A stretch of DNA of 64,000 bases from Streptomyces lunaelactis (GTDB lineage Bacteria; Actinomycetota; Actinomycetes; Streptomycetales; Streptomycetaceae). Positions 1-64,000 of this stretch are shown here, piece by piece. Each line of letters begins with the position of its first letter. Positions within the stretch are counted from its first letter, which is position 1. Location of the stretch: the NCBI RefSeq assembly GCF_003054555.1, contig NZ_CP026304.1:4650001-4714000 (forward strand), written 5' to 3'. The notes below the pieces were generated by a model that searched no databases, had not been told where the DNA came from, and saw only the letters and a list, made by a program, of their open reading frames with translations. Made by a program: the position numbers and the translations under genes.

Positions 1-1313
1 GCCTGCCCCCAGTCTTCGTCGGGCCCGAATAGCTTGCGCGGCTTCATGGCGTCCAGCTGTTCCGCCAGCAACGCGCTCGGCACGAGCGTGCCTTCGGGGA
101 CCGCGCTCACCGCGCAGCGCACCCCCAGTTCCTCATTGACGGACGCGGCGAGCAACGCGGCGGCGTCCCCGCCGTCCGGGCCGGGCACCTCGATCTCGAC
201 GACCAGACGATCCTGCTCGGCCCTGGCCCGCCAGAACAGCACGCCCCACGACGCCGGAAGCCGGTAGACGAGCTCCTCCACCTGGATCTGCCCGAGACGC
301 TTCCCGCCGACCGTGTAGCCCTGGCCGAGCCGGCCCAGGACCCGCACGGTCGGAAGTTTCCAGTCGCACGGGCAGTCCTCGTACCGCAGGTCCACCAGAT
401 CCTCGAGGTTGTAGCGCAGCAGCGGCATCGCCTCGCGGTACAGCGGGGTGATGACCAGCTGCCCGGTGCCCTCGGCGGTGATGTCGCCGGTCTGCGGGTC
501 GTAGATCTCCGGCAGCACCCGGTCGGCCCAGAAGTGCATCCGGCCGTACGGGCAGTCGCTGGCCAGCGGGCCGACCTCGGTGCAGCCGTACTCCTCGATG
601 ACCAGGGCGCCCCAGATCTCCTCGATGCGGCGGCGGCGCGCGCTGCTGATCGGCTCGCCCGCCACGTACAGCGCCCGCAGCGCGGGGAAGGAGCCGGCGG
701 GGTAGCCGGCGGCCTTGGCCGCCGCGACCCAGAGCAGGCTCTCGCTCGGCGTGGACCAGGTCAGCGTCACCTCCAGATCGTGCAGCAGGCGCACCACCCG
801 CGAGTAGGGGACCGCGAGTGAGCGGCAGTCGCCGGGGACGACGGTCGCGCCGCTGCGCATGGCGGCCCAGTGGGCCATGTGCCCGGCGAGCACCAGCCCG
901 TAGGGGATGCGCACGAGCATGGTGTCCTCGGGACCGATCGGGACGGTCTTGCGGACGAACCGGTCGGCCAGATCGGTCCACTCCGCCTCGGTGAAGTAGG
1001 CGGGGGTGGGGTTGCCGGTGCTGCCGCTGGACTCGTGGTACGTGGCCAGGCGCTCCCTGGGCACGGCGAGCATGCCGAAGGGGTAGCTGTCGCGCAGGTC
1101 CGACTTCCCGGTGAGGCCGACCGCGGACAGGGTCTGCCCGGACTCCAGACGCTTCTCGTAGAAGGGCGAGTTGCGGGCGTGGTGGAGCGCCGGTGCGATC
1201 CGCTCGTCCTGGGCCGCCCGCAGTTCGTCGAAGGTCGTCCAGTCACCGATGGCCGGCAGCCCGCTGCCGGCCGGCCCGGAGCCGGTCAGCTCGGTGTTCA
1301 GGGAGACGGTCAT
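1..1313 (-). CDS. Adenylate-forming (PaaK-like) ligase, 3' end cut by window edge
   Basis: Probable ATP-dependent activation of an aromatic carboxylate as acyl-adenylate or CoA thioester. About 437 residues are visible, close to the usual 430-450 for phenylacetate-CoA-ligase-like enzymes, so few C-terminal residues are missing. Visible motifs are the P-loop SSGSTG (95-100), EYGCTE (241-246) and LLRYNLEDLVDLRY (about 298-311). The ATG shares an ATGA overlap with the stop of the upstream ammonia-lyase, so the two are translationally coupled. In this cluster the likely substrate is 3-amino-4-hydroxybenzoate or the cinnamate/p-coumarate made by its neighbour; the sequence alone does not decide. 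Family call firm, substrate inferred. Confidence 0.85.
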   Translation of the reverse strand, partial: MTVSLNTELTGSGPAGSGLPAIGDWTTFDELRAAQDERIAPALHHARNSPFYEKRLESGQTLSAVGLTGKSDLRDSYPFGMLAVPRERLATYHESSGSTGNPTPAYFTEAEWTDLADRFVRKTVPIGPEDTMLVRIPYGLVLAGHMAHWAAMRSGATVVPGDCRSLAVPYSRVVRLLHDLEVTLTWSTPSESLLWVAAAKAAGYPAGSFPALRALYVAGEPISSARRRRIEEIWGALVIEEYGCTEVGPLASDCPYGRMHFWADRVLPEIYDPQTGDITAEGTGQLVITPLYREAMPLLRYNLEDLVDLRYEDCPCDWKLPTVRVLGRLGQGYTVGGKRLGQIQVEELVYRLPASWGVLFWRARAEQDRLVVEIEVPGPDGGDAAALLAASVNEELGVRCAVSAVPEGTLVPSALLAEQLDAMKPRKLFGPDEDWGQ

Positions 1314-2908
1314 AGGGCGCCTCCGACCTGTGCGGCCTCGGTGAGCGCGCCGGAGGAGATCATCTCGACGACCGCGGTGATGTCGCCGTCCATCTGCCGG
1401 TCCTTGGCGGCGAAGGGAACCTCCTTGCGGATGCGCGTGTACACGGCCTTGGTACGGGGGCTCATCTCGTCGACGCCGCGCAGCTCGACGGCCTGGCAGG
1501 CGGCGAGGAGGTGGATGGCCGCAACCTCACGGGTCAGCTCGATGACGGTGCGGGCGTCGCGTGCCGCGATCGGGGCCATGCTGACCTTGTCCTGGTTGTG
1601 CGCCTCGGTGGAGCGGGAGAACGTGCTGGCCGGGCCCGACTGCTTGAGCGCCTCTGCGGTGAGCGCCGAGCACGCGATCTGCATGCCCTTGAAACCGTGC
1701 TGGAGCCCGGCCTCGGTGTCGTCGTCGTCCACCCGGGCGATCAGATTCGGGGTGAGGCCGTTGTTGAACTTCTCGTCGACCAGGAGCGCGAGCTGCCGGT
1801 CGAGCAGGTCGGCGATCCCGGCGACGGCCGTCTTCAGCGAGTCCATCGCGGTGACGACATGCCCGCCGTAGAAGTTGCCACCGCTGTACACGGCGCCCGT
1901 GGACGGATCGAAGAGCGGGTTGTCGCTGGAGGAGTTGATCTCCACCGTCATCCACGTGCGGACCCAGTCGAGCATGTCCCGCAGCACTCCGGTGACGTGC
2001 GGGGCGCAGCGCAGCGAGTAGCGGTCCTGGATGCTGCGCGTGAGCTTCTGGTAGTGCCGGCCGTCCAGGGGGCCGTTGAGGTCGACGACCTGGTCGTACG
2101 TCATCGCGAGAGCGGAACCCTCGAGCAGCTCGTGGATGAGCGCGGCGCTGGCGCGCTGGCCGTCGTGCGGCTTCTCGTTGTGGATGAACGGCGCGTAGTG
2201 GCCCCGGTTGCCGAGCATGCCCTCACTGGCCAGCGCGGTGCAGATGTCGGCCACCTCGGCGAGTTCGGCCGCCGCCTCGGTGTTCAGGACGGCGAACGCG
2301 GAGCTGAAGGAGGTGCCGTTGATCAGGGCGAGCCCGTCCTTGGCCTCCAGCATCACGGGCTCCAGCCCCAGCTCGGACAGCACGTCCGCGGCCTGGCGTA
2401 TCTCGCCGCGGTGGCGCACCTTTCCCTCGCCCGTCAGCGCGTAGGCGAGGTAGCAGAGCGGGACGAGGTCTCCGCTGGCGCCGACCGAACCGCGCTCGGG
2501 GATGGTCGGCAGGACGTCGTGCCGGAGGAAGTCGAGGAGTCGTTCCACGACGGGGGTGCTGACACCGGAGTTGCCTCGGGCGAGGCAATTGGCGCGGATC
2601 AGCAAGGTGGCTCGCACGACCTCGTCGGAGGCCAGCGGGCCGGTTCCGTTCAGGTGGTAGCGGATCAGTTCGTTCTGCAGCCGCGCGGTCTTCTCCGGCG
2701 AGATCTGCCGGTTGACGCTGTCACCGAATCCCGTCGTCACCCCGTAAATGGGCTTGCCGGTCTTCAGGATCTCCAGCTTCAGGTTCCGTGAAGCGTTCAT
2801 CGCCTGCAACGCGTCCTCGGAGACCGAGAATTCCGAACCTTCGCGGGACGCGGCGGCCACGGCCTGGCCAATGCTCAGGTCGTGCCCGTCAATCTTCATG
2901 GTCGTCAC
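1310..2908 (-). CDS. MIO-type aromatic amino-acid ammonia-lyase (HAL/PAL/TAL family)
   Basis: A 532-residue enzyme that would eliminate ammonia from an aromatic amino acid to give a cinnamate-type acid. It has the Ala-Ser-Gly triad that cyclises to the MIO cofactor (A144-S145-G146), the loop YGVTTGFG with catalytic Tyr55, LINGTS and SSSDNPLF. The two-residue specificity position reads Tyr84-His85, unlike the Ser-His, His-Leu or Phe-Leu I associate with HAL, TAL and PAL. Absence of hut genes and coupling to an adenylating ligase argue for secondary metabolism rather than histidine degradation. GTG start 2908 is preceded by AAAGGTG; ATG 2899 is an alternative. Aminomutase activity cannot be excluded. 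Confidence 0.88.
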   Translation of the reverse strand: MTTMKIDGHDLSIGQAVAAASREGSEFSVSEDALQAMNASRNLKLEILKTGKPIYGVTTGFGDSVNRQISPEKTARLQNELIRYHLNGTGPLASDEVVRATLLIRANCLARGNSGVSTPVVERLLDFLRHDVLPTIPERGSVGASGDLVPLCYLAYALTGEGKVRHRGEIRQAADVLSELGLEPVMLEAKDGLALINGTSFSSAFAVLNTEAAAELAEVADICTALASEGMLGNRGHYAPFIHNEKPHDGQRASAALIHELLEGSALAMTYDQVVDLNGPLDGRHYQKLTRSIQDRYSLRCAPHVTGVLRDMLDWVRTWMTVEINSSSDNPLFDPSTGAVYSGGNFYGGHVVTAMDSLKTAVAGIADLLDRQLALLVDEKFNNGLTPNLIARVDDDDTEAGLQHGFKGMQIACSALTAEALKQSGPASTFSRSTEAHNQDKVSMAPIAARDARTVIELTREVAAIHLLAACQAVELRGVDEMSPRTKAVYTRIRKEVPFAAKDRQMDGDITAVVEMISSGALTEAAQVGGAL

Positions 2909-2983
2909 TTGTGGACACCTTTCTCACCCGGTTGCCCACGAGTCTTGACCGCTGATGTTTCCCGTCGATATCCGAACGCGCCG

Positions 2984-3005
2984 CGCGTGATATCCCGCGT
3001 GATAT
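2984..3005. promoter_or_regulatory. Direct repeat CGCGTGATAT x2 in divergent promoter region
   Basis: The 171-bp space between the divergent ammonia-lyase and ADH-synthase genes holds two exact copies of CGCGTGATAT with a 12-bp period; a third GATATCC lies just upstream near 2968. The position suits an operator controlling both arms of the cluster. Which regulator binds is unknown; the LuxR protein at 5454 is the obvious candidate. Confidence 0.4.
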
Positions 3006-3079
3006 GCGGACGAGATCCCGAAGATACCCGCCCTCTTCAGGGTTGATTTCAAGACCGGCACGGAGAAAGAGGAAACCCC

Positions 3080-3853
3080 ATGATCTCCAACGGCGCGTTC
3101 GGCAGGCAACTCCGCCTGCGGCGCCTCTACCGAAACGATTCCGAACGGCTGCTGATCGTGCCGCTGGACCATTCGGTGAGCCAGGGACCGATAACCGGCG
3201 GCGAGGGAATCGACGCGCTCGTGGGCCAGTTGGCCACCAACAGGGTGGACGCGATCGTCCTGCACAAGGGCAGCCTCCGGCACGTCGATCCCGCCTGGTT
3301 CGGCAGCACCGCGCTCATCGTCCACCTGAGCGCCAGCACCGTGCACGCCCCCGACCCGGACGCCAAGTACCTCGTGGCCGGCGTCGAGGAGAGCCTGCGG
3401 CTGGGCGCGGACGCGGTGAGCGTGCACGTCAACCTGGGATCGGACGGCGAGCAGCAGCAGATCTCCGATCTGGCCGCGGTCGCCGACGCCTGCGACCGGT
3501 GGAACGTCCCGCTGCTGGCGATGATGTACCCCCGCGGTCCCAAGATCAGCGATCCGCGCGACCCGGCGCTGGTGGCGCACGCGGTGACACTGGCCGCCGA
3601 TCTCGGCGCCGACCTGGTGAAGACCCCGTACGTCGGCTCGGTCGCGGAGATGAAAGAGATCACCGCCCGCGCGCCCATCCCGGTCATCACCGTCGGTGGC
3701 CCGCGCAACGACGACGAGGGCCAGGTCCTGGCCTACGTGACCGAAGCGCTGAGCGCGGGCGTCGCGGGCGTGGCCATGGGCCGAAACGTCTTCGAGGCGC
3801 CCGACCCCGGCGTCATGGCCGCGAAACTGGCCAACCTCATCCACAGTGAGTGA
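3080..3853 (+). CDS. 2-amino-4,5-dihydroxy-6-oxo-7-phosphoheptanoate synthase (GriI-like aldolase)
   Basis: Class I aldolase of the archaeal ADH-synthase/DhnA family, 257 residues, the usual size. GriI of the grixazone pathway condenses aspartate-4-semialdehyde with dihydroxyacetone phosphate; this is known for the family and inferred here. Visible active-site features are PLDH (Asp30), Tyr150 in MMYPRG, and the Schiff-base lysine Lys181 in DLVKTPY. The phosphate-binding end VGGPRN and MGRNVF is intact. ATG is preceded by GAGAAAGAGGAAA. The next gene begins 19 bp downstream and encodes the second enzyme of the same two-step route, which fixes the assignment. Archaeal DhnA-type aldolases look similar but would not pair with this neighbour. 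Confidence 0.92.
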   Translation: MISNGAFGRQLRLRRLYRNDSERLLIVPLDHSVSQGPITGGEGIDALVGQLATNRVDAIVLHKGSLRHVDPAWFGSTALIVHLSASTVHAPDPDAKYLVAGVEESLRLGADAVSVHVNLGSDGEQQQISDLAAVADACDRWNVPLLAMMYPRGPKISDPRDPALVAHAVTLAADLGADLVKTPYVGSVAEMKEITARAPIPVITVGGPRNDDEGQVLAYVTEALSAGVAGVAMGRNVFEAPDPGVMAAKLANLIHSE

Positions 3854-3872
3854 CCTCTAGGAGCCCTACGCA

Positions 3873-4979
3873 ATGAAGCTCAGTTGGCTGGACATCCGGG
3901 ACCTCACCGAGGCCAAGAACGCCATCGTCCAGGAGGCGCTGCATCAGCGGCTCGACGGCATCGTCGCCGCGGACCCGGCCGCCCTCGAGGGCCTGCCCCC
4001 GACCGTTACCAAGGTGCTGTTCCCCCGCGGCAAGTCCCTCCCGGAGGACTTCGGCGAGGCCACCGTGGTCATCGTGGACCCCGCGTTCCACGGAACGACC
4101 CCCGCCGAGCTGGCGCTCGAACATCCGGAGCTGGAGTTCGGCCGGTTCGTGGAGATCGTCGACGCGGAGACGCTGGAGGATGCCTGCCAGTCGGCGCGCA
4201 CCGAGCGGTGGAGCCTGCTGCTGTTCCGCGACCCCACCAAGATTCCGCTGGAGATCGTCATCGCGGCGTCCGCTGCGTCCCGGGGCAGCCTGATCACGGT
4301 GGCGGCCGACGTCGAGGAAGCCGAGATCCTCTTCGGGGTGCTCGAACACGGCTCCGACGGCGTCATGATGGCGCCGCGCAAGGTCGGCGACGCGACGGCC
4401 CTGAAGACCGTGGTGAACGCCGAGACCCCCGACCTGGCCCTGGTCGAACTCGAGGTCGTCACCACCGAGCACGTCGGCATGGGCGAGCGAGCCTGCGTCG
4501 ACACCTGCACCTACTTCCGCAAGGACGAGGGCATCCTGGTCGGGTCGCATTCCAAGGGCATGATCCTGTGCGTCAGCGAGACGCATCCACTGCCGTACAT
4601 GCCGACCCGTCCGTTCCGGGTGAACGCCGGCGCCATCCACTCCTACACGCTGTCCAAGGACGGGCGCACCAACTACCTCAGCGAGCTGAAGGCGGGCAGC
4701 AAGATCGTGGCCGCCGACGTCGAGGGCCGTACCCGGCTCGTCACCGTCGGCCGGGTCAAGATCGAGACCAGGCCGCTGATCTCGGTGAACGCCGTCTCCC
4801 CGGACGGCCGCGAGGTCAACCTGATCCTGCAGGACGACTGGCACGTACGGGTGCTCGGCCCGGGCGGCGCGGTGCTCAACAGCACCGAACTCAAGCCCGG
4901 CGACAAGGTTCTCGGCTTCCTGCCGACGGAGGACCGGCACGTCGGCTACCCGCTCGACGAGTTCTGCCTCGAGACGTGA
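3873..4979 (+). CDS. 3-amino-4-hydroxybenzoate synthase (GriH-like, DHQ synthase II family)
   Basis: 368-residue member of the 3-dehydroquinate synthase II family, full length. In the grixazone pathway GriH converts the GriI product to 3-amino-4-hydroxybenzoic acid without the shikimate route. Recognisable stretches are the N-terminal KLSWLDIRD, the Glu/Asp-rich middle (VELEVVTTEHVGMGERACVD) and the C-terminal NLILQDDWHVRVLGP. RBS AGGAG lies upstream of the ATG. With the preceding gene it forms a complete two-gene 3,4-AHBA cassette; with the ammonia-lyase and ligase across the divergent promoter it implies a product joining AHBA to a cinnamate-derived unit. Confidence 0.92.
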   Translation: MKLSWLDIRDLTEAKNAIVQEALHQRLDGIVAADPAALEGLPPTVTKVLFPRGKSLPEDFGEATVVIVDPAFHGTTPAELALEHPELEFGRFVEIVDAETLEDACQSARTERWSLLLFRDPTKIPLEIVIAASAASRGSLITVAADVEEAEILFGVLEHGSDGVMMAPRKVGDATALKTVVNAETPDLALVELEVVTTEHVGMGERACVDTCTYFRKDEGILVGSHSKGMILCVSETHPLPYMPTRPFRVNAGAIHSYTLSKDGRTNYLSELKAGSKIVAADVEGRTRLVTVGRVKIETRPLISVNAVSPDGREVNLILQDDWHVRVLGPGGAVLNSTELKPGDKVLGFLPTEDRHVGYPLDEFCLET

Positions 4980-4983
4980 CGTA

Positions 4984-5319
4984 GTGGACGCGCTCCTGTT
5001 CGTCCCGGTACGAGTCAACGCCCTCGGCGGTGCATTCGCCGCCGTCCGGACGGCCCGGCCGGGCCCCGGGCAGGAGCGGGTCGGCCTCGCCTTCACCGGC
5101 GAGGAACGGCTCCACGCGGCGCTGGGCTCCACCCAGCGGTGGATCCGGTTGTCCCGGCCCGCCCTCCTGGCGCTGCTCCGGCCGCTGGGGATCAAGGATG
5201 TCCGGATCGACCCGCTCTACGTCGGACCGGAGGTGCCGGCGGTGGACCTCCTCGAGGACGGGCCCGTCCTGGCCGGAGTGCGGCGGCACGCGCAGTGGCT
5301 GCCGGACGAGGTGTGGTGA
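4984..5319 (+). CDS. SAV_915-family small protein
   Basis: 111 residues starting at GTG only 4 bp after the AHBA synthase stop, so co-transcribed. The pattern DALLFVPVRVN, VGLAFTGEERL, WIRLSRPALLALL and VDPLY-like end resembles the actinobacterial SAV_915 family, related to SseB-like domains, recognised from memory. No catalytic motif, signal peptide or membrane segment is visible. Function unknown; members often sit beside regulators or biosynthetic genes. Its last codons and stop form the first unit of a 16-bp tandem repeat. Confidence 0.75.
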   Translation: MDALLFVPVRVNALGGAFAAVRTARPGPGQERVGLAFTGEERLHAALGSTQRWIRLSRPALLALLRPLGIKDVRIDPLYVGPEVPAVDLLEDGPVLAGVRRHAQWLPDEVW

Positions 5320-5357
5320 CGGGCAGGTGTGGTGACGGGCACGTGTGGTGACGGTCA
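5311..5357. repeat. 16-bp tandem repeat x3 over a stop codon
   Basis: Units begin at 5311, 5327 and 5343 with core GTGTGGTGACGGGCA (third copy has one change). The first unit contains the SAV_915-gene TGA. The array lies about 100 bp upstream of the LuxR gene start, so it could be an operator or simply slippage. Confidence 0.8.
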
Positions 5358-5453
5358 CAGAGCAGGATCTGCCAAGTGGCGTACGGTGAGGCTTGGTTGG
5401 GAGCAGAAAAGGCTTCAATATCCGCAGGCGACCCCGGAACGGAGCGCCGGAGC

Positions 5454-6557
5454 ATGCCCACTGTGATCGGCCGCGAAAAACTCATCTCACGTGCCAGCCG
5501 CGCCGAGACCCCGCACACGATGTTCGCCACGCTCGCGACGGAGTTACGCAGGGCGGTCCCGTACGACGCGGCCGTCTGGCGTGCCACGGATCCGGAGACC
5601 GGGATGATCACGTCGCCGATCCTCGCGGAGAACATCGAGGATCACAGCTGCGCCGTCTACTGGCAGTACGAGCTGTTCACGGAGAAGATCAACCTGTTCC
5701 GCGACCTCGCGCAGGCGCCGGTGCCGGTGGCGAGCCTGTGGGAGAGCACCGGTGGCGAGCCGAGCCGCAGCTCTCTCTACAGGGGCTTTCTGGCGCCGCG
5801 CGGGGTGCACGACGAGTTGCGTGCCGTCCTGCGGGTGGACGGGCGGCCGCACGGCTACGTCAGCCTGTTCCGCGCCGAGGGCGGGGCCACTTTCAGCACC
5901 GTGGAGCGCAGGTTCATCGAGGGCCTGGTCAAGCCGATGGCCCGCAAGCTGAGATCGTATGCCAAACAGCTTCCCGAACCCTCTGCCGACGGTCTGATCG
6001 GCACCGGGCTCCTGCTCTTCGACGCCGGTGGTGCCCTCATCTCGGCGAACGACGACGCGCGGCGCTATCTGGAGGAGATGCCCGAGGGCCCCACCTCGGT
6101 CACCGCGCTCGGCATCCGCATCCCGCTGTGGGTGCACGGCACCGCGATGCGGGCCAGGGCGATCGCGGAGGAGCACGGGCGCGACACCGCGCGGATCAGG
6201 ATGCGCAGCCGGACGGGCCGCTGGCTGGTCTGCCACGCCTCCTGCCTGCGTGAAGCCGACGGGAGGCTGGGCGTCTCTGCGGTGATCATCGAACGCGCCC
6301 CGGTCTCCGACGTCACGCCGCTCATCGTGCAGGCCTACGAGCTGTCCGAACGGGAGCTGGAGGTCACGCAGTTGGTGGCGCGCGGCCTGTCCACCGGCCG
6401 GATCTCCGAGGAACTCCATCTGTCGCCGCACACGGTACGCGACCACATCAAGGCAATCTTCGAGAAGCTCGGCGTGTCCAGCCGGGGGGAGCTGGTGGGC
6501 AAGCTGTTCACCGAGTACTACGAGCCGCTCGCCCCGGGCTCCACCGGTCGACAGTGA
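5454..6557 (+). CDS. LuxR-family transcriptional regulator, TTA codon
   Basis: 367 residues. The C-terminal 55 residues form a LuxR helix-turn-helix (LSERELEVTQLVARGLSTGRIS then HTVRDHIKAIFEKLGV). The N-terminal part resembles a GAF/PAS-like sensing region and there is no receiver domain. I chose ATG 5454, with GGAG 10 bp upstream, over GTG 5376, which lacks an RBS. Codon 31 (5544-5546) is TTA, so translation should depend on the bldA leucyl-tRNA, typical of cluster-situated regulators in Streptomyces. It is the last gene of the cluster and probably its activator. Confidence 0.88.
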   Translation: MPTVIGREKLISRASRAETPHTMFATLATELRRAVPYDAAVWRATDPETGMITSPILAENIEDHSCAVYWQYELFTEKINLFRDLAQAPVPVASLWESTGGEPSRSSLYRGFLAPRGVHDELRAVLRVDGRPHGYVSLFRAEGGATFSTVERRFIEGLVKPMARKLRSYAKQLPEPSADGLIGTGLLLFDAGGALISANDDARRYLEEMPEGPTSVTALGIRIPLWVHGTAMRARAIAEEHGRDTARIRMRSRTGRWLVCHASCLREADGRLGVSAVIIERAPVSDVTPLIVQAYELSERELEVTQLVARGLSTGRISEELHLSPHTVRDHIKAIFEKLGVSSRGELVGKLFTEYYEPLAPGSTGRQ

Positions 6558-6659
6558 AGTTGACGCGGTGCGGGATGGCGATATGTCCTGCTCAGCTGTC
6601 GGCCGCGCCGATCATCGATGCCGGGCGCGGCTGGTGGCTCCAGACCTCGTGCGACGTCT

Positions 6660-6992
6660 CTACGCTCGGCCCTTGGCCTCGGCGTCGGCATCGGCGACGG
6701 CAATCGCGATGCCGAGTGCTTTGGTGATGTTGCCGGCTGCCGTCATGACGCGCGCCGTGCCCACGATGGGGGCGATGGCGACCAGGACATCCTGCAGCTG
6801 GTCGGCGGTCAGGCCGGCCTGGAGGGCCGGGTCGATGTTGGCGACGTAGGAGATCGGCGGAGCGTCCGAGGCGGCCAGGGCCGCGATGCGGGTGAGCATG
6901 AACATGTCCGGGGCCAGTCCGCACCGCTCAATCGAGTCGACCGTCATCGCGGCGAGGGTGTCCAGTACCGGGGTTTCAGATGCTGTGGCCAT
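6660..6992 (-). CDS. Carboxymuconolactone decarboxylase-like protein
   Basis: 110-residue CMD-fold protein (MFMLTRIAALAASDAPP, GLTADQLQDVLVAIAPIVG, TAAGNITKALG). It lacks the CxxC pair of AhpD peroxidases, so it is not a thiol peroxidase by sequence; the true role is unknown. ATG 6992 has AGGAG 10 bp upstream. It ends about 100 bp from the LuxR gene end, convergently. The 296 bases between it and the next gene (6993-7288) hold no gene I can support; they presumably contain its promoter. Confidence 0.8.
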   Translation of the reverse strand: MATASETPVLDTLAAMTVDSIERCGLAPDMFMLTRIAALAASDAPPISYVANIDPALQAGLTADQLQDVLVAIAPIVGTARVMTAAGNITKALGIAIAVADADAEAKGRA

Positions 6993-7288
6993 GGCGGGTC
7001 GTCTCCTGTTGGTGTCGTGACGAGGATCAGCGGGCGGAAGCAAGGGCTCCGCATCTCGGTGCAGAGTCCACGGCTCGACGGTAAGTCCGTTTCCCGCGGA
7101 TTGCCTGTCGAGGGGATCGTCCCCGCGGTGCACCGCTACCCGTGGCGGATGGCCGGGACTTCGCCGCGAGCCGCGGCTCATACACAACTGAGACCGGACC
7201 GCCCCTGAGCCTGGACGGCATGAGGGAGGTCCGGCTGTTGGCCTCTCCGAGTCCGACGTGGCACGGCGTCCCGGCAGGCCCATGAGCG

Positions 7289-7738
7289 CTAGGCGGCACC
7301 GCTTTCGAGCAGGCCCTTGAGCTTCAGCTCGTTCTTCGGCACCTCCTTCCGTGCGTGTGGACGGACGATCAGGGGAACGAGCAGCTTGCCCATTCCGTGG
7401 GCCTCGAAGTCGAGGTCGATCGTCAGGCGTGACCGTTCGCCGTCACCGAGCGGCTCGATCGTGCCGTGGACGTCGCCTCTGACGGGACCGTCGACGCCGC
7501 GCATGTGCCAGCTGCGCGGAGGGTCGAGCTCGACCACTTCCATGGTCATCGGGAACTCCCGGCGGCCGATACGCCGAGTCACGACCATCCGTGACCCCAC
7601 GCCGATCGGGGTCTCGCCGAGGGGTCGTACGGCTACGGCGCTCTCCTGCCACTCGGTGAGGTGGGAGGGGTCGGTCACGTAGGAGTAGATGTCCTCGGGT
7701 CGGCGGGAGATGTCTACGCTCTCTTTGATGGCGGACAT
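7289..7738 (-). CDS. SRPBCC-superfamily protein (polyketide cyclase/START-like)
   Basis: 149 residues with the Bet v1-like pattern: N-terminal SVDISRRPEDIYSYVTDPSHLTEWQ, central MTMEVVELDPPRSW and a C-terminal helix. Such domains bind hydrophobic ligands; no enzyme activity can be read from the sequence. ATG is preceded by AAGGGGG. Whether it belongs to the cluster on the left is uncertain, since about 300 bp separate it from the CMD gene. Confidence 0.85.
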   Translation of the reverse strand: MSAIKESVDISRRPEDIYSYVTDPSHLTEWQESAVAVRPLGETPIGVGSRMVVTRRIGRREFPMTMEVVELDPPRSWHMRGVDGPVRGDVHGTIEPLGDGERSRLTIDLDFEAHGMGKLLVPLIVRPHARKEVPKNELKLKGLLESGAA

Positions 7739-8045
7739 TTCGCCCCCTTTTGTAGGGTTCTGACATCAATGATCCCACTGAGTGACCGCCTCGGCAGAAC
7801 GCGTGTGCTGCGGGCCCACTGACCGCCGTCCGGCCGGTTTCCCACCCGGGGTGGTCAGGGACGGCGAGCGGCGGTCGTGGTCCCGGTTCGCGTCCGGTCA
7901 TGGTCGCCGTCCTGTGCCGAAGCTCTGGAGTTGCTCAACTCTGCTTTGGGTCTGCGAGGCGGGGGGCATCCCCCTCACACGCAAGAAGCGGTCACGCGAA
8001 GATGCGGGGGACCTGCTTCGGGGGAACGGAAGGACGGTGAGGGCA
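7739..8045. other. 307-bp stretch, no gene recognised
   Basis: Lies between the divergent SRPBCC and small membrane-protein genes, so it must hold both promoters. An open frame runs into the downstream gene from 7782 but has no recognisable sequence. Nothing else is clear. Confidence 0.5.
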
Positions 8046-8288
8046 ATGAACGCTTTCTTCGGGATTCTGCTGGTCGGGTTCGTGGTCTTCGTGATCATCG
8101 CGGCGGTCAGGGGGAGCGGGAGCCACAGCCGCAAGGGCCGCAAGCGCAGCGCGGCCGGGGCGCGGGGCAGCTGGTGGGCGGGGACAGCGGGGCGGCGGTT
8201 CGTCCTGTGGCGGCGGTTCGTCCTGTGGTGGCGGCGGCTCCTCCTGCGGTGGAGGTGGTGGCGGGGCGGTTGTGGCGGAGGCAGCTGA
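8046..8288 (+). CDS. Small membrane protein with Gly/Ser/Cys-rich tail, frame-disrupted
   Basis: 80 residues as written: one N-terminal transmembrane helix (AFFGILLVGFVVFVIIAAV), a basic stretch, then a Trp/Arg-rich segment ending GGCGGGS. The +1 frame of that segment instead reads repeated GGGSSC, which is what I recall of streptomycete proteins with this N-terminus. The start and stop are in the same frame, so a +1 change near 8188-8191 and a -1 change near 8262-8265 (both runs of four G), or three collapsed G runs including 8180-8183, would explain the odd middle. Function unknown. Confidence 0.6.
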   Translation: MNAFFGILLVGFVVFVIIAAVRGSGSHSRKGRKRSAAGARGSWWAGTAGRRFVLWRRFVLWWRRLLLRWRWWRGGCGGGS

Positions 8289-8317
8289 CACGGGGCAGCC
8301 GGTCCGCGACCAGTGAG

Positions 8318-8348
8318 GCACCCGGCGGGGCGAACTCCCGTCGGGTGC
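8318..8348 (+). terminator. Hairpin terminator after small membrane protein gene
   Basis: GCACCCGGCGGG (8318-8329) pairs with CCCGTCGGGTGC (8337-8348), 12 bp with one G-T pair, followed by TTCCTTGTTG. It ends the small membrane protein transcript. Confidence 0.75.
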
Positions 8349-8651
8349 TTCCTTGTTGATCGACTCGGTGAGCGTTCCAACGGGCCGTCGGGTTGACCTC
8401 CCGCGGGTTTTTTGTTGAACAGTTGAACCGTAGGGCCCCCGGGGGGATGGAAACCCAGTCAAGTTGGGTAAAAGCGCTGTGGGCGCAGCGCCCTTCATGA
8501 TTCCCTCCCTGTTGGAGCGTGTTGGAGCCTTCCAGCCCTCGGACCTCATGTGGACCCGAGCAGGCGTTCCCCCCCCTTGTCTTGATCTCCCCCCCTGCGG
8601 GCACACCCGGTCCACGTGTCACCCGCCGAAGCATGTTTGCGGAGCCGACCC
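8349..8651. other. 303-bp leader region with structured segments, no gene
   Basis: Contains an imperfect hairpin ending in GCGGGTTTTTTG (T6 around 8408-8413, rare at this GC content), two TTGAAC hexamers just after it, hairpin ACCCA-N7-TGGGT near 8455-8471, and GCGCTG-N6-CAGCGC near 8475-8492. It may encode a short RNA or be the DUF2617 leader; I cannot name a known RNA family. Confidence 0.4.
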
Positions 8652-9218
8652 ATGCTCACGACCCTGAAGACCGCCTATACCGACACCCGTGCCGACGACC
8701 TCGCCTGGGCGCTGGGCCGGGAGCCGCTCGCGGCCCTGGCCGTCCTCGACCTCGAACTGGGCGGAGCAAAGCTGCAGTTGAGACTCTTGGGCGCCTCCCA
8801 CCAGGTGCTGCTGGAGGAGGAGCGCGGCAGTTGCTCCGAGACCGTCGCCTGCATGGCCGGCAGCAGTACCCCGCTGCCTCTCGGCGTGGCCAAGCGCCTC
8901 GGCGAATGGGAGTACGAGTTCGCGGCCCGCGTCGAGACGCTCTCGCAGGGCTCGTTCGCGGGGCGCGCGCAGGAGCTGCTCGCCCTGGTCGCCGACCATC
9001 CGAACGGCCTGGCGGGTACGTTTCCCGGCTCCCCGAACGCGTTCACCGCGATGCTCGCGCAGCGGATCGAGGGTCAGGTGCGGTGGCGCACGTGGCACGC
9101 CTATCCGCAGGAGGGTCGCCTCGTCGTCACTCGTACGCGGGTCGGTGCTCGGGTGCCTGCCGGACAGGGCCGAGATGAACCCTTGTGGGTGACAGGCCAC
9201 ACGCAAACTGTGACGTAG
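8652..9218 (+). CDS. DUF2617 family protein
   Basis: 188 residues; recognisable actinobacterial DUF2617 stretches include [30 protein letters not shown] and [12 protein letters not shown]. No signal peptide or membrane segment. ATG 8652 has GGAG 7 bp upstream. It is commonly found immediately before the membrane spermidine-synthase-like gene, as here (11-bp gap), which suggests a shared process, but the biochemical role is unknown. Confidence 0.85.
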
Positions 9219-9228
9219 CGTTACGAAC

Positions 9229-10803
9229 ATGATCGACCGGCACGTGTCCTCACCGCCCCAGGGCGTGGTGCGGCTGCCCGTGCGCCCCGACGCCGGCCGG
9301 TATCTGGTACTGGCGGCAGTGTTCGTCTGCGCCGCCTGCGGACTGGTGTACGAGCTCGAACTGGTCGCCCTCGCCTCGTACTTGATCGGCGACTCCGTCA
9401 CCCAGGCGTCCGTCACCCAGGCGTCCGTCGTCCTGTCCGTGATGGTCTTCGCGATGGGCATCGGCTCGCTCCTCGCCAAGCGGCTGCGCTGCCGGGCTGC
9501 CGTCGGCTTCGGTCTGCTGGAGGCGGCGCTGGCGCTGATCGGCGGCTGCTCGGCGATGGTGCTGTACGCCTTCTTCGCCTGGGTCGGCGAGTCCCGCCTC
9601 GTGCTGGTGGGGTTCTCCCTCGCCATCGGGGTGCTGATCGGCGCCGAGATCCCGCTGCTGATGTCCCTGATCCAGCGCATCTCGCGGCGCGACGCGGAAG
9701 GCACGGTCGCCGATCTGTTCGCCGCCGACTATGTGGGCGCCCTCGTCGGCGGGCTCGCCTTTCCGTTTCTGCTTCTGCCGTGGCTCGGTCCACTCACGGG
9801 TGCGCTGTTGACGGGAGCCGTCAACGCCGTGGCGGGCGGGGCGCTCGTGCTGTGGCTCTTCCGCCGCGATCTGACGGCCCGTTCGCGGTGGTGGCTGCTC
9901 GTCGCCAATGTGACGGTGCTGGCCGTGCTGGCGACCGCGACGGTCCTGGTCGACGACTTCGAGCGGGCAGCGCGCAGCGCGGTCTACGGGCAGCAGGTGC
10001 GGGTCGCCGTCCACACCGGAGTACAGGAAGTCGTGCTCACCGGCGGTCGTTCGGGGCCGCCGGATCTCTTCCTCGACGGGCGGCTGCGGGTCAGCGGGCG
10101 CGACGAGTACCGGTACCACGAGGCGCTGGTCCACCCGGCGATGCGAGGGCGGCACACGGGGGTACTGATCCTGGGCGGGGGCGACGGGCTGGCGGCGCGC
10201 GAGGTGCTGCGCTACCCGGATGTCCGGTCGGTGACCGTCGTCGAGGTCGACCCGGGCGTCGTCCGGCTGGCGCGTTCCGACCCGGCGCTCGCCCCGCTCA
10301 ACGAGTACGCCTACCGGGATCCGCGGGTGCGGGTCGTGACCGCGGACGCCTTCTCCTGGCTGCGCGCGCCCCGGGGGACGTACGACGTGGTGATCTCGGA
10401 CCTCCCCGACCCGCACATCACCCCGAGCGCCAAGCTCTACTCCCTGGAGTTCTACGGGCTCGCCGCGCGGGTGCTCGCGGACGGCGGGCGACTCGTCGTC
10501 CACGCCGGGCCCGTGGCCTCCCGCCCGCGTACGTTCTGGACGGTCGACGCGACCCTGCGCGCGGCCGGGTTCGGTGCCCGCCCGTACCGCGCGACCGGCG
10601 GCGCGGCCGCTCCGCACGACTGGGGCTTCCTGCTCGCCACGGCCGGACCGCCTCCGCGACTCGGCCTGGACCGCGGAGCGCCGCGGCTGCGGGCGCCGGC
10701 CCCCTCCGCCCTCACCGCGGGTGCGCACGGGGCAGGCGCGGAGGGCATCCGGCTGCCGGAGCTGCCGCCGTCGACCCTGGTGCACCCGCGGTACGGCGAC
10801 TGA
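9229..10803 (+). CDS. Polyamine aminopropyltransferase-like protein with N-terminal membrane domain
   Basis: 524 residues. The first 230 form about seven hydrophobic segments; the C-terminal half is a spermidine-synthase fold with [14 protein letters not shown] (SAM-type binding), VVEVDPGVV and [11 protein letters not shown]. In canonical SpeE these bind decarboxylated SAM and the polyamine; the substrate of membrane-fused actinobacterial versions is not settled. Starts 11 bp after the DUF2617 gene. Residues SVTQA occur twice in tandem in the membrane domain because of an exact 15-bp duplication. The stop codon is the first of four in a 17-bp tandem repeat. Confidence 0.85.
9394..9423. repeat. 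Exact 15-bp in-frame tandem duplication
   Basis: TCCGTCACCCAGGCG occurs at 9394-9408 and 9409-9423, adding five residues (SVTQA) to a membrane segment of the spermidine-synthase-like protein. Confidence 0.9.
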
Positions 10804-10857
10804 GTACGTACGGCGACTGAGCAGGTCCGGCGACTGAGCACGTACGGGGCTGAGCAG
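10791..10857. repeat. 17-bp tandem repeat x4 over a stop codon
   Basis: Units start at 10791, 10808, 10825 and 10842 with consensus GTACGGCGACTGAGCAS; the last unit is one base shorter. The first unit supplies the natural TGA and each following unit repeats it. No gene lies between here and the ATG at 10915. Confidence 0.85.
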
Positions 10858-10914
10858 TACGCGCACAGGCGGAAACGATGACGTGGCGGGCCTGCCTGAG
10901 TAGGCTCGACTCCC

Positions 10915-11853
10915 ATGGAGCATGAGGTGTTCGTTCCGCTTCCGGCCGAGACTCTACGACAGGCCCTGCGGGACCCCGCGCGGGTCGCCCGCTGCATCCC
11001 GGGGATCCAACAGGACGCGGACGAGTCGGCAGGCCCGCTCGCCGGGCGGCTGAAGGTCCGGATCGGCGGGCACACGATCACCTACCGCGGTGCCCTGCGC
11101 ATCGTGGAGCACGGCGACACCTTCACGGTCGAGGGCGACGGTGTGGAGGTGCGCGGTACGGGCTCCGCCAAGGTGACTCTGACGATCCGTCCGGAACCGG
11201 CCGAGGGCGGTACGACGCTCACCTTCACGGGGACGTCCCGCGCGGAGGGCCGGCTGGCGGAGCTGGCGGACTCGACCACCGAATCGGCCGCGCACCGGCT
11301 GCTGGACCGCTTCGCCGACCGGCTCGCGGTGACGGCGGAGGACCCGGCGCCGGAAGCACCGGGAGCTCCGGAAGCACCGGGAGCTTCGGAAGAGCCGTCG
11401 GAGCCGGACCAGCCGGAAGCGCCCAACCGGCCCGTCGATGAAGCCCCGAAGCCGTCCGTGTTCGACGCGCCCGTGCCGCCGCCGCTCGACCCGGTTGCCG
11501 AGCAGCACTTCGACGTACCGGAAGAGCCCTACGACGCGGACGAGGCGGACGACGCGGACGGAGCCGATGCGCCCCGCCTGCCGGAGCCCTCCGACGCACC
11601 CGAGCTGGACGGCCTGGATGAGCTCCCCGTCGTCCCCGACGAGCCGCCCGCCGAGGCCGCGCACGCCCGCCGCACCATGATCGGGCGCAGCGCCGAAGAG
11701 GTCGACCACGCCCCGCCGCGCGGGCGTTATGCCCCGATGCCCGCGCCCGACGCGGGAGGCGCCAGTGCCACCCTGCGCTGGATCGCGCCGGCCGCGGCTC
11801 TCGCGCTCGCGTCCGCCGTGGTCGTCGGACGGGCGCTGCGCCGCCGCAAGTAA
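10915..11853 (+). CDS. CoxG-like SRPBCC protein with C-terminal membrane anchor
   Basis: 312 residues: an N-terminal SRPBCC/CoxG domain (1-140; MEHEVFVPLPAETLRQALRD, IPGIQ, GTGSAKVTLTI), a long acidic Pro/Ala/Glu/Asp linker (about 145-270) and one C-terminal transmembrane helix followed by RRRK. CoxG proteins bind lipids or cofactors and are linked to CO dehydrogenase maturation, but no cox genes are nearby, so only the fold is certain. The anchor at the extreme C-terminus suggests a cytoplasmic domain tethered to the membrane. Confidence 0.85.
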   Translation: MEHEVFVPLPAETLRQALRDPARVARCIPGIQQDADESAGPLAGRLKVRIGGHTITYRGALRIVEHGDTFTVEGDGVEVRGTGSAKVTLTIRPEPAEGGTTLTFTGTSRAEGRLAELADSTTESAAHRLLDRFADRLAVTAEDPAPEAPGAPEAPGASEEPSEPDQPEAPNRPVDEAPKPSVFDAPVPPPLDPVAEQHFDVPEEPYDADEADDADGADAPRLPEPSDAPELDGLDELPVVPDEPPAEAAHARRTMIGRSAEEVDHAPPRGRYAPMPAPDAGGASATLRWIAPAAALALASAVVVGRALRRRK

Positions 11854-11876
11854 CCCCCCGCCAGTAATGTCGGGGT

Positions 11877-12674
11877 GTGAGTAGCAGCGAAGAGAGCATC
11901 CGGCTGGCCGCCGGTGACGTCGAGTTGACCGTGCACCCGCAGAACGGCTGCCGCATCGCGAGCCTGATCATCGGCGGCACCGAGGTGCTGCGCCAGGGCG
12001 ATCGGTACGGCTGTTTCCCGATGGTCCCGTGGTGCGGCCGTGTCAGGAACGGCGAGTTCAGCAACGGGGACGTACACCATCAACTGCCGCTCAACTCCCC
12101 GCCGCACGCCATCCACGGCACGGGCCGCGACACCGCCTGGCGCACCGCCCGCGCCAACAAGAGCGAGGCGGCCCTCACGTACGACCTGGCCGACCCCTGG
12201 CCGTACACCGGGCGCGTTACCCAGGCCTTCGCTCTGGCCGAGGACGCGCTGACCCTGACCATGACGGTCGAGACGTACGGCACGTCCTTCCCGGCCCAGG
12301 CGGGCTGGCACCCGTGGTTCCTGCGCAACCTCGGCAGCGGCGATGACGTACGGATCGACTACAGCGCCCAGTGGCAGGAGCGGCGAGGGGACGATCATCT
12401 GCCGACCGGGCAGCGCATCACTCCTCTCGCCGGTCCCTGGGACGACTGCTTCGCAATGCCCGACGGGGTCGCGGTCACGCTCACCTGGCCGGAGCAGCTG
12501 GAGCTCACGGTCAGCAGCCGCGCCGAGTGGGTCGTGATCTACGACGAGGAGGACGAAGCGGTCTGCGTGGAACCGCAGTCGGGCCCGCCGAACGGCCTCA
12601 ACACCCACCCGCAGCTGGTCACCCCGATCGAGCCGCTGGAGATCGCGACCACGTGGGCCTGGCGCAGGCTCTGA
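11877..12674 (+). CDS. Aldose 1-epimerase family protein
   Basis: 265 residues of the galactose-mutarotase-like fold. Visible are FPMVPWCGRVRNG, the catalytic-type His in HAIHGTGRD, AGWHPWFLR and a C-terminal VCVEPQSGPPNGLN, where Glu is the usual base. It would interconvert anomers of a sugar or sugar phosphate; substrate unknown. GTG start 11877 lies 24 bp after the preceding gene. It precedes pyrE with a 24-bp gap, so the two may be co-transcribed. Confidence 0.87.
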   Translation: MSSSEESIRLAAGDVELTVHPQNGCRIASLIIGGTEVLRQGDRYGCFPMVPWCGRVRNGEFSNGDVHHQLPLNSPPHAIHGTGRDTAWRTARANKSEAALTYDLADPWPYTGRVTQAFALAEDALTLTMTVETYGTSFPAQAGWHPWFLRNLGSGDDVRIDYSAQWQERRGDDHLPTGQRITPLAGPWDDCFAMPDGVAVTLTWPEQLELTVSSRAEWVVIYDEEDEAVCVEPQSGPPNGLNTHPQLVTPIEPLEIATTWAWRRL

Positions 12675-12698
12675 GGCACCACCTCTAAGCTCATGGGC

Positions 12699-13238
12699 AT
12701 GACTGACGTACGTGCTGAGCTGCTCGAGCAGATCAAGGACAAGGCCGTGGTGCACGGCAAAGTGACCCTCTCCTCGGGTCTTGAGGCCGACTGGTACATC
12801 GACCTGCGCCGGATCACGCTGGACGGCGAGGCCGCGCCGCTGGTCGGCCAGGTGATGCTCGATGCCACCGCCGAACTGGACTACGACTGCGTCGGCGGTC
12901 TCACCCTGGGCGCCGACCCGGTGGCCACGTCGATGCTGCACGCCTCGTCGGCGCGCGGGCAGCGGCTCGACGCCTTTGTCGTACGCAAGACGGGCAAGGC
13001 GCACGGCATGCAGCGCCGGATCGAGGGCACCGACGTCAAGGACCGCCGCTGCCTGGTCGTCGAGGACGTCTCCACCACCGGCGGCTCCCCGCTGACCGCC
13101 GTCGAGGCGGTACGGGAGGCGGGCGGCGAGGTTGTCGCGGTCGCCGTGATCGTGGAGCGGGGCGCTGCGCCGGCCATCGCGGAGGCAGGGCTGCCGTACG
13201 TCAGCGCGTACTCGCTCGACGAGCTCGGTCTCGCCTGA
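12699..13238 (+). CDS. pyrE: Orotate phosphoribosyltransferase
   Basis: Makes orotidine 5'-phosphate from orotate and PRPP in pyrimidine synthesis. 179 residues with the PRPP-binding signature VVEDVSTTGGS, the KVTLSSGLEADWYIDLRR substrate region and FVVRKTGKAHG. I prefer ATG 12699 (MTDVR) to ATG 12693, which adds only Met-Gly; neither has a strong RBS. Length matches bacterial OPRTs. Downstream is a palindromic terminator that embeds a parS site. Confidence 0.95.
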   Translation: MTDVRAELLEQIKDKAVVHGKVTLSSGLEADWYIDLRRITLDGEAAPLVGQVMLDATAELDYDCVGGLTLGADPVATSMLHASSARGQRLDAFVVRKTGKAHGMQRRIEGTDVKDRRCLVVEDVSTTGGSPLTAVEAVREAGGEVVAVAVIVERGAAPAIAEAGLPYVSAYSLDELGLA

Positions 13239-13299
13239 GACCTCCCCGCGAGCAACTCGTGACCTGGGTCCCGGGACAGGCTCTGACCTGCGGTGATGA

Positions 13300-13339
13300 T
13301 GAGGGGCCGGTTGTTTCACGTGAAACAGCCGGCCCCTCA
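13300..13339. terminator. 40-bp near-perfect palindrome between pyrE and fba
   Basis: TGAGGGGCCGG (13300-13310) pairs with CCGGCCCCTCA (13329-13339), and the inner arms continue to the centre with only one T-G pair, giving a 20-bp stem. It can act as terminator for pyrE, and its core is a parS sequence. Confidence 0.7.
13312..13327. other. parS: parS centromere site (ParB binding)
   Basis: TGTTTCACGTGAAACA is a perfect 16-bp match to the bacterial parS consensus and contains the Streptomyces core GTTTCACGTGAAAC. Streptomyces parS sites cluster within a few hundred kb of oriC and are mostly intergenic, as this one is. It implies that the window lies in the origin-proximal part of the chromosome. 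Confidence 0.92.
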
Positions 13340-13464
13340 CGCATGTCCGCGCCGCACGCCGTATGGAGCCCGCGCCAGAGTCTGGAAAGATAGGCGCCGA
13401 CGATGACGTCGCCCCCCAGGTCAGGGCCGGCACCACACACCCGCACATCACAAGGAGCGGACAT

Positions 13465-14487
13465 ATGCCCATCGCGACTCCCGAGGTCTACAACGAGATG
13501 CTCGACCGGGCGAAGGCAGGCAAGTTCGCCTACCCGGCCATCAACGTGACCTCGTCCCAGACCCTGCACGCTGCGCTGCGCGGCTTCGCGGAGGCCGAGA
13601 GCGACGGCATCATCCAGATCTCCACCGGCGGTGCCGAGTTCCTGGGCGGCCAGCACAGCAAGGACATGGTCACCGGCGCGGTCGCGCTCGCCGAGTTCGC
13701 GCACATCGTCGCCGCCAAGTACGACGTCACCGTCGCGCTGCACACCGACCACTGCCCGAAGGACAAGCTGGACGGCTATGTCCGCCCGCTGCTCGCCGTC
13801 TCCGCCGAGCGTGTGGCCAGGGGCCAGGACCCGCTGTTCCAGTCGCACATGTGGGACGGCTCGGCCGAGACCCTCGCCGACAACCTGGCCATCGGCCAGG
13901 AGCTGCTCGCGCAGGCCGCCGCCGCCAGGATCATCCTCGAGGTCGAGATCACCCCGACCGGCGGCGAGGAGGACGGCGTCACCCACGAGATCAACGATGA
14001 GCTGTACACCACGGTCGACGACGCGCTGCGCACCGCCGAGGCGCTCGGCCTGGGCGAGAAGGGCCGCTACCTGCTGGCCGCCTCGTTCGGCAACGTCCAC
14101 GGCGTCTACAAGCCGGGCAACGTCGTACTCCGCCCCGAGCTGCTGAAGGACCTGCAGCAGGGTGTCAGCGAGAAGTACGGCAAGTCCTCGCCGTTCGACT
14201 TCGTCTTCCACGGCGGCTCCGGCTCCACCGCCGAGGAGATCGCCACCGCGCTGGAGAACGGCGTCGTGAAGATGAACCTCGACACCGACACCCAGTACGC
14301 CTTCACCCGCCCCGTCGCGGACCACATGTTCAAGAACTACGACGGCGTGCTGAAGGTCGACGGCGAGGTCGGCTCGAAGAAGACCTACGACCCGCGCACC
14401 TGGGGCAAGGCGGCCGAGGCCGGTATGGCCAAGCGTGTCACCGAGGCCTGTGCGGCCCTGCGCTCCACGGGCACGAGGCTCAAGTAA
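13465..14487 (+). CDS. fba: Class II fructose-bisphosphate aldolase
   Basis: 340 residues. Zinc-dependent cleavage of fructose 1,6-bisphosphate to DHAP and glyceraldehyde 3-phosphate. Metal and substrate motifs: HTDHCPKDKLDGY, LEVEITPTGGEEDG, GNVHGVYKPG, VFHGGSGS and MNLDTDTQYAF. ATG 13465 has AAGGAG 8 bp upstream; the frame is open further upstream to 13363 but without an RBS. Flanked by the parS palindrome and a strong terminator, so probably monocistronic. DHAP is also the substrate of the GriI-like aldolase at 3080. Confidence 0.96.
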   Translation: MPIATPEVYNEMLDRAKAGKFAYPAINVTSSQTLHAALRGFAEAESDGIIQISTGGAEFLGGQHSKDMVTGAVALAEFAHIVAAKYDVTVALHTDHCPKDKLDGYVRPLLAVSAERVARGQDPLFQSHMWDGSAETLADNLAIGQELLAQAAAARIILEVEITPTGGEEDGVTHEINDELYTTVDDALRTAEALGLGEKGRYLLAASFGNVHGVYKPGNVVLRPELLKDLQQGVSEKYGKSSPFDFVFHGGSGSTAEEIATALENGVVKMNLDTDTQYAFTRPVADHMFKNYDGVLKVDGEVGSKKTYDPRTWGKAAEAGMAKRVTEACAALRSTGTRLK

Positions 14488-14502
14488 GCGCCATTCGTAC
14501 GC

Positions 14503-14537
14503 CGGGCCCGGCATCCCCTCACGGGGTGCCGGGCCCG
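14503..14537 (+). terminator. fba terminator
   Basis: CGGGCCCGGCATCCCC pairs with GGGGTGCCGGGCCCG: a 15-bp stem with one bulged T and a short loop, 15 bp after the fba stop. Confidence 0.85.
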
Positions 14538-14561
14538 CGGCATGTCCGGGGAGGACTCACC

Positions 14562-15722
14562 GTGAGCTATGACTTCGACACCCCCGTCGACAGGCGCGGC
14601 ACCTGGTGCGTGCAGTGGGACGGGGTCGCTGACCGGTTCGGCGCGGACGGGCTGCTGCCCTTCACCATCTCCGACATGGACTTCGCGTCCCCGCCGGAGG
14701 TACTCGACGCGCTCCAGCGTCGTATCGCGCACGGGGTCTTCGGCTACACCGACTGGCGGCACGAGGACTTCCTCTCCGCGATACGCCACTGGTTCGCCGG
14801 CCGGTACGGCACCGGCATCGACACCGACCGGATCGTGTACGCGCCGTCCGTGCTCAACCAGCTCTCGCAGCTGCTGCGGATGTGGACGGAGCCGGGCGAC
14901 GGTGTGGTCGTCCACACACCGACGTACGACGGCTTCCTGAAGGCGGTGTCCGGCCTCGGGCGGGAGCTGCGCGGGGCGCCGGTCGGAGACATGGCGGCTC
15001 TGGAGCGGCAGCTCGCCCGCCCCGACAGCAAGGTGCTCGTCCTCTGCTCGCCCCACAACCCCACCGGCAGGGTGTGGACGGAGGCCGAGCTGACGGAGCT
15101 GGCCCGGCTGGCCGCCGCGTACGACGTCGCCGTCGTCAGCGACGAGATCCACGCCGACTTCGTACACACCGACTTTGTCCCCGAAGGGGCGCGTCATCTG
15201 CCGTGGACGCGGTTCGGCACCGGCCGCTGGGCCCTGATCACCTCCGCCACCAAGGCCTTCAACTTCCCGGCGCTGAGCGGCTCCTACGGGATCATCGGCG
15301 ACCCGGACGACCATGCGGCGTTCCTGCGGCGGATGCGGACGGGGGAGGGGCTCGCCTCGCCCGCCGTACTGTCGCTGACCGCGCACATCGCCGCCTACCG
15401 GGACGGCGGGCCCTGGCTGGACCAGCTCAACGTCTATGTGGCGGGGAATCTGCGTCTGGTCGCCGAGCGGCTCAACTCGGCCTTCCCGGAGCTCGGCTGG
15501 CAGCCGCCGCAGGCGGGCTACCTCGCCTGGATCGATCTGCGGCCGCTCGGCGTCGACGACAACGAGCTGCAGCGGGAGCTGATCGAGCGTGAGAAGGTCG
15601 CGATCATGCCGGGCACGACCTACGGCTGCGACGGATTCGTACGGTTCAACGTCGGCTGTCCGCGCGCCAAGGCGGAGCAGGGTGTGGACGCGTTGATCCG
15701 TGCGCTCCATCGGCTGGCCTGA
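14562..15722 (+). CDS. MalY/PatB-type PLP-dependent C-S lyase / aminotransferase
   Basis: 386-residue fold-type I PLP enzyme. Signature stretches: LPFTISDMDFASPPEVL, FGYTDWRHEDF, LCSPHNPTGRVW, VVSDEIHADF and the PLP lysine in TSATKAFNFPAL. PatB/MalY members cleave cystathionine or cysteine conjugates; some act as aminotransferases. GTG 14562 follows GGGGAGGA. It lies after the fba terminator and 27 bp before the MFS gene, so these two may form an operon, perhaps conversion and export of a sulfur compound (inference). Confidence 0.87.
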   Translation: MSYDFDTPVDRRGTWCVQWDGVADRFGADGLLPFTISDMDFASPPEVLDALQRRIAHGVFGYTDWRHEDFLSAIRHWFAGRYGTGIDTDRIVYAPSVLNQLSQLLRMWTEPGDGVVVHTPTYDGFLKAVSGLGRELRGAPVGDMAALERQLARPDSKVLVLCSPHNPTGRVWTEAELTELARLAAAYDVAVVSDEIHADFVHTDFVPEGARHLPWTRFGTGRWALITSATKAFNFPALSGSYGIIGDPDDHAAFLRRMRTGEGLASPAVLSLTAHIAAYRDGGPWLDQLNVYVAGNLRLVAERLNSAFPELGWQPPQAGYLAWIDLRPLGVDDNELQRELIEREKVAIMPGTTYGCDGFVRFNVGCPRAKAEQGVDALIRALHRLA

Positions 15723-15749
15723 GCCGCCGGGCCCGGGGATGATCCGGGT

Positions 15750-17249
15750 ATGGACAACAGGCCGAAGGGCTCGGACGGCGGGCCTGGCAGCATCAGGCTG
15801 TCCTCCGCCACCGGCCGCTGGGTGGTTCTGACGACCGTCCTCGGGTCCAGCATGGCGCTGCTGGACTCGACCGTCGTCAATGTCGCACTGCCCCGCATCG
15901 GAGAGGACCTCAACGCCGACCTGGCGGTCCTCCAGTGGACCGTCAACGCCTACACGCTCACCCTGGCCGGGCTGATCCTGCTCGGCGGGGCGCTCGGCGA
16001 CCGCTACGGGCGCCGGAAGATCTTCGTCCTGGGGGCGGTCTGGTTCGCCGTCGGCTCGCTGCTCTGCGGCCTCGCACCCAACGACATCCTCCTGGTGGCC
16101 GCCCGCGCCCTGCAGGGCGTCGGCGCGGCGCTGCTCACGCCGGGGTCGCTCGCCCTGATCCAGGCGAGCTTCCACCCGGACGACCGGGCCCGCGCGGTCG
16201 GCCTGTGGTCGGGGCTCGGCGGCGTCGGCGCGGCGATCGGCCCCTTCGTCGGCGGCTGGCTGGTCGACGGCCCCGGCTGGCGCTGGGTGTTCCTGATCAA
16301 CGTGCCGCTGGCCGCGCTGTGCGTACCCGTGGCGCTGAAGCACGTACCGGAATCGCGCGACCCGGAGCACCACGGCAGCTTCGATGTGCTGGGCGCGGTG
16401 CTGGGCGCGGCGGCGCTGGCGCTGGTGACGTACGGGCTCATCGCCCCGCAGGCCTGGGTGGCGGTCGCGGGCGTGGTCGTCGCGGTGGCCTTCGTCCTCG
16501 TCGAGCGGCAGCGGCCCGATCCGATGCTTCCGCCGTCGATCTTCAAGTCGCGGCAGTTCACCGCGGTCAATCTGGTGACCCTGTGTGTGTACGCGGCCTT
16601 CGCCGGATTCTTCTTCCTGGTCGCCCTGCAACTCCAGGTGGTGGTGGGCTATTCGGCGCTCGGGGCCGGTACAGCACTGCTGCCCACCACCGTGCTGATG
16701 CTGCTGCTGTCCGCGAAATCGGGCGAGTTGGGGGAGCGGATCGGCCCGCGCATCCCGCTCACCGTCGGGCCGCTGCTCTGCGCGACGGGCATGCTGCTGA
16801 TGCTGCGCGTGGGCGAGAACGCCTCGTACGTACGTGATGTGCTGCCCGCGCTGGTGGTGATGGGCATGGGGATGGTGACCCTCGTCGCCCCGCTGACCTC
16901 GACCGTGCTGGCCTCGGTGGACGCCGGGAAGGCGGGGCTCGCCAGCGGCATCAACAACGCGGCGGCCCGCGCGGCCGGTCTGCTCGCGGTGGCCGCGCTG
17001 CCGCTGCTGGCCGGGATGGGCCCGGAGGCGTACCGCTCGGCGACGGAGTTCGGGGAGACCTTCCGGCGGGCGATGCCGATGTGCGCGGGGGTGCTGGTGC
17101 TGGGGTCGCTGATCGCCTTTTTCACGGTGCGGAAGCCGGCGGTCGAGGCGGAGCGGACAAGGCCCGAGTGCCGCGTCAACTGCGGGTTGTCGTCGCCGCC
17201 ACTGGAGCAGCTCGCTCCGGTCAGTACTGGGCAGGATCGATCCGGTTGA
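15750..17249 (+). CDS. MFS drug exporter (DHA2/QacA-EmrB type)
   Basis: 499 residues with about 14 transmembrane segments. Motif A is GGALGDRYGRRKIFVLG; motif D1-like sequence LDSTVVNVALPRIGEDL and motif C-like GVGAAIGPFVGGWLVD mark a proton-coupled drug/H+ antiporter. Substrate cannot be read. The hydrophilic C-terminal tail (from about 465) is longer than usual, ending SSPPLEQLAPVSTGQDRSG, which may be a recent extension. No adjacent TetR repressor is present. Confidence 0.9.
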   Translation: MDNRPKGSDGGPGSIRLSSATGRWVVLTTVLGSSMALLDSTVVNVALPRIGEDLNADLAVLQWTVNAYTLTLAGLILLGGALGDRYGRRKIFVLGAVWFAVGSLLCGLAPNDILLVAARALQGVGAALLTPGSLALIQASFHPDDRARAVGLWSGLGGVGAAIGPFVGGWLVDGPGWRWVFLINVPLAALCVPVALKHVPESRDPEHHGSFDVLGAVLGAAALALVTYGLIAPQAWVAVAGVVVAVAFVLVERQRPDPMLPPSIFKSRQFTAVNLVTLCVYAAFAGFFFLVALQLQVVVGYSALGAGTALLPTTVLMLLLSAKSGELGERIGPRIPLTVGPLLCATGMLLMLRVGENASYVRDVLPALVVMGMGMVTLVAPLTSTVLASVDAGKAGLASGINNAAARAAGLLAVAALPLLAGMGPEAYRSATEFGETFRRAMPMCAGVLVLGSLIAFFTVRKPAVEAERTRPECRVNCGLSSPPLEQLAPVSTGQDRSG

Positions 17250-17405
17250 GGATCCACACCGGCTCGGGGCCGGTCTGGTAGTGGTGGCACCCGGACGGCC
17301 CGTTGCCGGTGAGCCCGCGGACGCGCTGTCAGCGATGTTCGCCTCCGCCGCACACCTCCCGCACCGCTTCCACGGATTCCCCACCGACCTGTGACACTGG
17401 ATCCC

Positions 17406-17819
17406 ATGGCCAACCATGAAAACCTGCTGGGGGGACCTCCCCCGACCTACCTGCCCGACGATCCCGAGCCGCGAGAGCTCCTCGCGGCCGGGACGGATCC
17501 TGCCGACGTCGCCGCCAAGTACCCGACGTCCTCGCTGGCCTGGGCCCGGCTCGCCGACGACGCTTTCGAGAACGGCAGCGTCGTCGAGTCGTACGCCTAC
17601 GCGCGTACCGGCTACCACCGAGGCCTCGACTCGCTGCGGCGCAGCGGCTGGAAGGGCCACGGCCCGGTGCCGTGGGAGCACGAGCCGAACCGTGGTTTCC
17701 TGCGCGCGCTGCACGCGCTGGCCCGTGCCGCGCAGGCGATCGGCGAGGAGGAGGAGTACGAGCGCTGCTCGACGTTCCTGCGCGACTCCTCCCAGACGGC
17801 GGCGGACACGCTGAGCTGA
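17406..17819 (+). CDS. DUF3151 family protein
   Basis: 137 residues, soluble. The family pattern is seen in NLLGGPPPTYLPDDPEP, YPTSSLAWARLADDAF, SYAYARTGYHRGLDSLRRSGWKG and GFLRALHALARAAQAIGE, recognised from memory as actinobacterial DUF3151. It has helical, TPR-like character but no catalytic motif. ATG 17406 is chosen over GTG 17391. The 156 bases before it contain no gene I can support. Function unknown. Confidence 0.85.
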   Translation: MANHENLLGGPPPTYLPDDPEPRELLAAGTDPADVAAKYPTSSLAWARLADDAFENGSVVESYAYARTGYHRGLDSLRRSGWKGHGPVPWEHEPNRGFLRALHALARAAQAIGEEEEYERCSTFLRDSSQTAADTLS

Positions 17820-17862
17820 GCCCGAGCCTGAGCCCGAGCTGACGCGAGCCGGAGTCCGAGCC
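17817..17862. repeat. Degenerate 11-12-bp repeat x4 starting at a stop codon
   Basis: Units TGAGCCCGAGCC, TGAGCCCGAGC, TGACGCGAGCC and GGAGTCCGAGCC run from the DUF3151 stop codon; the first three begin with TGA. Confidence 0.75.
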
Positions 17863-17874
17863 CCAAGATCGGAA

Positions 17875-17922
17875 CCGAAGGCCCGTACCTCCTGTCTAGC
17901 TACAGGGGGTGCGGGCCTTCGG
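17875..17922 (+). terminator. Hairpin terminator after DUF3151 gene
   Basis: CCGAAGGCCCG (17875-17885) pairs with CGGGCCTTCGG (17912-17922), with partial inner pairing (CCTGT/ACAGG). It precedes the DUF3152 gene. Confidence 0.8.
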
Positions 17923-17967
17923 CGCGCACGATCGAGCATGCTGACGATTGCTGGGGAGAGATCTGCC

Positions 17968-18927
17968 GTGGGCAAGCGTGCCACCACCCGTCGAGGGCGC
18001 AGCCGAACAAGCCGAATAAACAGCCGTCGCAGTGCCACCCGCCGCCCGCTCGTCCGGATACTCCTGCTCGGTGTGGGCCTGGCCGTGGCGTCACTCGGCG
18101 TCGGCGCGGCCCTCGCGCACCGGCACACCGGCCCCGAGACCGTGGCCGGCGCGGCCGACCGCAGCGCGCCCCCCGACACCGACCCGCTGATGACCCCGGA
18201 CGGCGGCGCGGACCCTGCCGCCACCCCCTCGGCGCCCGCGAGACGCGGTACGGCCCCGTCCACCAAGCCCACCAAGCCCACCAAGCCCACCAAGCCCACC
18301 AAGCCATCCAGGCCCACCGAACCCGTCAAGCCCGGCGCGGCGAAGAAGACGCCGCCCGCCGAGGTCCCCGCCTCCGGCAAGGGCACCTTCACCACCGCGC
18401 AGGCCTCCGGCACGGCGACCGGCTCGGGCCCGCTGCGCCGCTACCGCGTCCAGGTCGAGGACGGCGTCGCCCTCTCCGTGAAGGACGCCGCCGCCGAGAT
18501 CCAGCAGATCCTCGCCCACCCGCGCGGCTGGAGCGCACATGGCAAGGGCTCCTTCCAGCTGGTGGCATCGGACTCCGACTTCGTGATCAGGATCGCCACC
18601 CCTGACACTGCCGACCGGCTCTGTCTGGAGCAGGGCCTCGACACCCACGGCCAGCTGAACTGCGAGACCGTCGACGGCGTCGTGGTGAATCTGCGCCGCT
18701 GGATGCTGGGCTCGCCGACCTTCGACGGGCCGGCCGCCGAGTACCGGCATCTGATCATCAACCACGAGGTCGGCCACGAGATCGGCCTTCGCGAGCACCT
18801 GGGCTGCGGGGGCCCCGGAGAGCCCGCACCGGTGATGATGCAGCAGATCAAGGGCCTGGACGGCTGTCGTTCCAATGCCTGGCCGTACGACGAGGACGGG
18901 ACGTACATCACAGGCCCGACGCTCTGA
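17968..18927 (+). CDS. DUF3152 secreted/anchored metalloprotease-like protein
   Basis: 319 residues from GTG 17968, which has GGGGAGAG 8 bp upstream; ATG 17938 is an alternative. A basic N-terminus is followed by one transmembrane segment (about 30-50), a Thr/Pro/Lys linker and a C-terminal domain with the zinc-type motif HEVGHEIG and YRVQVEDGV. Extracellular location is inferred. DUF3152 proteins have metzincin-like HExxH motifs; catalysis is unproven. The linker contains five copies of Thr-Lys-Pro. Five cysteines in the mature domain (LCLEQ, NCE, GCGG, GCRS) may form disulfides. Confidence 0.85.
   Translation: MGKRATTRRGRSRTSRINSRRSATRRPLVRILLLGVGLAVASLGVGAALAHRHTGPETVAGAADRSAPPDTDPLMTPDGGADPAATPSAPARRGTAPSTKPTKPTKPTKPTKPSRPTEPVKPGAAKKTPPAEVPASGKGTFTTAQASGTATGSGPLRRYRVQVEDGVALSVKDAAAEIQQILAHPRGWSAHGKGSFQLVASDSDFVIRIATPDTADRLCLEQGLDTHGQLNCETVDGVVVNLRRWMLGSPTFDGPAAEYRHLIINHEVGHEIGLREHLGCGGPGEPAPVMMQQIKGLDGCRSNAWPYDEDGTYITGPTL
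18261..18305 (+). repeat. 9-bp coding repeat x5 (Thr-Lys-Pro linker)
   Basis: CACCAAGCC is repeated five times without interruption in the DUF3152 gene, encoding a flexible Thr-Lys-Pro linker between anchor and protease-like domain. Confidence 0.9.
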
Positions 18928-18954
18928 CCCGAAATATGACGCTCGGCTTATGAT
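18924..18954 (+). promoter_or_regulatory. Candidate promoter of the kynurenine genes
   Basis: TATGAT (18949-18954) is a good -10 hexamer; CTGACC (18924-18929) is a weak -35 at 19-bp spacing. It lies about 70 bp before the tryptophan dioxygenase start. Confidence 0.45.
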
Positions 18955-19027
18955 GCCGGTGGGGACCGGGGCTCCCGAGCCAACAGGAAGGAGCGGACCG
19001 CTACCCGGACACGTCGAGGAGACAGCG

Positions 19028-19867
19028 ATGTCACATGACGCGCCTGACGCGGTTGACGCGGCCCCGAATCTTGATTTCGCGGGCACAACGCCGTACGAGG
19101 ACTATGTCCAGGCGGACGTTCTCACCCACCTTCAGCATCCGCTCTCGGACGACCCCGGCGAGATGGTCTTCCTGGTCACCACCCAGGTGATGGAGCTGTG
19201 GTTCACCGTCATCGTCCATGAGTGGGAGACGGCGGCCGGGGCCCTGCGGGAGGACGACCTGCCCGTCGCGCTCGCCGCGCTGAAGCGCAGCACGTACGAG
19301 CTGGAGTCGCTCAACGCCTCCTGGAAGCCGCTCGCCCACCTCACACCCGCCCAGTTCAACGCGTACCGCAGCGCCTTGGGCGAAGGCTCCGGCTTCCAGT
19401 CGGCGATGTACCGGAGGCTGGAATTCCTCCTCGGCGAGAAGTCGGCGTCGATGCTGGTGCCGCACCGGGGCGCGCCGCGGGTGTACGCGGAGCTGGAGAA
19501 GGCGCTGCAGGAGCCGAGCCTGTACGACGAGGTGCTGCGGCTGCTCGCGCGGCGCGGGCTCGCGGTGCCGGCCGCAGTACTCGACCGGGACCTCTCGCAG
19601 AAGTACGAGCCCTCGGCGGAGATCGAGGAGGTCTGGGCCGCGGTGTACGGCGCCGGGGACCAGGACACCGAGCTGCTTCGGCTCGCCGAGGCGCTGACCG
19701 ATGTCGGCGAGCTGGTCTGGCGCTGGCGCAACGACCATCTGGTGGCGACGCGGCGCGCCATGGGCTCGAAGGTCGGCACGGGTGGTTCGGCGGGGGTGGC
19801 CTGGCTGGAGAAGCGGGCCCGGAAGAACGTCTTCCCCGAGCTGTGGACGGCGCGCAGCCATGTCTGA
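19028..19867 (+). CDS. kynA: Tryptophan 2,3-dioxygenase
   Basis: 279 residues. Heme enzyme opening the indole ring of tryptophan to N-formylkynurenine. Family motifs: TPYEDYVQADVLTHLQHP, DEMVFLVTTQVMELWF-type region (here GEMVFLVTTQVMELWF), GEGSGFQSAMYR and the C-terminal WRNDHLVATRRAMGSKVGTGGS with the heme-ligand His. ATG 19028 has GAGGAGA upstream. Its 3' end overlaps the kynureninase start by 8 bp, so the two are coupled. Confidence 0.95.
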   Translation: MSHDAPDAVDAAPNLDFAGTTPYEDYVQADVLTHLQHPLSDDPGEMVFLVTTQVMELWFTVIVHEWETAAGALREDDLPVALAALKRSTYELESLNASWKPLAHLTPAQFNAYRSALGEGSGFQSAMYRRLEFLLGEKSASMLVPHRGAPRVYAELEKALQEPSLYDEVLRLLARRGLAVPAAVLDRDLSQKYEPSAEIEEVWAAVYGAGDQDTELLRLAEALTDVGELVWRWRNDHLVATRRAMGSKVGTGGSAGVAWLEKRARKNVFPELWTARSHV

Positions 19868-21053
19868 GTCCCCGGCCGGGAAGGCCGCGGCGCTGGACGC
19901 CGCAGATGAACTGGCAGGGCTGCGCAAGCTGTTCGCGCTGGGCGAGGGCGTGTACCTGGACGGCAACTCGCTGGGCGCACTGCCGGCGCACGTCCCGGAG
20001 CGGGTCGCGGATGTGGTGACCCGGCAGTGGGGCGAGCTGCGGATCCGCTCGTGGGACGAGAGCGGCTGGTGGACGGCGCCGGAGCGGATCGGCGACCGGA
20101 TAGCGCCGCTGGTGGGCGCGGGGCCCGGCCAGGTGGTGGTCGGTGACTCCACAAGTGTCAACGTGTTCAAGGCGGTTGTGGGCGCGGTGCGGCTGTGCTC
20201 CGACCCCACTCGTACGGACATCGTGGTCGACGCGACGACGTTCCCGACGGACGGCTACATCGCGGAGTCGGCGGCCCGGATGACGGGCAAGCGTCTGGTC
20301 CCGGTCGCGCCGTCGGACCTCCCGGCGGCGCTCGGCCCGAACACGGCCGTCGCGCTGGTCAACCACGTCGACTACCGCACGGGCCGCCTCCACGACCTGC
20401 CGTCCCTGACGTCGGCGATCCATGAGGCGGGCGCGCTGGCGGTCTGGGACCTGTGCCACAGCGCGGGCGCGCTGCCGGTCGGCCTGGACGCGCACGAGGT
20501 GGACCTGGCGGTCGGCTGCACCTACAAGTACCTGAACGGCGGTCCGGGGTCACCGGCGTATCTGTACGTCGCCGAGCGCCACCAGGCGGCCTTCGACTCC
20601 CCGCTGCCGGGCTGGAACTCGCACACGGACCCGTTCGCGATGACGCCGTCCTTCGAGGCGGCGCCGGGCGCGACCCGGGGCCGGGTCGGTACGCCGGACA
20701 TCCTGTCGATGCTGGCGCTGGAGGCGGCGCTGGAGGTATGGGACGGCGTCTCGATCGACGCCGTACGGGCCAAGAGCCTGGCGCTGACGGACTTCTTCCT
20801 GGAGTGCGTCGCGGCGTATGTCCCTCCGGGCAGGGTGACGTCCCTGACGCCGTCGGATCACGCGTCGCGGGGCAGCCAGGTCGCGCTGCGGTGCGAGGAG
20901 GCCCCCGCGGTGATGGAGAAGCTGATCGCGCGGGGCGTGGTCGGGGATCTGCGCAGGCCGGATGTGCTGCGGTTCGGGTTCACGCCGCTGTATGTGGGCT
21001 TCGGCGACGCGGAGAGGGCGGCGTCGGCACTGGCGGAGGTGCTGGGCGCGTGA
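19860..21053 (+). CDS. kynU: Kynureninase
   Basis: 397-residue PLP enzyme cleaving kynurenine to anthranilate and alanine. Seen: YLDGNSLGALP, DSTSVNVFKAVVGAV, the PLP lysine in GCTYKYLNGGPGSPA, and WDLCHSAGALP. Starts inside the end of kynA. With kynA and the hydrolase at 21380 it gives a complete tryptophan-to-anthranilate route, useful for catabolism or for anthranilate-containing metabolites. A palindromic repeat element follows 15 bp after the stop and probably terminates the transcript. Confidence 0.94.
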   Translation: MSESPAGKAAALDAADELAGLRKLFALGEGVYLDGNSLGALPAHVPERVADVVTRQWGELRIRSWDESGWWTAPERIGDRIAPLVGAGPGQVVVGDSTSVNVFKAVVGAVRLCSDPTRTDIVVDATTFPTDGYIAESAARMTGKRLVPVAPSDLPAALGPNTAVALVNHVDYRTGRLHDLPSLTSAIHEAGALAVWDLCHSAGALPVGLDAHEVDLAVGCTYKYLNGGPGSPAYLYVAERHQAAFDSPLPGWNSHTDPFAMTPSFEAAPGATRGRVGTPDILSMLALEAALEVWDGVSIDAVRAKSLALTDFFLECVAAYVPPGRVTSLTPSDHASRGSQVALRCEEAPAVMEKLIARGVVGDLRRPDVLRFGFTPLYVGFGDAERAASALAEVLGA

Positions 21054-21068
21054 CGGTGCGGGCGGGGG

Positions 21069-21249
21069 CTAGGCCGTGTCTGACGAATCCCGCCTGGTGC
21101 GCGACGCCCGGCACGCACACTCGCTGCGTTGTCGGAGTCATCCAAGTACGTCCAGTACGAGGATGATCCTCCGCCTTGCGATTGCACGCACCGGACGCCG
21201 CGCACCCCGCCCTGCGGGCGGACGCCGCCATTCGTGAGACACGGCCTAG
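21069..21249. mobile_element. 181-bp MITE-like palindromic element with CTAG ends
   Basis: Terminal inverted repeats CTAGGCCGTGTCTGACGAAT (21069-21088) and ATTCGTGAGACACGGCCTAG (21230-21249) match at 19 of 20 positions. The ends carry CTAG, a target of some IS5-group elements, so it is probably a non-autonomous derivative. The interior is itself imperfectly self-complementary around AGTACGTCCAGTAC. I recall very similar elements scattered between Streptomyces genes. No coding capacity. It lies between kynU and the hydrolase gene. Confidence 0.8.
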
Positions 21250-21379
21250 TCCCCCGCCCGCCCCTTCCCGCTGTATCCGATGGGCGGCTCCGCCGCGTGC
21301 GCGGGCGCACCCTGCCGGACTGGTAGCGTCCCCGCTGGTCAGGTCAATTCCGCCAGCCCATCGGAAGGTTGGAGCAGCA

Positions 21380-22249
21380 ATGCCGGACCCCGTCGCCCGT
21401 GACGCCGCCGAGAGCGAGTCCTTGTTCTCGCATCCCGTCGTCGCGCCGGATGCCTCCGTCGCGTACGGCGAGCACCCCGACCAGGTCGTTGACTTCTACG
21501 CGCCGCGCGGCGGGCAGGCCAGTGTGCCGCTGGTCGTGGTGCTGCACGGCGGGGCCTGGCGCGCGGCGTACGACCGGCAGCATGTCACCCCCTTCGCCGG
21601 CTTCCTCGCCCGCCGCGGGCTGGCCGTCGCCAACGTCGAGTACCGGCGTGGGCGCGGGATTCCGCAGCAGGGCGGGAGCGGGCCCGTGGCCGGGCGGTGG
21701 CCGGAGACCTTCGACGATGTGGCCGCCGCGATGGACGCCCTGCCGGGCATGGTGAAGGACGTTCTGCCGCAGGCCGACGCCCGGCGCACCGTCGTCACCG
21801 GGCACTCCGCCGGCGGGCATCTCGCGCTGTGGGCCGCCGCCCGGCATGTGCTGCCCGTCGGGTCGCCGTGGCGGCTGGCCGTGCCGCCCGCGCTGCGCGG
21901 CGTCGTCGCGCTCGCGCCGATCGCCGACTTCGCGCAGGCCGTCGAGCTCGAGGTGTGCGGCGGAGCCGTGACCCAACTCCTCGGTGGGGAGAAGGAGTTC
22001 GACGTACGGAGCGCGCACGCCGATCCGTCCGCCCTGCTGCCCACCGGCATCGCCACCGCCCTCGTCCAGGGCCGGAGCGACATCACCGTGCCGTACGCCG
22101 TCGCGGACGCGTTCATCGACGCCGCGGCCAAGGCCGGTGAGACCGTCGGGCTGACCCTCCTCGAGGACGTCGGGCACTTCCCGCTGATCGACCCGGCCGC
22201 CGACGCGTGCGCCGTCGTCGCCGAGGAGATCGCCCAGCTCGCCTGGTAG
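21380..22249 (+). CDS. Alpha/beta hydrolase, probable kynurenine formamidase
   Basis: 289 residues. The oxyanion motif HGGAW (HGGxW) and nucleophile elbow GHSAGG match the alpha/beta-hydrolase type of arylformamidase; the C-terminal DVGHFPLIDP supplies the His. Hydrolysis of N-formylkynurenine is inferred from this motif and from position after kynA-kynU. In S. coelicolor, from memory, the equivalent neighbouring gene has been assigned kynB. ATG has GGAG 7 bp upstream. A general carboxylesterase remains possible. Confidence 0.8.
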   Translation: MPDPVARDAAESESLFSHPVVAPDASVAYGEHPDQVVDFYAPRGGQASVPLVVVLHGGAWRAAYDRQHVTPFAGFLARRGLAVANVEYRRGRGIPQQGGSGPVAGRWPETFDDVAAAMDALPGMVKDVLPQADARRTVVTGHSAGGHLALWAAARHVLPVGSPWRLAVPPALRGVVALAPIADFAQAVELEVCGGAVTQLLGGEKEFDVRSAHADPSALLPTGIATALVQGRSDITVPYAVADAFIDAAAKAGETVGLTLLEDVGHFPLIDPAADACAVVAEEIAQLAW

Positions 22250-22260
22250 AGACGTCCACG

Positions 22261-22285
22261 CTTGCGGACACAAACTGACCGCAAG
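22261..22285. promoter_or_regulatory. Inverted repeat CTTGCGG-N11-CCGCAAG upstream of NmrA-like gene
   Basis: Perfect 7-bp inverted repeat ending 18 bp before the ATG of the reductase gene. Its size and position suit a dimeric repressor operator; no regulator gene is adjacent. Confidence 0.5.
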
Positions 22286-22303
22286 CCTTTCTACGTTGCT
22301 CCC

Positions 22304-23125
22304 ATGACGAATCTCGTAACCGGAGCAACCGGAACCGTTGGCCGCCAGGTAGTCGCCGAGCTCCTGGCCCGTGGACAATCCGTCCGTGCCCTGACCCGCG
22401 ACCCGGCAAAAACGGAGTTCCCCGCCGGCGTCGAGGTCGTACGGGGCGACCTCACCGACCCCGCATCGCTCGCCGCCGCCCTGGAGGGCGTGACCGGACT
22501 GCATCTGATCACCTTCGGCGGGCCCTACCTCGCCCCGCTGGAGACCGGCCCCCGGATCATGGAACTGGCCCGCGAGGCAGGCGTACGCCGGGTCACGGTC
22601 CTGCACGGCGGCGGCCCGAGCCCGCTGGAGGACGCGGTGCGCGCGAGCGGCCTCGCATGGACCGTGGTCATGCCGGTTGAGTTCATGGCGAACGCCCTGG
22701 AGTGGGCGGAGAGGATCACGGCGGGCGGCGAGGTGCGCGAGCCCTTCGTCGGCCGGCTCAGCGCCATGGTCCACGAGGGCGACATCGGCGCCGTCGCGGC
22801 GGTCGCGCTCACCGAGGACGGCCACGGGGGCCAGGAGTACGTGATCACCGGGCCGGAGGTGCTGACCCTCCAGGACAAGGTCGACGCCCTCGCGGCGGCG
22901 AGCGGCCGCAAGATCCGGCTCGTCGAGCTGACCGAGGAGGAGGCCGTCGCCCAGTGGCGGGCGGGCGGTCTCCCCGAGGACGTGATCGGCTTCCTGCTCG
23001 AGGCGTACGGGAACACCCCGGCCGTCGGCCGCACCGTCGCCGACACCGTCGAGAAGGTCACCGGCCGCCCGGCGAGGACGTTCGCGGAGTGGTCGGCGGA
23101 GCACGCGGACGCCTTCGGTGGGTAG
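22304..23125 (+). CDS. NmrA-like NAD(P)-binding reductase
   Basis: 273 residues, atypical SDR fold with N-terminal GATGTVGRQVVAELL (GxxGxxG) and VRALTRDPAK, which favours NADP(H). The short-chain dehydrogenase YxxxK pair is absent, as usual in NmrA-type proteins, which can be quinone reductases or redox sensors. Preceded by a perfect inverted repeat that may be an operator. The last 8 codons and stop are duplicated as a 24-bp tandem repeat. Confidence 0.87.
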   Translation: MTNLVTGATGTVGRQVVAELLARGQSVRALTRDPAKTEFPAGVEVVRGDLTDPASLAAALEGVTGLHLITFGGPYLAPLETGPRIMELAREAGVRRVTVLHGGGPSPLEDAVRASGLAWTVVMPVEFMANALEWAERITAGGEVREPFVGRLSAMVHEGDIGAVAAVALTEDGHGGQEYVITGPEVLTLQDKVDALAAASGRKIRLVELTEEEAVAQWRAGGLPEDVIGFLLEAYGNTPAVGRTVADTVEKVTGRPARTFAEWSAEHADAFGG

Positions 23126-23147
23126 CACGCGGACGCGTTCGGCGGGC
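23100..23147. repeat. 24-bp tandem duplication at a stop codon
   Basis: The unit starting AGCACGCGGACGC at 23100 is repeated at 23124 with three mismatches; the TAG of the NmrA-like gene sits at the junction. Confidence 0.85.
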
Positions 23148-23204
23148 AATTGGGCCCTGGGTGCGTAGGTAGTACTCAGGACGGACGCGGCAGGATCCAT
23201 AGCG

Positions 23205-24554
23205 ATGCTGACGACTGCGTCTGTCCTTCCGCTTACCGTTCTGTACGTGACCGAGATGAACCGCACCCCCGAGTACCGCCTGGCCGCGGGCGCCTTGAGC
23301 GGCCTCCGCGAGGACCTGTTCCACGACGCCTTCGCCTACCGGCCGCTGCCGCGGAGGCGTACGGACGGGCCGCTCACCCGGCGGCTGCCGGGCCGGATAC
23401 GCGACTACGCGGCCTGGACGCCGCACGCCGCTGTCGTCGCCCTGGCGCTGTTCACGCTGCTCCTGGCGTACGGCGGCGAGGGCTTGGGACCGGCGTTCGT
23501 CGCCACCGGGCTCATCCCGGCGGCCGCCGTGGTGATGACGCTGCTCAGGCCGGTCGGCGCGTGGTGGCTCTCGCTGGCGTCGACGCCCTTCGGCGTCGTC
23601 GCCGACTACGCCGGCGACTGGCCGTGGACGCCCAGCGGATTTCTGTCGCATCTGGCGGTGATGACCCTGGTGGCGCTGCGCACCCGGCCGCGCACCGCGG
23701 CCTGGATGTGGGTGCTCACCGCCGCGTACGGCCTGTTCGCCGGGGTCGTGCTCTCCGGGGGCTACATGTCCAACACTCCGGAGATGCTCTTCGTCGCCGC
23801 GCTGCTGCTGCTGGTGGTGACCGTGAGGCAGGTGCGCCGCGAGGCCAAGGAGGAGGTCGCGGCCCAGCAGACCGTCACGGCCGTCGAGCGCGACAAGCGC
23901 ACGCTGCTGGAGGAGCGCACCACCATCGCCCGTGAACTCCACGACGTGGTGGCCCACCACATGTCGGTGGTGGCGATCCAGGCGGAGGCCGCGCCGTACC
24001 GGGTCGAGAACCCGCCGCCGGAGCTGGAGCGGGCGTTCGTCACGATCCGGGAGAACGCGGTGGCCGCGCTGACGGAGCTGCGCCGCATCCTCGGCGTCGT
24101 CCGGGCGGAGGACTACCAGGCCCCGGACGCTCCGCAGCCGGTGCTCGGCGACCTCGACAGCCTGCTCGACAATGTGCGCGACGCGGGCCTGGAGGCGGAG
24201 AAGACGATCACCGGCGCGGTCCGGCCGCTGCCGCAGGGCGTCGAGCTCTCCGCGTACCGGATCGTCCAGGAGGCGCTCAGCAACGCACTGCGCCATGCGC
24301 CGGGCGCGTCGGCGAAGGTCGAGATCTCGTACGTGCTCGGCGGGCTCGGGCTGCGGATCGTGAACACGCCGCCGCGGGGTCTGGTCAAGCCGTCACCGGG
24401 CGCGGGGCACGGCATCACGGGCATGCGGGAGCGTGTGACCATGCTGAACGGCGAGATAACCGCGGAGCCGACGGAGGAGGGCGGGTACGAGGTGACCGCC
24501 TTCATTCCTGTCGCCGCGGCCGAGCCCGCGACCGCCTCCGAGGAGACCTCATGA
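23205..24554 (+). CDS. Two-component sensor histidine kinase (NarL-partner type)
   Basis: 449 residues from ATG 23205; GTG 23247 or ATG 23256 are possible starts. Four or more hydrophobic segments (about 70-210) form the membrane sensor; then a coiled stretch and a HisKA_3 domain with phospho-acceptor His in RELHDVVAHHMSVVAIQAEA, followed by an HATPase with AYRIVQEALSNALRHAPGA and GHGITGMRERV. This is the usual kinase class paired with LuxR-type response regulators, and the regulator gene overlaps by ATGA. The signal is unknown. Confidence 0.9.
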   Translation: MLTTASVLPLTVLYVTEMNRTPEYRLAAGALSGLREDLFHDAFAYRPLPRRRTDGPLTRRLPGRIRDYAAWTPHAAVVALALFTLLLAYGGEGLGPAFVATGLIPAAAVVMTLLRPVGAWWLSLASTPFGVVADYAGDWPWTPSGFLSHLAVMTLVALRTRPRTAAWMWVLTAAYGLFAGVVLSGGYMSNTPEMLFVAALLLLVVTVRQVRREAKEEVAAQQTVTAVERDKRTLLEERTTIARELHDVVAHHMSVVAIQAEAAPYRVENPPPELERAFVTIRENAVAALTELRRILGVVRAEDYQAPDAPQPVLGDLDSLLDNVRDAGLEAEKTITGAVRPLPQGVELSAYRIVQEALSNALRHAPGASAKVEISYVLGGLGLRIVNTPPRGLVKPSPGAGHGITGMRERVTMLNGEITAEPTEEGGYEVTAFIPVAAAEPATASEETS

Positions 24555-25210
24555 CGATCCGCGTCCTCATTGTCGACGACCAGATGATGGTCCGCGAGGG
24601 CTTCTCGGTCCTGCTGAACGCGATGCCGGACATCGAGGTCATCGGCGAGGCGGTGAACGGCCGGGAGGCGGTCACGAAGGTCGCCGAACTGGCGCCCGAC
24701 GTGGTGCTGATGGACATCCGTATGCCGGAGCTGAACGGCATCGAGGCGACCCGCGAGATCGTCGCCGCGCACAGCGAGTCCAAGGTGCTGGTGCTGACGA
24801 CGTTCGACCTGGACGAGTACGTGTACCAGGCGCTGCGGGCGGGCGCGTCGGGCTTCCTGCTGAAGGACGCGTCAGCCCGCCAACTGGCGGACGGCGTACG
24901 GGTGGTGGCGGCGGGCGAGGCGCTGCTGGCGCCGACGGTGACGCGCCGCCTGATCACGGAGTTCTCGAAGCTCTCCCAGACCCCGCGGCCGCCGGCTCTC
25001 GCCCAGGTGGGGGAGCTGACGGAGCGCGAGACGGAGGTCCTGGTCCTGATCGCCCAGGGCCTGTCCAACGCGGAGATCGCCTCGCGCCTGGTGGTGGCGG
25101 AGTCGACGATCAAGACGCATGTGAGCCGGGTGCTGGTGAAGCTGGGGCTGCGGGACCGGACGCAGGCGGCGGTCTTCGCGTACGAGGCGAGGCTGGTGAC
25201 GCCGGGGTAG
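24551..25210 (+). CDS. NarL/LuxR-family response regulator
   Basis: 219 residues: an N-terminal receiver domain with acidic pair DD (10-11), phospho-acceptor Asp in VLMDIRMPELNG and Lys in FLLKDA; then a C-terminal LuxR HTH (LTERETEVLVLIAQGLSNAEIASRL, STIKTHVSRVLVKLGL). Coupled to the upstream kinase by a 4-bp ATGA overlap, so kinase and regulator are made in step. Target genes are unknown; the P450 immediately downstream is one possibility. Confidence 0.95.
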   Translation: MTIRVLIVDDQMMVREGFSVLLNAMPDIEVIGEAVNGREAVTKVAELAPDVVLMDIRMPELNGIEATREIVAAHSESKVLVLTTFDLDEYVYQALRAGASGFLLKDASARQLADGVRVVAAGEALLAPTVTRRLITEFSKLSQTPRPPALAQVGELTERETEVLVLIAQGLSNAEIASRLVVAESTIKTHVSRVLVKLGLRDRTQAAVFAYEARLVTPG

Positions 25211-25271
25211 GGGTGCGGGTGCTTGGGGCGCGGGGGTGAGGCCCCATGTGGGGCTCCGGTAGCGTCGGGTC

Positions 25272-26477
25272 ATGGCAGAGACGTTCGACCCCTGGTCACC
25301 CGCTTTCGTCGCCGACCCCTACCCCGCGTACGCCGAGCTCCGCGCCCGGGGGCGGGTCCACTACTTCGAGCCCACCCGCCAGTGGCTCATCCCCCGCCAC
25401 GCCGACGTCTCCGCCCTCCTCCGCGACCGGCGGCTCGGCCGTACCTACCAGCACCGCTTCACGCACGAGGAGTTCGGGCGGACCCCGCCGCGCGCCGAGC
25501 ACGAGCCGTTCCACACCCTCAACGACAACGGGATGCTGGATCTGGAGCCCCCGGACCACACCCGCATCCGGCGGCTGGTCTCGAAGGCGTTCACCCCGCG
25601 CACGGTCGAGCGGCTGCGTCCGTACGTCCATGGTCTGGCGTCCGAGCTGGTGGGCGCGCTGGTCGCGGACGGCGGCGGCGATCTCCTCACGGCGGTCGCC
25701 GAGCCGCTGCCGGTCGCCGTCATCGCGGAGATGCTGGGCATCTCGGAGGGCGATCGGGGGCAGCTGCGGCCGTGGTCGGCCGACATCTGCGGGATGTACG
25801 AGCTGAGCCCGTCCGAGGAGACGGCGCAGAAGGCGGTCCGCGCCTCGGTCGAATTCTCCTCCTGTCTACGGGAGTTGATCGCCGCTCGCCGCAAGGAGCC
25901 GGGCGATGACCTGATCTCGGGCCTCATCGCCGCGCTCGACGAGGGCGACCGGCTCTCCGAACAGGAGATGATCTCCACCTGCGTCCTGCTTCTGAACGCG
26001 GGCCACGAGGCGACGGTGAACGCCACCGTCAACGGCTGGTGGACGCTCTTCCGTCACCCCGAGCAGCTGGCGGCCCTGCGCGCCGACCGCTCGCTGCTGT
26101 CCACAGCTGTGGAGGAGCTGATGCGGTACGACACCCCGCTCCAGCTCTTCGAGCGCTGGGTCCTGGACGACATCGAGATCGACGGCACGACGATCCCACG
26201 CGGCTCGGAGGTCGCCCTGCTCTTCGGCTCCGCCAACCGCGACGCGGACGTCTTCGCCCACCCGGACACCCTGGACCTTTCCCGCAAGGACAATCCGCAC
26301 ATCTCGTTCAGCGCGGGCATCCACTACTGCATCGGCGCCCCGCTCGCGCGTATCGAGCTGGCCGCGTCCCTGGAGGCGTTGCTGGACCGGGCCCCGGCCC
26401 TGCGCCTCGCGGCGGAGCCGGAGTGGAAGCCGGGCTACGTCATCCGTGGGCTCAAGGAACTCCGGGTCGAGGTGTGA
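25272..26477 (+). CDS. Cytochrome P450
   Basis: 401 residues, soluble bacterial class. I-helix oxygen-activation motif AGHEAT (243-248), ExxR in EELMR (Glu282, Arg285), and heme loop FSAGIHYCIGAPLAR with Cys353. From memory the position beside the two-component pair and purA corresponds to S. coelicolor CYP107T1, but this is not checked. Substrate unknown. No ferredoxin gene is adjacent, so it must use electron partners encoded elsewhere. Starts 61 bp after the response-regulator gene. Confidence 0.93.
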   Translation: MAETFDPWSPAFVADPYPAYAELRARGRVHYFEPTRQWLIPRHADVSALLRDRRLGRTYQHRFTHEEFGRTPPRAEHEPFHTLNDNGMLDLEPPDHTRIRRLVSKAFTPRTVERLRPYVHGLASELVGALVADGGGDLLTAVAEPLPVAVIAEMLGISEGDRGQLRPWSADICGMYELSPSEETAQKAVRASVEFSSCLRELIAARRKEPGDDLISGLIAALDEGDRLSEQEMISTCVLLLNAGHEATVNATVNGWWTLFRHPEQLAALRADRSLLSTAVEELMRYDTPLQLFERWVLDDIEIDGTTIPRGSEVALLFGSANRDADVFAHPDTLDLSRKDNPHISFSAGIHYCIGAPLARIELAASLEALLDRAPALRLAAEPEWKPGYVIRGLKELRVEV

Positions 26478-26528
26478 CTGTTCCCCACCCCACCCCTTCC
26501 CGCTGCGCACCCCCGGTGCGGGCCGTCC

Positions 26529-27367
26529 TCAGTCGCCGGACGGGCTGGTCGGGGACGGCAGCGTCAGCCCCCCCGCCCCCGCCCGCAGCGTCCACGTCCG
26601 TGTCCGCACCGGCCCCGTGACCAGCGCGTCCGCCCGGTAGCGGAAGTCCGCGCCCGACACCGTCACCGTCAGGGCCCGGGCCGTGACCGGCTCGGCGTGG
26701 TCCGCGTGGTGGACCGTCACCTCCGCCCGGCCGTCACCCGCGCGCACCGTCACGCCCTCCACCAGCCGGTCCAGATCCGTCAGCAGCTCCCCGTCCACCT
26801 CGACCCGCAGCCGGTGCGTGCGCAGCGGCTGCGCCGGCGGCGGGCGGACCAGGGTGCGGACCAGCGAGCGGCAGGTGTCCCACACCGACACCCCGTTCGC
26901 CGCGGAGCCCCGCCCCGCCCCGGCCGCGCCGCACGCGCCGCTCCCGCCGGGATCGACAGATCCCCCAGCACCACGCCGTCGCTCTCGTCCTCCAGCAGAT
27001 CGAGCCGCCGTACGGACCCGTCCAGCACCGCCCGAGCCGCCGCCACCGCCCCGCGCGGCACGCCCAGCGAGTGCGCGAGTTCCACGGATGTCCCCACCGG
27101 AACGAGCGACAGCGCCCCGTCGCCCAGCCAGCGGTCGCGGTGCAGCAGGGCCACCGCCCGCAGCAGCGCCCGGTCGTCACCCACCACCACGGGCCGTCGC
27201 GACCCCCTGCGGGCCAGTGCCCGCGCGAATTCCTCCGGACCCTCAGGAAGGCAGATCCTCGCCTCCGAACCGCCACACAGCACATCTTTCGCGATCCGCA
27301 CGGACTCGCCGTCACTTCGGCGGGCGACCGGGTCGATGACCACCAGTAGCTGGTCGTGAGCCGACAC
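26529..27367 (-). pseudogene. Diacylglycerol-kinase-like gene, frameshifted
   Basis: The N-terminal part (27367 to about 26945) reads SAHDQLLVVIDPVARRSDGE, RRPVVVGDDRALLRAVALLHRDR and VPVGTSVELAHSLGVP, a lipid-kinase/NAD-kinase-like fold in degenerate form. The C-terminal part (about 26940 to 26529) continues in another frame (SVWDTCRSLVRTLVRPPP, DFRYRADALVTGPVRTRTWTL). One missing base in the C run near 26943-26945 would join them. The GTG start 27367 has AAGGA upstream. Catalytic GGDGT is not obvious, so even intact it may not be an active kinase. Could be a sequencing error. Confidence 0.7.
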
Positions 27368-27397
27368 CTCGGTCCTTCCTCGGGTAGCATCTTTGTG

Positions 27398-27431
27398 CAA
27401 GAGCCCCTTGCGCTATTGCGCCAGGGGCTTG
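27398..27431 (+). promoter_or_regulatory. Hairpin in purA leader
   Basis: A 12-bp stem with one mismatch (AGCCCCTTGCGC against GCGCCAGGGGCT) and loop TATT lies about 90 bp before purA in the divergent region. It could be an attenuator or leader element; no known riboswitch is recognised. Confidence 0.45.
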
Positions 27432-27520
27432 GTCTATTCCGGGGCATCCGGTCCGAAGACTCAGGCACGGCTCAGGCCCCCTGACCTTGGACATGCCCCG
27501 CCCGGAAGGGGTGTACGCCT

Positions 27521-28804
27521 GTGCCCGCACTTGTGCTGCTCGGTGCTCAGTGGGGTGACGAGGGCAAGGGAAAGGCCACCGACCTGCTCGGTGGATCCGT
27601 GGATTATGTAGTCCGTTACCAGGGCGGCAACAACGCCGGCCACACGGTTGTCGTAGGCGACCAGAAGTACGCGCTGCATCTCCTCCCTTCCGGGATCCTC
27701 TCGCCGGGGTGTACCCCGGTCATTGGTAACGGCGTCGTCGTGGACCCGGCGGTTCTGCTCTCCGAGCTGAGCGGGCTCAACGACCGCGGCGTCGACACGT
27801 CCAAGCTCCTGATCAGCGGTAACGCCCACCTGATCACTCCGTACAACGTCACTGTCGACAAGGTGACGGAACGGTTCCTCGGGAAGCGGAAGATCGGCAC
27901 GACCGGCCGCGGCATCGGCCCGACCTACGCCGACAAGATCAACCGCACCGGCATCCGCGTCCAGGACCTCTACGACGAGTCGATCCTGCAGCAGAAGGTC
28001 GAGGCGGCGCTGGAGTCCAAGAACCAGCTGCTCGCCAAGGTCTACAACCGGCGCGCGATCGAGGCCGGCAAGATCGTCGAGGAGATGCTCCAGTACGCGG
28101 AGCAGATCAAGCCGTTCGTCGCCGACACCACGCTGATCCTGAACAACGCCATCGACGAGGGCAAGGTCGTCCTCTTCGAGGGCGGCCAGGGCACGCTGCT
28201 GGACGTCGACCACGGCACCTATCCGTTCGTGACATCGAGCAACCCGACCGCGGGCGGCGCCTGCACGGGTGCGGGTGTGGGCCCGACGAAGATCAGCCGG
28301 GTCATCGGCATCCTCAAGGCGTACACGACCCGCGTGGGTGCGGGACCGTTCCCGACGGAGCTCTTCGACGAGGACGGCGAGGCGCTGCGCCGCATCGGCG
28401 CCGAGCGGGGCGTGACCACCGGCCGCGACCGCCGCTGCGGCTGGTTCGACGCGGTCATCGCGCGGTACGCGACCCGGGTCAACGGTCTGACCGACTTCTT
28501 CCTCACCAAGCTGGACGTCCTCACCGGCTGGGAGCAGATCCCCGTCTGTGTGGCGTACGAGATCGACGGCAAGCGCGTCGAGGAACTCCCGTACAGCCAG
28601 ACCGACTTCCACCACGCGAAGCCCGTCTACGAGATGCTGCCGGGCTGGTCCGAGGACATCACCAAGGCGAAGACCTTCGAGGACCTGCCGAAGAACGCGC
28701 AGGACTATGTGAAGGCGCTGGAGGAGATGTCGGGCGCGCCGATCTCGGCGATCGGTGTGGGCCCGGGCCGCACGGAGACGATCGAGATCAACTCGTTCCT
28801 CTAG
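27521..28804 (+). CDS. purA: Adenylosuccinate synthetase
   Basis: 427 residues, standard length. Couples GTP hydrolysis to formation of adenylosuccinate from IMP and aspartate. Signatures: [14 protein letters not shown] (P-loop with catalytic Asp), [43 protein letters not shown] and the GTP-binding [15 protein letters not shown] 27521 is preceded by GGAAGGGG at a slightly long spacing. Followed at once by a perfect 17-bp terminator hairpin, so monocistronic. Confidence 0.97.
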
Positions 28805-28815
28805 TACGGCTTACG

Positions 28816-28852
28816 GACAGGGGCGCCCCGCATGGTGCGGGGCGCCCCTGTC
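28816..28852 (+). terminator. purA terminator
   Basis: Perfect 17-bp stem (GACAGGGGCGCCCCGCA, 28816-28832; complement 28836-28852) with 3-nt loop, 12 bp after purA. No T tract, as common in Streptomyces. Confidence 0.92.
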
Positions 28853-29012
28853 GCTTCCGCGTTGCGCCAGGTCAGCTTGGTGATGAACGTCCCTGCGCCT
28901 TCGGCGGGTTCCTCGGTGCGACCCACGCACGCCGGCGTCGAGTGCGTCGGCCGGGCAACGATGGAGGCACCTGCGCAGGGTCGTGTCACCGGCACCTCGT
29001 AGGCTCCCGCCC

Positions 29013-30737
29013 ATGAGCGACGGGGAATCCGGCAGACGGGTCATCGACGGGCGCTTCGAGCTGGAGGCGCGGCTCGGTGGCGGCGGTATGGGCATGGTGT
29101 GGCGAGCGCGTGATCTGGCGCTGGACCGGGCCGTGGCCCTCAAGGAGGTGCGGCCGCCCGATCCCGGGCTCGCCGAAGCCGACCCCGAGGCCGCGGCGAT
29201 GCTGCGGGAGAGAGTGCTGCGGGAGGCGCGGGCGCTCGCCCGGGTCAACCATCCCCATGTGGTGACCATTTACCACGTGGTGGACGGCGCCGAGCACACC
29301 TACCCGTGGCTCGTCATGGAGCTGGTGACCGGCGGATCGCTCCAGGACCGGCTGGCCAAGGGGCCGATGACGCCGGTCGAGGCGGCCAGGATGGGGCGCG
29401 ACGTGCTGGCCGCACTGCGGGCCGCGCACGACGTCGGCATCCAGCACCGTGACGTGAAGCCCGCCAATGTCCTGATGCGGCCCGACGGGCGCCCCGTCCT
29501 CACCGACTTCGGCATCGCGGCGATCCGGGAGTCGACCTCGCTGACCATGACCGGGTCGATCATCGGAACGCCCGACTACATGGCGCCCGAGCGTATCTCC
29601 GGCGACGACGGCGGCCCGGGCTCGGACCTGTGGTCACTGGCGATGATGCTGTACGTCGCCGTCGAGGGGAACCATCCGCTGCGCAGGGGGTCGACTCTGG
29701 CGACCTTGGCCGCCGTGCTCAAGGAGGAGCTTCCGCCTCCTCGCCGGGCGGGTGCGCTGACCGGGGTACTGGCCGCCGTTCTCGTCAAGGATCCGGCCGC
29801 GCGGCCGGACCCGGAGACCCTCGACCGGATGCTCGCGGAGGCGGCTCAGGGTGAGGCAAGCACTCCGAGCGGGACCGGCGGGACCACGTCGTACCGGCTG
29901 ACGCCCCCGCCGGGACCGGCGACCCCGCCGCCCGCACCGCACGGGTTCGGGCCGCCGATGGGCTTCGGACCCGCGACTCCGCATGATGCCGTGCGGGGCC
30001 CCATGGGGCCGCCGACCCCCTACCCGGTGGGCCCTACACGGCAGACACCGCCCCGGACGGGCGCCCGTGCGAAGCGCCGGATCGCGATCGCGTCGTCCGT
30101 CGTCGGGACCGTGCTGGCCGGCGTCCTGGTGTGGTCCCTGCTGCCGGACGGCGGCGGGCAGGGCGATGACACGGGCTCGAACCCACTGGGTGACTCCTCG
30201 ACCACCAGCTCGCGGACCCCGACACCGACCTCGGCATCCTCCGCCTCGCCGGAGGAGAAGGAGCCGGAGAAGACGGAGAAGGTCGACCTGCTCACGCCCG
30301 CCGGCATCCGGATGGCGATCAAGGAGATCAAGGCGAAGACAGGCACCAACAGGGCGGGTGACTTCACCGTCTACCCGGAGCACATCTCCGTGTCCGTCAT
30401 GGTCAAGGGGAGCGACAAGCGTTACGACAGCTGGACCTACCGCGTCGGCGAGGGGGCGACCAAGGGCATCATCAGCAGCACGCTCTCCGGCGGCGATCTC
30501 CCGTTCAGCCTGGACGACTTCGACTGGGACGTCGTCCCTGCTCTGCTGACCAGGGCCGAGAAGGACCTGAACGTGAAGAATCCGACCTCACGCTACCTGC
30601 TGGTCAACGCGGCCAGCGAAACGTTCGACACGCCGACGAACCTCGCCGTCTACCTGTCCGACGACTACGAGAGCGGCTTCCTCGAGGCCGACCCCAAGGG
30701 CAAGGTGACCCGGGTGGTGCCTGCCGAGGGGGGCTGA
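29013..30737 (+). CDS. Transmembrane Ser/Thr protein kinase (PknB-like)
   Basis: 574 residues. The cytoplasmic kinase domain (about 12-280) has GGGGMGMVW, Lys44 in ALKEV, HRDVKPAN (Asp147), DFG (165-167) and APE. A Pro/Gly-rich juxtamembrane region precedes one transmembrane helix (about 355-375), a Ser/Thr linker and an external domain of about 170 residues (VDLLTPAGIRMAIKEIKAK onward) with no PASTA repeats; its ligand is unknown. It converges with a membrane-anchored PstS-like gene on the other strand. Confidence 0.94.
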   Translation: MSDGESGRRVIDGRFELEARLGGGGMGMVWRARDLALDRAVALKEVRPPDPGLAEADPEAAAMLRERVLREARALARVNHPHVVTIYHVVDGAEHTYPWLVMELVTGGSLQDRLAKGPMTPVEAARMGRDVLAALRAAHDVGIQHRDVKPANVLMRPDGRPVLTDFGIAAIRESTSLTMTGSIIGTPDYMAPERISGDDGGPGSDLWSLAMMLYVAVEGNHPLRRGSTLATLAAVLKEELPPPRRAGALTGVLAAVLVKDPAARPDPETLDRMLAEAAQGEASTPSGTGGTTSYRLTPPPGPATPPPAPHGFGPPMGFGPATPHDAVRGPMGPPTPYPVGPTRQTPPRTGARAKRRIAIASSVVGTVLAGVLVWSLLPDGGGQGDDTGSNPLGDSSTTSSRTPTPTSASSASPEEKEPEKTEKVDLLTPAGIRMAIKEIKAKTGTNRAGDFTVYPEHISVSVMVKGSDKRYDSWTYRVGEGATKGIISSTLSGGDLPFSLDDFDWDVVPALLTRAEKDLNVKNPTSRYLLVNAASETFDTPTNLAVYLSDDYESGFLEADPKGKVTRVVPAEGG

Positions 30738-30752
30738 CCTCGGGGCCCGGGC

Positions 30753-32279
30753 TCAGCCCTCGCCGCAGATCCGCAGTCCCTTCGGCGTCGCACAGGGCAG
30801 ATGGCCGTGCGTGGTGATGATGTCCTGTCCGTTGCCCCGGCTCATATAGCCGAGGAAGCTCGAGGCGAGTGAGTCGGCGGGCGGCTGGCCGTAGGTGTAC
30901 GCGTACTCGATCTCCCGGTACGGGTACCCGCTCTCGCCGATGTCGTCCACGGACGGCGGCTCCCCGTCGATGTCCAGCCGGTGCAGGCCCTTGAGCCCGC
31001 TCCCGGCGCGCAGTTCGCTGTAGCCGATCGCTCCCGGCAGCCGGGCCACGGTGTTCAGCACCTGCTCCGTGCTGTCCAGTTCGCACCGTACGACCTTGGC
31101 CTCGCCGTCGTCCTTGCTCTCGCAGTCGCGCGAGGAGTTCGCGGGCTCGTTCCGCAGCAGCACCCGGCGCTGGAACACCTCGCGGGTACCCGAGTTGGCG
31201 TCCCTGCTCACCAGCAGTACGGGCATCTCGGGCCCGCCCAGCTGCTTCCAGTTGTTGATCTCCCCGCGGTAAAGCCTGCGTACGTCCTCCGTCGACAGAT
31301 TCCGCACCGGCACCTTGTCGTTGACGACGAGTGCGAAGACGGAGACGGCGACGCGGTTCTCGCGCAGCTGCGGATAGCCGCCGGGCTTGGGCCCGTCGGC
31401 GAGGGCGATCAGCGCGGGGGAGCCGTTCTTGGCCTGTGCGCCGGCCTCCGCGAGCGCTCTTATCCCGGCGGTGCTGCCATGGGCGTCGACGATGACGGTG
31501 GAGCCGTCGCAGTCCTTCTCGTACTTCTTCGCCAGCTCCTTCACCACGGGGGCGAAAGCGGTCGAACCGGTCAGTGTCAGCGTGCCCTTGGCGCAGCCGA
31601 TCGGCGGCCGGGTGTCGTCCCGTACGACGATGATCGCGGCGAGCGTGACCACACAGGCGGTCAGCAGCACGGTGATCCAGCGGGCCGCCCGGCTGAACAG
31701 CGGGGCCTTGTCGTCGGGCGTCGTACTGCGGTTGGGCATCACATCGCCGTCCCGGATGCCGCCGGTGACCTTGACCTCGCAGCCGATGGGGCCGCCGGTG
31801 AGCAGCACCAGCAGCTTGAAGTGATGGCCGCGATTGAGCGGGACGCGGGGGATGTGGATCGTGCTGCCGCTGTGCCGCATGCCCGCCGCGGGCGTGAAGT
31901 GGTCCATCAGATGCTCGGCGCCGGGCGGCTGGGTGACGGCGATGGCCCGCACGGTCCGGCCGACGAACTCGGCGGTCAGGCCGTGGATTTCACGCCCGGT
32001 GTAGTCGTCGCCCGCGATGCTCTGCGAGCCGTCGTTCTCGATGCGCAGCAGTACGAGCGTGGCGTCGGACATCTCCGGGGCCTCATTGAACAGCCCGAGC
32101 CGGAAGTTGGGCCGCCCGGCGCGGACGTCGCTCCCGATCGGGGTGTCCAACTGGACGCGGTACCCGATGCGCTTGCGGCGGGGCACGCGGCGCTCGTAAT
32201 AGAGCACGGCGGCGGAAGCCAGGATGCCGAGCACGGCGGTGAGCACGGCAACGACGTTCTCGGCGCTGAGCCACTCCAC
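30753..32279 (-). CDS. Membrane-anchored PstS-like substrate-binding protein
   Basis: 508 residues. Two transmembrane segments: N-terminal (VVAVLTAVLGILASAAVLYY) and central (about 205-225, VLLTACVVTLAAIIVV). The region after the second reads LTLTGSTAFAPVVKELAKKY and SRDANSGTREVFQRR, the phosphate-binding-protein fold of PstS. The 160-residue intervening domain is unrecognised. No pstCAB genes are nearby, so transport is unlikely; a sensing or scavenging role is inferred. GTG 32279 has a strong GAGGAGA; the frame extends to ATG 32315 without better support. Confidence 0.82.
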   Translation of the reverse strand: MEWLSAENVVAVLTAVLGILASAAVLYYERRVPRRKRIGYRVQLDTPIGSDVRAGRPNFRLGLFNEAPEMSDATLVLLRIENDGSQSIAGDDYTGREIHGLTAEFVGRTVRAIAVTQPPGAEHLMDHFTPAAGMRHSGSTIHIPRVPLNRGHHFKLLVLLTGGPIGCEVKVTGGIRDGDVMPNRSTTPDDKAPLFSRAARWITVLLTACVVTLAAIIVVRDDTRPPIGCAKGTLTLTGSTAFAPVVKELAKKYEKDCDGSTVIVDAHGSTAGIRALAEAGAQAKNGSPALIALADGPKPGGYPQLRENRVAVSVFALVVNDKVPVRNLSTEDVRRLYRGEINNWKQLGGPEMPVLLVSRDANSGTREVFQRRVLLRNEPANSSRDCESKDDGEAKVVRCELDSTEQVLNTVARLPGAIGYSELRAGSGLKGLHRLDIDGEPPSVDDIGESGYPYREIEYAYTYGQPPADSLASSFLGYMSRGNGQDIITTHGHLPCATPKGLRICGEG

Positions 32280-32533
32280 GGGGTCTTCTCCTCGCACTCC
32301 TCGGCGGGGAGCCACGGTATGGAGGGGGCGGGTGGCGGGGGTGCGGTTTACCGGTTCGGACGCCGGATGTTCGCCGGTCGTTCAGGGCGTCACTCTGACG
32401 GGTGAATGGGGTCTCGATGGAGCGCCCGGCCCAACTCCAGTGCTGGCATAGTCCGTTGGCACATGCCCTCATCGGGGCGGATCCCTTGCAGGAACGGAGC
32501 TCCGTGACCATCACACTCGAACGCCCGGACACG

Positions 32534-32550
32534 GTATACCGCCGGTATAC
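32534..32550. promoter_or_regulatory. Palindromic operator GTATACC-GCC-GGTATAC
   Basis: Perfect 7-bp inverted repeat with 3-nt centre, 7 bp before the antitoxin ATG and overlapping a likely -10 (TATACT). Type II antitoxins usually repress their own promoter through such sites. Confidence 0.7.
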
Positions 32551-32557
32551 TGTGACC

Positions 32558-32824
32558 ATGGCTGACACCACGATCAAGGTCGACCCCGCCGTCCGGGACC
32601 GTCTGCTGGAGCTCGCTCGCGAGCGCGGGATGACCATGCGCGATCTGGTCGCGCAGCTCGCGGGCGCCACGCCCACCGAGGAAGAGCTCCAGAAGCGGTA
32701 CGAGGAGACCAAGTCGTACGTCGAGGAGCACTTCCTCGGCAGGCCGTACACGGAAGAGGACGAGAAGGCCGGCGAGCAGCTCTGGGCCGACCTGGAGGCC
32801 GGGCGCATCGGGGAGGTCCAGTGA
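32558..32824 (+). CDS. Antitoxin of a VapBC-like toxin-antitoxin pair
   Basis: 88 residues. The N-terminal half (TTIKVDPAVRDRLLELARERGMTMRDLVAQLAG) has ribbon-helix-helix character; the C-terminal half is acidic and helical (EELQKRYEETKSYVEEHFLG), as expected of a toxin-binding tail. A palindromic operator lies directly upstream and the toxin gene overlaps its stop by GTGA. Neutralisation of the toxin and autoregulation are inferred from this arrangement. Confidence 0.75.
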   Translation: MADTTIKVDPAVRDRLLELARERGMTMRDLVAQLAGATPTEEELQKRYEETKSYVEEHFLGRPYTEEDEKAGEQLWADLEAGRIGEVQ

Positions 32825-33258
32825 AGCCGGACAAGTACCCGCTGCCCAGCGCCGTCGTCTTCGACGACACCGCCGCCCTCGCACTCGGCGCGGGCAACAG
32901 CATGGCCTCGCGCCTCGTCACCGAGGCCGAGAAGAACCCCGCGCAGCGCGTCTACATCCCGGCTCTGTGCCTGACTGCCGCAGAGGCCGAACGCGCGGGC
33001 GTCGCCGAGCACATCGGAGCGCTGCCGTCCGTGGACATCGCGGCGCTGGACTTCGCCGGGGCCATGGCGGTCGGCAAGCAACTGCGCGCCGACGCGGACA
33101 CGGGCGACCCCGAGAAGGCGGAGAACGACTGGAGCGGCGCGCACGCGCTGCACCTGGCGCGGCCGTCCGTCGAGTGGCCTCGCGGCCGTCCGGTGCTGAC
33201 CCGGGCGCCTTCGCGGTACCGGGGCACAGGCATCCGGACGATCAGGATCGTCGAGTAG
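32821..33258 (+). CDS. PIN-domain-like toxin (VapC-like)
   Basis: 145 residues starting at GTG inside the antitoxin stop. PIN-like features: acidic N-terminal strand VVFDDTAALALG, ALCLTAAEAERAG (Glu in the second acidic position), DIAALDFAGAMAVGKQL and a terminal GRPVLTRAPSRYRG in place of the usual VTxDP. The last acidic residue is therefore not obvious and nuclease activity should not be assumed. Antitoxin coupling supports a toxin role. Immediately downstream begins a 0.84-kb palindromic region. Confidence 0.65.
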   Translation: MKPDKYPLPSAVVFDDTAALALGAGNSMASRLVTEAEKNPAQRVYIPALCLTAAEAERAGVAEHIGALPSVDIAALDFAGAMAVGKQLRADADTGDPEKAENDWSGAHALHLARPSVEWPRGRPVLTRAPSRYRGTGIRTIRIVE

Positions 33259-33346
33259 TACGGGTCGCGGGGCCCGGTTCGTGGCCGGGCCGGTTGGGCG
33301 GCGTCCTGGGTTCCTGGGCGGGCCGGTCTTGTCGGGGTTCTGGTGG

Positions 33347-34187
33347 GGCCGCCCTCTGGGTCTTGATGGTTGCGACTTCGGGCCGGGTGTCAAGGGCGCT
33401 CCTGCGTCGCGTCGGCTGCGCCGATTGCGCTGCGCTTCACCCTTGACTCCCGTCCCTGCGCCGCTGAAGGGGCCTTGGGAGGGCGGCCGGGGAGCGGGGC
33501 GGTCCGCTGCTCGCGCGCGGTGCGGCGCCGTGGCCGTCTGCGGCGCGGTTCGCCCTGCGGGGCTGCGCGGTAGTGGAGTGGGGTGACGCGGGCTGGCTTA
33601 GCGGCCGTCCGTCGGGGAGCAGTTGGCGTTCAGACCCTCGCTTCGGTGGGCGGGTGGAGCCCTCCGGTCCCGGCGAAGGGGCTGTCGGCGGCTGTCGGGC
33701 CGGTGGGGATGTGACGGGTGGGGTGTTGGGGCGGGTGTGGTGGCCCTGGACCTGATCCTGTACACGGATTCCGGCTCCACCGGAATCCGTGTACGGGATC
33801 TGTTCTGGCGGGGTCCCGGTGGCCCCGCCGGCTGTCCTGATGCCCCGCCGACCGGCCTCGTCCGGTACCGGAGGGGCGCCACCCGCCCACGGTAGCGAGG
33901 GTCTGAACGCCAACTGCCCTCCGGCGGGCGGTCGCTGAGCCGGGTCGCCACCACCCCATTCCACTGCTGCGCAGCCCCGCAGGGCGAACCCGGCCGCAGT
34001 CGCCGACGGCGAATCGCGCCCGACCACCCCTTGCGCCGACCCTTCCCCGGCCGCCCTCCCAAGGTCCCTTTCAGCGGCGCAGGGCGGGGGTCAGGGGTGG
34101 GCGGAGCCCATCGCGCAGCGACGCGACGCAGGAGCGCCCTTGACGCCCGGTCCGGAGCCGCGACCATCAAGAACCAGAGGGCGGCCC
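33347..34187. repeat. 0.84-kb imperfect giant palindrome, no gene
   Basis: The left arm starting GGGCCGCCCTCTGG (33347) is the reverse complement of the right arm ending CCAGAGGGCGGCCC (34187). Matching blocks continue inward: GTCAAGGGCGCTCCTGCGTC near 33390 against 34140, CCTTGGGAGGGCGGCCGGGG near 33472 against 34065, TTCGCCCTGCGGGGCTGCGC near 33549 against 33990, CAGTTGGCGTTCAGACC near 33620 against 33917. At the tip GTACACGGATTCCGG (33760-33774) pairs perfectly with 33780-33794 across CTCCA. Arms are about 420 bp and roughly 80-87% matched by eye. Reading frames inside have no recognisable product. Confidence 0.88.
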
Positions 34188-34195
34188 TTGGGTGA

Positions 34196-34450
34196 CTATG
34201 CGAGGCCGGGTCGGTGGAGTGCGTACGTGACGAAGGTCGACCAGGCGGCCGGGGTGACGGCGAGCTGGGGGCCGTCGGGGTTCTTGGAGTCGCGGACGTG
34301 GATGGCCTGGGGGCAGGTGGCGACCTCGACGCACTCGCCGCCGCTGGAGCTGCTGTGCGAGGACTTGCGCCAGTCGAAGGCGACCTCGACGCAGTCGCCG
34401 CCGCTGGGGTTGCTGTAGCTCGACTTGAACCATCGCAGGGTGTCGCTCAT
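34196..34450 (-). CDS. DUF397 protein with two tandem domains
   Basis: 84 residues holding two copies of the DUF397 signature: WFKSSYSNPSGGDCVEVA (7-24) and WRKSSHSSSSGGECVEVA (27-44), then VRDSKNPDGPQLAVTPAAW. Single-copy proteins of 60-65 residues are the rule, so the first half-domain is duplicated. ATG overlaps the upstream XRE-regulator stop by ATGA. In Streptomyces such small proteins pair with WhiJ/AbaA-like XRE regulators to control development or antibiotic production (known for relatives, inferred here). Confidence 0.9.
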   Translation of the reverse strand: MSDTLRWFKSSYSNPSGGDCVEVAFDWRKSSHSSSSGGECVEVATCPQAIHVRDSKNPDGPQLAVTPAAWSTFVTYALHRPGLA

Positions 34451-35283
34451 TGCTGGTCTCCTGCCAACCGCTCGATGAGGCCCAGCGATTCACGAGGACC
34501 CAGGGCCTGTGCCCGGATCTTCGCATATCGCTGGGCGTATGTACTCACCTTTGCGGGGTCCTTGATCAACAGGGCTTCCTCTTGGGGCTCCAGGTAGACC
34601 AGGTGGTCGTGCTCCGGAGTCTCCACCAGGTTCATCTCGCCATACGCGCCCGCGTGTTCGCCCATGAGTCCGCAGTCCAGGGGCAGCGCCTGGAGCGTGA
34701 CGTTGCGCCGCCGCCCGCACTCGACGAGGTACAGCAGTTGGGCGCGCATGACCTCCTCGCTCCCGATCGTCCGGCGCAGTACGGACTCCTCCAGGATTAG
34801 TTCGATCAGGGCGACTGGCTCCCGGTTGAAGAGCACCCGGCGGGACATCCTGGCCTCGACCAGCTCCTCCACCCGCTCCTCCGGCAGCGGCGGGTCCCCC
34901 CCGCCGATCAGCGCCCGCGCGTACTCCTCCGTCTGGAACAGCCCGTGCACGACGAGCGTCGCGTACAGCGACAACCCCACCGCCTTCTGCTCAAGTAACG
35001 CGTAGTTCTTGAACTGCGCCGGGTACTTGTCCAGCCGTACGTGCGTCCTCGCCTCCTCGAAGATCCCCGTCCCGCCCCCAAGCACCCTCTCCAGCTCCAC
35101 CAGCATCTGGTCGCTCGCGGGCTGCGCGCACGTCTCCATCGCGCTCACCGCCGCTCCCGTGAAGCCGATCTCGGACCCCAGCTGTTCTTGTGTCCATCCT
35201 TTCTGGACGCGCATATTGCGCGCGACATTCGCCACCAGACGCGTCGCCGGACCCGCCGTTTCCTTGTTCTCCGCACGTGCCAT
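34447..35283 (-). CDS. XRE-family regulator with DUF5753 (WhiJ-like), TTA codon
   Basis: 278 residues from ATG 35283. N-terminal helix-turn-helix (VAPxxNMRVQKGWTQEQLGSEIG-type, then AVSAMETCAQPAS), followed by the DUF5753 domain (YALLEQKAVGLSLYATLVVHGLFQTEEYARALI, LIELILEESVLRR, DPAKVSTYAQRYAKIRAQAL). Codon 96 (34998-34996) is TTA, so translation should need bldA. Coupled to the DUF397 gene. A 10-bp direct repeat lies upstream. A TTG at 35307 in frame is a weaker start. Confidence 0.92.
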   Translation of the reverse strand: MARAENKETAGPATRLVANVARNMRVQKGWTQEQLGSEIGFTGAAVSAMETCAQPASDQMLVELERVLGGGTGIFEEARTHVRLDKYPAQFKNYALLEQKAVGLSLYATLVVHGLFQTEEYARALIGGGDPPLPEERVEELVEARMSRRVLFNREPVALIELILEESVLRRTIGSEEVMRAQLLYLVECGRRRNVTLQALPLDCGLMGEHAGAYGEMNLVETPEHDHLVYLEPQEEALLIKDPAKVSTYAQRYAKIRAQALGPRESLGLIERLAGDQQ

Positions 35284-35300
35284 TTTGCGATCACCGCTCC

Positions 35301-35320
35301 GACTCAACCGGACTCAACCG
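35301..35320. promoter_or_regulatory. Direct repeat GACTCAACCG x2 upstream of XRE gene
   Basis: Two exact abutting 10-bp copies followed by the related GTCACAACCA, 18 bp upstream of the regulator start. Candidate autoregulatory operator. Confidence 0.5.
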
Positions 35321-35441
35321 GTCACAACCAGTACCCGCCGAATTCGACTCGCCCTAAAGGGAGTTCGGGCAGGTCAACCTATGCCCGACCCCCTCCTCGC
35401 AGTCATGGAAAACGCTAGCCAAGGTCACCCAGACTGTCCTT

Positions 35442-35849
35442 GTGGATACGCAAAGTCGCGAAGTAAACCTCGATTGGATTCCGGCTTCCGGATTCCAGCT
35501 CCGTAAGGCAGGCGTGCAATTCGACGCCGTCCGCGTCGACGACGAAGACGGCCGCCGCCTTGCCGATCTCCTGGAGCGGATGACCGGTGGCGATCCCGGC
35601 CCCGTCGTCATAGAGGCGTACGGGCGACGGTCGGTCTACTTCCTCGTGCCGCCCGGCAGCACCGCCCACCGCCCCTGGCCGCGCGGCGTCATCCGGCTCA
35701 ACTCGGGTCCGGCGCACGTGAGTTACATCCCCGTCCCCGCGCTCCGGGGCCGCACCTGGCCCCTGTCCTGGCGCTTTCCGCCGGTCGCCGCGGACCGGTT
35801 CGTACACCCGCTCCTCCTCCGTAACGCCGCCTGCGCGCTCTTGAGTTGA
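35442..35849 (+). CDS. Conserved hypothetical protein, divergent from XRE/DUF397
   Basis: 135 residues from GTG 35442. Stretches LDWIPASGFQLRKAGVQFDAVRVDD, MTGGDPGPVVIEAYGRRSVYFLVPPGS and VSYIPVPALRGRTWPLSWRFPP are familiar from streptomycete proteins encoded beside XRE/DUF397 pairs; the beginning recalls the N-terminal part of actinobacterial primase/polymerase-like proteins. No catalytic residues can be assigned. Divergent placement from the regulator pair makes it a likely target or partner. Confidence 0.75.
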   Translation: MDTQSREVNLDWIPASGFQLRKAGVQFDAVRVDDEDGRRLADLLERMTGGDPGPVVIEAYGRRSVYFLVPPGSTAHRPWPRGVIRLNSGPAHVSYIPVPALRGRTWPLSWRFPPVAADRFVHPLLLRNAACALLS

Positions 35850-35881
35850 ACGGGTCGGCGGTGCCTCACGTATGGAGAGGA

Positions 35882-37243
35882 ATGAGGCACCGACGACGGA
35901 ACATTCAGCGGATCGTGCGGCTGGCGGCAGTCGGCGGACTGGTCTGCGGCGGGCTGATGGTGTCGAGCGCCATGGCGAGCGAACCGTCGGCCCCGGGGAC
36001 GTACGCGAACGGCATGTCCCAGGCCGCCGATCCGGTCGCGGGCCTCGTCACGAGACTCGGGGCCTCCCGTACCGCGGGCAGCTGGACGGGGGCCGACGGG
36101 CGACCGGTCGTCGCGGTGACCGACGAGGATGCGGCGGCCGAGGTACGGGACGCGGGGGCACGCGCCGAAGTCGTGCGCTACAGCATGCGCCGGCTCCGCG
36201 ACGCCGCCGCGACCTTGGGTGAGGCCCCTCGGGTGGCCGGTACCGCCTGGGCGGTGGACTACGCGTCCAACCGGGTCATGGTGCACGCCGACAGCACCGT
36301 CTCCACCGCCGACTGGTCGCGCATGTCCGACGTCGCCGAGGACATCGGCGAGTCCGTCCACATGGAACGGACCACGGGGACCTTCACCACCAGGGTGAAC
36401 GGCGCCGTCCCGATCTTCTCCCCCACCGGCCGCTGCTCCGCGGGCTTCAACGTGACCGACGGCCGGAACACCTTCATCCTGACGGCCGGGCACTGCGGCC
36501 CCGTCGGCACCAGCTGGTTCCGGGACCGCCAGGGCGCCGAACTGGTCGGTACCACGACGGCCGGCAGCTTCCCGGGCAATGACTTCTCCCTCGTGCGGTA
36601 CGAGACCGGCGACTCCGTCGACCGAACCAACGTCGTGGACATCGGCGACGGCCGCCAGGTGCAGATCATCGGCGCGGCCGATCCTGCCGTCGGTCAGCGG
36701 GTCTTCCGCAGCGGCAGCACCTCGGGGTTCCGCTCCGGGAAGGTGACCGCGGTGAACGCGACGGTGAACTACCCCGAGGGCACCGTCACGGGCCTGATCG
36801 AGACCACGGTCTGCGCCGAGTCCGGGGACAGCGGGGGGCCGTTGTTCTCGGAGGGGCTGGCGCTCGGAGTGACCTCGGGCGGCAGCGGGGACTGCACGAC
36901 CGGGGGCGTGACGTTCTTCCAGCCTGCGACCAAGGCGATGGAGGCCCTGGGGGTGCGCCTGGCGGCCGGGGCTCCGGCTTCCGGGGCCAACGGCGCGGGT
37001 GGCCCGGCCGACACCGCCCCGTCGGCGGCCGCCGGAGCCGTTCCGCCGGGGTCACCGGGGTCTTCGGGGTCGGCGGACGGTTTGAGGAGGGTCACCGGGA
37101 TCGTGGACTTCGACTTCGGGAGTCTCGGTCCGGGGCTGGTGGTCATCGGCGCGAGCCTGGCCGGACTGTTGGGCGCGCGCTGGATCCTGTCGGCCCAGGA
37201 GCGCAGGGAGTTCCGGAGCTTCTCCCTGGCGAGCTGGGGCTGA
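35882..37243 (+). CDS. Secreted S1-family serine protease (alpha-lytic-protease type), C-terminal anchor
   Basis: 453 residues. Signal peptide about 1-33, an alpha-lytic-type pro-region (about 45-170) and a chymotrypsin-fold catalytic domain with His204 (TAGHC), Asp234 (GNDFSLV) and Ser317 (GDSGGP). Cysteine pairs fit S1E enzymes. After the protease domain come a Gly/Pro/Ser linker and a C-terminal hydrophobic segment (LGPGLVVIGASLAGLLGARWIL), so it may stay attached to the envelope, unlike soluble SGPA/SGPB enzymes. ATG 35882 has GGAG 5 bp upstream. Confidence 0.92.
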   Translation: MRHRRRNIQRIVRLAAVGGLVCGGLMVSSAMASEPSAPGTYANGMSQAADPVAGLVTRLGASRTAGSWTGADGRPVVAVTDEDAAAEVRDAGARAEVVRYSMRRLRDAAATLGEAPRVAGTAWAVDYASNRVMVHADSTVSTADWSRMSDVAEDIGESVHMERTTGTFTTRVNGAVPIFSPTGRCSAGFNVTDGRNTFILTAGHCGPVGTSWFRDRQGAELVGTTTAGSFPGNDFSLVRYETGDSVDRTNVVDIGDGRQVQIIGAADPAVGQRVFRSGSTSGFRSGKVTAVNATVNYPEGTVTGLIETTVCAESGDSGGPLFSEGLALGVTSGGSGDCTTGGVTFFQPATKAMEALGVRLAAGAPASGANGAGGPADTAPSAAAGAVPPGSPGSSGSADGLRRVTGIVDFDFGSLGPGLVVIGASLAGLLGARWILSAQERREFRSFSLASWG

Positions 37244-37249
37244 CCCCCC

Positions 37250-37274
37250 AGCCCAGCCCAGCCCAGCCCAGCCC
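37250..37274. repeat. Pentanucleotide AGCCC x5 between convergent stops
   Basis: Five perfect AGCCC units then two AGCTC units fill the gap between the protease stop (37243) and the kinase stop (37278-37280), which is itself within the AGCTC units. Confidence 0.9.
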
Positions 37275-37277
37275 AGC

Positions 37278-38925
37278 TCAGCTCTGCTTCGTGTACGTGA
37301 GCGGAGCACCGCCCGAGCCGACCAACTCCCGGACGATCGTGGTGCCGTCCGGCATGTCCAGGCGGCTCCACTGGCCCGGCGCGCACTGCGTCGGGTCGCC
37401 CGAGGTGACCTGCGTGGGGCCGAGTTCGAGTGGTGGGCCCGAGGCGCGGAGGGTGGCCGACCAGGCGCAGTCGTAGTTCGGGCCGATTCCGGTCAGGGTC
37501 ATGACCTGGGTGCCCGTCCCGCCCTGGGTGATCGTCATGACGCGGGTGTTCGCGCCGCCGGCGGTGTCGAAGGAGGCGCGCCAGGTGCCGACGTACTCCG
37601 TCGGGACTCCGCCGTCGGCGGGGGTGGTCGACGGCGTCGTGGAGGGGGTGTCCGTGCCCGTAGGGGTGCCGGGGGTCGGCGGCGCCGATTCGGTGGTCGT
37701 CGGCTTCGGGTCGGCCCCGGGCTTCTTGTGGCCGTCGTTGCCCATGAAGGCGTACACCGAGCCGCCCGCGCCGACCGCGACGACCAGGGCAACCGCGATC
37801 AACGCGACCGTGCCGCCCTTCCTGTGGGGCGTGGGCTCGGGCGCCGGGTAGTACGGGGCCGGCATCGGCTGCTGGAAGGACGGGTAGGCGTGCTGGTACG
37901 CCGGGGCGGGTCGGTGGTGGCGTGGGCGGCGGGGCGTACGGCTTCGGCGCCTGGGCGGTCATCGTCGGCGGCTGTGGCTGTGGCTGTGGCTGCGTCTGCG
38001 GTTGCGCCTGCACCGGAGGCCGCTCCGGCGGCTGCTCCACCTCCAGCAGCTGCACCGCATGGCGGCCGAGTTGAGCTATCAGCGTGCCCGGCAGCCACGG
38101 CTCGCCGTCCGCGTCGGACGTCGTACGCTCCAGGATCTGCTCAAGCGAAGGACGGGCCTGGGGGTCCTTGTGCAGACAGTCGCGCACGAGATCGAGCAGG
38201 CCCTCCGGGAGGCCCTCCAGGTCCGGCTCCTCCTGCGCGATGCGGAACATCTGCGCGTGCACACCGCTGTCGGCCGAGCCGAACGTGAGCCGGCCCGTCG
38301 CCGCGTACGCGAGGACCGAGCCGAGGCAGAAGATGTCGCAGGCGGCGGTGACCCGGTCGCCGCGTACCTGCTCGGGTGCCATGAAGCCGGGCGAGCCGAC
38401 GAGCGCGCCGGTGCGGGTGAGGCCGCCGTCGGTGACCGTTTCCAGGGCGCGCGCGATGCCGAAGTCGATGACGCGGGGGCCGTCGATCGTGATCAGGATG
38501 TTGGAGGGCTTGAGGTCGCGGTGGATGAGGTCGGCCGCGTGGATGTTCCGCAGGGCGTGCGCGAGGCCGGAGGCGAGGATGCGGACGGAGCGCGCGGGGA
38601 GCGGGCCGTCGCCGGAGACGACGCTGTGGAGCGAGGGTCCCGCGACATAGCCGGTGGCGACCCAGGGGACGGGGGCCTCGGTGTCGGCGTCGAGGACGGG
38701 CGCGGTCCATTCGCCGCCGACGCGCAGGGCGGAGCGGACTTCCTGGCGGAAGCGGCTGCGGAACTCCTCCTGTTCGGCGAGTTCGTTCCGTACGAGCTTG
38801 ACGGCGACGGTACGGCCGCGGTCGTTGCGGGCGAGATAGACCTGGCCCATGCCGCCCGCGCCGAGGCGGGCCAGCAGCCGGTACTCGCCGATGTGCCGTG
38901 GATCTTCTGGTGCCAGAGGCTCCAT
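37278..38925 (-). pseudogene. Ser/Thr protein kinase gene with a frameshift before the membrane segment
   Basis: The kinase domain (residues about 14-270) is intact: GAGGMGQVY, Lys43, HRDLKPSN (Asp137), DFGIAR (154-156), APEQVRG. After a Gln/Pro-rich stretch (about residue 335, near 37910) the frame is lost; the next frame continues AYQHAYPSFQQPMPAPYYP, then a transmembrane helix (TVALIAVALVVAVGAGGSVY) and an external domain to the stop at 37278. One extra base (or two missing) near 37900-37925 explains this. As written, the kinase frame runs on to 36769, antisense to the protease. Real mutation or base-call error. Confidence 0.8.
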
Positions 38926-39067
38926 CGCCGTGTGCCCTTCCCCCGTACCGCTTGCGTTGTGACGGACCGAGGATAGTGCGCGATCAGTTGGGCCTTGTAG
39001 GCCAGAACTGACCTTGGCCCTATCCGGCCGATCGGCGATCCGGTGTGCACGGAGGCGATGGACTACG

Positions 39068-39559
39068 TCAGGAGTGCGGAGTTCCTTCCGGGGCGGGCCT
39101 GAGGCTGTCGTCCGGGGCTGGCCTGAGGCCGTCGAGGGCCCTGGAGAGCTGCTCGAGGATGCGTGCCGTCTCGGCGAACTGGTCCTTGCCCACGATCGCG
39201 GCGAGGCGGGCCGCGAGCTCGGCGTGACCAGGGTTGATCTTTGCGATCGCCGCCCGGCCCTCGTCGGTGGGGCGGAGGAGTTTGGCGCGGCGGTGGGCGG
39301 GGTTGGGCTCGTACGCCGCGAGGCCCCGCTCGACGAGCAGATCGGCGATCCGCTGCACGCTCTGGCGGGTGATGCCCATGTCGCGGGCGATCCCGGCGAC
39401 GGGCAGCGGATGGCGCAGTACGGCTCCGAGGACCTGCCACCAGGCCGCGGTCAGCCCGGCGGGCTTGGCCAACTCCTCGGAGACGGCGAGGAATTGGCCG
39501 TTCAGCCGGAAGACGCCGAGAGCTGTGCGGCTGAGCAGGTCCTGCTCCTCGCGGCTCAC
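39068..39559 (-). CDS. MarR-family transcriptional regulator
   Basis: 163 residues. Winged helix: LTAAWWQVLGAVLRHPLPVAGIARDMGITRQSVQRIADLLVERGLAAYEPNPAHRRAKLLRPTDEGR-like order is clear, with recognition helix around ITRQSVQRIADLL. GTG start overlaps the DJ-1 stop (GTGA), so it is the second gene of a two-gene operon that has two palindromic operators upstream, consistent with autorepression. The C-terminal tail carries a 24-bp tandem duplication encoding SLRPAP twice. Confidence 0.92.
   Translation of the reverse strand: MSREEQDLLSRTALGVFRLNGQFLAVSEELAKPAGLTAAWWQVLGAVLRHPLPVAGIARDMGITRQSVQRIADLLVERGLAAYEPNPAHRRAKLLRPTDEGRAAIAKINPGHAELAARLAAIVGKDQFAETARILEQLSRALDGLRPAPDDSLRPAPEGTPHS
39087..39134. 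repeat. 24-bp tandem duplication at the 3' end of the MarR gene
   Basis: Units begin TCCGGGG at 39087 and 39111 and match at 22 of 24 positions; they encode the C-terminal repeats LRPAPDDS/LRPAPEGT ending 16 bp before the stop. Confidence 0.85.
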
Positions 39560-40149
39560 GACTCGAGGATTTCGAAGGCGGAGGCGTCGGAGTCGTGGAA
39601 CAGGCGGTACCAGGCGTCCAGCTTCTCGCCCTCGTACACACCGAGCCTGTCGAAGACCTCGCGGGCGAAGGCGACCGGCTCGGTGGGACCGGCGGTGATC
39701 AGGTCGCCGTCGGTGACGGCGTCGGCCTCGCGGTAGTGCTCGCCGCCCTTGTAGCCGGTGGCGCCGAGGTAGAAGGAGACGGCGCTGGTGTGGGCGCGGT
39801 CGTCGAGGAGCCCTTCGCGGGCGAGCCCGGCGGTGGCCCCGCAGATGGCGGCGACGGGTACGCCGGCGTCGAGGAACTCGCGCGCCTTGGCGGCGAAGGG
39901 TGCGAGGTCGTCACCGGTGTCCCAGAGGTGGGCGCCGGTGAGGATGAGGAGGGCGCTGTCCTGGGGGTCGAGGTCGCCGAGGGCGAGGTCGGGCTGAATC
40001 CGGACGCCGCCCATGGTGGTGACGGGGGCGGTGGTGGGGCCGACGGTCTTCACGGTGAAGCCGTTCTGGGCGAGGTGGGCGGTGGTGTGGCCGGTTTCCC
40101 AGTCGGCGAAGGTGTTGTAGACGCCGAGGTGAACGGTGCGGTTGGTCAT
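39556..40149 (-). CDS. DJ-1/PfpI family protein
   Basis: 197 residues with class I glutamine-amidotransferase-like fold: VHLGVYNTFADWETGHTTAHL, LILTGAHLWDTGDD and the nucleophile elbow AAICGATAGLAR with the conserved Cys. Such proteins are glyoxalases, chaperones or stress proteins; which one cannot be read. ATG 40149 follows GGGAGGACACC. First gene of an operon with MarR, so it is probably induced by the MarR ligand, perhaps a reactive aldehyde or phenolic. Confidence 0.87.
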   Translation of the reverse strand: MTNRTVHLGVYNTFADWETGHTTAHLAQNGFTVKTVGPTTAPVTTMGGVRIQPDLALGDLDPQDSALLILTGAHLWDTGDDLAPFAAKAREFLDAGVPVAAICGATAGLAREGLLDDRAHTSAVSFYLGATGYKGGEHYREADAVTDGDLITAGPTEPVAFAREVFDRLGVYEGEKLDAWYRLFHDSDASAFEILES

Positions 40150-40168
40150 GGTGTCCTCCCGTTGCTGA

Positions 40169-40202
40169 TGACAGTAGCCTGTCATGTGGACAGCATGCTG
40201 TC
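40169..40202. promoter_or_regulatory. Two palindromic operators upstream of DJ-1/MarR operon
   Basis: TGACAG-TAGC-CTGTCA (40169-40184) and GACAGCATGCTGTC (40189-40202, perfect 14-bp palindrome) share the half-site TGACAG/CTGTC and have centres 19 bp apart. They lie 20-53 bp upstream of the DJ-1 start, fitting MarR autorepression. Confidence 0.75.
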
Positions 40203-40235
40203 AATGGGGGGTGCGGGCTGGGCAGGCCCGGGCCC

Positions 40236-40286
40236 TTGTCGGGGCTCCGCCCCGGACCCCGCTCCTCAATCGCCGGAGGGGCTGAG
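40236..40286. repeat. Streptomyces intergenic repeat (GGGGCTCCGCCCC ... ATCGCCGGAG)
   Basis: CGGGGCTCCGCCCCGGACCC followed by TCCTCAATCGCCGGAGGGGC. The same modules recur near 47461 and 56884. I recall this as a common Streptomyces intergenic element with terminator-like hairpins. Confidence 0.7.
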
Positions 40287-40380
40287 CGGGCCCCCACCCG
40301 ACACAACGCCCACCAAAGTGGCTCAGGGCATACAGGATGGCCATGTCCGCCCCCGCCCGCGCGTCTCTACCCTGGGGGCC

Positions 40381-41736
40381 ATGACCCCTCATCCCGACCC
40401 CCGGGCCGGCGCTGCCGTGAAGGCCGCAGACCGTGCGCATGTGTTTCACTCCTGGTCCGCCCAGGGCCTGATCGACCCGCTCGCCGTCGCCGGTGCCGAG
40501 GGCTCGTACTTCTGGGACTACGACGGGAACCGCTACCTCGACTTCACCAGCGGCCTCGTCTACACCAACATCGGCTACCAGCACCCCAAGGTCGTCGCCG
40601 CGATCCAGGAGCAGGCCGGCAAGCTCACCACCTTCGCTCCCGCCTTCGCCGTCGAGGCACGCTCCGAGGCCGCACGCCTCATCGCCGAGCGGACGCCCGG
40701 GGACCTGGACAAGATCTTCTTCACCAACGGTGGCGCCGAGGCCGTCGAGAACGCCATCCGGATGGCCCGGCTGCACACCGGCCGCCCGAAGGTTCTGAGC
40801 ACCTACCGCTCGTACCACGGCGGCACCGCCACGGCCGTCAACCTGACCGGCGACCCCCGCCGCTGGGCCTCCGACAACGGCACCTCCGGCGTCGTGCACT
40901 TCTGGGGTCCGTTCCTCTACCGCTCGCCGTTCTACTCCGAGACCGAGCAGCAGGAGTGCGAGCGCGCGCTCCAGCACCTGGAGGACACCATCGCCTTCGA
41001 GGGTCCGGCGACCATCGCCGCGATCATCCTCGAGACGATCCCCGGGACCGCCGGCATCATGACCCCGCCGCCCGGCTACCTCGCGGGCGTCCGCGAGATC
41101 TGCGACCGGTACGGGATCGTGTTCGTCCTCGACGAGGTCATGGCCGGCTTCGGCCGCACCGGCGCCTGGTTCGCCGCCGACCACTTCGGCGTCGTCCCCG
41201 ACCTGCTGACCTTCGCCAAGGGCGTCAACTCCGGCTACGTACCGCTCGGCGGCGTCGCGATATCGGGCGCCGTCGCGGCGACCTTCGAGAACCGCCCGTA
41301 CCCCGGCGGACTCACCTACTCCGGCCACCCCCTCGCCTGCGCCGCCGCCGTCGCCACGATCAACGTGATGGCGCAGGAGAAGGTCGTCGAGCACGCGGCC
41401 CACATCGGCGAGACGGTCCTCGGCCCGGGGCTGCGGGAGCTCGCCGAGCGGCACCCGAGCGTCGGCGAGGTGCGCGGCACGGGCGTGTTCTGGGCGCTGG
41501 ACCTGGTCAAGGACCGGGAGACGCGCGAGCCGCTGGTGCCGTACAACGCGTCGGGCGCGGCGAACGCCCCGATGGCCGCGTTCGCCGCCGCCTGCAAGAA
41601 GAACGGCCTGTGGCCCTTCGTGAACATGAACCGTACGCACGCGGTTCCGCCCTGCAATGTCACCGAGGCTGAGGCGAAGGAGGGCCTGGCGGCGCTGGAC
41701 GTGGCGCTGTCGCTCGCCGACGAGCACACCGTCTGA
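40381..41736 (+). CDS. Class III PLP-dependent aminotransferase
   Basis: 451 residues. Motifs: SYFWDYDGNRYLDFTSGLVYTNIG, FFTNGGAEAVENAIRMAR, VFVLDEVMAGFGRTGAWFA and the PLP lysine in LLTFAKGVNSGYVPLGG. Members use omega-amino acids such as beta-alanine, GABA or taurine with pyruvate or 2-oxoglutarate; the exact amino donor cannot be told. ATG 40381 has only a weak purine-rich RBS. A strong bidirectional hairpin follows. No coupled dehydrogenase gene is adjacent. Confidence 0.9.
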   Translation: MTPHPDPRAGAAVKAADRAHVFHSWSAQGLIDPLAVAGAEGSYFWDYDGNRYLDFTSGLVYTNIGYQHPKVVAAIQEQAGKLTTFAPAFAVEARSEAARLIAERTPGDLDKIFFTNGGAEAVENAIRMARLHTGRPKVLSTYRSYHGGTATAVNLTGDPRRWASDNGTSGVVHFWGPFLYRSPFYSETEQQECERALQHLEDTIAFEGPATIAAIILETIPGTAGIMTPPPGYLAGVREICDRYGIVFVLDEVMAGFGRTGAWFAADHFGVVPDLLTFAKGVNSGYVPLGGVAISGAVAATFENRPYPGGLTYSGHPLACAAAVATINVMAQEKVVEHAAHIGETVLGPGLRELAERHPSVGEVRGTGVFWALDLVKDRETREPLVPYNASGAANAPMAAFAAACKKNGLWPFVNMNRTHAVPPCNVTEAEAKEGLAALDVALSLADEHTV

Positions 41737-41787
41737 GCGGAGCCGTAGGCCGGCCGTACGCCGAGTCCTGCGCGGTCAATACGCGGT

Positions 41788-41820
41788 GCCGCACCCGGAG
41801 TTCAGAGCTCCGGGTGCGGC
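41788..41820. terminator. Bidirectional terminator between convergent genes
   Basis: Perfect 13-bp stem GCCGCACCCGGAG (41788-41800) with CTCCGGGTGCGGC (41808-41820), loop TTCAGAG, between the aminotransferase and the convergent hypothetical gene. Confidence 0.9.
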
Positions 41821-41827
41821 GTGCCGT

Positions 41828-42301
41828 TCAAGCGCCGGACGCGCTCGATCTCGCCGGCTCGACCTCCAGGAAGCGGCGGCGACGCGGGCCGCGGTACAGC
41901 AGGGCCTCCCAGCCCAGCCGGCCGAGCGCCGCAGCGCACTCGGTCAGCCGGCTCTCCTCCTCCTGGGGCGCCCCGCTCCCCGGCGGGCCCAGCCAGTCCA
42001 CGCAGACCGTGCGCGCGCGGTCGAAGGGGCGTACGCGGTAGCCCGTCGCGGTACGGGCACCCGAGGCGTCGAGCGCGGAGGCTTGGAAGCCCGAGGCCTC
42101 CAGAGCCAGGGCGACTGCGCGCACCATCTGGTTCAGCTCCCAGGCCGCGGGTGCGCCGGCGGGGTCCGGCACTGTCGTGTTCGTCACGCGGCGGATCTGC
42201 AGCAGCCCCTCGAAAGCGACCCGCACCTCGGCGGTCCTTTCCCGCTCGGGCAGCGCGGACGGCGGCCCGTCGCCGGTCGCCGCCTGGAAGACACCTGCCA
42301 T
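41828..42301 (-). CDS. Hypothetical protein
   Basis: 157 residues from ATG 42301, which has an excellent RBS (GGGAGGGGAGG). No recognised domain; features include VRVAFEGLLQIRRVTNTT, NQMVRAVALALEASGFQASAL and a C-terminal basic GPRRRRFLEVEP. No signal peptide or transmembrane segment. Divergently transcribed from the GntR regulator with a 114-bp shared promoter region, so it may be under GntR control. Confidence 0.75.
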   Translation of the reverse strand: MAGVFQAATGDGPPSALPERERTAEVRVAFEGLLQIRRVTNTTVPDPAGAPAAWELNQMVRAVALALEASGFQASALDASGARTATGYRVRPFDRARTVCVDWLGPPGSGAPQEEESRLTECAAALGRLGWEALLYRGPRRRRFLEVEPARSSASGA

Positions 42302-42415
42302 CTCAGCCTCCCCTCCCGGAACCTGCCCGACATCGTCAGGACCGTACGCCCCGCCCCGGGTTCGTAACCACTGGCCTATCGTGTCCGGAACCCCCCGGCG
42401 AAGGAGAAGGCCACG

Positions 42416-43105
42416 ATGCGCGGTTCCGGCAGCAGTACCAGCAGTACCGCTGTCACCCGCAACACCCTGCGGCAGCAGATCGCGGACGCGCTGCGTGACG
42501 AGGTGCTGGCGGGGCGTCTGCAGCCCGGACAGGAATTCACCGTCAAGCAGATCGCCGAGCAGTACGGCGTTTCCGCGACGCCCGTGCGGGAAGCCCTCGT
42601 CGACCTCGCCGCCCAGGGCCTGCTCGACTCCGACCAGCACCGGGGTTTCAAGGTGCACCAGTTCTCGGTCGAGGACTACCGGGGCATGGTCGAGGCGCGT
42701 TCGCTGATCGTGGACGGCATCTTCCGCCATCTCCAGGCGCGCGGTTCGCACGGCGTGCGCGGCCAGGCGCTCGTGTCCGTACGCCGCCGGGGCGAGGAAG
42801 CCGCCCGCGCGGCCCGCGGCGGGGACCTGGACATCCTCATCGGCTACGACCTGCGCTTCTGGCGCGAGCTCGCCTCACTCGTCGCAAATCGCTACATATC
42901 AGACTTTCTGCACCGGCTGCGCGTCCAGGCCTGGGTCTTCGCCGTCCCGCATTTGCGCGCCGACGCGGACCGGGCGCAGTGGCTGTGGAGCGGGCACGAG
43001 GAGCTGGTGGACGCCGTCGCCCTCGGCGACGCCGCTGCCGCGCGCGCGGTCATCGGCGCGTACAACGCCCACGCGCTCGCGTGGGCCGATCGGCTGGAGC
43101 GGTGA
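42416..43105 (+). CDS. GntR-family (FadR-like) transcriptional regulator
   Basis: 229 residues. The N-terminal winged helix reads LRQQIADALRDEVLAGRLQPGQEF and YGVSATPVREALVDLAAQGLL; the C-terminal all-helical FCD-type effector domain follows (EARSLIVDGIFRHL, GYDLRFWRELASLVAN, HEELVDAVALGD). Ligand unknown, typically a small acid. ATG 42416. Its stop overlaps the glycosyltransferase start by GTGA, so regulator and membrane enzyme are made from one mRNA. Confidence 0.93.
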   Translation: MRGSGSSTSSTAVTRNTLRQQIADALRDEVLAGRLQPGQEFTVKQIAEQYGVSATPVREALVDLAAQGLLDSDQHRGFKVHQFSVEDYRGMVEARSLIVDGIFRHLQARGSHGVRGQALVSVRRRGEEAARAARGGDLDILIGYDLRFWRELASLVANRYISDFLHRLRVQAWVFAVPHLRADADRAQWLWSGHEELVDAVALGDAAAARAVIGAYNAHALAWADRLER

Positions 43106-45588
43106 GCGCGCAGGCACAGGCGCCCGTGTACGCGGGCGCGTACCCGCACGCCGACGTGGATCTGACCGTCGTCGTCCCGGCGTACAACGAGGAGGCGCGG
43201 CTGCGCCCCACCCTGGACGCGATCTGCGCGCATCTGCGCGCGGAACCGGGCCGCTGGGGCAGCTGGGAGCTGATCGTCGTCGACGACGGCTCCACCGACG
43301 CCACGGCGAAGATCGCCCGGGAGGCCGCCGCCGAGGAGCCGCGCATCCACGTGGTCGCCGGTGACGGCAACCGCGGCAAGGGCAGCGCCCTGCGGCTCGG
43401 CGTGCTCGCCTCGTACGGCCGTCGCGTCCTGATCACCGACGCGGACCTCGCGACCCCCATCGAGGAACTCGACCGCCTCGACAAGCAGCTCGCGGCCGAG
43501 GACAGCGCGGCGGCGATCGGCTCGCGCGCGCACCCCGACTCCCGTATCGAGGTGCACCAGCGGCGTACCCGCGAATGGCTCGGCCGGATGGGTAACCACC
43601 TCATACGGGCCGTCGCCGTACCCGGCATCCTCGACACCCAGTGCGGCTTCAAACTCTTCGACGGCGACAAGGCGCGTGCCGCCTTCGCCGACTCCCGGCT
43701 CGATGGGTGGGGCATCGACGTCGAAATTCTGCGCTTCTTCCGGCGCGAGGGCTGGCCGGTCACGGAGGTCCCGGTGCGCTGGTCGCACCGCGCGGGCTCC
43801 AAGGTCCGGCCGCTGGACTACGGCCGGGTGCTGCTGGAGCTCGTCAGACTCCGGGCGCGTGCCGTACGGCGGGTGGACCTCGCCGTCACCGGGCTCGTCC
43901 TGCTCGCGTCCGTACTGCTCTACAAGGGGCTGTGGGCGGACCTCGACGGCTCCTATCTCGTCGACGCGGGGCAGGACCAGAACCAGTGGCAGTGGTTCTT
44001 CGCTGTCACCGCCGACAATGTCGCGCATCTGCGCAATCCCCTGTTCACGACCCTGCAGGGCTATCCCGACGGCGTGAACCTGATGGCGAACACCGTCATG
44101 CTCGGGCTCTCCGTCCCGCTCACCCCGGTCACCCTGCTGTTCGGGCCGAGCGTCACCTGGGCGCTGGTGCTCACGCTCGGGCTCGCCGCGACCGCGACCG
44201 CCTGGTACTGGCTGATCGCGCGGCGGCTGGTGCGCAACCGGTGGGCGGCCGCGCTCGGCGGAGCCTTCGCCGCCTTCGCGCCGCCGATGATCTCGCACGG
44301 CAACGCCCACCCCAACTTCCTTGTGCTGTTCATGATCCCGGTGATCATCGACCGGGCGCTGCGGCTGTGCGAGGCCGGGCGCGGGGGGCGCACTGTCGTG
44401 CGCGACGGGGTGCTGCTCGGCCTGTTCGCGACGTACCAGATCTTCCTCGGCGAGGAACCGTTGCTGCTCGCGGCGATGGGCATGCTGCTCTTCGCGCTCT
44501 CGTACGCGCTCGCGCGCCCCGATGTGGCACGGGCGGCCTGGCGGCCGCTGCTGCGCGGGCTCGGTGTCGCGGCCGTGGTCTGTCTGCCGCTGGTCGCCTT
44601 CCCGCTGGGCTGGCAGTTCTTCGGCCCGCAGAGCTACAAGAGCGTGCTGCACGGCGACAACATGGGCAACAGCCCCCTCGCCTTCCTGGAGTTCGCGGGC
44701 CGCTCGCTCGCGGGCTCCGACGAGGGCGCGGACCCGCTCGCGTTCAACCGCACCGAGCAGAACGCCTTCTACGGCTGGCCGCTGATCGCGCTGGCCGCGG
44801 CGATCGTGGTGCGGCTGTGGCGGTCGGCCCTGGTCAAGGCGCTGGCGTTCACCGCGCTCGCGGCGGCGCTCCTCTCGCTCGGCCCGAAGTTCCGTATCCC
44901 GTACACGGACACCGTGCTGACGGGACCGTGGCGGGCGCTGGCCCATCAGCCGCTCTTCGAGTCGGTCATCGAGTCGCGGGTGGCGATGATCTGCGCGCCG
45001 GTGCTCGGCGTGCTGCTCGCGCTGGCGGCGGACCGGCTGCTGCTCACACGGCGGCGCGTGAACCAGGTGGTGGGCCTCGCGGCGGTGGCCGCGGCCGTGC
45101 TGCCGGTGCTGCCGACGCCCTATCCGGTACGGGAACGGTCGGAGGTCCCCGCCTTCGTCACGGAGGGGATGTACCGCGGTTACCTCGCCGAGGGCGAGTC
45201 CGTGGTCACGGTGCCGCTGCCGTATCCGGGCAGCGCGGAGGCCCTGCACTGGCAGTCGTCCACGGGGCTCGGCTTCCCGGTCGCCGGCGGCTATTTCAAC
45301 GGCCCGTGGGGTCCGGAGCGCATGGGCATCTACGGCGCGACCCCCCGCCACACCTCCAACCTCCTCAACGATGTCCGCAACAGCGGACGCGTCCCGGTGA
45401 TCGGCCCGAACTGGCAGGCGCAGGCGCGGTCCGACCTCGCGGCGTGGAAGGCGGGCGTGGTGGTGCTGGCACCGCAGTACAACGACCGGGCGCTGTATAC
45501 GACCGTGGAGAAACTGCTCGGGCGGCCGGGTAAGCCGGTGGGCGGTGTGTGGGTATGGGATGTAGGAGAGCCGAGGAGTTCCGGTTGA
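43102..45588 (+). CDS. GT2 glycosyltransferase fused to large integral-membrane domain
   Basis: 828 residues. Residues about 20-250 form a dolichyl/polyprenyl-phosphate sugar transferase domain: VVVPAYNEEARLRPTLDAI, VDDGSTDAT, ITDADLATPIEEL (metal-binding acidic residues) and DTQCGFKLFDGDKAR. The rest (about 260-700) holds roughly ten or more transmembrane helices, ending in an external C-terminal domain (VTVPLPYPGSAEALHW onward). The combination suggests synthesis of a lipid-linked sugar and its use on the outer face, like a GT-C enzyme; acceptor unknown. GTG start overlaps the GntR stop. Confidence 0.87.
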   Translation: MSAQAQAPVYAGAYPHADVDLTVVVPAYNEEARLRPTLDAICAHLRAEPGRWGSWELIVVDDGSTDATAKIAREAAAEEPRIHVVAGDGNRGKGSALRLGVLASYGRRVLITDADLATPIEELDRLDKQLAAEDSAAAIGSRAHPDSRIEVHQRRTREWLGRMGNHLIRAVAVPGILDTQCGFKLFDGDKARAAFADSRLDGWGIDVEILRFFRREGWPVTEVPVRWSHRAGSKVRPLDYGRVLLELVRLRARAVRRVDLAVTGLVLLASVLLYKGLWADLDGSYLVDAGQDQNQWQWFFAVTADNVAHLRNPLFTTLQGYPDGVNLMANTVMLGLSVPLTPVTLLFGPSVTWALVLTLGLAATATAWYWLIARRLVRNRWAAALGGAFAAFAPPMISHGNAHPNFLVLFMIPVIIDRALRLCEAGRGGRTVVRDGVLLGLFATYQIFLGEEPLLLAAMGMLLFALSYALARPDVARAAWRPLLRGLGVAAVVCLPLVAFPLGWQFFGPQSYKSVLHGDNMGNSPLAFLEFAGRSLAGSDEGADPLAFNRTEQNAFYGWPLIALAAAIVVRLWRSALVKALAFTALAAALLSLGPKFRIPYTDTVLTGPWRALAHQPLFESVIESRVAMICAPVLGVLLALAADRLLLTRRRVNQVVGLAAVAAAVLPVLPTPYPVRERSEVPAFVTEGMYRGYLAEGESVVTVPLPYPGSAEALHWQSSTGLGFPVAGGYFNGPWGPERMGIYGATPRHTSNLLNDVRNSGRVPVIGPNWQAQARSDLAAWKAGVVVLAPQYNDRALYTTVEKLLGRPGKPVGGVWVWDVGEPRSSG

Positions 45589-45593
45589 ACGGG

Positions 45594-45659
45594 CAGGTGC
45601 GCGGGCCGTCGCGGGGACAACTGCGACAGGTGCGCGGGCTGTCGCGGGGACAGTTGCGC
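45594..45659. repeat. 33-bp tandem duplication 6 bp after a stop codon
   Basis: Units start CAGGTGCGCGGGC at 45594 and 45627 and match at about 29 of 33 positions. They fill the start of the 183-bp gap after the glycosyltransferase gene. Confidence 0.85.
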
Positions 45660-45771
45660 CGGCAGTTGACCCGCCCCCTTCGCCGAATGTATCCGTGGCA
45701 CTACGCTGTCCCGACCATCGCGCGACCCTCGCGCCGACCGTGCCCGATCCTGTTGGAGAGCGAGCCTTCCC

Positions 45772-46422
45772 TTGGCCTGTGACCTGTGGCTGGTCCCCCT
45801 CGTCGATGTGCTGTGCCACAGCCCCGACAACCCCTTCGCCGAAGAGATCGCGTCCTACGACAAGGCCCTCACCGATGCCGGCCTGCCCACGGTCCCCGTC
45901 TTCGCCTACATGCCGGGCCTCTCGGGCGATGTGGCGCCGGTCGCGGGCTTCGACTACGACGCGCTGCACTTCCTGCGCCGCGCGTATCTGCTGCAGCTGT
46001 GCGGGCTCGCGGTGACGCCGGTGGACGAACTGGGCGGTGACTACGAGCAGTTGCTGGAGATGTTCGACACGACCGCGCAGGGGTCGCACCTGGTCTGGCA
46101 CTACGACCACGCCGGGGCGTACGTCCCGGTGGACTTCGGCTCGCCGCTGTCGAACGACGAACTGCTCGCGGGCGGCGGCCCGTTGGGCTCCACGCAGGGC
46201 CTGCTGCGGGAGCTGGAGTTCGTGGCGCCGGCGATCGGCATCGACGCGGCGAACCCGCCGGAGGCGCCGCGTCCGCCGGACCGTCCCACCTCGCTGGAGG
46301 AGCCGGCCGGCCCGATTCCGTACGACGAGAGCCCCTTCGCGCGGGAGCGGCATGTGTGGCTGGGGCTGCACGCGGCGGCGACGCGGAGCCTTGGCCAGGG
46401 CTCAATGATCATTTTCAGCTGA
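45772..46422 (+). CDS. Hypothetical protein (conserved in Streptomyces)
   Basis: 216 residues starting at TTG 45772 (MACDLWLVPLVDVLCHSPDNPF), the only in-frame start near the conserved N-terminus; GGAG is about 13 bp upstream. Other stretches: YDKALTDAGLPTVPVFAYMPG, FDYDALHFLRRAYLLQLCG and HLVWHYDHAGAYVPVDFGSPL. No signal peptide or domain is recognised; I recall homologues in this chromosomal position. Lies between the glycosyltransferase and methyltransferase genes, suggesting a shared envelope-related role (weak). Confidence 0.75.
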   Translation: MACDLWLVPLVDVLCHSPDNPFAEEIASYDKALTDAGLPTVPVFAYMPGLSGDVAPVAGFDYDALHFLRRAYLLQLCGLAVTPVDELGGDYEQLLEMFDTTAQGSHLVWHYDHAGAYVPVDFGSPLSNDELLAGGGPLGSTQGLLRELEFVAPAIGIDAANPPEAPRPPDRPTSLEEPAGPIPYDESPFARERHVWLGLHAAATRSLGQGSMIIFS

Positions 46423-46484
46423 CGCACATCCACTGAACGCGCGGCCTTAAACTCCGCGACATCTCGGTCCGGTAGGACCGGGGC

Positions 46485-47459
46485 ATGTCACAGACGAGTA
46501 CCCCGGCACAGTCCCCCGCGGCGGCGACCGCGGGGGAAGGCGCGGACGAGCTACTGCCCAGGCCGACGCGATTCGCGGACGTCAAGGGATGGTTCTGGCC
46601 CGCCGATCAACTGCTCTTCGACTGGTTCCTGAGCTACCAGCGGGACACCGATCCGGAGGGCCGAGGTGACCTGCTCGAGCTCGGCGCGTACCTGGGCAAG
46701 AGCGCGATCTTCACGGGCGTGTATCTGCGGGACGGGGAGGAGTTCACGGTCTGCGACCTGTGGGACTCCCCGGCGCCGGACGACTCCAACAGCGCGGAGA
46801 TGGACCGCTCGTACTCGACGCTCACGCGCCGCGCGTTCGAGGCGAACTATCTGTCGTTCCACGACGAGCTGCCGACGATGGTGCAGGCGCCGACCTCGGT
46901 GATCACCTCCCGGGTCCGCCCGCACAGCTGCCGCTTCGTCCACGTGGACGCGTCGCACCTGTACGAGCACGTGCACGGCGACATCGAGGCGGCGCAGGAG
47001 CTGCTGCAGCCGGAGGGCATCGTGTCCTTCGACGACTTCCGCGCGGAGCACTGCCCGGGTGTTTCGGCGGCGGTGTGGGGCGCGGTGGCCACGACGGGCC
47101 TGAAGCCGATCGTCATCACGGGCACGAAGCTGTACGGGACGTGGGGCGACCCGGCGCCGGCGCGGGAGGCGCTGCTGGGGTGGCTGGAGAAGCGGGAGGA
47201 TCTCTGGCACGGGGTGGAGGAGGTGGCGGGTCTGCCGCTGATCCGTATCAAGGGCACGAAGGCGAAGGTGCCGGCGCATCCGGCTTCGCGGCACGAGCCG
47301 GAGGCGCAGCCGGAGCCGGACCCGGAGCCGCGGGTGGTGCCGGCGTCGGCACCGGCCGCCCCGCCGCGGCCGCGCCGCCGGTCGCGCACGCGGCGGCTGG
47401 CGAAGGACCTGCTGCCGCCGATCGTGGCGCGGGCGATTGTGCGCCGCCGGACGGCCTGA
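46485..47459 (+). CDS. Class I SAM-dependent methyltransferase (Methyltransf_24-like)
   Basis: 324 residues. SAM-binding motif I is DLLELGAYLGKSAIF; the later FVHVDASHLYEHVHGDIEAAQELLQPEGIVSFDDF is typical of Methyltransf_24/TylF-related enzymes. The C-terminal 60 residues are a Pro/Glu/Arg-rich extension with a basic end. Substrate unknown. Convergent with the SLATT gene, separated by an intergenic repeat element. Confidence 0.87.
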   Translation: MSQTSTPAQSPAAATAGEGADELLPRPTRFADVKGWFWPADQLLFDWFLSYQRDTDPEGRGDLLELGAYLGKSAIFTGVYLRDGEEFTVCDLWDSPAPDDSNSAEMDRSYSTLTRRAFEANYLSFHDELPTMVQAPTSVITSRVRPHSCRFVHVDASHLYEHVHGDIEAAQELLQPEGIVSFDDFRAEHCPGVSAAVWGAVATTGLKPIVITGTKLYGTWGDPAPAREALLGWLEKREDLWHGVEEVAGLPLIRIKGTKAKVPAHPASRHEPEAQPEPDPEPRVVPASAPAAPPRPRRRSRTRRLAKDLLPPIVARAIVRRRTA

Positions 47460-47460
47460 C

Positions 47461-47539
47461 TTTCGGGGCTCCGCCCCGGACACGGCCGAAGGCCGTACGG
47501 GGGCCTGGGGGCGCAGCCCCCGGTCAGCGGGCCCCCACC
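47461..47539. repeat. Intergenic repeat with three hairpins
   Basis: GGGGCTCCGCCCC, CGGCCGAAGGCCG and GGGGGC..GCGCAGCCCCC hairpins lie between convergent genes. First modules match the elements at 40236 and 56884; probably a bidirectional terminator. Confidence 0.7.
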
Positions 47540-48283
47540 TCAGCGCGGCGGCTCCGGTGGGCGTTGGCGGGGCATGTTCGGGCGTGTGCCCGGCGGCAGC
47601 GGGGCCCGTCCCGCCGCCCCGCCCGGCTCCGGGCGGGGCGCCGCCACCCGGCCCCGCCCCGCCCACCGCGCCCCCGACGCCGAAGGCCCCGCGCGGAACT
47701 CCACCATCCAGTCCGCCGTCTCCGACCGCATCAGCTCCGTGAGGTCCTCCGAGAACCGCCGCAGCACCCCCAGGCAACGCTCCGCCGCCTCGCTCGCCGT
47801 GCCCTCCGTCGGGCCCAGCACCTCTCGTACGCTCTCCGACGCCCAGTCGAACTGCAGCGCCTGCAGCCTGCGCTGCACCGCCTGTGCCGTCGCGACGTTC
47901 CTTATCCAGCCCGAGGTCAGCCCGAAATACCGGTCGCAGGCCAGGCACGCCGCCGCCAGCAGCAGCGACAGATACCCCCACCCCGCCGTCCGGTCCAGCG
48001 CGCCCGTCAGGTCGAGGAGGGTGAGGGCCGCCCCGGCGATCACCCCCAGCGCCGTACCGACGCGCAGCACCCGCGCCAGGCGCCGCTTCCCCACGCGGTC
48101 CGCCAGGTACCACTCCGCGGTACGCAGCCCGCTCGCCTCGACCCACCTGTACAGCTCGTCGAGGCGGTCCGCGGGCTCTCCCCAGTCGCCGAGCGGAAAC
48201 GGCCTTCCGGTCAGGTCACCGTGCGGCGCCTCGCCCCGCTCCTCCCGGGCCGGCCCCCCGGGCTGCATCTCCGGCTGGCTCAC
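47540..48283 (-). CDS. SLATT-domain two-helix membrane protein
   Basis: 247 residues. WVEASGLRTAEWYLADRVGKRR, two transmembrane helices (LRVGTALGVIAGAALTLLDL and WGYLSLLLAAACLACDRYFGL) and a following helical region FDWASESVREVLGPTEGTASEAAERCLGVLRRFSEDL match the SLATT family, predicted membrane effectors linked to nucleotide-signalling defence systems. No cyclase, SLOG or other partner gene is adjacent, so defence is only a possibility. The Pro/Gly/Arg-rich tail is disordered. GTG 48283 has GGAG 8 bp upstream. A tandem 12-bp array starts 18 bp upstream. Confidence 0.78.
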   Translation of the reverse strand: MSQPEMQPGGPAREERGEAPHGDLTGRPFPLGDWGEPADRLDELYRWVEASGLRTAEWYLADRVGKRRLARVLRVGTALGVIAGAALTLLDLTGALDRTAGWGYLSLLLAAACLACDRYFGLTSGWIRNVATAQAVQRRLQALQFDWASESVREVLGPTEGTASEAAERCLGVLRRFSEDLTELMRSETADWMVEFRAGPSASGARWAGRGRVAAPRPEPGGAAGRAPLPPGTRPNMPRQRPPEPPR

Positions 48284-48300
48284 CGGGGCACTCCTCTACG

Positions 48301-48393
48301 ACGTGACAACTGACGTGACAACTGGCGTGGCAACTGCGTGGCAACCGACCTGGCAACTGACGTGACAGCTGGCGTGACACTGCGTGACATGCG
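48301..48393. repeat. 12-bp tandem array x8 upstream of SLATT gene
   Basis: Eight consecutive units of 10-12 bp, consensus RCGTGRCAACTG, starting ACGTGACAACTG ACGTGACAACTG. It lies immediately upstream of the SLATT start on the other strand, in its leader or promoter. Units are direct repeats, so it looks like iterons or a protein-binding array. Confidence 0.9.
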
Positions 48394-48631
48394 GTGCGCG
48401 CGTGCAGCGGGTGTACCGCGTGCATCCTGATGCCCATGCCCTTCCTACCGCCGGAGGGTGGGCTGTGCTCCGGAAATCCGGGTATTTCCGCCCGTAAGAG
48501 GCTCTTGATCAGGTAGGGGTGTTCCGGCCCACTCACTCGAAAGAGTTGGTCATCGCCGGGTGGGGCGTGGCGCCCGGTGACCACGTAGGCTCGGCATACC
48601 GAACAACCGTCGTCGAAATGCTGGAGTGACC
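48394..48631. other. Promoter region between SLATT and ybaB, inverted repeat
   Basis: Contains the perfect inverted repeat CGGAAAT-N6-ATTTCCG (48471-48490). It must hold the divergent promoters for the SLATT gene and ybaB. No coding sequence is supported. Confidence 0.5.
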
Positions 48632-48967
48632 GTGATTCCCGGTGGTGGCCAGCCCAATATGCAGCAGCTTCTGCAGCAGGCCCAGAAGATGCAGCAGGAT
48701 CTCGCACAGGCCCAGGAAGAACTGGCACAGACCGCGGTCGAGGGCCAAGCGGGCGGCGGCCTGGTGAAGGCCACCGTCACCGGCTCCGGGGAGCTGCGTG
48801 GGCTCGTCATCGACCCCAAGGCCGTCGACCCCGAGGACACCGAGACCCTCGCGGACCTCGTCGTCGCCGCCGTCCAGGCCGCGACCGAGAACGCACAGCA
48901 GTTGCAGCAGGAGAAGCTGGGTCCGCTCGCCCAGGGCCTGGGCGGCATGCCGGGCCTGCCCTTCTAA
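48632..48967 (+). CDS. YbaB/EbfC nucleoid-associated protein
   Basis: 111 residues. Gln-rich N-terminal helix ([23 protein letters not shown]), then [18 protein letters not shown] and the dimer helix [16 protein letters not shown]. Small DNA-binding dimer almost always encoded just before recR, as here. GTG 48632 (MIPGGG) has GGAG 5 bp upstream; GTG 48626 would overlap the RBS. Role in nucleoid organisation or recombination is known only in outline. Confidence 0.94.
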
Positions 48968-49022
48968 GGCTGCGGCGCACCAACTACCGTAAGCACCACA
49001 GCACTCCAGGAGAGGCGTTCCG

Positions 49023-49622
49023 TTGTACGAAGGCGTGGTTCAGGACCTCATCGACGAACTGGGCAGGCTGCCCGGCGTCGGTCCCAAGAGCGCGCAGCGG
49101 ATCGCCTTCCACATCCTCCAGGCCGAGCCCACCGACGTCCGCCGCCTCGCGCACGCCCTCCTCGAGGCCAAGGACAAGGTCCGCTTCTGCGCGGTGTGCG
49201 GCAATGTCGCGCAGCAGGAGCAGTGCGGAATCTGCCGTGATCCACGCCGTGACCAGTCGGTCATCTGCGTGGTGGAGGAGTCGAAGGACGTCGTGGCCAT
49301 CGAGCGGACCCGTGAGTTCCGGGGCCGCTATCACGTACTCGGCGGGGCCATCAGCCCCATCGAGGGCGTCGGCCCCGACGACCTGCGGATTCGTGAGCTG
49401 CTCGCCAGGCTCGCCGACGGCTCGATCACCGAGCTGATCCTGGCCACGGATCCCAATCTTGAGGGCGAGGCCACCGCCACGTACCTGGCACGCATGGTCA
49501 AGCCGATGGGACTGAAGGTCACACGGCTGGCCAGCGGTCTCCCTGTGGGGGGAGACTTGGAATACGCCGACGAGGTCACGCTGGGGCGTGCCTTCGAGGG
49601 GAGACGACTTCTCGATGTCTGA
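49023..49622 (+). CDS. recR: Recombination mediator RecR
   Basis: 199 residues, full length. HhH motif in [21 protein letters not shown], four-cysteine zinc finger ([18 protein letters not shown]) and Toprim domain ([35 protein letters not shown]). Acts with RecF/RecO to load RecA at gaps. TTG start 49023 is supported by AGGAGAGG at normal spacing and by the conserved N-terminus [13 protein letters not shown]. The next gene starts within its last codons. Confidence 0.96.
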
Positions 49623-50274
49623 CGCCAACCTGCACGCCGTAAGCCAGGATCCGGACAGCTTCGCGGTCCAGATCGCCGACTCGATCGAGTCCTTCATCGT
49701 GGCGACCACGGAAGTCGCGAAGGGCGACGAGCCCGACAGCGCTGTGCCGTTCCTGCTCCTGGAGATCTCTCAACTCCTGCTCACCGGCGGTCGGCTGGGC
49801 GCACACGAGGACATCATCCCGGACGAGCGGTACGAACCGGACACCGGTCCGGACCTGGACGTCGACGATCTGCGCGAGCGCTTCGCGGTGCTCCTCGACC
49901 CGGTGGACATCTTCTCCGAGGTCTTCGACCCGTACGAGCCGCGCAAGCTGCCGGTCGCCTCCCGGATCTCCGACAACCTCGCGGACATCGTCACCGACCT
50001 GCGCCACGGCCTGGCCCACTACCGGTCGGGCCGCACCAGCGAGGCGCTGTGGTGGTGGCAGTTCTCGTACTTCTCCAACTGGGGCCCGACCGCGTCCGCG
50101 ACGCTGCGCGCCCTGCAGTCCCTGGTCGCCCATGTCCGCCTCGACCAGCCGCTGCAGGAGCTGGAGGGCCTGGACACGGACGAGGACATCACCGAGGACG
50201 CGCTGGCCGAGGAGGCCGGCAAGGTCATGGCGGAGGAGATCGCCGGCCCGCTGGGCCTGCGTACGGCCACCTGA
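49615..50274 (+). CDS. DUF5063 family protein
   Basis: 219 residues. [62 protein letters not shown] and [22 protein letters not shown] are the DUF5063 pattern, usually encoded right after recR in actinobacteria. Start ATG 49615 overlaps recR by 8 bp, so co-translated. No enzymatic motif; function unknown. It marks the left border of the accessory islet that precedes lysC. Confidence 0.87.
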
Positions 50275-50411
50275 GCTTCTCCGCGCCGGGCCGCGCCCGG
50301 GGTACGAAGCGCAACGTGAGCCAGGAGCTGCCCCTGGCCCGCCACGGGTGTCCTGGGGCTGGACTTAGTCCAGCGCTTGGTCCACCCAGCGACAGTCCCT
50401 GTGATGCAGCC

Positions 50412-50654
50412 GTGGAAGCAGCCCGTCAGTACAGCGTGCACGAGGCCAAGACGCATTTCTCGCGCATCCTGGAGCAGGTGGCAACCGGCGAGGAAGTCGT
50501 CATCAGCAAGGCGGGAGAGCCGGTCGCCAAGGTCGTGCCGCTGCGCCCCAAGGTGATGCGTACAGGCAGGGGCTCGCTTCGGGGTCGGATCCACATTCCC
50601 GATGACTTCGGCAAGCTGCCCGACGACATCGCCGGCGCCTTCGGGATGCGCTGA
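50412..50654 (+). CDS. Phd/YefM-type antitoxin (orphan)
   Basis: 80 residues from GTG 50412. The N-terminal YSVHEAKTHFSRILEQVATGEEVVISKAGEPVAKVVPL is the Phd/YefM fold that binds DNA; the C-terminal GSLRGRIHIPDDFGKLPDDIAGAFG is the toxin-binding tail. Its stop overlaps the ATG of a PIN-toxin gene that is truncated after about 12 family residues, so the antitoxin is now orphaned. It may still regulate its promoter or other toxins. Confidence 0.85.
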   Translation: MEAARQYSVHEAKTHFSRILEQVATGEEVVISKAGEPVAKVVPLRPKVMRTGRGSLRGRIHIPDDFGKLPDDIAGAFGMR

Positions 50655-50761
50655 TGCGACTCTTGCTCGACACCCATGTGATCTTGCGCAGGGAGACAAG
50701 CCCGTCGGCGGCAGGCCTGGGCGAGAGCCGACCCAACGTCCCAGGTCGGCCCGGAGCTTGA
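50654..50761 (+). pseudogene. Truncated PIN-domain toxin
   Basis: The frame starts MRLLLDTHVILR, the usual first strand of a PIN toxin with its first catalytic Asp, then loses all similarity and stops after 35 codons. About 100 residues of a normal toxin are missing. ATG overlaps the antitoxin stop by one base, the standard layout of a functional pair, so this is the remnant of one. Confidence 0.75.
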
Positions 50762-50921
50762 GCCTCGGGCCCCGAGCCCTCTTTCCAAGGAATGGGTGGG
50801 TTGAATTGAACCCACCGCCCACCCCTGTAGGCGAGTTGATGCCACATCACCCGCACAGGTGACATTGTGTGATCAGCTTGCATCGGAACGTAATTACGGC
50901 CTACGTTCGCGGCAAAGAAAC

Positions 50922-50957
50922 GGCCCCGGCCGGTGCTAGCAACACCAGGTCGGGGCC
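50922..50957 (+). promoter_or_regulatory. Leader hairpin upstream of HTH/zinc-ribbon gene
   Basis: GGCCCCGGCCGGTG (50922-50935) pairs with CACCAGGTCGGGGCC (50943-50957) across CTAGCAA. It ends 28 bp before the start codon. I recall such G/C-rich leader hairpins in front of accessory HTH genes of Streptomyces; may be an attenuator. Confidence 0.55.
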
Positions 50958-50985
50958 TCACCTACGGATCGAAGAGGACTCGATC

Positions 50986-51972
50986 GTGGCTTACGCACAC
51001 ACTAGCCCTGCCCTGCCTGTGTCCGCACACCCCATGGCCAATCCGGGGTACGGAAAGCGCCTCACGGCTGACGAAAACCCGCGCGGAGAGGCGGACTTCG
51101 CACACCTGCCCCCGCGGGCGGCGGAACTCGCATCGCTCATCGACCGGCTGCCCGAGGGCTCCGCGATGGGCTACAAAGTTCTCGCCGCCACACACCCCGT
51201 CCACGGCCAACAGGCCTGCCGCAGCGCCCTCAGGGAGCTCACGGACGCCGGACACCTGCGGCTGGTCAAGGAGCACCTGACGTTGGAGGACTCCTCGAAG
51301 CGCTGGGTAACGAGGACGTACTGGTCCCGTATCCGCAGGTCGGACGCATGGTGGGCGGAGTTCGTCCGTCGGGTGCACGGGGTCGACGTCACGGTGCTGG
51401 GCCGGGCGGGCCTGGCCCGCGTAGGCGAAGCAGACGAGGCAGACGAACCGGCACCCGCCCCCGCGCCCTCCTCGTCGGAGGCGTACGGCGTACTCGCCCG
51501 GCTCGGCCGCACCGAACCCCGTATGACCCTGTCCGCCGCCGACTGCGCCGCACTCGAACCGCTGGCCGCCGAGTGGCTGGCGCGTGGGGCAACCCACAAC
51601 CACCTCACCCAGGCGTTGACCGCGGGACTGCCGTCACCCGTACACAGCCCGGCTGCCATCGCCCGTACCCGACTGGAGAACAAGATGCCACCCACGTCCA
51701 CGACCGGCACCGTCCGCGCCCGCGTCAACAAGATCGTGATGATGTGCGGGGGCTGCGAGGCCGACGAGACGACCACGAAGCTGACGAACGGCCTGTGCGC
51801 TGCCTGCCGCGAAGAGCTGGACCGGGAACCCGAGAGCGACGACACCTGGCCCCCCGTCGGCTACATCCCAGACACCTTCCGCGCGGACCCGGTCGAGTGC
51901 GTCGTGAACCACCACTTCCGCGCTGACGAGGCCCGCATCGCGGCCGGGCTCCCGCCACGAGGCCGGGGCTGA
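50986..51972 (+). CDS. HTH protein with C-terminal zinc-ribbon motif (accessory)
   Basis: 328 residues from GTG 50986, with GAGGA upstream. Residues about 45-105 resemble a winged helix (LIDRLPEGSAMGYKVLAATH, ACRSALRELTDAGHLRLVKEHL). The C-terminal part has a CxxC-CxxC pair (CGGCE and CAACREE), a likely zinc ribbon. The family is multi-copy in Streptomyces accessory DNA, from memory; targets unknown. It lies between DUF5063 and lysC with the toxin remnant, so the islet was probably acquired. Confidence 0.7.
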   Translation: MAYAHTSPALPVSAHPMANPGYGKRLTADENPRGEADFAHLPPRAAELASLIDRLPEGSAMGYKVLAATHPVHGQQACRSALRELTDAGHLRLVKEHLTLEDSSKRWVTRTYWSRIRRSDAWWAEFVRRVHGVDVTVLGRAGLARVGEADEADEPAPAPAPSSSEAYGVLARLGRTEPRMTLSAADCAALEPLAAEWLARGATHNHLTQALTAGLPSPVHSPAAIARTRLENKMPPTSTTGTVRARVNKIVMMCGGCEADETTTKLTNGLCAACREELDREPESDDTWPPVGYIPDTFRADPVECVVNHHFRADEARIAAGLPPRGRG

Positions 51973-51973
51973 G

Positions 51974-52204
51974 ATGAGCGGGACGGATGAGGTCGCCTTC
52001 CTGTCCCTGCCGCTTGACGCCGACCTCGAGGAGCCGACGGCGGCGCGGCCGTCGATCTCCGGGTTCCCGTTCGGCAGGTCGTACGGGCCCCGTGGCCGGC
52101 AGTCGGGCCGCATGTGTGAGCCACCCCACTTTCCGCGTGCCCCGCACCTCAGCGGGCAGGTGAAGCCCAAGAGCGGGCACGGCCGCCCGGTGATCACGGA
52201 GTGA
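51974..52204 (+). CDS. Possible small protein, unrecognised
   Basis: 76 codons starting 1 bp after the HTH gene stop, no family recognised and Pro/Gly/Arg-rich in the second half. The close spacing favours translation, the composition does not. May be spurious. Confidence 0.35.
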   Translation: MSGTDEVAFLSLPLDADLEEPTAARPSISGFPFGRSYGPRGRQSGRMCEPPHFPRAPHLSGQVKPKSGHGRPVITE

Positions 52205-52310
52205 GCGGGACATCTCACAATGTGGTATCAGTCGGGCGGAACCGGCCCGCTCGTTAGACTGAGCCGACCGCAGTAATGACTGCCGTAATGGATTTGAGCG
52301 AGGAGCGCAC

Positions 52311-53582
52311 GTGGGCCTTGTCGTGCAGAAGTACGGAGGCTCCTCCGTTGCCGATGCCGAAGGCATCAAGCGCGTCGCCAAGCGGATCGTCGATGCCAAG
52401 AAGAACGGCCACCAAGTGGTCGTCGTGGTATCCGCGATGGGCGACACGACGGACGAGCTGATCGATCTCGCCGAGCAGGTATCCCCGATCCCTGCCGGGC
52501 GTGAGTTCGACATGCTGCTGACCGCGGGAGAGCGGATCTCCATGGCCCTGCTGGCGATGGCGATCAAGAACCTGGGCCACGAGGCCCAGTCGTTCACCGG
52601 CAGCCAGGCAGGCGTCATCACCGACTCGGTCCACAACAAAGCGCGCATCATCGATGTGACGCCGGGCCGGATCCGTACAGCGCTCGACGAGGGCAATATC
52701 GCCATCGTCGCCGGCTTCCAGGGTGTGTCCCAGGACAAGAAGGACATCACCACCCTCGGCCGCGGCGGCTCCGACACCACCGCCGTCGCCCTCGCCGCCG
52801 CGCTGGACGCCGAGGTCTGTGAGATCTACACCGACGTCGACGGCGTCTTCACCGCCGACCCGCGGGTCGTCACGAAGGCCCAGAAGATCGACTGGATCTC
52901 CTTCGAGGACATGCTGGAGCTCGCCGCCTCCGGCTCCAAGGTGCTGCTGCACCGCTGCGTCGAGTACGCACGCCGATACAACATCCCGATCCACGTCCGC
53001 TCGTCCTTCTCCGGGCTGCGCGGCACCTGGGTCAGCAACGAGCCGCAAGGGGACCAGCAGGTGGAGCACGCCATCATCTCCGGAGTCGCCCACGACGTCT
53101 CCGAGGCCAAGGTCACGGTCGTCGGAGTGCCGGACAAGCCGGGCGAGGCCGCGGCCATCTTCCGTGCGATCGCGGACGCCGAGATCAACATCGACATGAT
53201 CGTGCAGAACGTCTCGGCGGCGACCACCGCGCTGACGGACATCTCCTTCACCCTCCCCAAGGCCGAGGGCCGCAAGGCCATCGACGCCCTGGAGAAGGCG
53301 AAGGCCGCCGTCGGCTTCGAATCGCTGCGCTACGACGACCAGATCGGCAAGATCTCGCTCGTCGGCGCCGGGATGAAGACCAACCCCGGGGTCACGGCCT
53401 CCTTCTTCGAGGCGCTCTCCGACGCGGGCGTGAACATCGAGCTGATCTCCACCTCGGAGATCCGTATCTCGGTGGTCACCCGTGCCGACGACGTCAACGA
53501 GGCCGTGCGCGCCGTTCACACCGCCTTCGGTCTCGACTCCGACTCCGACGAGGCGGTCGTCTACGGGGGCACCGGGCGATGA
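52311..53582 (+). CDS. lysC: Aspartate kinase
   Basis: 423 residues. First step of the aspartate pathway (lysine, threonine, methionine, and diaminopimelate). Seen: [58 protein letters not shown] and two C-terminal ACT regions ([65 protein letters not shown] order) implying feedback control. GTG 52311 follows GAGGAG. Many actinobacterial lysC genes also make a separate beta subunit from an internal start. Overlaps asd by ATGA. Confidence 0.96.
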
Positions 53583-54685
53583 CCCGCAAGCCGGCACTCG
53601 CGGTCGTCGGAGCGACCGGAGCCGTCGGCGCTGTGATGCTCCAGATCCTGTCGCAGCACGCCGACGTCTGGGGCGACATACGACTCGTCGCCTCGCGGCG
53701 CTCGGCCGGCCGCAAGCTGGCCGTGCGCGGCGAGGAGACCGAGGTCGTCGCGCTGAGCGAGGACGCCCTGACGGGTGTCGACGTCGCGCTCTTCCTCGTA
53801 CCGGACGAGGTGTCCGCGCGCTGGGCGCCGATCGCCGCCGCCAAGGGCGCGGTGGTCGTGGACAATTCGGCCGCTTTCCGGATGGATCCGGAGGTGCCGC
53901 TGGTGGTGCCCGAGGTCAATCCGCATGCCGTACGGGTCCGTCCGCGCGGCATCGTCGCGAGCCCCCACTGCACGACGCTCGCCATGCTCCCGGCCGTTGG
54001 CGCCCTGCACGCCGAGTTCGGGCTGCGCGAACTGGTCGTCTCCTCCTACCAGGCCGTCAGCGGCGCGGGCCGCGACGCCGTCGCACTGCTGCGCGCGCAG
54101 CTGTCCGTGGTCGCCGGTACGGAACTGGGCGCGGGCCCCGGAGACGTACGCCGTGCCGTGGGTGACGATCTCGGGCCCTTCGCGGCACCGCTCGCGCTCA
54201 ATGTCGTGCCCTGGTCCGGCACGCTCGAGGAGGGCGGCTGGTCCTCCGAGGAGCTCGGGCTGCGGGCCGAGACACGCAAGATCCTGGGTCTGCCGGGGCT
54301 GCGGGTGGCGGCGACGTTCGTCCGCGTACCGGTGATCACCACGCACTCGCTCGCGGTGCACGCGCGCTTCGAGAACGAGGTCACGGTGGAGCGGGCGCAC
54401 GAGATCCTGGCGACCTCGCCCGGGGTGGTGCTCTACGACGATCCCGAGGCGGGCGACTTCCCGACGCCGGCCGATGTGGTGGGGACGGATCCGACGTGGG
54501 TGGGGCGCGTGCGGCGGGCGCCGGACGACGAGTGTGCGCTGGACCTGTTCGTCTGCGGCGACAATCTGCGCAAGGGGGCGGCGCTGAACTCGGCGCAGAT
54601 CGCGGAGGCGGTTGCCCTCGAGATCGGGCCGGGCGCCGGGGACCGGCGGGGGCTCGGGTCGGGGCAGGGGCCGGGGTCCGCTTAA
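53579..54685 (+). CDS. asd: Aspartate-semialdehyde dehydrogenase
   Basis: 368 residues. NADPH-dependent reduction of aspartyl phosphate. [14 protein letters not shown] binds NADP, the catalytic cysteine lies in [13 protein letters not shown], and the substrate region is [12 protein letters not shown]. Coupled to lysC by ATGA. The C-terminal end is a Gly-rich extension ([15 protein letters not shown]) built from a degenerate 12-bp repeat. Aspartate semialdehyde is also the second substrate of the GriI-like aldolase in the cluster at the left edge. Confidence 0.95.
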
Positions 54686-54968
54686 CTCGTGGTGGGGTAA
54701 ACGGAGGACTTTGTAGGATCTGTGTACGCCCTGTGAGCAAGTCGAATGTCTGTACCACTTGAACTGGGGTGCAAGGATGTTCGACGATTCGCTTCCCCCT
54801 TGCTGCAACCGGTAGTTGGGCGGGAAGCGTCTTTGCGGTCGCCCCTTCGCGGTGCCGTGAAGAATGGGGCATTGGGGAAGAGCGGGTACGCATGAGGGCA
54901 TTTGGTTCACCGTCAAGAACGGTGGCGTACGCGTACAACCCTGACGGGGGGAAGCGTGTCCAACAGGC
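54686..54968. other. 283-bp leader of the sigma-factor operon
   Basis: Contains a 9-codon open frame GTG...TGA (54731-54760, MSKSNVCTT) followed at once by TTGAAC, a possible -35. No larger gene is supported. Either a leader peptide or chance. Confidence 0.4.
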
Positions 54969-55631
54969 GTGGCAGAGGTTCTCGACATCGCAGGGGTGCT
55001 CCCGGTCCGCGGCGCAACAGTGCGCCCGCTCCGCAGACCCCGCCCGTCCGGCGGCATGCCGGTGATCGCCCCTATGCCCGCGCCCCGCACCACCCGCATA
55101 CCGTCCCGGCGCGAGGGCGCTGAGGGCACCATGGCTGCGGGCACCACAGTCGATCACCTTACCGAGACCTACCGCGCCCACTACCGGTCGCTGCTGGGTC
55201 TCGCCGCCCTGCTGCTGGACGACACCGCCTCCTGCGAGGACGTCGTCCAGGAGGCGTTCATACGCGTCCACTCGGCGCGCAACCGGGTGCGGGACCCCGA
55301 GAAGACCCTGGCGTATCTGCGCCAGACCGTGGTCAACCTCTCCCGCTCCGCGCTGCGTCGCCGCATCCTCGGGCTGAAGCTGCTCTCCAAGCCGATGCCG
55401 GACATGGCGAGCGCCGAGGAGGGGGCCTATGACCAGCTGGAGCGGGACGCGCTGATCAAGGCGATGCGCGGGCTGCAACGGCGCCAGCGCGAAGTGCTGG
55501 TGCTGCGGTACTTCGCCGACATGACCGAGGCTCAAGTCGCCGGGACGCTGGGCATATCGCTCGGCTCGGTGAAGGCGTACGGCTCGCGGGGCATCGCGGC
55601 GCTGCGCGTCGCCATGGAGGCCAACGCATGA
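54969..55631 (+). CDS. SigE-family ECF sigma factor
   Basis: 220 residues from GTG 54969. After a nonconserved 55-residue N-terminus come region 2 (LTETYRAHYRSLLGLAALLLDDTASCEDVVQEAFIRV) and region 4 (AMRGLQRRQREVLVLRYFADMTEAQVAGTLGISLGSVKAYGSRGIAAL). This is the SigE-type ECF class of actinobacteria, not the S. coelicolor sigE envelope-stress gene. Overlaps the downstream membrane-protein gene by ATGA, the usual sigma/partner layout. Confidence 0.92.
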   Translation: MAEVLDIAGVLPVRGATVRPLRRPRPSGGMPVIAPMPAPRTTRIPSRREGAEGTMAAGTTVDHLTETYRAHYRSLLGLAALLLDDTASCEDVVQEAFIRVHSARNRVRDPEKTLAYLRQTVVNLSRSALRRRILGLKLLSKPMPDMASAEEGAYDQLERDALIKAMRGLQRRQREVLVLRYFADMTEAQVAGTLGISLGSVKAYGSRGIAALRVAMEANA

Positions 55632-56806
55632 GCGGGCACAGGCACAGGTTTGAGCGGTACGGGCCGGACGGGCCGTTTGACGACCGGACTGGAAACGGAA
55701 TTGTGAACAACGGGCCGGAAAATGAGCTGGGCGGCCTCGGGCAGGAGCCCGATCAGGGACCTGGTCAGGGACTCGGGCAGGGACTCGAGCAGGGACTCGG
55801 GCAGGGATGTGCCGGGGACGAAGTGGCGCTGCGCCGGTTGCTGCAAGGCGCCGTGCAGGACCTCGAGCCCTCCGACGGCGCCCTCGACCATCTGCGAAGG
55901 GCGGTGCCCGCGCGGCGCGCCCGCAAAAGGCAGGCACTTGTCGGTGTGGCCGCCGCGGCGCTGCTGATCGGCACCGCGGTCCCGGCCTTCGTCCATGTGG
56001 CGAACTCCGGGAGCGGCGACGACGCCCGCCCCGTCAACGCCGGACACGGCGAAGAGGCGCAGGGCGGCACCGGGGCCGAGACGGGCGCGGCGGGCGGCGA
56101 CAAGGGGACGGACAATCCGTCCGCCGGCGGCGAGGGCACCGAGCAGGACTCGGGCGCCGCGAGCCGGTCGCCGGGCGACCAGCTCGGCGACGGAACGTCG
56201 GACGGCACAACGGGCGGCGTGGCCAACCCGACGGGCAGCGTGGCCGCGACCTCGCCGGTATGTGACGCGAGCCAGCTCGGTGTGAGCTCGGCCCAGGCGG
56301 CCAAGCCGGATGCCGACGGCAAGGTGTACGGCACCTTCCGCATCGCCAATGTCTCCAAGAACGACTGCGCGGTGAGCGGTTCGGGCTCGGTCGGCTTCCA
56401 GACGATGGGCGCTGCCGACCCCGCCAAGATCACGGTGGTCGCGCACACGGCGGGCGACGCGGCGAGCGGACTGCCCGACCCCTCGCAGGAGGCGGGCGCG
56501 GTGCTGCTGAAGCCGGACACGGCGTACGAGGTCCGGTTCGCCTGGGTGCCGACGGACAGCTGCCCGACCACCGGTACCTCGCCGGACCCCACGCCCTCGG
56601 AGGGCGGTTCGTCGGGCGCGAGCAATGGCACGGGCACGGCGGAGAACACCGAGACGCAGCTGGTCACCGAGGACGGTGGCGGGACGACGGACGGCAGCGT
56701 CGCGGTGACGCACACGGCGGAGCCGGGGGCGCCGAGTGCGGAGACGACGATCCCGAACGCATGCGCGGGGACGATTTACCGGACGGGTGTGCTGAGCGCG
56801 CAGTGA
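55628..56806 (+). CDS. Membrane protein partner of the ECF sigma factor
   Basis: 392 residues. A cytoplasmic N-terminus (1-95) with Gln/Gly repeats is followed by one transmembrane helix (ALVGVAAAALLIGTAVPAF) and a large secreted part: a low-complexity Gly/Glu/Asp linker, then a folded domain with paired cysteines (VCDASQLGV, KNDCAVSG, TDSCPTT, NACAGT). Position and topology suggest an anti-sigma factor or sensor, but no zinc-type anti-sigma motif is visible, so control of the sigma factor is inferred only from the ATGA coupling. Confidence 0.82.
   Translation: MSGHRHRFERYGPDGPFDDRTGNGIVNNGPENELGGLGQEPDQGPGQGLGQGLEQGLGQGCAGDEVALRRLLQGAVQDLEPSDGALDHLRRAVPARRARKRQALVGVAAAALLIGTAVPAFVHVANSGSGDDARPVNAGHGEEAQGGTGAETGAAGGDKGTDNPSAGGEGTEQDSGAASRSPGDQLGDGTSDGTTGGVANPTGSVAATSPVCDASQLGVSSAQAAKPDADGKVYGTFRIANVSKNDCAVSGSGSVGFQTMGAADPAKITVVAHTAGDAASGLPDPSQEAGAVLLKPDTAYEVRFAWVPTDSCPTTGTSPDPTPSEGGSSGASNGTGTAENTETQLVTEDGGGTTDGSVAVTHTAEPGAPSAETTIPNACAGTIYRTGVLSAQ
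55753..55806 (+). repeat. 12-bp coding repeat x4-5 (Gln-Gly-Leu/Pro-Gly)
   Basis: Units near TCAGGGACTCGG run from 55753 and encode GQG-type repeats in the cytoplasmic N-terminus of the sigma-factor partner. Confidence 0.85.
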
Positions 56807-56883
56807 GCGGTGCGGGTGGCCCAGGGCGGGTGCGCCTGCGGCGGGCCCACGCGGCGGAGCCGCATTTCGGATGCAGCCCCTAC

Positions 56884-56965
56884 CCGCCGCTTCCCGAACC
56901 GGGGCAAGCCCCGGACCCCGTACGGCCTTCGGCCGTGTCCTCAATCGCCGGACGGGCTCGATAAG
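56884..56965. repeat. Intergenic repeat between convergent genes
   Basis: CCGGGGCAAGCCCCGG, then ACGGCCTTCGGCCGT and CCTCAATCGCCGGACGGGCT. Same modules as near 40236 and 47461; the end of the lipid-kinase-like gene at 26529 (CCTCAGTCGCCGGACGGGCT) also matches the last module. Confidence 0.7.
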
Positions 56966-56978
56966 CCTCGCCGACCCG

Positions 56979-57728
56979 TTACGCGGGGTCCAGGCCCAGT
57001 GCGACGTCCCGCGCCGCTTCCGTCTCGCGGCGCAGCAGGCGGAACCACATGAACAGTACGAAGCCCGCGAAGACGAACCACTCCCCGGTGTAGCCCAGGT
57101 TCTGGAACGCCTTGAGGTCCAGGCCGCTGCCCGCCGGGGCCGTCGCCGGCACCGGCTTCAGGCCGCTGTCCGCGTCCGACAGGGTGACCCACGCGTCGTA
57201 CACATCGTCCGGCACGAGGTTCACCAGCGACGCCGCGCTGATCATCCCGAGCTGACCGTTCGGGAGCCCGCCGGCCGCGTGGACCCCGTCGGTGCCCGAG
57301 GTCTCGGAGGCCTGCAGGGCGCCGGTGACCGTGACCGGCCCGGCCGGAGCAGCCGGGACCCGGTCGCCCTCGGCCAGCCAGCCGCGGACCACCGGCAGTG
57401 TCCGGCCGCCGTCGGTCTTGAGCATCGTCAGCACATAGGCGCCGCGCTTCTCGTCCAACTGCCGGTCCGGGACCAGGAATTGCCTGCCGTACTGCCCGGT
57501 CGCCATGGCCTGCCGTCCCGAGGTCTCCGAGTCGACGGGCAGCAGCTCGTCGAGCGGCGCGGCCTTCTGCTCACCCGGGTCGGGCTTCTGCTGGGCCTCC
57601 TGGTGTGTGTCGACACGGTCCTCGAACTTGCCGAGCTGCCAGGAGCCCATGAAGACACAGAAGGGGATCGCCAGCACGACGAAGATATTGATCCCCCACC
57701 AGCGGGGTGTCAGCAGGAACCGGTACAC
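56979..57728 (-). CDS. SURF1 family protein
   Basis: 249 residues. Two transmembrane helices, N-terminal (WWGINIFVVLAIPFCVFMGSWQLGKFEDR) and C-terminal (EWFVFAGFVLFMWFRLLRRE), flank an external domain with VPDRQLDEKRGAYVLTML and LPVVRGWLAEGD. SURF1 proteins help assemble cytochrome c oxidase (heme a insertion). GTG 57728 lies at the start of the conserved region; the open frame upstream has no support. Confidence 0.9.
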   Translation of the reverse strand: MYRFLLTPRWWGINIFVVLAIPFCVFMGSWQLGKFEDRVDTHQEAQQKPDPGEQKAAPLDELLPVDSETSGRQAMATGQYGRQFLVPDRQLDEKRGAYVLTMLKTDGGRTLPVVRGWLAEGDRVPAAPAGPVTVTGALQASETSGTDGVHAAGGLPNGQLGMISAASLVNLVPDDVYDAWVTLSDADSGLKPVPATAPAGSGLDLKAFQNLGYTGEWFVFAGFVLFMWFRLLRRETEAARDVALGLDPA

Positions 57729-57786
57729 ACCCCCACGGTACGGAACGGTCCCGCGATCTCTCGGCCCGCCCCCCTGGCTCCGCTCC

Positions 57787-59646
57787 CTATCCCAGGCTCG
57801 GCCCCTCACCCAGGTGCGCGGTGGCGAAGGTGATCTCCAGCCGCACCTGCTTGATCCGCTCCTCCACCACCAGCGAGCCGTGCCCCGCGTCGTACCGGTA
57901 CACCTCGTGCACCGCGCCGCGCGCCGCCAGTCGGTCCACATAGTTCTCGACCTGGCGGATCGGGCAGCGCGGGTCGTTGACGCCGGCCGAGATGTAGACC
58001 GGAGCCCGCACGGCGTCCACGTACGTCAGCGGGGACGAGGCCTCGAAGCGCTCCGGGACCTCCTCCGGGGTGCCGCCGAGCAGCGTGCGGTCCATCGCCT
58101 TCAGGGCCTCCATCTCGTCGTGGTACGCCGTGACGTAGTCCGCGACCGGCACCGCGGCCAGCCCCAGCGCCCACGCCTCGGGCTGCGTGCCGAGGCCGAG
58201 CAGGGTCAGATACCCGCCCCACGAGCCGCCCGCCAGAACCAGCTTCGCCGGGTCCGCAAGGCCCGACGTCACCGCCCACTCGCGGACCGCCGCGATGTCC
58301 TCCAGCTCGATCAGGCCGACCCGGTGCTTGAGTGCGTCCGTCCACTCCCGCCCGTACCCCGTCGAACCACGGTAATTGACCCGTACGACCGCGTACCCAT
58401 GGTCGATCCACGCAGCCGGGCCCGCCGCGAAGGCGTCGCTGTCGTGCCAGGTCGGGCCGCCATGGATCTCGAACACGGTCGGCAGCGGGCCGCTCGCGCC
58501 CGCCGGCTTCTGCACCAGCGCATGGATACGGCCCCCGGGTCCCGCCACCCAGGCGTCCTCCACCGCCACCGACCCCGGCGCCTTCATCCCCGGCGGATCG
58601 AGCACGACGCCGCCGGCCGTCGAGCGCACCCGCGGCGGCTGCGCCGCGGACGACCACAGATACTCCACCGCACCGTCCGGCCGGGCCGTCGCGCCCGAGA
58701 CGGAACCTGTCGGCGTCTCGATCCGTACCAGCTCGCGCTTCGCCAGGTCGTACCGGAACAGCTCGCCCCGCGCCTCGAAGCTGTGCGCCACCAGCAGCCC
58801 GGAGCCGTCGGGATACCACTCGGCGTTCACATCGCCCGGCAGGTCGATCGCGAGATCGGTCTCCGTGCCCGAGGCGACGTCCCAGATCATCGGCTCCCAG
58901 CGGCCGCGCCGCTGATGCCCGATGAGCAGCCGGGTGTCCCCGTCCACCGGAGCGAAACCGAGGACCTCGAGGCCCAGCTCCTGCGTGCCGCCCTTCGTGT
59001 CGTCGAGGTCGGCCACCGGCTCGCCGTCGAGACGCACCACCCGCAGCGCCGAGTGCATCGCATCCCCGTGCTCGGTGTGCTCGACCGCTATCAGCGTCCC
59101 GTCGTGCGACAGATCGCCGACCCCGGCCGACTCCCGGTGCCGGTAGATCTCGACCGGCTCCGCGTCCGTCCGTACGACATGAATCGTCGTGCCGTCCTCG
59201 TCGGTCGACCGGCCGACCACCGAGGTGCCGTCCCGGCCGATCGCCAGGCCCGCCGGGTACGACGGCTCGAGTCCGGGCGCCGCGGGCTCGTCGTCCCCGC
59301 CGCCGAAGGGCTGCCGCATCCAGATCCCGAACTCGTCCCCGTCGGTGTCCGAGAACCACCAGATCGACGCGCCGTCGGGCGGGAGGACGCCGTCCGTCGT
59401 GCCGTTCGGCCGGTCCGTTGCCTGCCGCTGCTCGCCGGTCGCCCGGTCCCATGCGTACAGCTCGTACGTCCCCGTGGCGTTCGACACGAACAGCGAGCGG
59501 TCCGGCGCGTCCTCCGCCCAGTCGGGCAGGGAGACGCGCGGCGCCCGGAAGCGCTTCTCCCAGTCGGGCATGGCCGACAGGTCCGGCGTGGCGGGCTGCT
59601 CGGGCGCGCCGGGCTGCTCCGGCTTGGAGTCGGTGATCTCAGTCAT
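57787..59646 (-). CDS. S9 family peptidase (prolyl oligopeptidase/acylaminoacyl type)
   Basis: 619 residues. N-terminal beta-propeller (about 20-350) and C-terminal alpha/beta-hydrolase domain with HGGPTWHDSDAF, nucleophile Ser in GGSWGGY, Asp in GVNDPRCP and His in DAGHGS. Cytosolic, no signal peptide. Cleaves short peptides or acyl-amino acids; specificity unknown. ATG 59646 chosen; the frame runs upstream to 59808 without conserved sequence. Confidence 0.93.
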   Translation of the reverse strand: MTEITDSKPEQPGAPEQPATPDLSAMPDWEKRFRAPRVSLPDWAEDAPDRSLFVSNATGTYELYAWDRATGEQRQATDRPNGTTDGVLPPDGASIWWFSDTDGDEFGIWMRQPFGGGDDEPAAPGLEPSYPAGLAIGRDGTSVVGRSTDEDGTTIHVVRTDAEPVEIYRHRESAGVGDLSHDGTLIAVEHTEHGDAMHSALRVVRLDGEPVADLDDTKGGTQELGLEVLGFAPVDGDTRLLIGHQRRGRWEPMIWDVASGTETDLAIDLPGDVNAEWYPDGSGLLVAHSFEARGELFRYDLAKRELVRIETPTGSVSGATARPDGAVEYLWSSAAQPPRVRSTAGGVVLDPPGMKAPGSVAVEDAWVAGPGGRIHALVQKPAGASGPLPTVFEIHGGPTWHDSDAFAAGPAAWIDHGYAVVRVNYRGSTGYGREWTDALKHRVGLIELEDIAAVREWAVTSGLADPAKLVLAGGSWGGYLTLLGLGTQPEAWALGLAAVPVADYVTAYHDEMEALKAMDRTLLGGTPEEVPERFEASSPLTYVDAVRAPVYISAGVNDPRCPIRQVENYVDRLAARGAVHEVYRYDAGHGSLVVEERIKQVRLEITFATAHLGEGPSLG

Positions 59647-59770
59647 GACCCCATTCTGCGTCGAACCGCCGACAATCCGTTCGCGTCGTCCGCAGCCTGT
59701 GGAAAACCTGCCTGCCCAGGCCCCATACCGTCCGAGCCCGATTGTCAGTGGCCGGGTGCACACTCGCCGT

Positions 59771-60163
59771 ATGACCTCACCGACCTCAGCGACCGAGCTG
59801 CACACCACAGTTGAGACGTACTGGTCCTCGGCCGAATCCCGCGACTGGACGGGCTTCGCGGCGACCCTGGCCGAGGACGTGGTCTACGACCTGCCGCAGA
59901 CCCGCGAGCGGATCCGCGGCAAGGAGGCGTACGTCCGGTTCAACAAGGAGTACCCGGGCGACTGGCACCTGCGCATCCAGCGGATCGTGGCCGACTCCGA
60001 CCAGGCCGTCACCTGGATCCACTTCACCGTGGGCCTTGAAGAGATGTATGCGGTCACCTTCTTCACCGCCGACGAGGAAGGCCGGATCACGGCAATCACG
60101 GACTTCTGGCCCGAGGCGTACGAGCCCCCGGCGGGCCGTGAGCACCTGGTCGAGCGCTACTGA
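59771..60163 (+). CDS. SnoaL-like/NTF2-fold protein
   Basis: 130 residues, nuclear-transport-factor-2-like: TVETYWSSAESRDWTGFAATLAEDVVYDLPQTRERIRGK-type start is clear, then WHLRIQRIVADSDQAVTWIHF and ITAITDFWPEAYEPP. Many such small proteins have unknown ligands; a few are cyclases or isomerases. ATG 59771. Convergent with the PPTase gene, 10 bp between stop codons. Confidence 0.87.
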   Translation: MTSPTSATELHTTVETYWSSAESRDWTGFAATLAEDVVYDLPQTRERIRGKEAYVRFNKEYPGDWHLRIQRIVADSDQAVTWIHFTVGLEEMYAVTFFTADEEGRITAITDFWPEAYEPPAGREHLVERY

Positions 60164-60187
60164 GCGTCCTGCGCTACTGGGTGTTCT
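60154..60187. repeat. 17-bp tandem duplication carrying both convergent stops
   Basis: GCGCTACTGAGCGTCCT (60154-60170) and GCGCTACTGGGTGTTCT (60171-60187) match at 14 of 17. The first copy holds the SnoaL-like TGA; the second holds the PPTase stop on the other strand. Confidence 0.85.
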
Positions 60188-60920
60188 GAGCCCTGGGCGC
60201 GCGCGGCTGCTCGACCCCGCTCGCGGGCGCCTGCCGCAGATGTACGGCGACGGCCGCCGCGTAGCCGGGGTCCGTGGGCAGATCGGCCAGCAACCAGTCG
60301 GCGCCGGCGGCCGGTTGGGCCCCGGCTCCCACATAGGTGTGGGACAGGTCTTCGTTCAGGCCGACTCCGGTCGCCTTCAGCAGGGCTTCCTTGCGGGTCC
60401 AGCAGCGGGCGAACGCGGCGGGGTGCTGCTCGGCGGGCGATGCCGCCAGTTCCGTGCGCTCCCTGGGGTGCAGCTGGGCGGCGACCTCGGTGATCATGCC
60501 GGGCTCGGGCACGGCCTCGACATCGACGCCGACGGGCACCGAAGCCAGGGCGATCAGCACCAGGCCGCTGGTGTGCGAGAGCGAGAAGTGCACGGCGTTG
60601 CCGGGGACGACGGGACGACCGTGCGGGCCGCCGCAGTGGGTGCACGGCCGGCGCGTCATGGTGACCGCTTCCGGCGCCTGGCCGAGCCGCTCGCCGAGCA
60701 TCCGGCGCAGCGCGACATGCGCGACCGTGTAGGCGTCCCGGTCCACGGCCAGGCGGAAGGCTTCGAGGCGCACGGACTCCTCGGCGTCGAGGAGGTGCCG
60801 GTGTGCGGCGGCGTCCTCGGCGAGGTCGGGGACCCGGCCGGACCACAGCAGCTCCACGCCCGGCAGGGTGGTCGCCGGACCGGATCCGGCGGGTACGTCG
60901 GCCACCATGTCGTCCCGCAT
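60174..60920 (-). CDS. Sfp-type 4'-phosphopantetheinyl transferase
   Basis: 248 residues. Transfers phosphopantetheine from CoA to carrier proteins of PKS/NRPS. Magnesium/CoA motif GVDVEAVPEPG and WTRKEALLKATG are both present, with an N-terminal R-rich LRRMLGERLG and a CxxC (TRRPCTHCGG). ATG 60920 has GGAG 9 bp upstream; GTG 60932 and 60995 are possible. It stands alone, not in a cluster, so it probably serves several pathways. Confidence 0.92.
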   Translation of the reverse strand: MRDDMVADVPAGSGPATTLPGVELLWSGRVPDLAEDAAAHRHLLDAEESVRLEAFRLAVDRDAYTVAHVALRRMLGERLGQAPEAVTMTRRPCTHCGGPHGRPVVPGNAVHFSLSHTSGLVLIALASVPVGVDVEAVPEPGMITEVAAQLHPRERTELAASPAEQHPAAFARCWTRKEALLKATGVGLNEDLSHTYVGAGAQPAAGADWLLADLPTDPGYAAAVAVHLRQAPASGVEQPRAPRAQNTQ

Positions 60921-61085
60921 CTCGATCTCCACCCCTGTTGACGGCCGGCGAGCTCTCCCCCACCTGGACATATTCTGCCTCGGAGCCGTGATCACACCGC
61001 AAGATCAGACTAACGGCGCGGATCACTTCCTGGGCGTCGGCGCCCGCGGTGACCATGACGGGGGCGGGCGGCCTCGCAATGCGCC

Positions 61086-61118
61086 AAGGGCCCGACCCTC
61101 GCCGAGGATCGGGCCCTT
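61086..61118 (-). terminator. TerD terminator
   Basis: AAGGGCCCGA (61086-61095) pairs with TCGGGCCCTT (61109-61118), 19 bp beyond the TerD stop on the minus strand. Confidence 0.85.
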
Positions 61119-61136
61119 GAGCTGCTGCACGCGGGA

Positions 61137-61712
61137 TCAGATGTTGACGCCGAAGTCCTGCGCGATGCCGCGCAGACCGGAGGCGTAACCCTGACCGACG
61201 GCGCGGAACTTCCACTCCGCGGCATTGCGGTACAGCTCACCGAAGACCATCGCGGTCTCGGTCGAGGCGTCCTCGCTCAGGTCGTAGCGCGCGAGCTCGG
61301 CGCCGCCGGCCTGGTTGACGACGCGGATGAACGCGTTGCGCACCTGGCCGAAGGACTGCGAACGGCTCTCGCCCTCGTGGATCGAGACGGGGAACACGAT
61401 CTTGTCGACCTCGGCAGGCACGCCCACCAGGCTGACCTTGATCTGCTCGTCGTCGCCCTCGCCCTCACCCGTGAGGTTGTCGCCGGTGTGCTCGACGGAG
61501 CCTTCCGGGCTCTTGAGGTTGTTGAAGAACACGAAGTGCTGGTCGGAGACGACCTTGCCGCTCGCATCGACCAGCAGGGCGCTGGCGTCGAGGTCGAAGT
61601 CGGTCCCGGTGGTGCTGCGTACATCCCAGCCCAGACCTACGACGACCGCGGTCAGGCCCGGGGCCTCCTTGCTGAGCGAGACGTTGCCGCCCTTGGAAAG
61701 GCTGACACCCAT
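61137..61712 (-). CDS. TerD family tellurium-resistance/calcium-binding protein
   Basis: 191 residues, standard size. [26 protein letters not shown], calcium-site acidic runs [13 protein letters not shown] and [14 protein letters not shown], and the C-terminal [21 protein letters not shown] are all present. TerD proteins bind calcium and act in stress and development in Streptomyces. ATG 61712 has AGGGGA upstream; the open frame from 61769 is not conserved. No other ter genes are adjacent. Confidence 0.95.
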
Positions 61713-61825
61713 GGAAATCCCCTGCGCAATCCGGCGCGGGCCGCGCCTCTTGACGATTCCTTTGCCCACGGGGGCAACGAGTGACCCCGGGCTGTGGTTC
61801 CCCTATGTCATCAGGAACCCGACAA

Positions 61826-61854
61826 GGGCCTGGTCCCCGGTGAGGGCCAGGCCC
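61826..61854 (-). terminator. Hairpin downstream of a 34-codon ORF
   Basis: GGGCCTGG (61826-61833) pairs with CCAGGCCC (61847-61854), with inner CCC/GGG pairing, 15 bp beyond the stop of the small minus-strand ORF. Confidence 0.65.
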
Positions 61855-61868
61855 CGACTCCGGGGCCG

Positions 61869-61973
61869 TTACAGCAGGATCCCCAGCAGCGATCCGACGG
61901 CGTCGAGGATGAAAGCGTCGACGCCGAGGATGAAAGACATGAGGCTGTCGGGGCTGAACGGGTCCAGGAGCAT
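61869..61973 (-). CDS. Candidate 34-residue hydrophobic peptide
   Basis: ATG 61973 to TAA 61869. The peptide is acidic and strongly hydrophobic: MLLDPFSPDSLMSF, then ILGVDAFILDAVGSLLGILL, with near-repeated SFILGVDAFILDAV. A purine-rich GAGAAAG precedes the ATG and a hairpin follows the stop, so it has the signs of a self-contained gene. No family is recognised. Could be a membrane or surface peptide, or chance. Confidence 0.45.
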   Translation of the reverse strand: MLLDPFSPDSLMSFILGVDAFILDAVGSLLGILL

Positions 61974-62080
61974 GAGCTTTCTCGATTCTGTGGGAGGGTG
62001 GAACCAGCCATTCCCGGAGAATCGCCTCTATAACGAGGCCAACCGGGGTGTTTCTCCCTGGGAGTCGGGGAGAAACGAAG

Positions 62081-62114
62081 CAGGGCCGGTTTCCCGCACG
62101 GGAAACCGGCCCTG
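62081..62114. terminator. Strong orphan terminator
   Basis: Perfect 15-bp stem CAGGGCCGGTTTCCC / GGGAAACCGGCCCTG with loop GCAC, followed by ACTCTTTTCCC. A second hairpin, GTTTCTCCC/GGGAGAAAC, lies just upstream (about 62050-62076). No plus-strand gene precedes them, so they end an unidentified transcript. Confidence 0.8.
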
Positions 62115-62149
62115 ACTCTTTTCCCGTCCGGATTCACCCTGGTTCGCCT

Positions 62150-62185
62150 GTGCCCCGTGCCCCGTGCCCTGTGCCCCCGTGCCCC
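62150..62185. repeat. Heptamer GTGCCCC x5
   Basis: Five tandem copies (one with C to T, one with an extra C) in the leader region of the ABC binding-protein gene. With the rest of 61974-62293 it holds no plus-strand gene I can support. Confidence 0.85.
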
Positions 62186-62293
62186 GTGCGACGTCCCGGA
62201 AGACGCGGGAACTGGCCGTGCGGTCGTCCCGACTAACTGTCCGGGGGCCCAGAGGCGGGTTCCTCTTGGCAAACAGATCTCCGGGAGACTCCG

Positions 62294-63388
62294 ATGCGTC
62301 CTCGCGTGTGGTGCGGTACCACGGCCATGCTGGCCCTGCTCGCGACAGGCTGCGGCAGCGGCGATGGCGACAACGGCGCCGCTGCCGGTGGCAAGGCGGC
62401 GGACCCGGGCAAGGCGGCGGACGGCACGTCGGCCTTCCCCGTCGAGGTGACGGACTGCAAGGGCGCGGTCACAACGTTCGACTCCGCGCCGAAGAAGATC
62501 GTCACCAGCAACGCCTCCAGCCTCGAACTGCTGCTGCGGCTCGGCGCGGGGGACAAGGCGATCGGCACCGGCTTCCCGCCCGGCAAGGGCACGCTGCCCG
62601 GTGATCTGGGCGCGCAGGCCCAGAAGGTCCCGGTGCTCGGGGAATCGGTGATCCCCAAGGAGAAGCTCCTCGGCTCCGGGGCCGACCTCTACATCGACAC
62701 CTTCGCGTCGATGCAGAACATGGGCGGCGGGATGGGAGACGCCCCCACGGACGAGGAGTACAAGGCCGCCGGGATCAAGCACATCTTCCTCAAGTCCACG
62801 GCCTGCGCGGTGATGTCCAAGGAGCCGCTCAAGGACCTGTCCGGGGTCCAGGAGGACATCACCTCGCTCGGCACGCTCACCGGTACCGCCGCCAAGGCCG
62901 AGGAGATCGTCACCGGAATGAAGAAGACGGTGGCCGGTGTCCAGGAAGCGATCGGCGGTGTCGCCGAGGGCGAGCGGCCGACGTACTTCCTCTTCGACTA
63001 CGACGCCGGCACCAAGCAGCCCATCGCCGTGTGCGACAAGCAGATCGCCAACGCGGTGATCACCCTGGGTGGCGGACGGAACATCTTCCGCGACTGCGAA
63101 GGGGACTTCAAGCCGGTCGGCTGGGAGGACGTGGTGAGCGCGAACCCGCAGTGGATCCAGCTCGCCGTCCGCGACCGGGGCAGCAAGGCCGCCAATGACA
63201 AGGCGTTCGGCGAGGCCCAGAAGTTCCTGGAGACCTACGCCGCGACCAAGGGACTCAAGGCCGTCAAGGACGGTCGTTTCCTGCGTATCGGCTCGGAGGA
63301 GACCACCATCGCGGGGGTGAGCAACGCCGACACCGTACGCGCGATCGCCGAGGCCCTGTATCCCGACCGGGTCAAGGCGGCGCAGTAG
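62294..63388 (+). CDS. ABC-importer substrate-binding lipoprotein (FepB/BtuF type)
   Basis: 364 residues. Lipoprotein signal with lipobox LLATGC (about 16-21), then a class III periplasmic-binding fold: FPVEVTDCKGAVTTFDSAPKKIVTSN, LLLRLGAGDKAIGTGF and a C-terminal ADTVRAIAEALYPD. Ligand is probably a ferric siderophore, cobalamin or similar; a coenzyme F420-precursor importer has related binding proteins. The permease gene starts directly after its stop. ATG 62294 has GGGAG upstream. Confidence 0.87.
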   Translation: MRPRVWCGTTAMLALLATGCGSGDGDNGAAAGGKAADPGKAADGTSAFPVEVTDCKGAVTTFDSAPKKIVTSNASSLELLLRLGAGDKAIGTGFPPGKGTLPGDLGAQAQKVPVLGESVIPKEKLLGSGADLYIDTFASMQNMGGGMGDAPTDEEYKAAGIKHIFLKSTACAVMSKEPLKDLSGVQEDITSLGTLTGTAAKAEEIVTGMKKTVAGVQEAIGGVAEGERPTYFLFDYDAGTKQPIAVCDKQIANAVITLGGGRNIFRDCEGDFKPVGWEDVVSANPQWIQLAVRDRGSKAANDKAFGEAQKFLETYAATKGLKAVKDGRFLRIGSEETTIAGVSNADTVRAIAEALYPDRVKAAQ

Positions 63389-64000
63389 ATGCCGGTACTG
63401 GCCGGGGTGAGCAAAAGGGTCAGCAGGAAGGCCGGCAGGACGGCCGGCAACAAGTCCGGCAAGAAGGCTGACGAGAGGGCCGGGAGGGCTTCTTCACAAG
63501 GGAGTCCGGAGCGCCGATCCGTCCCGGCGGGGGTGGTGGCCGTCGTCCTCGGGGCGGCCCTGCTGGTCGCACTGACCGCCGCCGTCTCATGGGGTTCCAC
63601 CGACATCCCGCCCGGCCAGGTGTGGTCCGTCGTAGGGCGGCGGCTGGCCGGCGAGGCGCCGCGGCCGGGCACGAACGACCTGATCGTGTGGCAGTTGCGG
63701 GTGCCGCGCGCCCTCCTCGCCGCGATCGTCGGCGCGGGGCTCGGCCTCGTCGGTACGGCGGTACAGGCCCTCGTACGCAACCCACTCGCCGATCCCTATC
63801 TGCTGGGCATCTCCAATGGGGCCTCGCTCGGCGCCGTCGCCGCGATCGTGCTCGGCGCGGGAGCGGGGGGTGTGCTGGGCCTGGGGCTGTCCGGGGCGGC
63901 CTTCGCGGGGGCGCTGGCGACCTTCGGCCTGGTGTGGGCGATCGCCCGTCGCGGGGGCGGGTTCTCGCCGCTGCGGCTGGTGCTGGCCGGGGTCGGGATC
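63389..64000 (+). CDS. FecCD-type ABC permease, cut by window edge
   Basis: First 204 codons. ATG abuts the binding-protein stop (TAGATG). An unusually long basic N-terminus of about 45 residues (Lys/Arg/Gly-rich) precedes the first helix (VVAVVLGAALLVALTAAVSW); then LIVWQLRVPRALLAAIVGAGLGLVGTAVQALVRNPLADPYLLGISNGASLGAV order is the FecCD signature. It forms the membrane channel of the importer; an ATPase gene is expected beyond the window. Confidence 0.93.
   Translation, partial: MPVLAGVSKRVSRKAGRTAGNKSGKKADERAGRASSQGSPERRSVPAGVVAVVLGAALLVALTAAVSWGSTDIPPGQVWSVVGRRLAGEAPRPGTNDLIVWQLRVPRALLAAIVGAGLGLVGTAVQALVRNPLADPYLLGISNGASLGAVAAIVLGAGAGGVLGLGLSGAAFAGALATFGLVWAIARRGGGFSPLRLVLAGVGI

Follow-up and report, generated by a model that had tools for sequence, protein, structure and literature searches.

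Frpo/ssi sequences, reportedly described by Masai and Arai in 1997, are single-stranded-DNA promoters of conjugative plasmids. MITEs and foldback elements are short, non-coding sequences with inverted ends that occur in many copies, are present in one relative and absent from another and occasionally carry cargo. REP/BIME repeats, which have RAYT (IS200-like) transposases, are palindromic, form inverted pairs and often lie at the 3' ends of genes. GNA triloops and tandem G.A pairs are known features of stable hairpins in single-stranded DNA. According to PMC11541004, the secondary structure of Frpo, a single-strand promoter, mimics a duplex, and early anti-defense genes are expressed from it. 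Gene activation on incoming DNA before the second strand is made appears to be known mainly from enterobacterial plasmids (PMC11541004), and the string "Actino" does not occur in the main text of that paper.

The element described here lies in the chromosome of Streptomyces lunaelactis, in a window of 64,000 nucleotides (contig NZ_CP026304.1, positions 4,650,001 to 4,714,000). Near the outer end of each of its two arms is a core of ~55 nt, in which an 8-bp stem closes three hairpins. The core resembles Frpo/ssi in having a predicted single-stranded secondary structure that would display -35 and -10 sequences, by which the transferred strand can be transcribed in the described systems, and possibly in its position, on some replicons, upstream of anti-restriction and other leading-region genes (PMC11541004). 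It differs from Frpo/ssi in being a four-way cloverleaf with GNA triloops, in its distribution over Actinobacteria and some Alphaproteobacteria and in occurring also as gene-less inverted pairs within chromosomes; its activity is a prediction. In the 3' overhang of Streptomyces telomeres, GCA loops are closed by sheared G:A pairs (PMC4513846), and the structural likeness extends to GCA-loop hairpins, sheared G.A pairs, an enclosing stem and single-stranded DNA, whereas the present element lies mid-chromosome and has three hairpins. EGeRS1, a multi-hairpin region of ~0.6 kb upstream of ardC and other establishment genes in plasmids of the pLS20 family, recalls the core in its position but not in its size, and its authors argue against a single-stranded-DNA promoter (PMC8708921).

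A long palindrome and its neighbors

When the region is aligned with its reverse complement, a single symmetric match appears, the long antidiagonal expected of a palindrome. The inverted repeat spans 33346-34187 with 83% identity over 803 ungapped columns, 78 gaps and a score of 624, against a background of 70 or less in fifteen other 3.8-kb pieces of the window. The two arms of about 420 bp that an earlier note had pointed out are real, but its statement that they are reverse complements over nearly their whole length was generous, because the arms are 83% alike with indels. The perfect hairpin at the tip is exactly 15 bp long, as the note had it, pairing 33760-33774 with 33780-33794 around the loop CTCCA. 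By inspection, the open reading frames within the stretch are not gene-like, in agreement with the view that no gene explains the palindrome. RNA from here is likewise predicted to form a very long hairpin, the modeled fold of 33346-34188 reaching -768.5 kcal/mol (z -33.8 relative to 20 shuffles). The Rfam 15 covariance models gave 0 matches at E<=1 in 32000-35500, and a strict scan found no transcription promoter in the window.

On the right, the WhiJ-like regulator pair named in the note is clear, with DUF397 (PF04149, 2.8e-33) and HTH_31/DUF5753 both recognized by Pfam; Streptomyces genomes are rich in such WhiJ/DUF397 pairs. The supposed toxin-antitoxin pair lacks firm Pfam support: its first protein has a sub-threshold RHH_4 match only, and for its second Pfam gives nothing at E<=0.1. 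The features of the element and its immediate neighbors, in window coordinates, are as follows.

33325..34190, no strand: whole element as held in common with copy c2 (C1:2.56 Mb), 99.4% over 868 aligned columns
33325-33345, no strand: segment of ~21 bp left of the palindrome inside the shared element, from the c2 alignment
33346..33774, plus: arm A, one repeat unit with its outer end on the left, from self-alignment
33780..34187, minus: arm B, the second unit, inverted, from self-alignment
33760..33794, no strand: 15-bp perfect tip hairpin with a 5-nt loop, from sequence
33389..33447, minus: core A, cloverleaf of an 8-bp outer stem and three GNA-triloop hairpins, 50.6 bits; structured strand is the minus strand
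34090..34144, plus: core B, cloverleaf like core A, 81.7 bits; structured strand is the plus strand
33388..33393, minus: -35-like TTGACA at the foot of core A, from sequence
33366..33371, minus: weak -10-like AACCAT (NANNNT) on the core A side, 16-nt spacer, from sequence
34140..34145, plus: -35-like TTGACG at the foot of core B, from sequence
34162..34167, plus: weak -10-like GACCAT (NANNNT) on the core B side, 16-nt spacer, from sequence
33347..33488, no strand: basal stem of arm A surrounding core A, from sequence, in which 33347-33354 GGCCGCCC is able to pair with 33481-33488 GGGCGGCC; the arm B counterpart folds
34199..34450, minus: neighboring DUF397 gene whose 3' end abuts the element, from open reading frame and Pfam
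32821..33258, plus: neighboring 145-aa open reading frame with its 3' end toward the element and no Pfam match

A dispersed repeat family

The palindrome consists of two head-to-head copies of a non-coding repeat that is dispersed in many Streptomyces genomes. This conclusion is well supported, and the repeat-family reading is very likely. The window genome holds two further copies, at 2.56 Mb (99%) and 3.96 Mb (92%), and all three are full palindromes with differing flanks. The alignment of the window copy with c2 extends slightly beyond the palindrome on the left before the flanks diverge. With the 841-bp stretch as query, some match at E<=0.001 occurs in 193 of 295 Streptomyces genomes, many of these matches being weak; a covariance model of the core finds matches at E<=1e-6 in 69 of 199. 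More than 20 core matches occur in four of the 199 genomes, the highest number being at least 28 in one genome. The piece shared within one genome is either a unit of ~350 bp (for example in G227 and G098) or the entire palindrome. Neighboring cores less than 4.5 kb apart stand in the same inverted order in 69 of 70 pairs, and the inverted pairs are spaced 502-3693 bp apart (median 1013). Since these 69 inverted pairs recur across many separate genomes, an assembly artifact is an unlikely source of the palindrome.

Among 101 fetched Streptomyces loci, 32 have a single core, some of them at contig ends, so single-arm copies, the search for which had been proposed, do exist. Of the three causes offered for the persistence of the palindrome, namely mobility, a duplicated repeat family or selection, the dispersed family with single units was borne out and selection on the giant hairpin was not. 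The best-ranked matches of a literature search contain no description of the repeat or the core.

Several origins were considered and set aside. The element resembles REP/BIME-RAYT systems in being palindromic, paired inversely and often placed at 3' gene ends, but its units are about ten times longer, and an origin from RAYT/IS200 was rejected because Y1_Tnp (PF01797) has 0 matches genome-wide in the window genome, control genomes being positive in 5 of 14 cases. A phage origin found no match in phage records, and none in viral contigs for one exact core pattern. Fused telomeres are contradicted by orientation, the structured strand running outward whereas a tail-to-tail fusion needs it to run toward the center, and by position, the copies lying mid-chromosome at 2.56, 3.96 and 4.68 Mb of an 8.40-Mb contig. 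Inspection of c1-c3 and of copies from five genomes showed no target-site duplication, the ends of the element being inexactly defined.

The window genome also has a seventh core, at 2494884-2494935 of its contig C1 (3885-3936 of locus L146), which is divergent and stands alone (40.7 bits). By eye, CACACT lies 15 nt past its TTGACG.

A conserved cloverleaf core

Selection is visible on the ~55-nt core, which is well supported; for the giant hairpin it finds no support. The arms were compared between six pairs of copies (c1-c3, c1-c2 and one pair each in G225, G162, G270 and G199). Twelve arm pairs had changed on both sides and still paired, 57 one-sided changes exchanged a standard pair and G.T, 41 mismatched positions gained pairing and 82 paired ones lost it. 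With so few compensatory changes, selection acting on the entire hairpin was dropped as an explanation. Changes that preserve pairing between the arms are rare, and the giant hairpin therefore probably arose as a by-product when a unit of ~0.4 kb was inverted.

Within the core the pattern is different. In the first set, all 66 unique cores could be split into an outer stem and three hairpins by a pattern that requires GNA-like loops. An alignment built on the covariance model, with hairpins parsed by script, has 88 rows (79 distinct, including other phyla and plasmids), in which 97.1% of cells pair. Two-sided changes are seen at 16 of 21 core pairs, where shuffles give 3.5 and slid controls 3-6, and in 74 cells, where shuffles give 11.5; these counts lean toward the tested structure, to which the alignment was fitted. 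When the best pairing is taken and GNA is not required, GNA loops close 242 of 243 hairpins in Streptomyces, 32 of 36 in a set of other cores (n=20, including the two Streptomyces loci L142 and L146) and 29 of 33 on plasmids. Unique cores that could not be parsed, 14 of 118, are left out of these loop counts and of the pair counts but retained in the -10 counts below.

Mismatches on the structured strand in Streptomyces are mostly G.A (213, against 14 C.T). The fold of one core strand is conserved by covariation, and neither wobble pairs nor folding energies tell single-stranded DNA from RNA. G.T and A.C wobble pairs number 10 and 7 in Streptomyces, 6 and 9 in the other set and 1 and 0 on plasmids. 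The structured strand is the more stable one by DNA energies in 58/81 Streptomyces, 15/20 other and 5/16 plasmid cores and by RNA energies in 45/81, 16/20 and 9/16; both kinds of energy barely separate the strands.

Promoter-like sequences beside the core

Read inward, the inner foot of the outer stem is TTGAC in every core of the first set, and the outer foot, read outward, is TTGAC, TTGAG, TTGAT or TTTAC. Both feet are TTGAC-like, and the inner side therefore serves as a built-in control. With a spacer of 15-19 nt, a -10-like NANNNT, a loose criterion, is found on the outer side in 80/82 cores of Streptomyces, 10/20 of the other set and 12/16 from plasmids, compared with 5.8, 1.7 and 1.5, respectively, when the outer flanks are shuffled. 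At the same spacing on the inner side it is found in 6/82, 0/20 and 0/16. These counts are not independent, because the cores are related. They show a directional promoter likeness, in that a loose sigma-70-like -35/-10 pair lies outside the core and not inside it. By eye, some plasmids have stronger promoter-like examples: Nocardia NBC_01327 has TTGACG-N16-TATCAT, and Kocuria pCE7 has TTGACT-N15-TATGCT.

Judging from sequence, we give an even chance to the reading that the element is non-autonomous and MITE-like, built from two inverted units of ~0.4 kb whose ends are putative single-stranded-DNA promoters of the Frpo type. For the core itself, the single-stranded-promoter reading is about evenly balanced. 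When the outward strand is single, it would fold into a cloverleaf of GNA-triloop hairpins atop a longer stem. This stem would display the -35 and -10 sequences, and RNA polymerase could start on the single-stranded DNA. The 3' arm would carry the -35/-10 sequences as non-template strand and the 5' arm would be the template; therefore the transcript would run inward. On plasmids, the core might let ardC-like genes be expressed early or might prime the second strand. The chromosomal element would have one such site near the 3' end of each strand, so that a single-stranded copy could be turned into a double strand, and the long-arm palindrome would be a by-product of the inverted arrangement. 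The middle between the two units may be empty, as in the window copy, or contain a gene. The function as a single strand, the mode of spread and any use to the host are what we infer from these patterns. Against the single-stranded-promoter reading, the -10 sequences of the window's own copy are weak and the strict scan gave no promoter there.

Cores on plasmids and in other genomes

Beyond Streptomyces, a phylum-wide search gave core matches in 43 of 296 genomes at E<=0.01, 15 of these at E<=1e-6. A plasmid search with the core as query returned 26 records, and the surroundings fetched for 16 of them all match the core model (16/16, 51.7-69.3 bits). Actinobacterial examples include Kocuria, Nocardia, Pseudonocardia, Arthrobacter, Curtobacterium and five Streptomyces plasmids, and alphaproteobacterial ones Acidiphilium, Sinorhizobium and Azospirillum. 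PLSDB types 20 of the 26 as non-mobilizable, 4 as mobilizable and 2 as conjugative; with most of them typed non-mobilizable, the single-stranded-promoter reading is weakened. In Acidiphilium (L220, 5988-6036) and Sinorhizobium (L221, 4989-5032) the plasmid cores lie near transposase genes.

In some cases the placement of cores on plasmids looks like the geometry of a Frpo-type single-stranded-DNA promoter. In Kocuria pCE7 an ArdC gene begins 242 bp after the core, and in a plasmid of S. subrutilus a MobF relaxase gene follows at 378 bp. The next gene is DUF6573 in N. farcinica, DUF6247 in M. methanotrophicum and an ArdC-like gene (PF08401) in two non-Streptomyces genomes, and in two Nocardia plasmids a PP2C gene lies next to the core. 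By plasmid annotation, 13 loci have an inward gene, and in 10 of them the nearest one points away from the core; this inward preference is slight, because the nearest outward gene reads away too, in 9 of 15.

In the other set, an SD-led reading frame begins within 160 bp of the core inward in 11 of 20 cases and outward in 1 of 20, the background at random points being 85/721. Eight of the 11 inward starts lie at 56-66 bp. For plasmid cores the corresponding counts are 3/16 inward and 1/16 outward, and for Streptomyces chromosomal cores 13/94 and 11/94. The lack of an inward excess in the last group, and the small excess on plasmids, speak against the single-stranded-promoter reading.

These starts also bear on the possibility that the core is a conventional duplex promoter reading outward, with the hairpins upstream of the -35 acting as a regulator site or a cruciform. 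The -35/-10 pair does read outward in duplex DNA, and the outward plasmid neighbors that read away from the core, for example ParA in S. jietaisiensis, fit such a promoter. The SD-led genes of the other set, however, start on the opposite side, and in Streptomyces a transcript leaving the core outward would enter the 3' ends of neighboring genes in antisense; these ends face the core in 57 of the 76 cases with an outer gene within 400 bp. We hold a duplex promoter to be distinctly unlikely.

The core could instead be a second-strand origin, as in rolling-circle plasmids, with no promoter function. A Curtobacterium plasmid of 1,579 bp with one annotated gene has a core, which favors such an origin. 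The directional conservation of the -10 and the clustering of gene starts near 60 bp would then each call for an extra explanation, and an origin alone is judged unlikely.

The link between the single-stranded-promoter reading and ardC is modest. Among 28 ArdC loci picked irrespective of the core, four have an upstream core match at E<=1e-5, in the predicted orientation, of which two were previously known and two are weak and alike; a fifth match (E 0.025) is not upstream. ArdC is present in 6 of 15 core-bearing genomes and in 26 of 296 overall (Fisher p 0.0007), but all six are from a single family, f9, and the co-occurrence may therefore reflect common ancestry; this restriction to one family weakens the single-stranded-promoter reading further. 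If that reading is true, a motif marking single-stranded-DNA promoters would make the question of early expression testable in Actinobacteria, and the core could point to anti-defense genes on actinobacterial plasmids.

In one genome outside the class of the window (G406; L138, 4181-7738), two tandem cores are separated by 3.5 kb, and a small SD-led gene follows ~60 bp after each.

Chromosomal setting, enclosed genes and turnover

Gene calls at the element loci come from our own codon-position script, which misses some small genes. Convergent genes border 29 of the 61 gaps that carry a core and 56 of the 341 other gaps of these loci. A second set comprises 36 loci with two cores, where the bordering genes are convergent in 11, tandem in 22 and divergent in 3. 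The first of these figures and the strong covariation of the core would be accounted for if the core were a structured RNA or a bidirectional transcription terminator between convergent genes. The low share of convergent sites in the second set does not fit, nor do the empty Rfam search and the window scan, which found no terminator-like U tract. The GNA-loop strand mostly runs antisense to the adjacent gene, and GNA triloops are typical of DNA mini-hairpins. An RNA or terminator is the least probable of the explanations weighed here.

The proteins flanking or enclosed by the element are diverse. A fixed partner gene was rejected, since the commonest family, DUF397, accounts for only 5 of 112 proteins scanned. 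In several genomes predicted genes of unrelated kinds are enclosed between two units, as in some copies of G173, G038, G083 and G006. The G173 copies with enclosed genes look like cargo cassettes. By eye, the proteins between the cores at L261-L268 of this genome appear to be HAD, GntR, GNAT, CYTH and phosphotransferase-like, differing by locus. A small related open reading frame (e.g. MSERYEYVPHQLLRHRVRDIASG...) recurs between the cores of five G173 loci. At a thiolase locus, the enclosed gene is oppositely oriented at the orthologous sites L077 (G227) and L090 (G269), as if recombination had occurred between the arms.

The element might be nothing other than an ordinary MITE or foldback transposon, its cores being terminal signals that a recombinase acting in trans recognizes, either folded or as duplex, and their promoter likeness incidental. 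It is short, non-coding and multi-copy, has inverted ends, differs in presence between species and in some copies encloses genes. It departs from such elements in that neither a target duplication nor a parent transposon was found (Y1_Tnp, absent from the window genome, being the one family searched genome-wide), in that single units stand alone and in that its ends are a covarying multi-hairpin structure. Plasmid cores standing alone beside genes and the frequent SD-led gene after cores of the other set also argue against an ordinary transposon, which we regard as possible though doubtful. That no transposase or relaxase is linked to the element (again with Y1_Tnp as the genome-wide search) also counts against the reading of a MITE-like element with single-stranded-promoter ends.

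A broader form of that reading, more tentative and rather doubtful as a whole, would give Actinobacteria single-stranded-DNA promoters of a cloverleaf class of their own, which some alphaproteobacterial plasmids share; Streptomyces chromosomes would be colonized by a gene-less element with one such promoter per strand 3' end, copying itself through a single-stranded intermediate and sometimes capturing a host gene. A gene-less multi-copy element in about one third of the sampled Streptomyces, sometimes enclosing genes, would be a route of gene movement that we have not found described.

Gain and loss can be followed at two sites. A conserved GGDEF gene precedes the first, which was selected for the two copies already known there; this site has core pairs in 3 of 30 genomes (G270, G162 and G225) and a core-less remnant in G249, and in the remaining genomes of the 30 no core was found within 1.5 kb. 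Some element sites are common to several species, which therefore indicates inheritance plus turnover. Upstream of the c2 site is a conserved P450 gene, which 64 of 120 related genomes have. The empty-site comparison proposed earlier could be made here: among 30 fetched loci, cores are present in the window genome only. A fragment of a serpin gene (L096, 5621-6154; profile positions 4-196 of 370) ends beside c2, at 2.56 Mb of the window genome.
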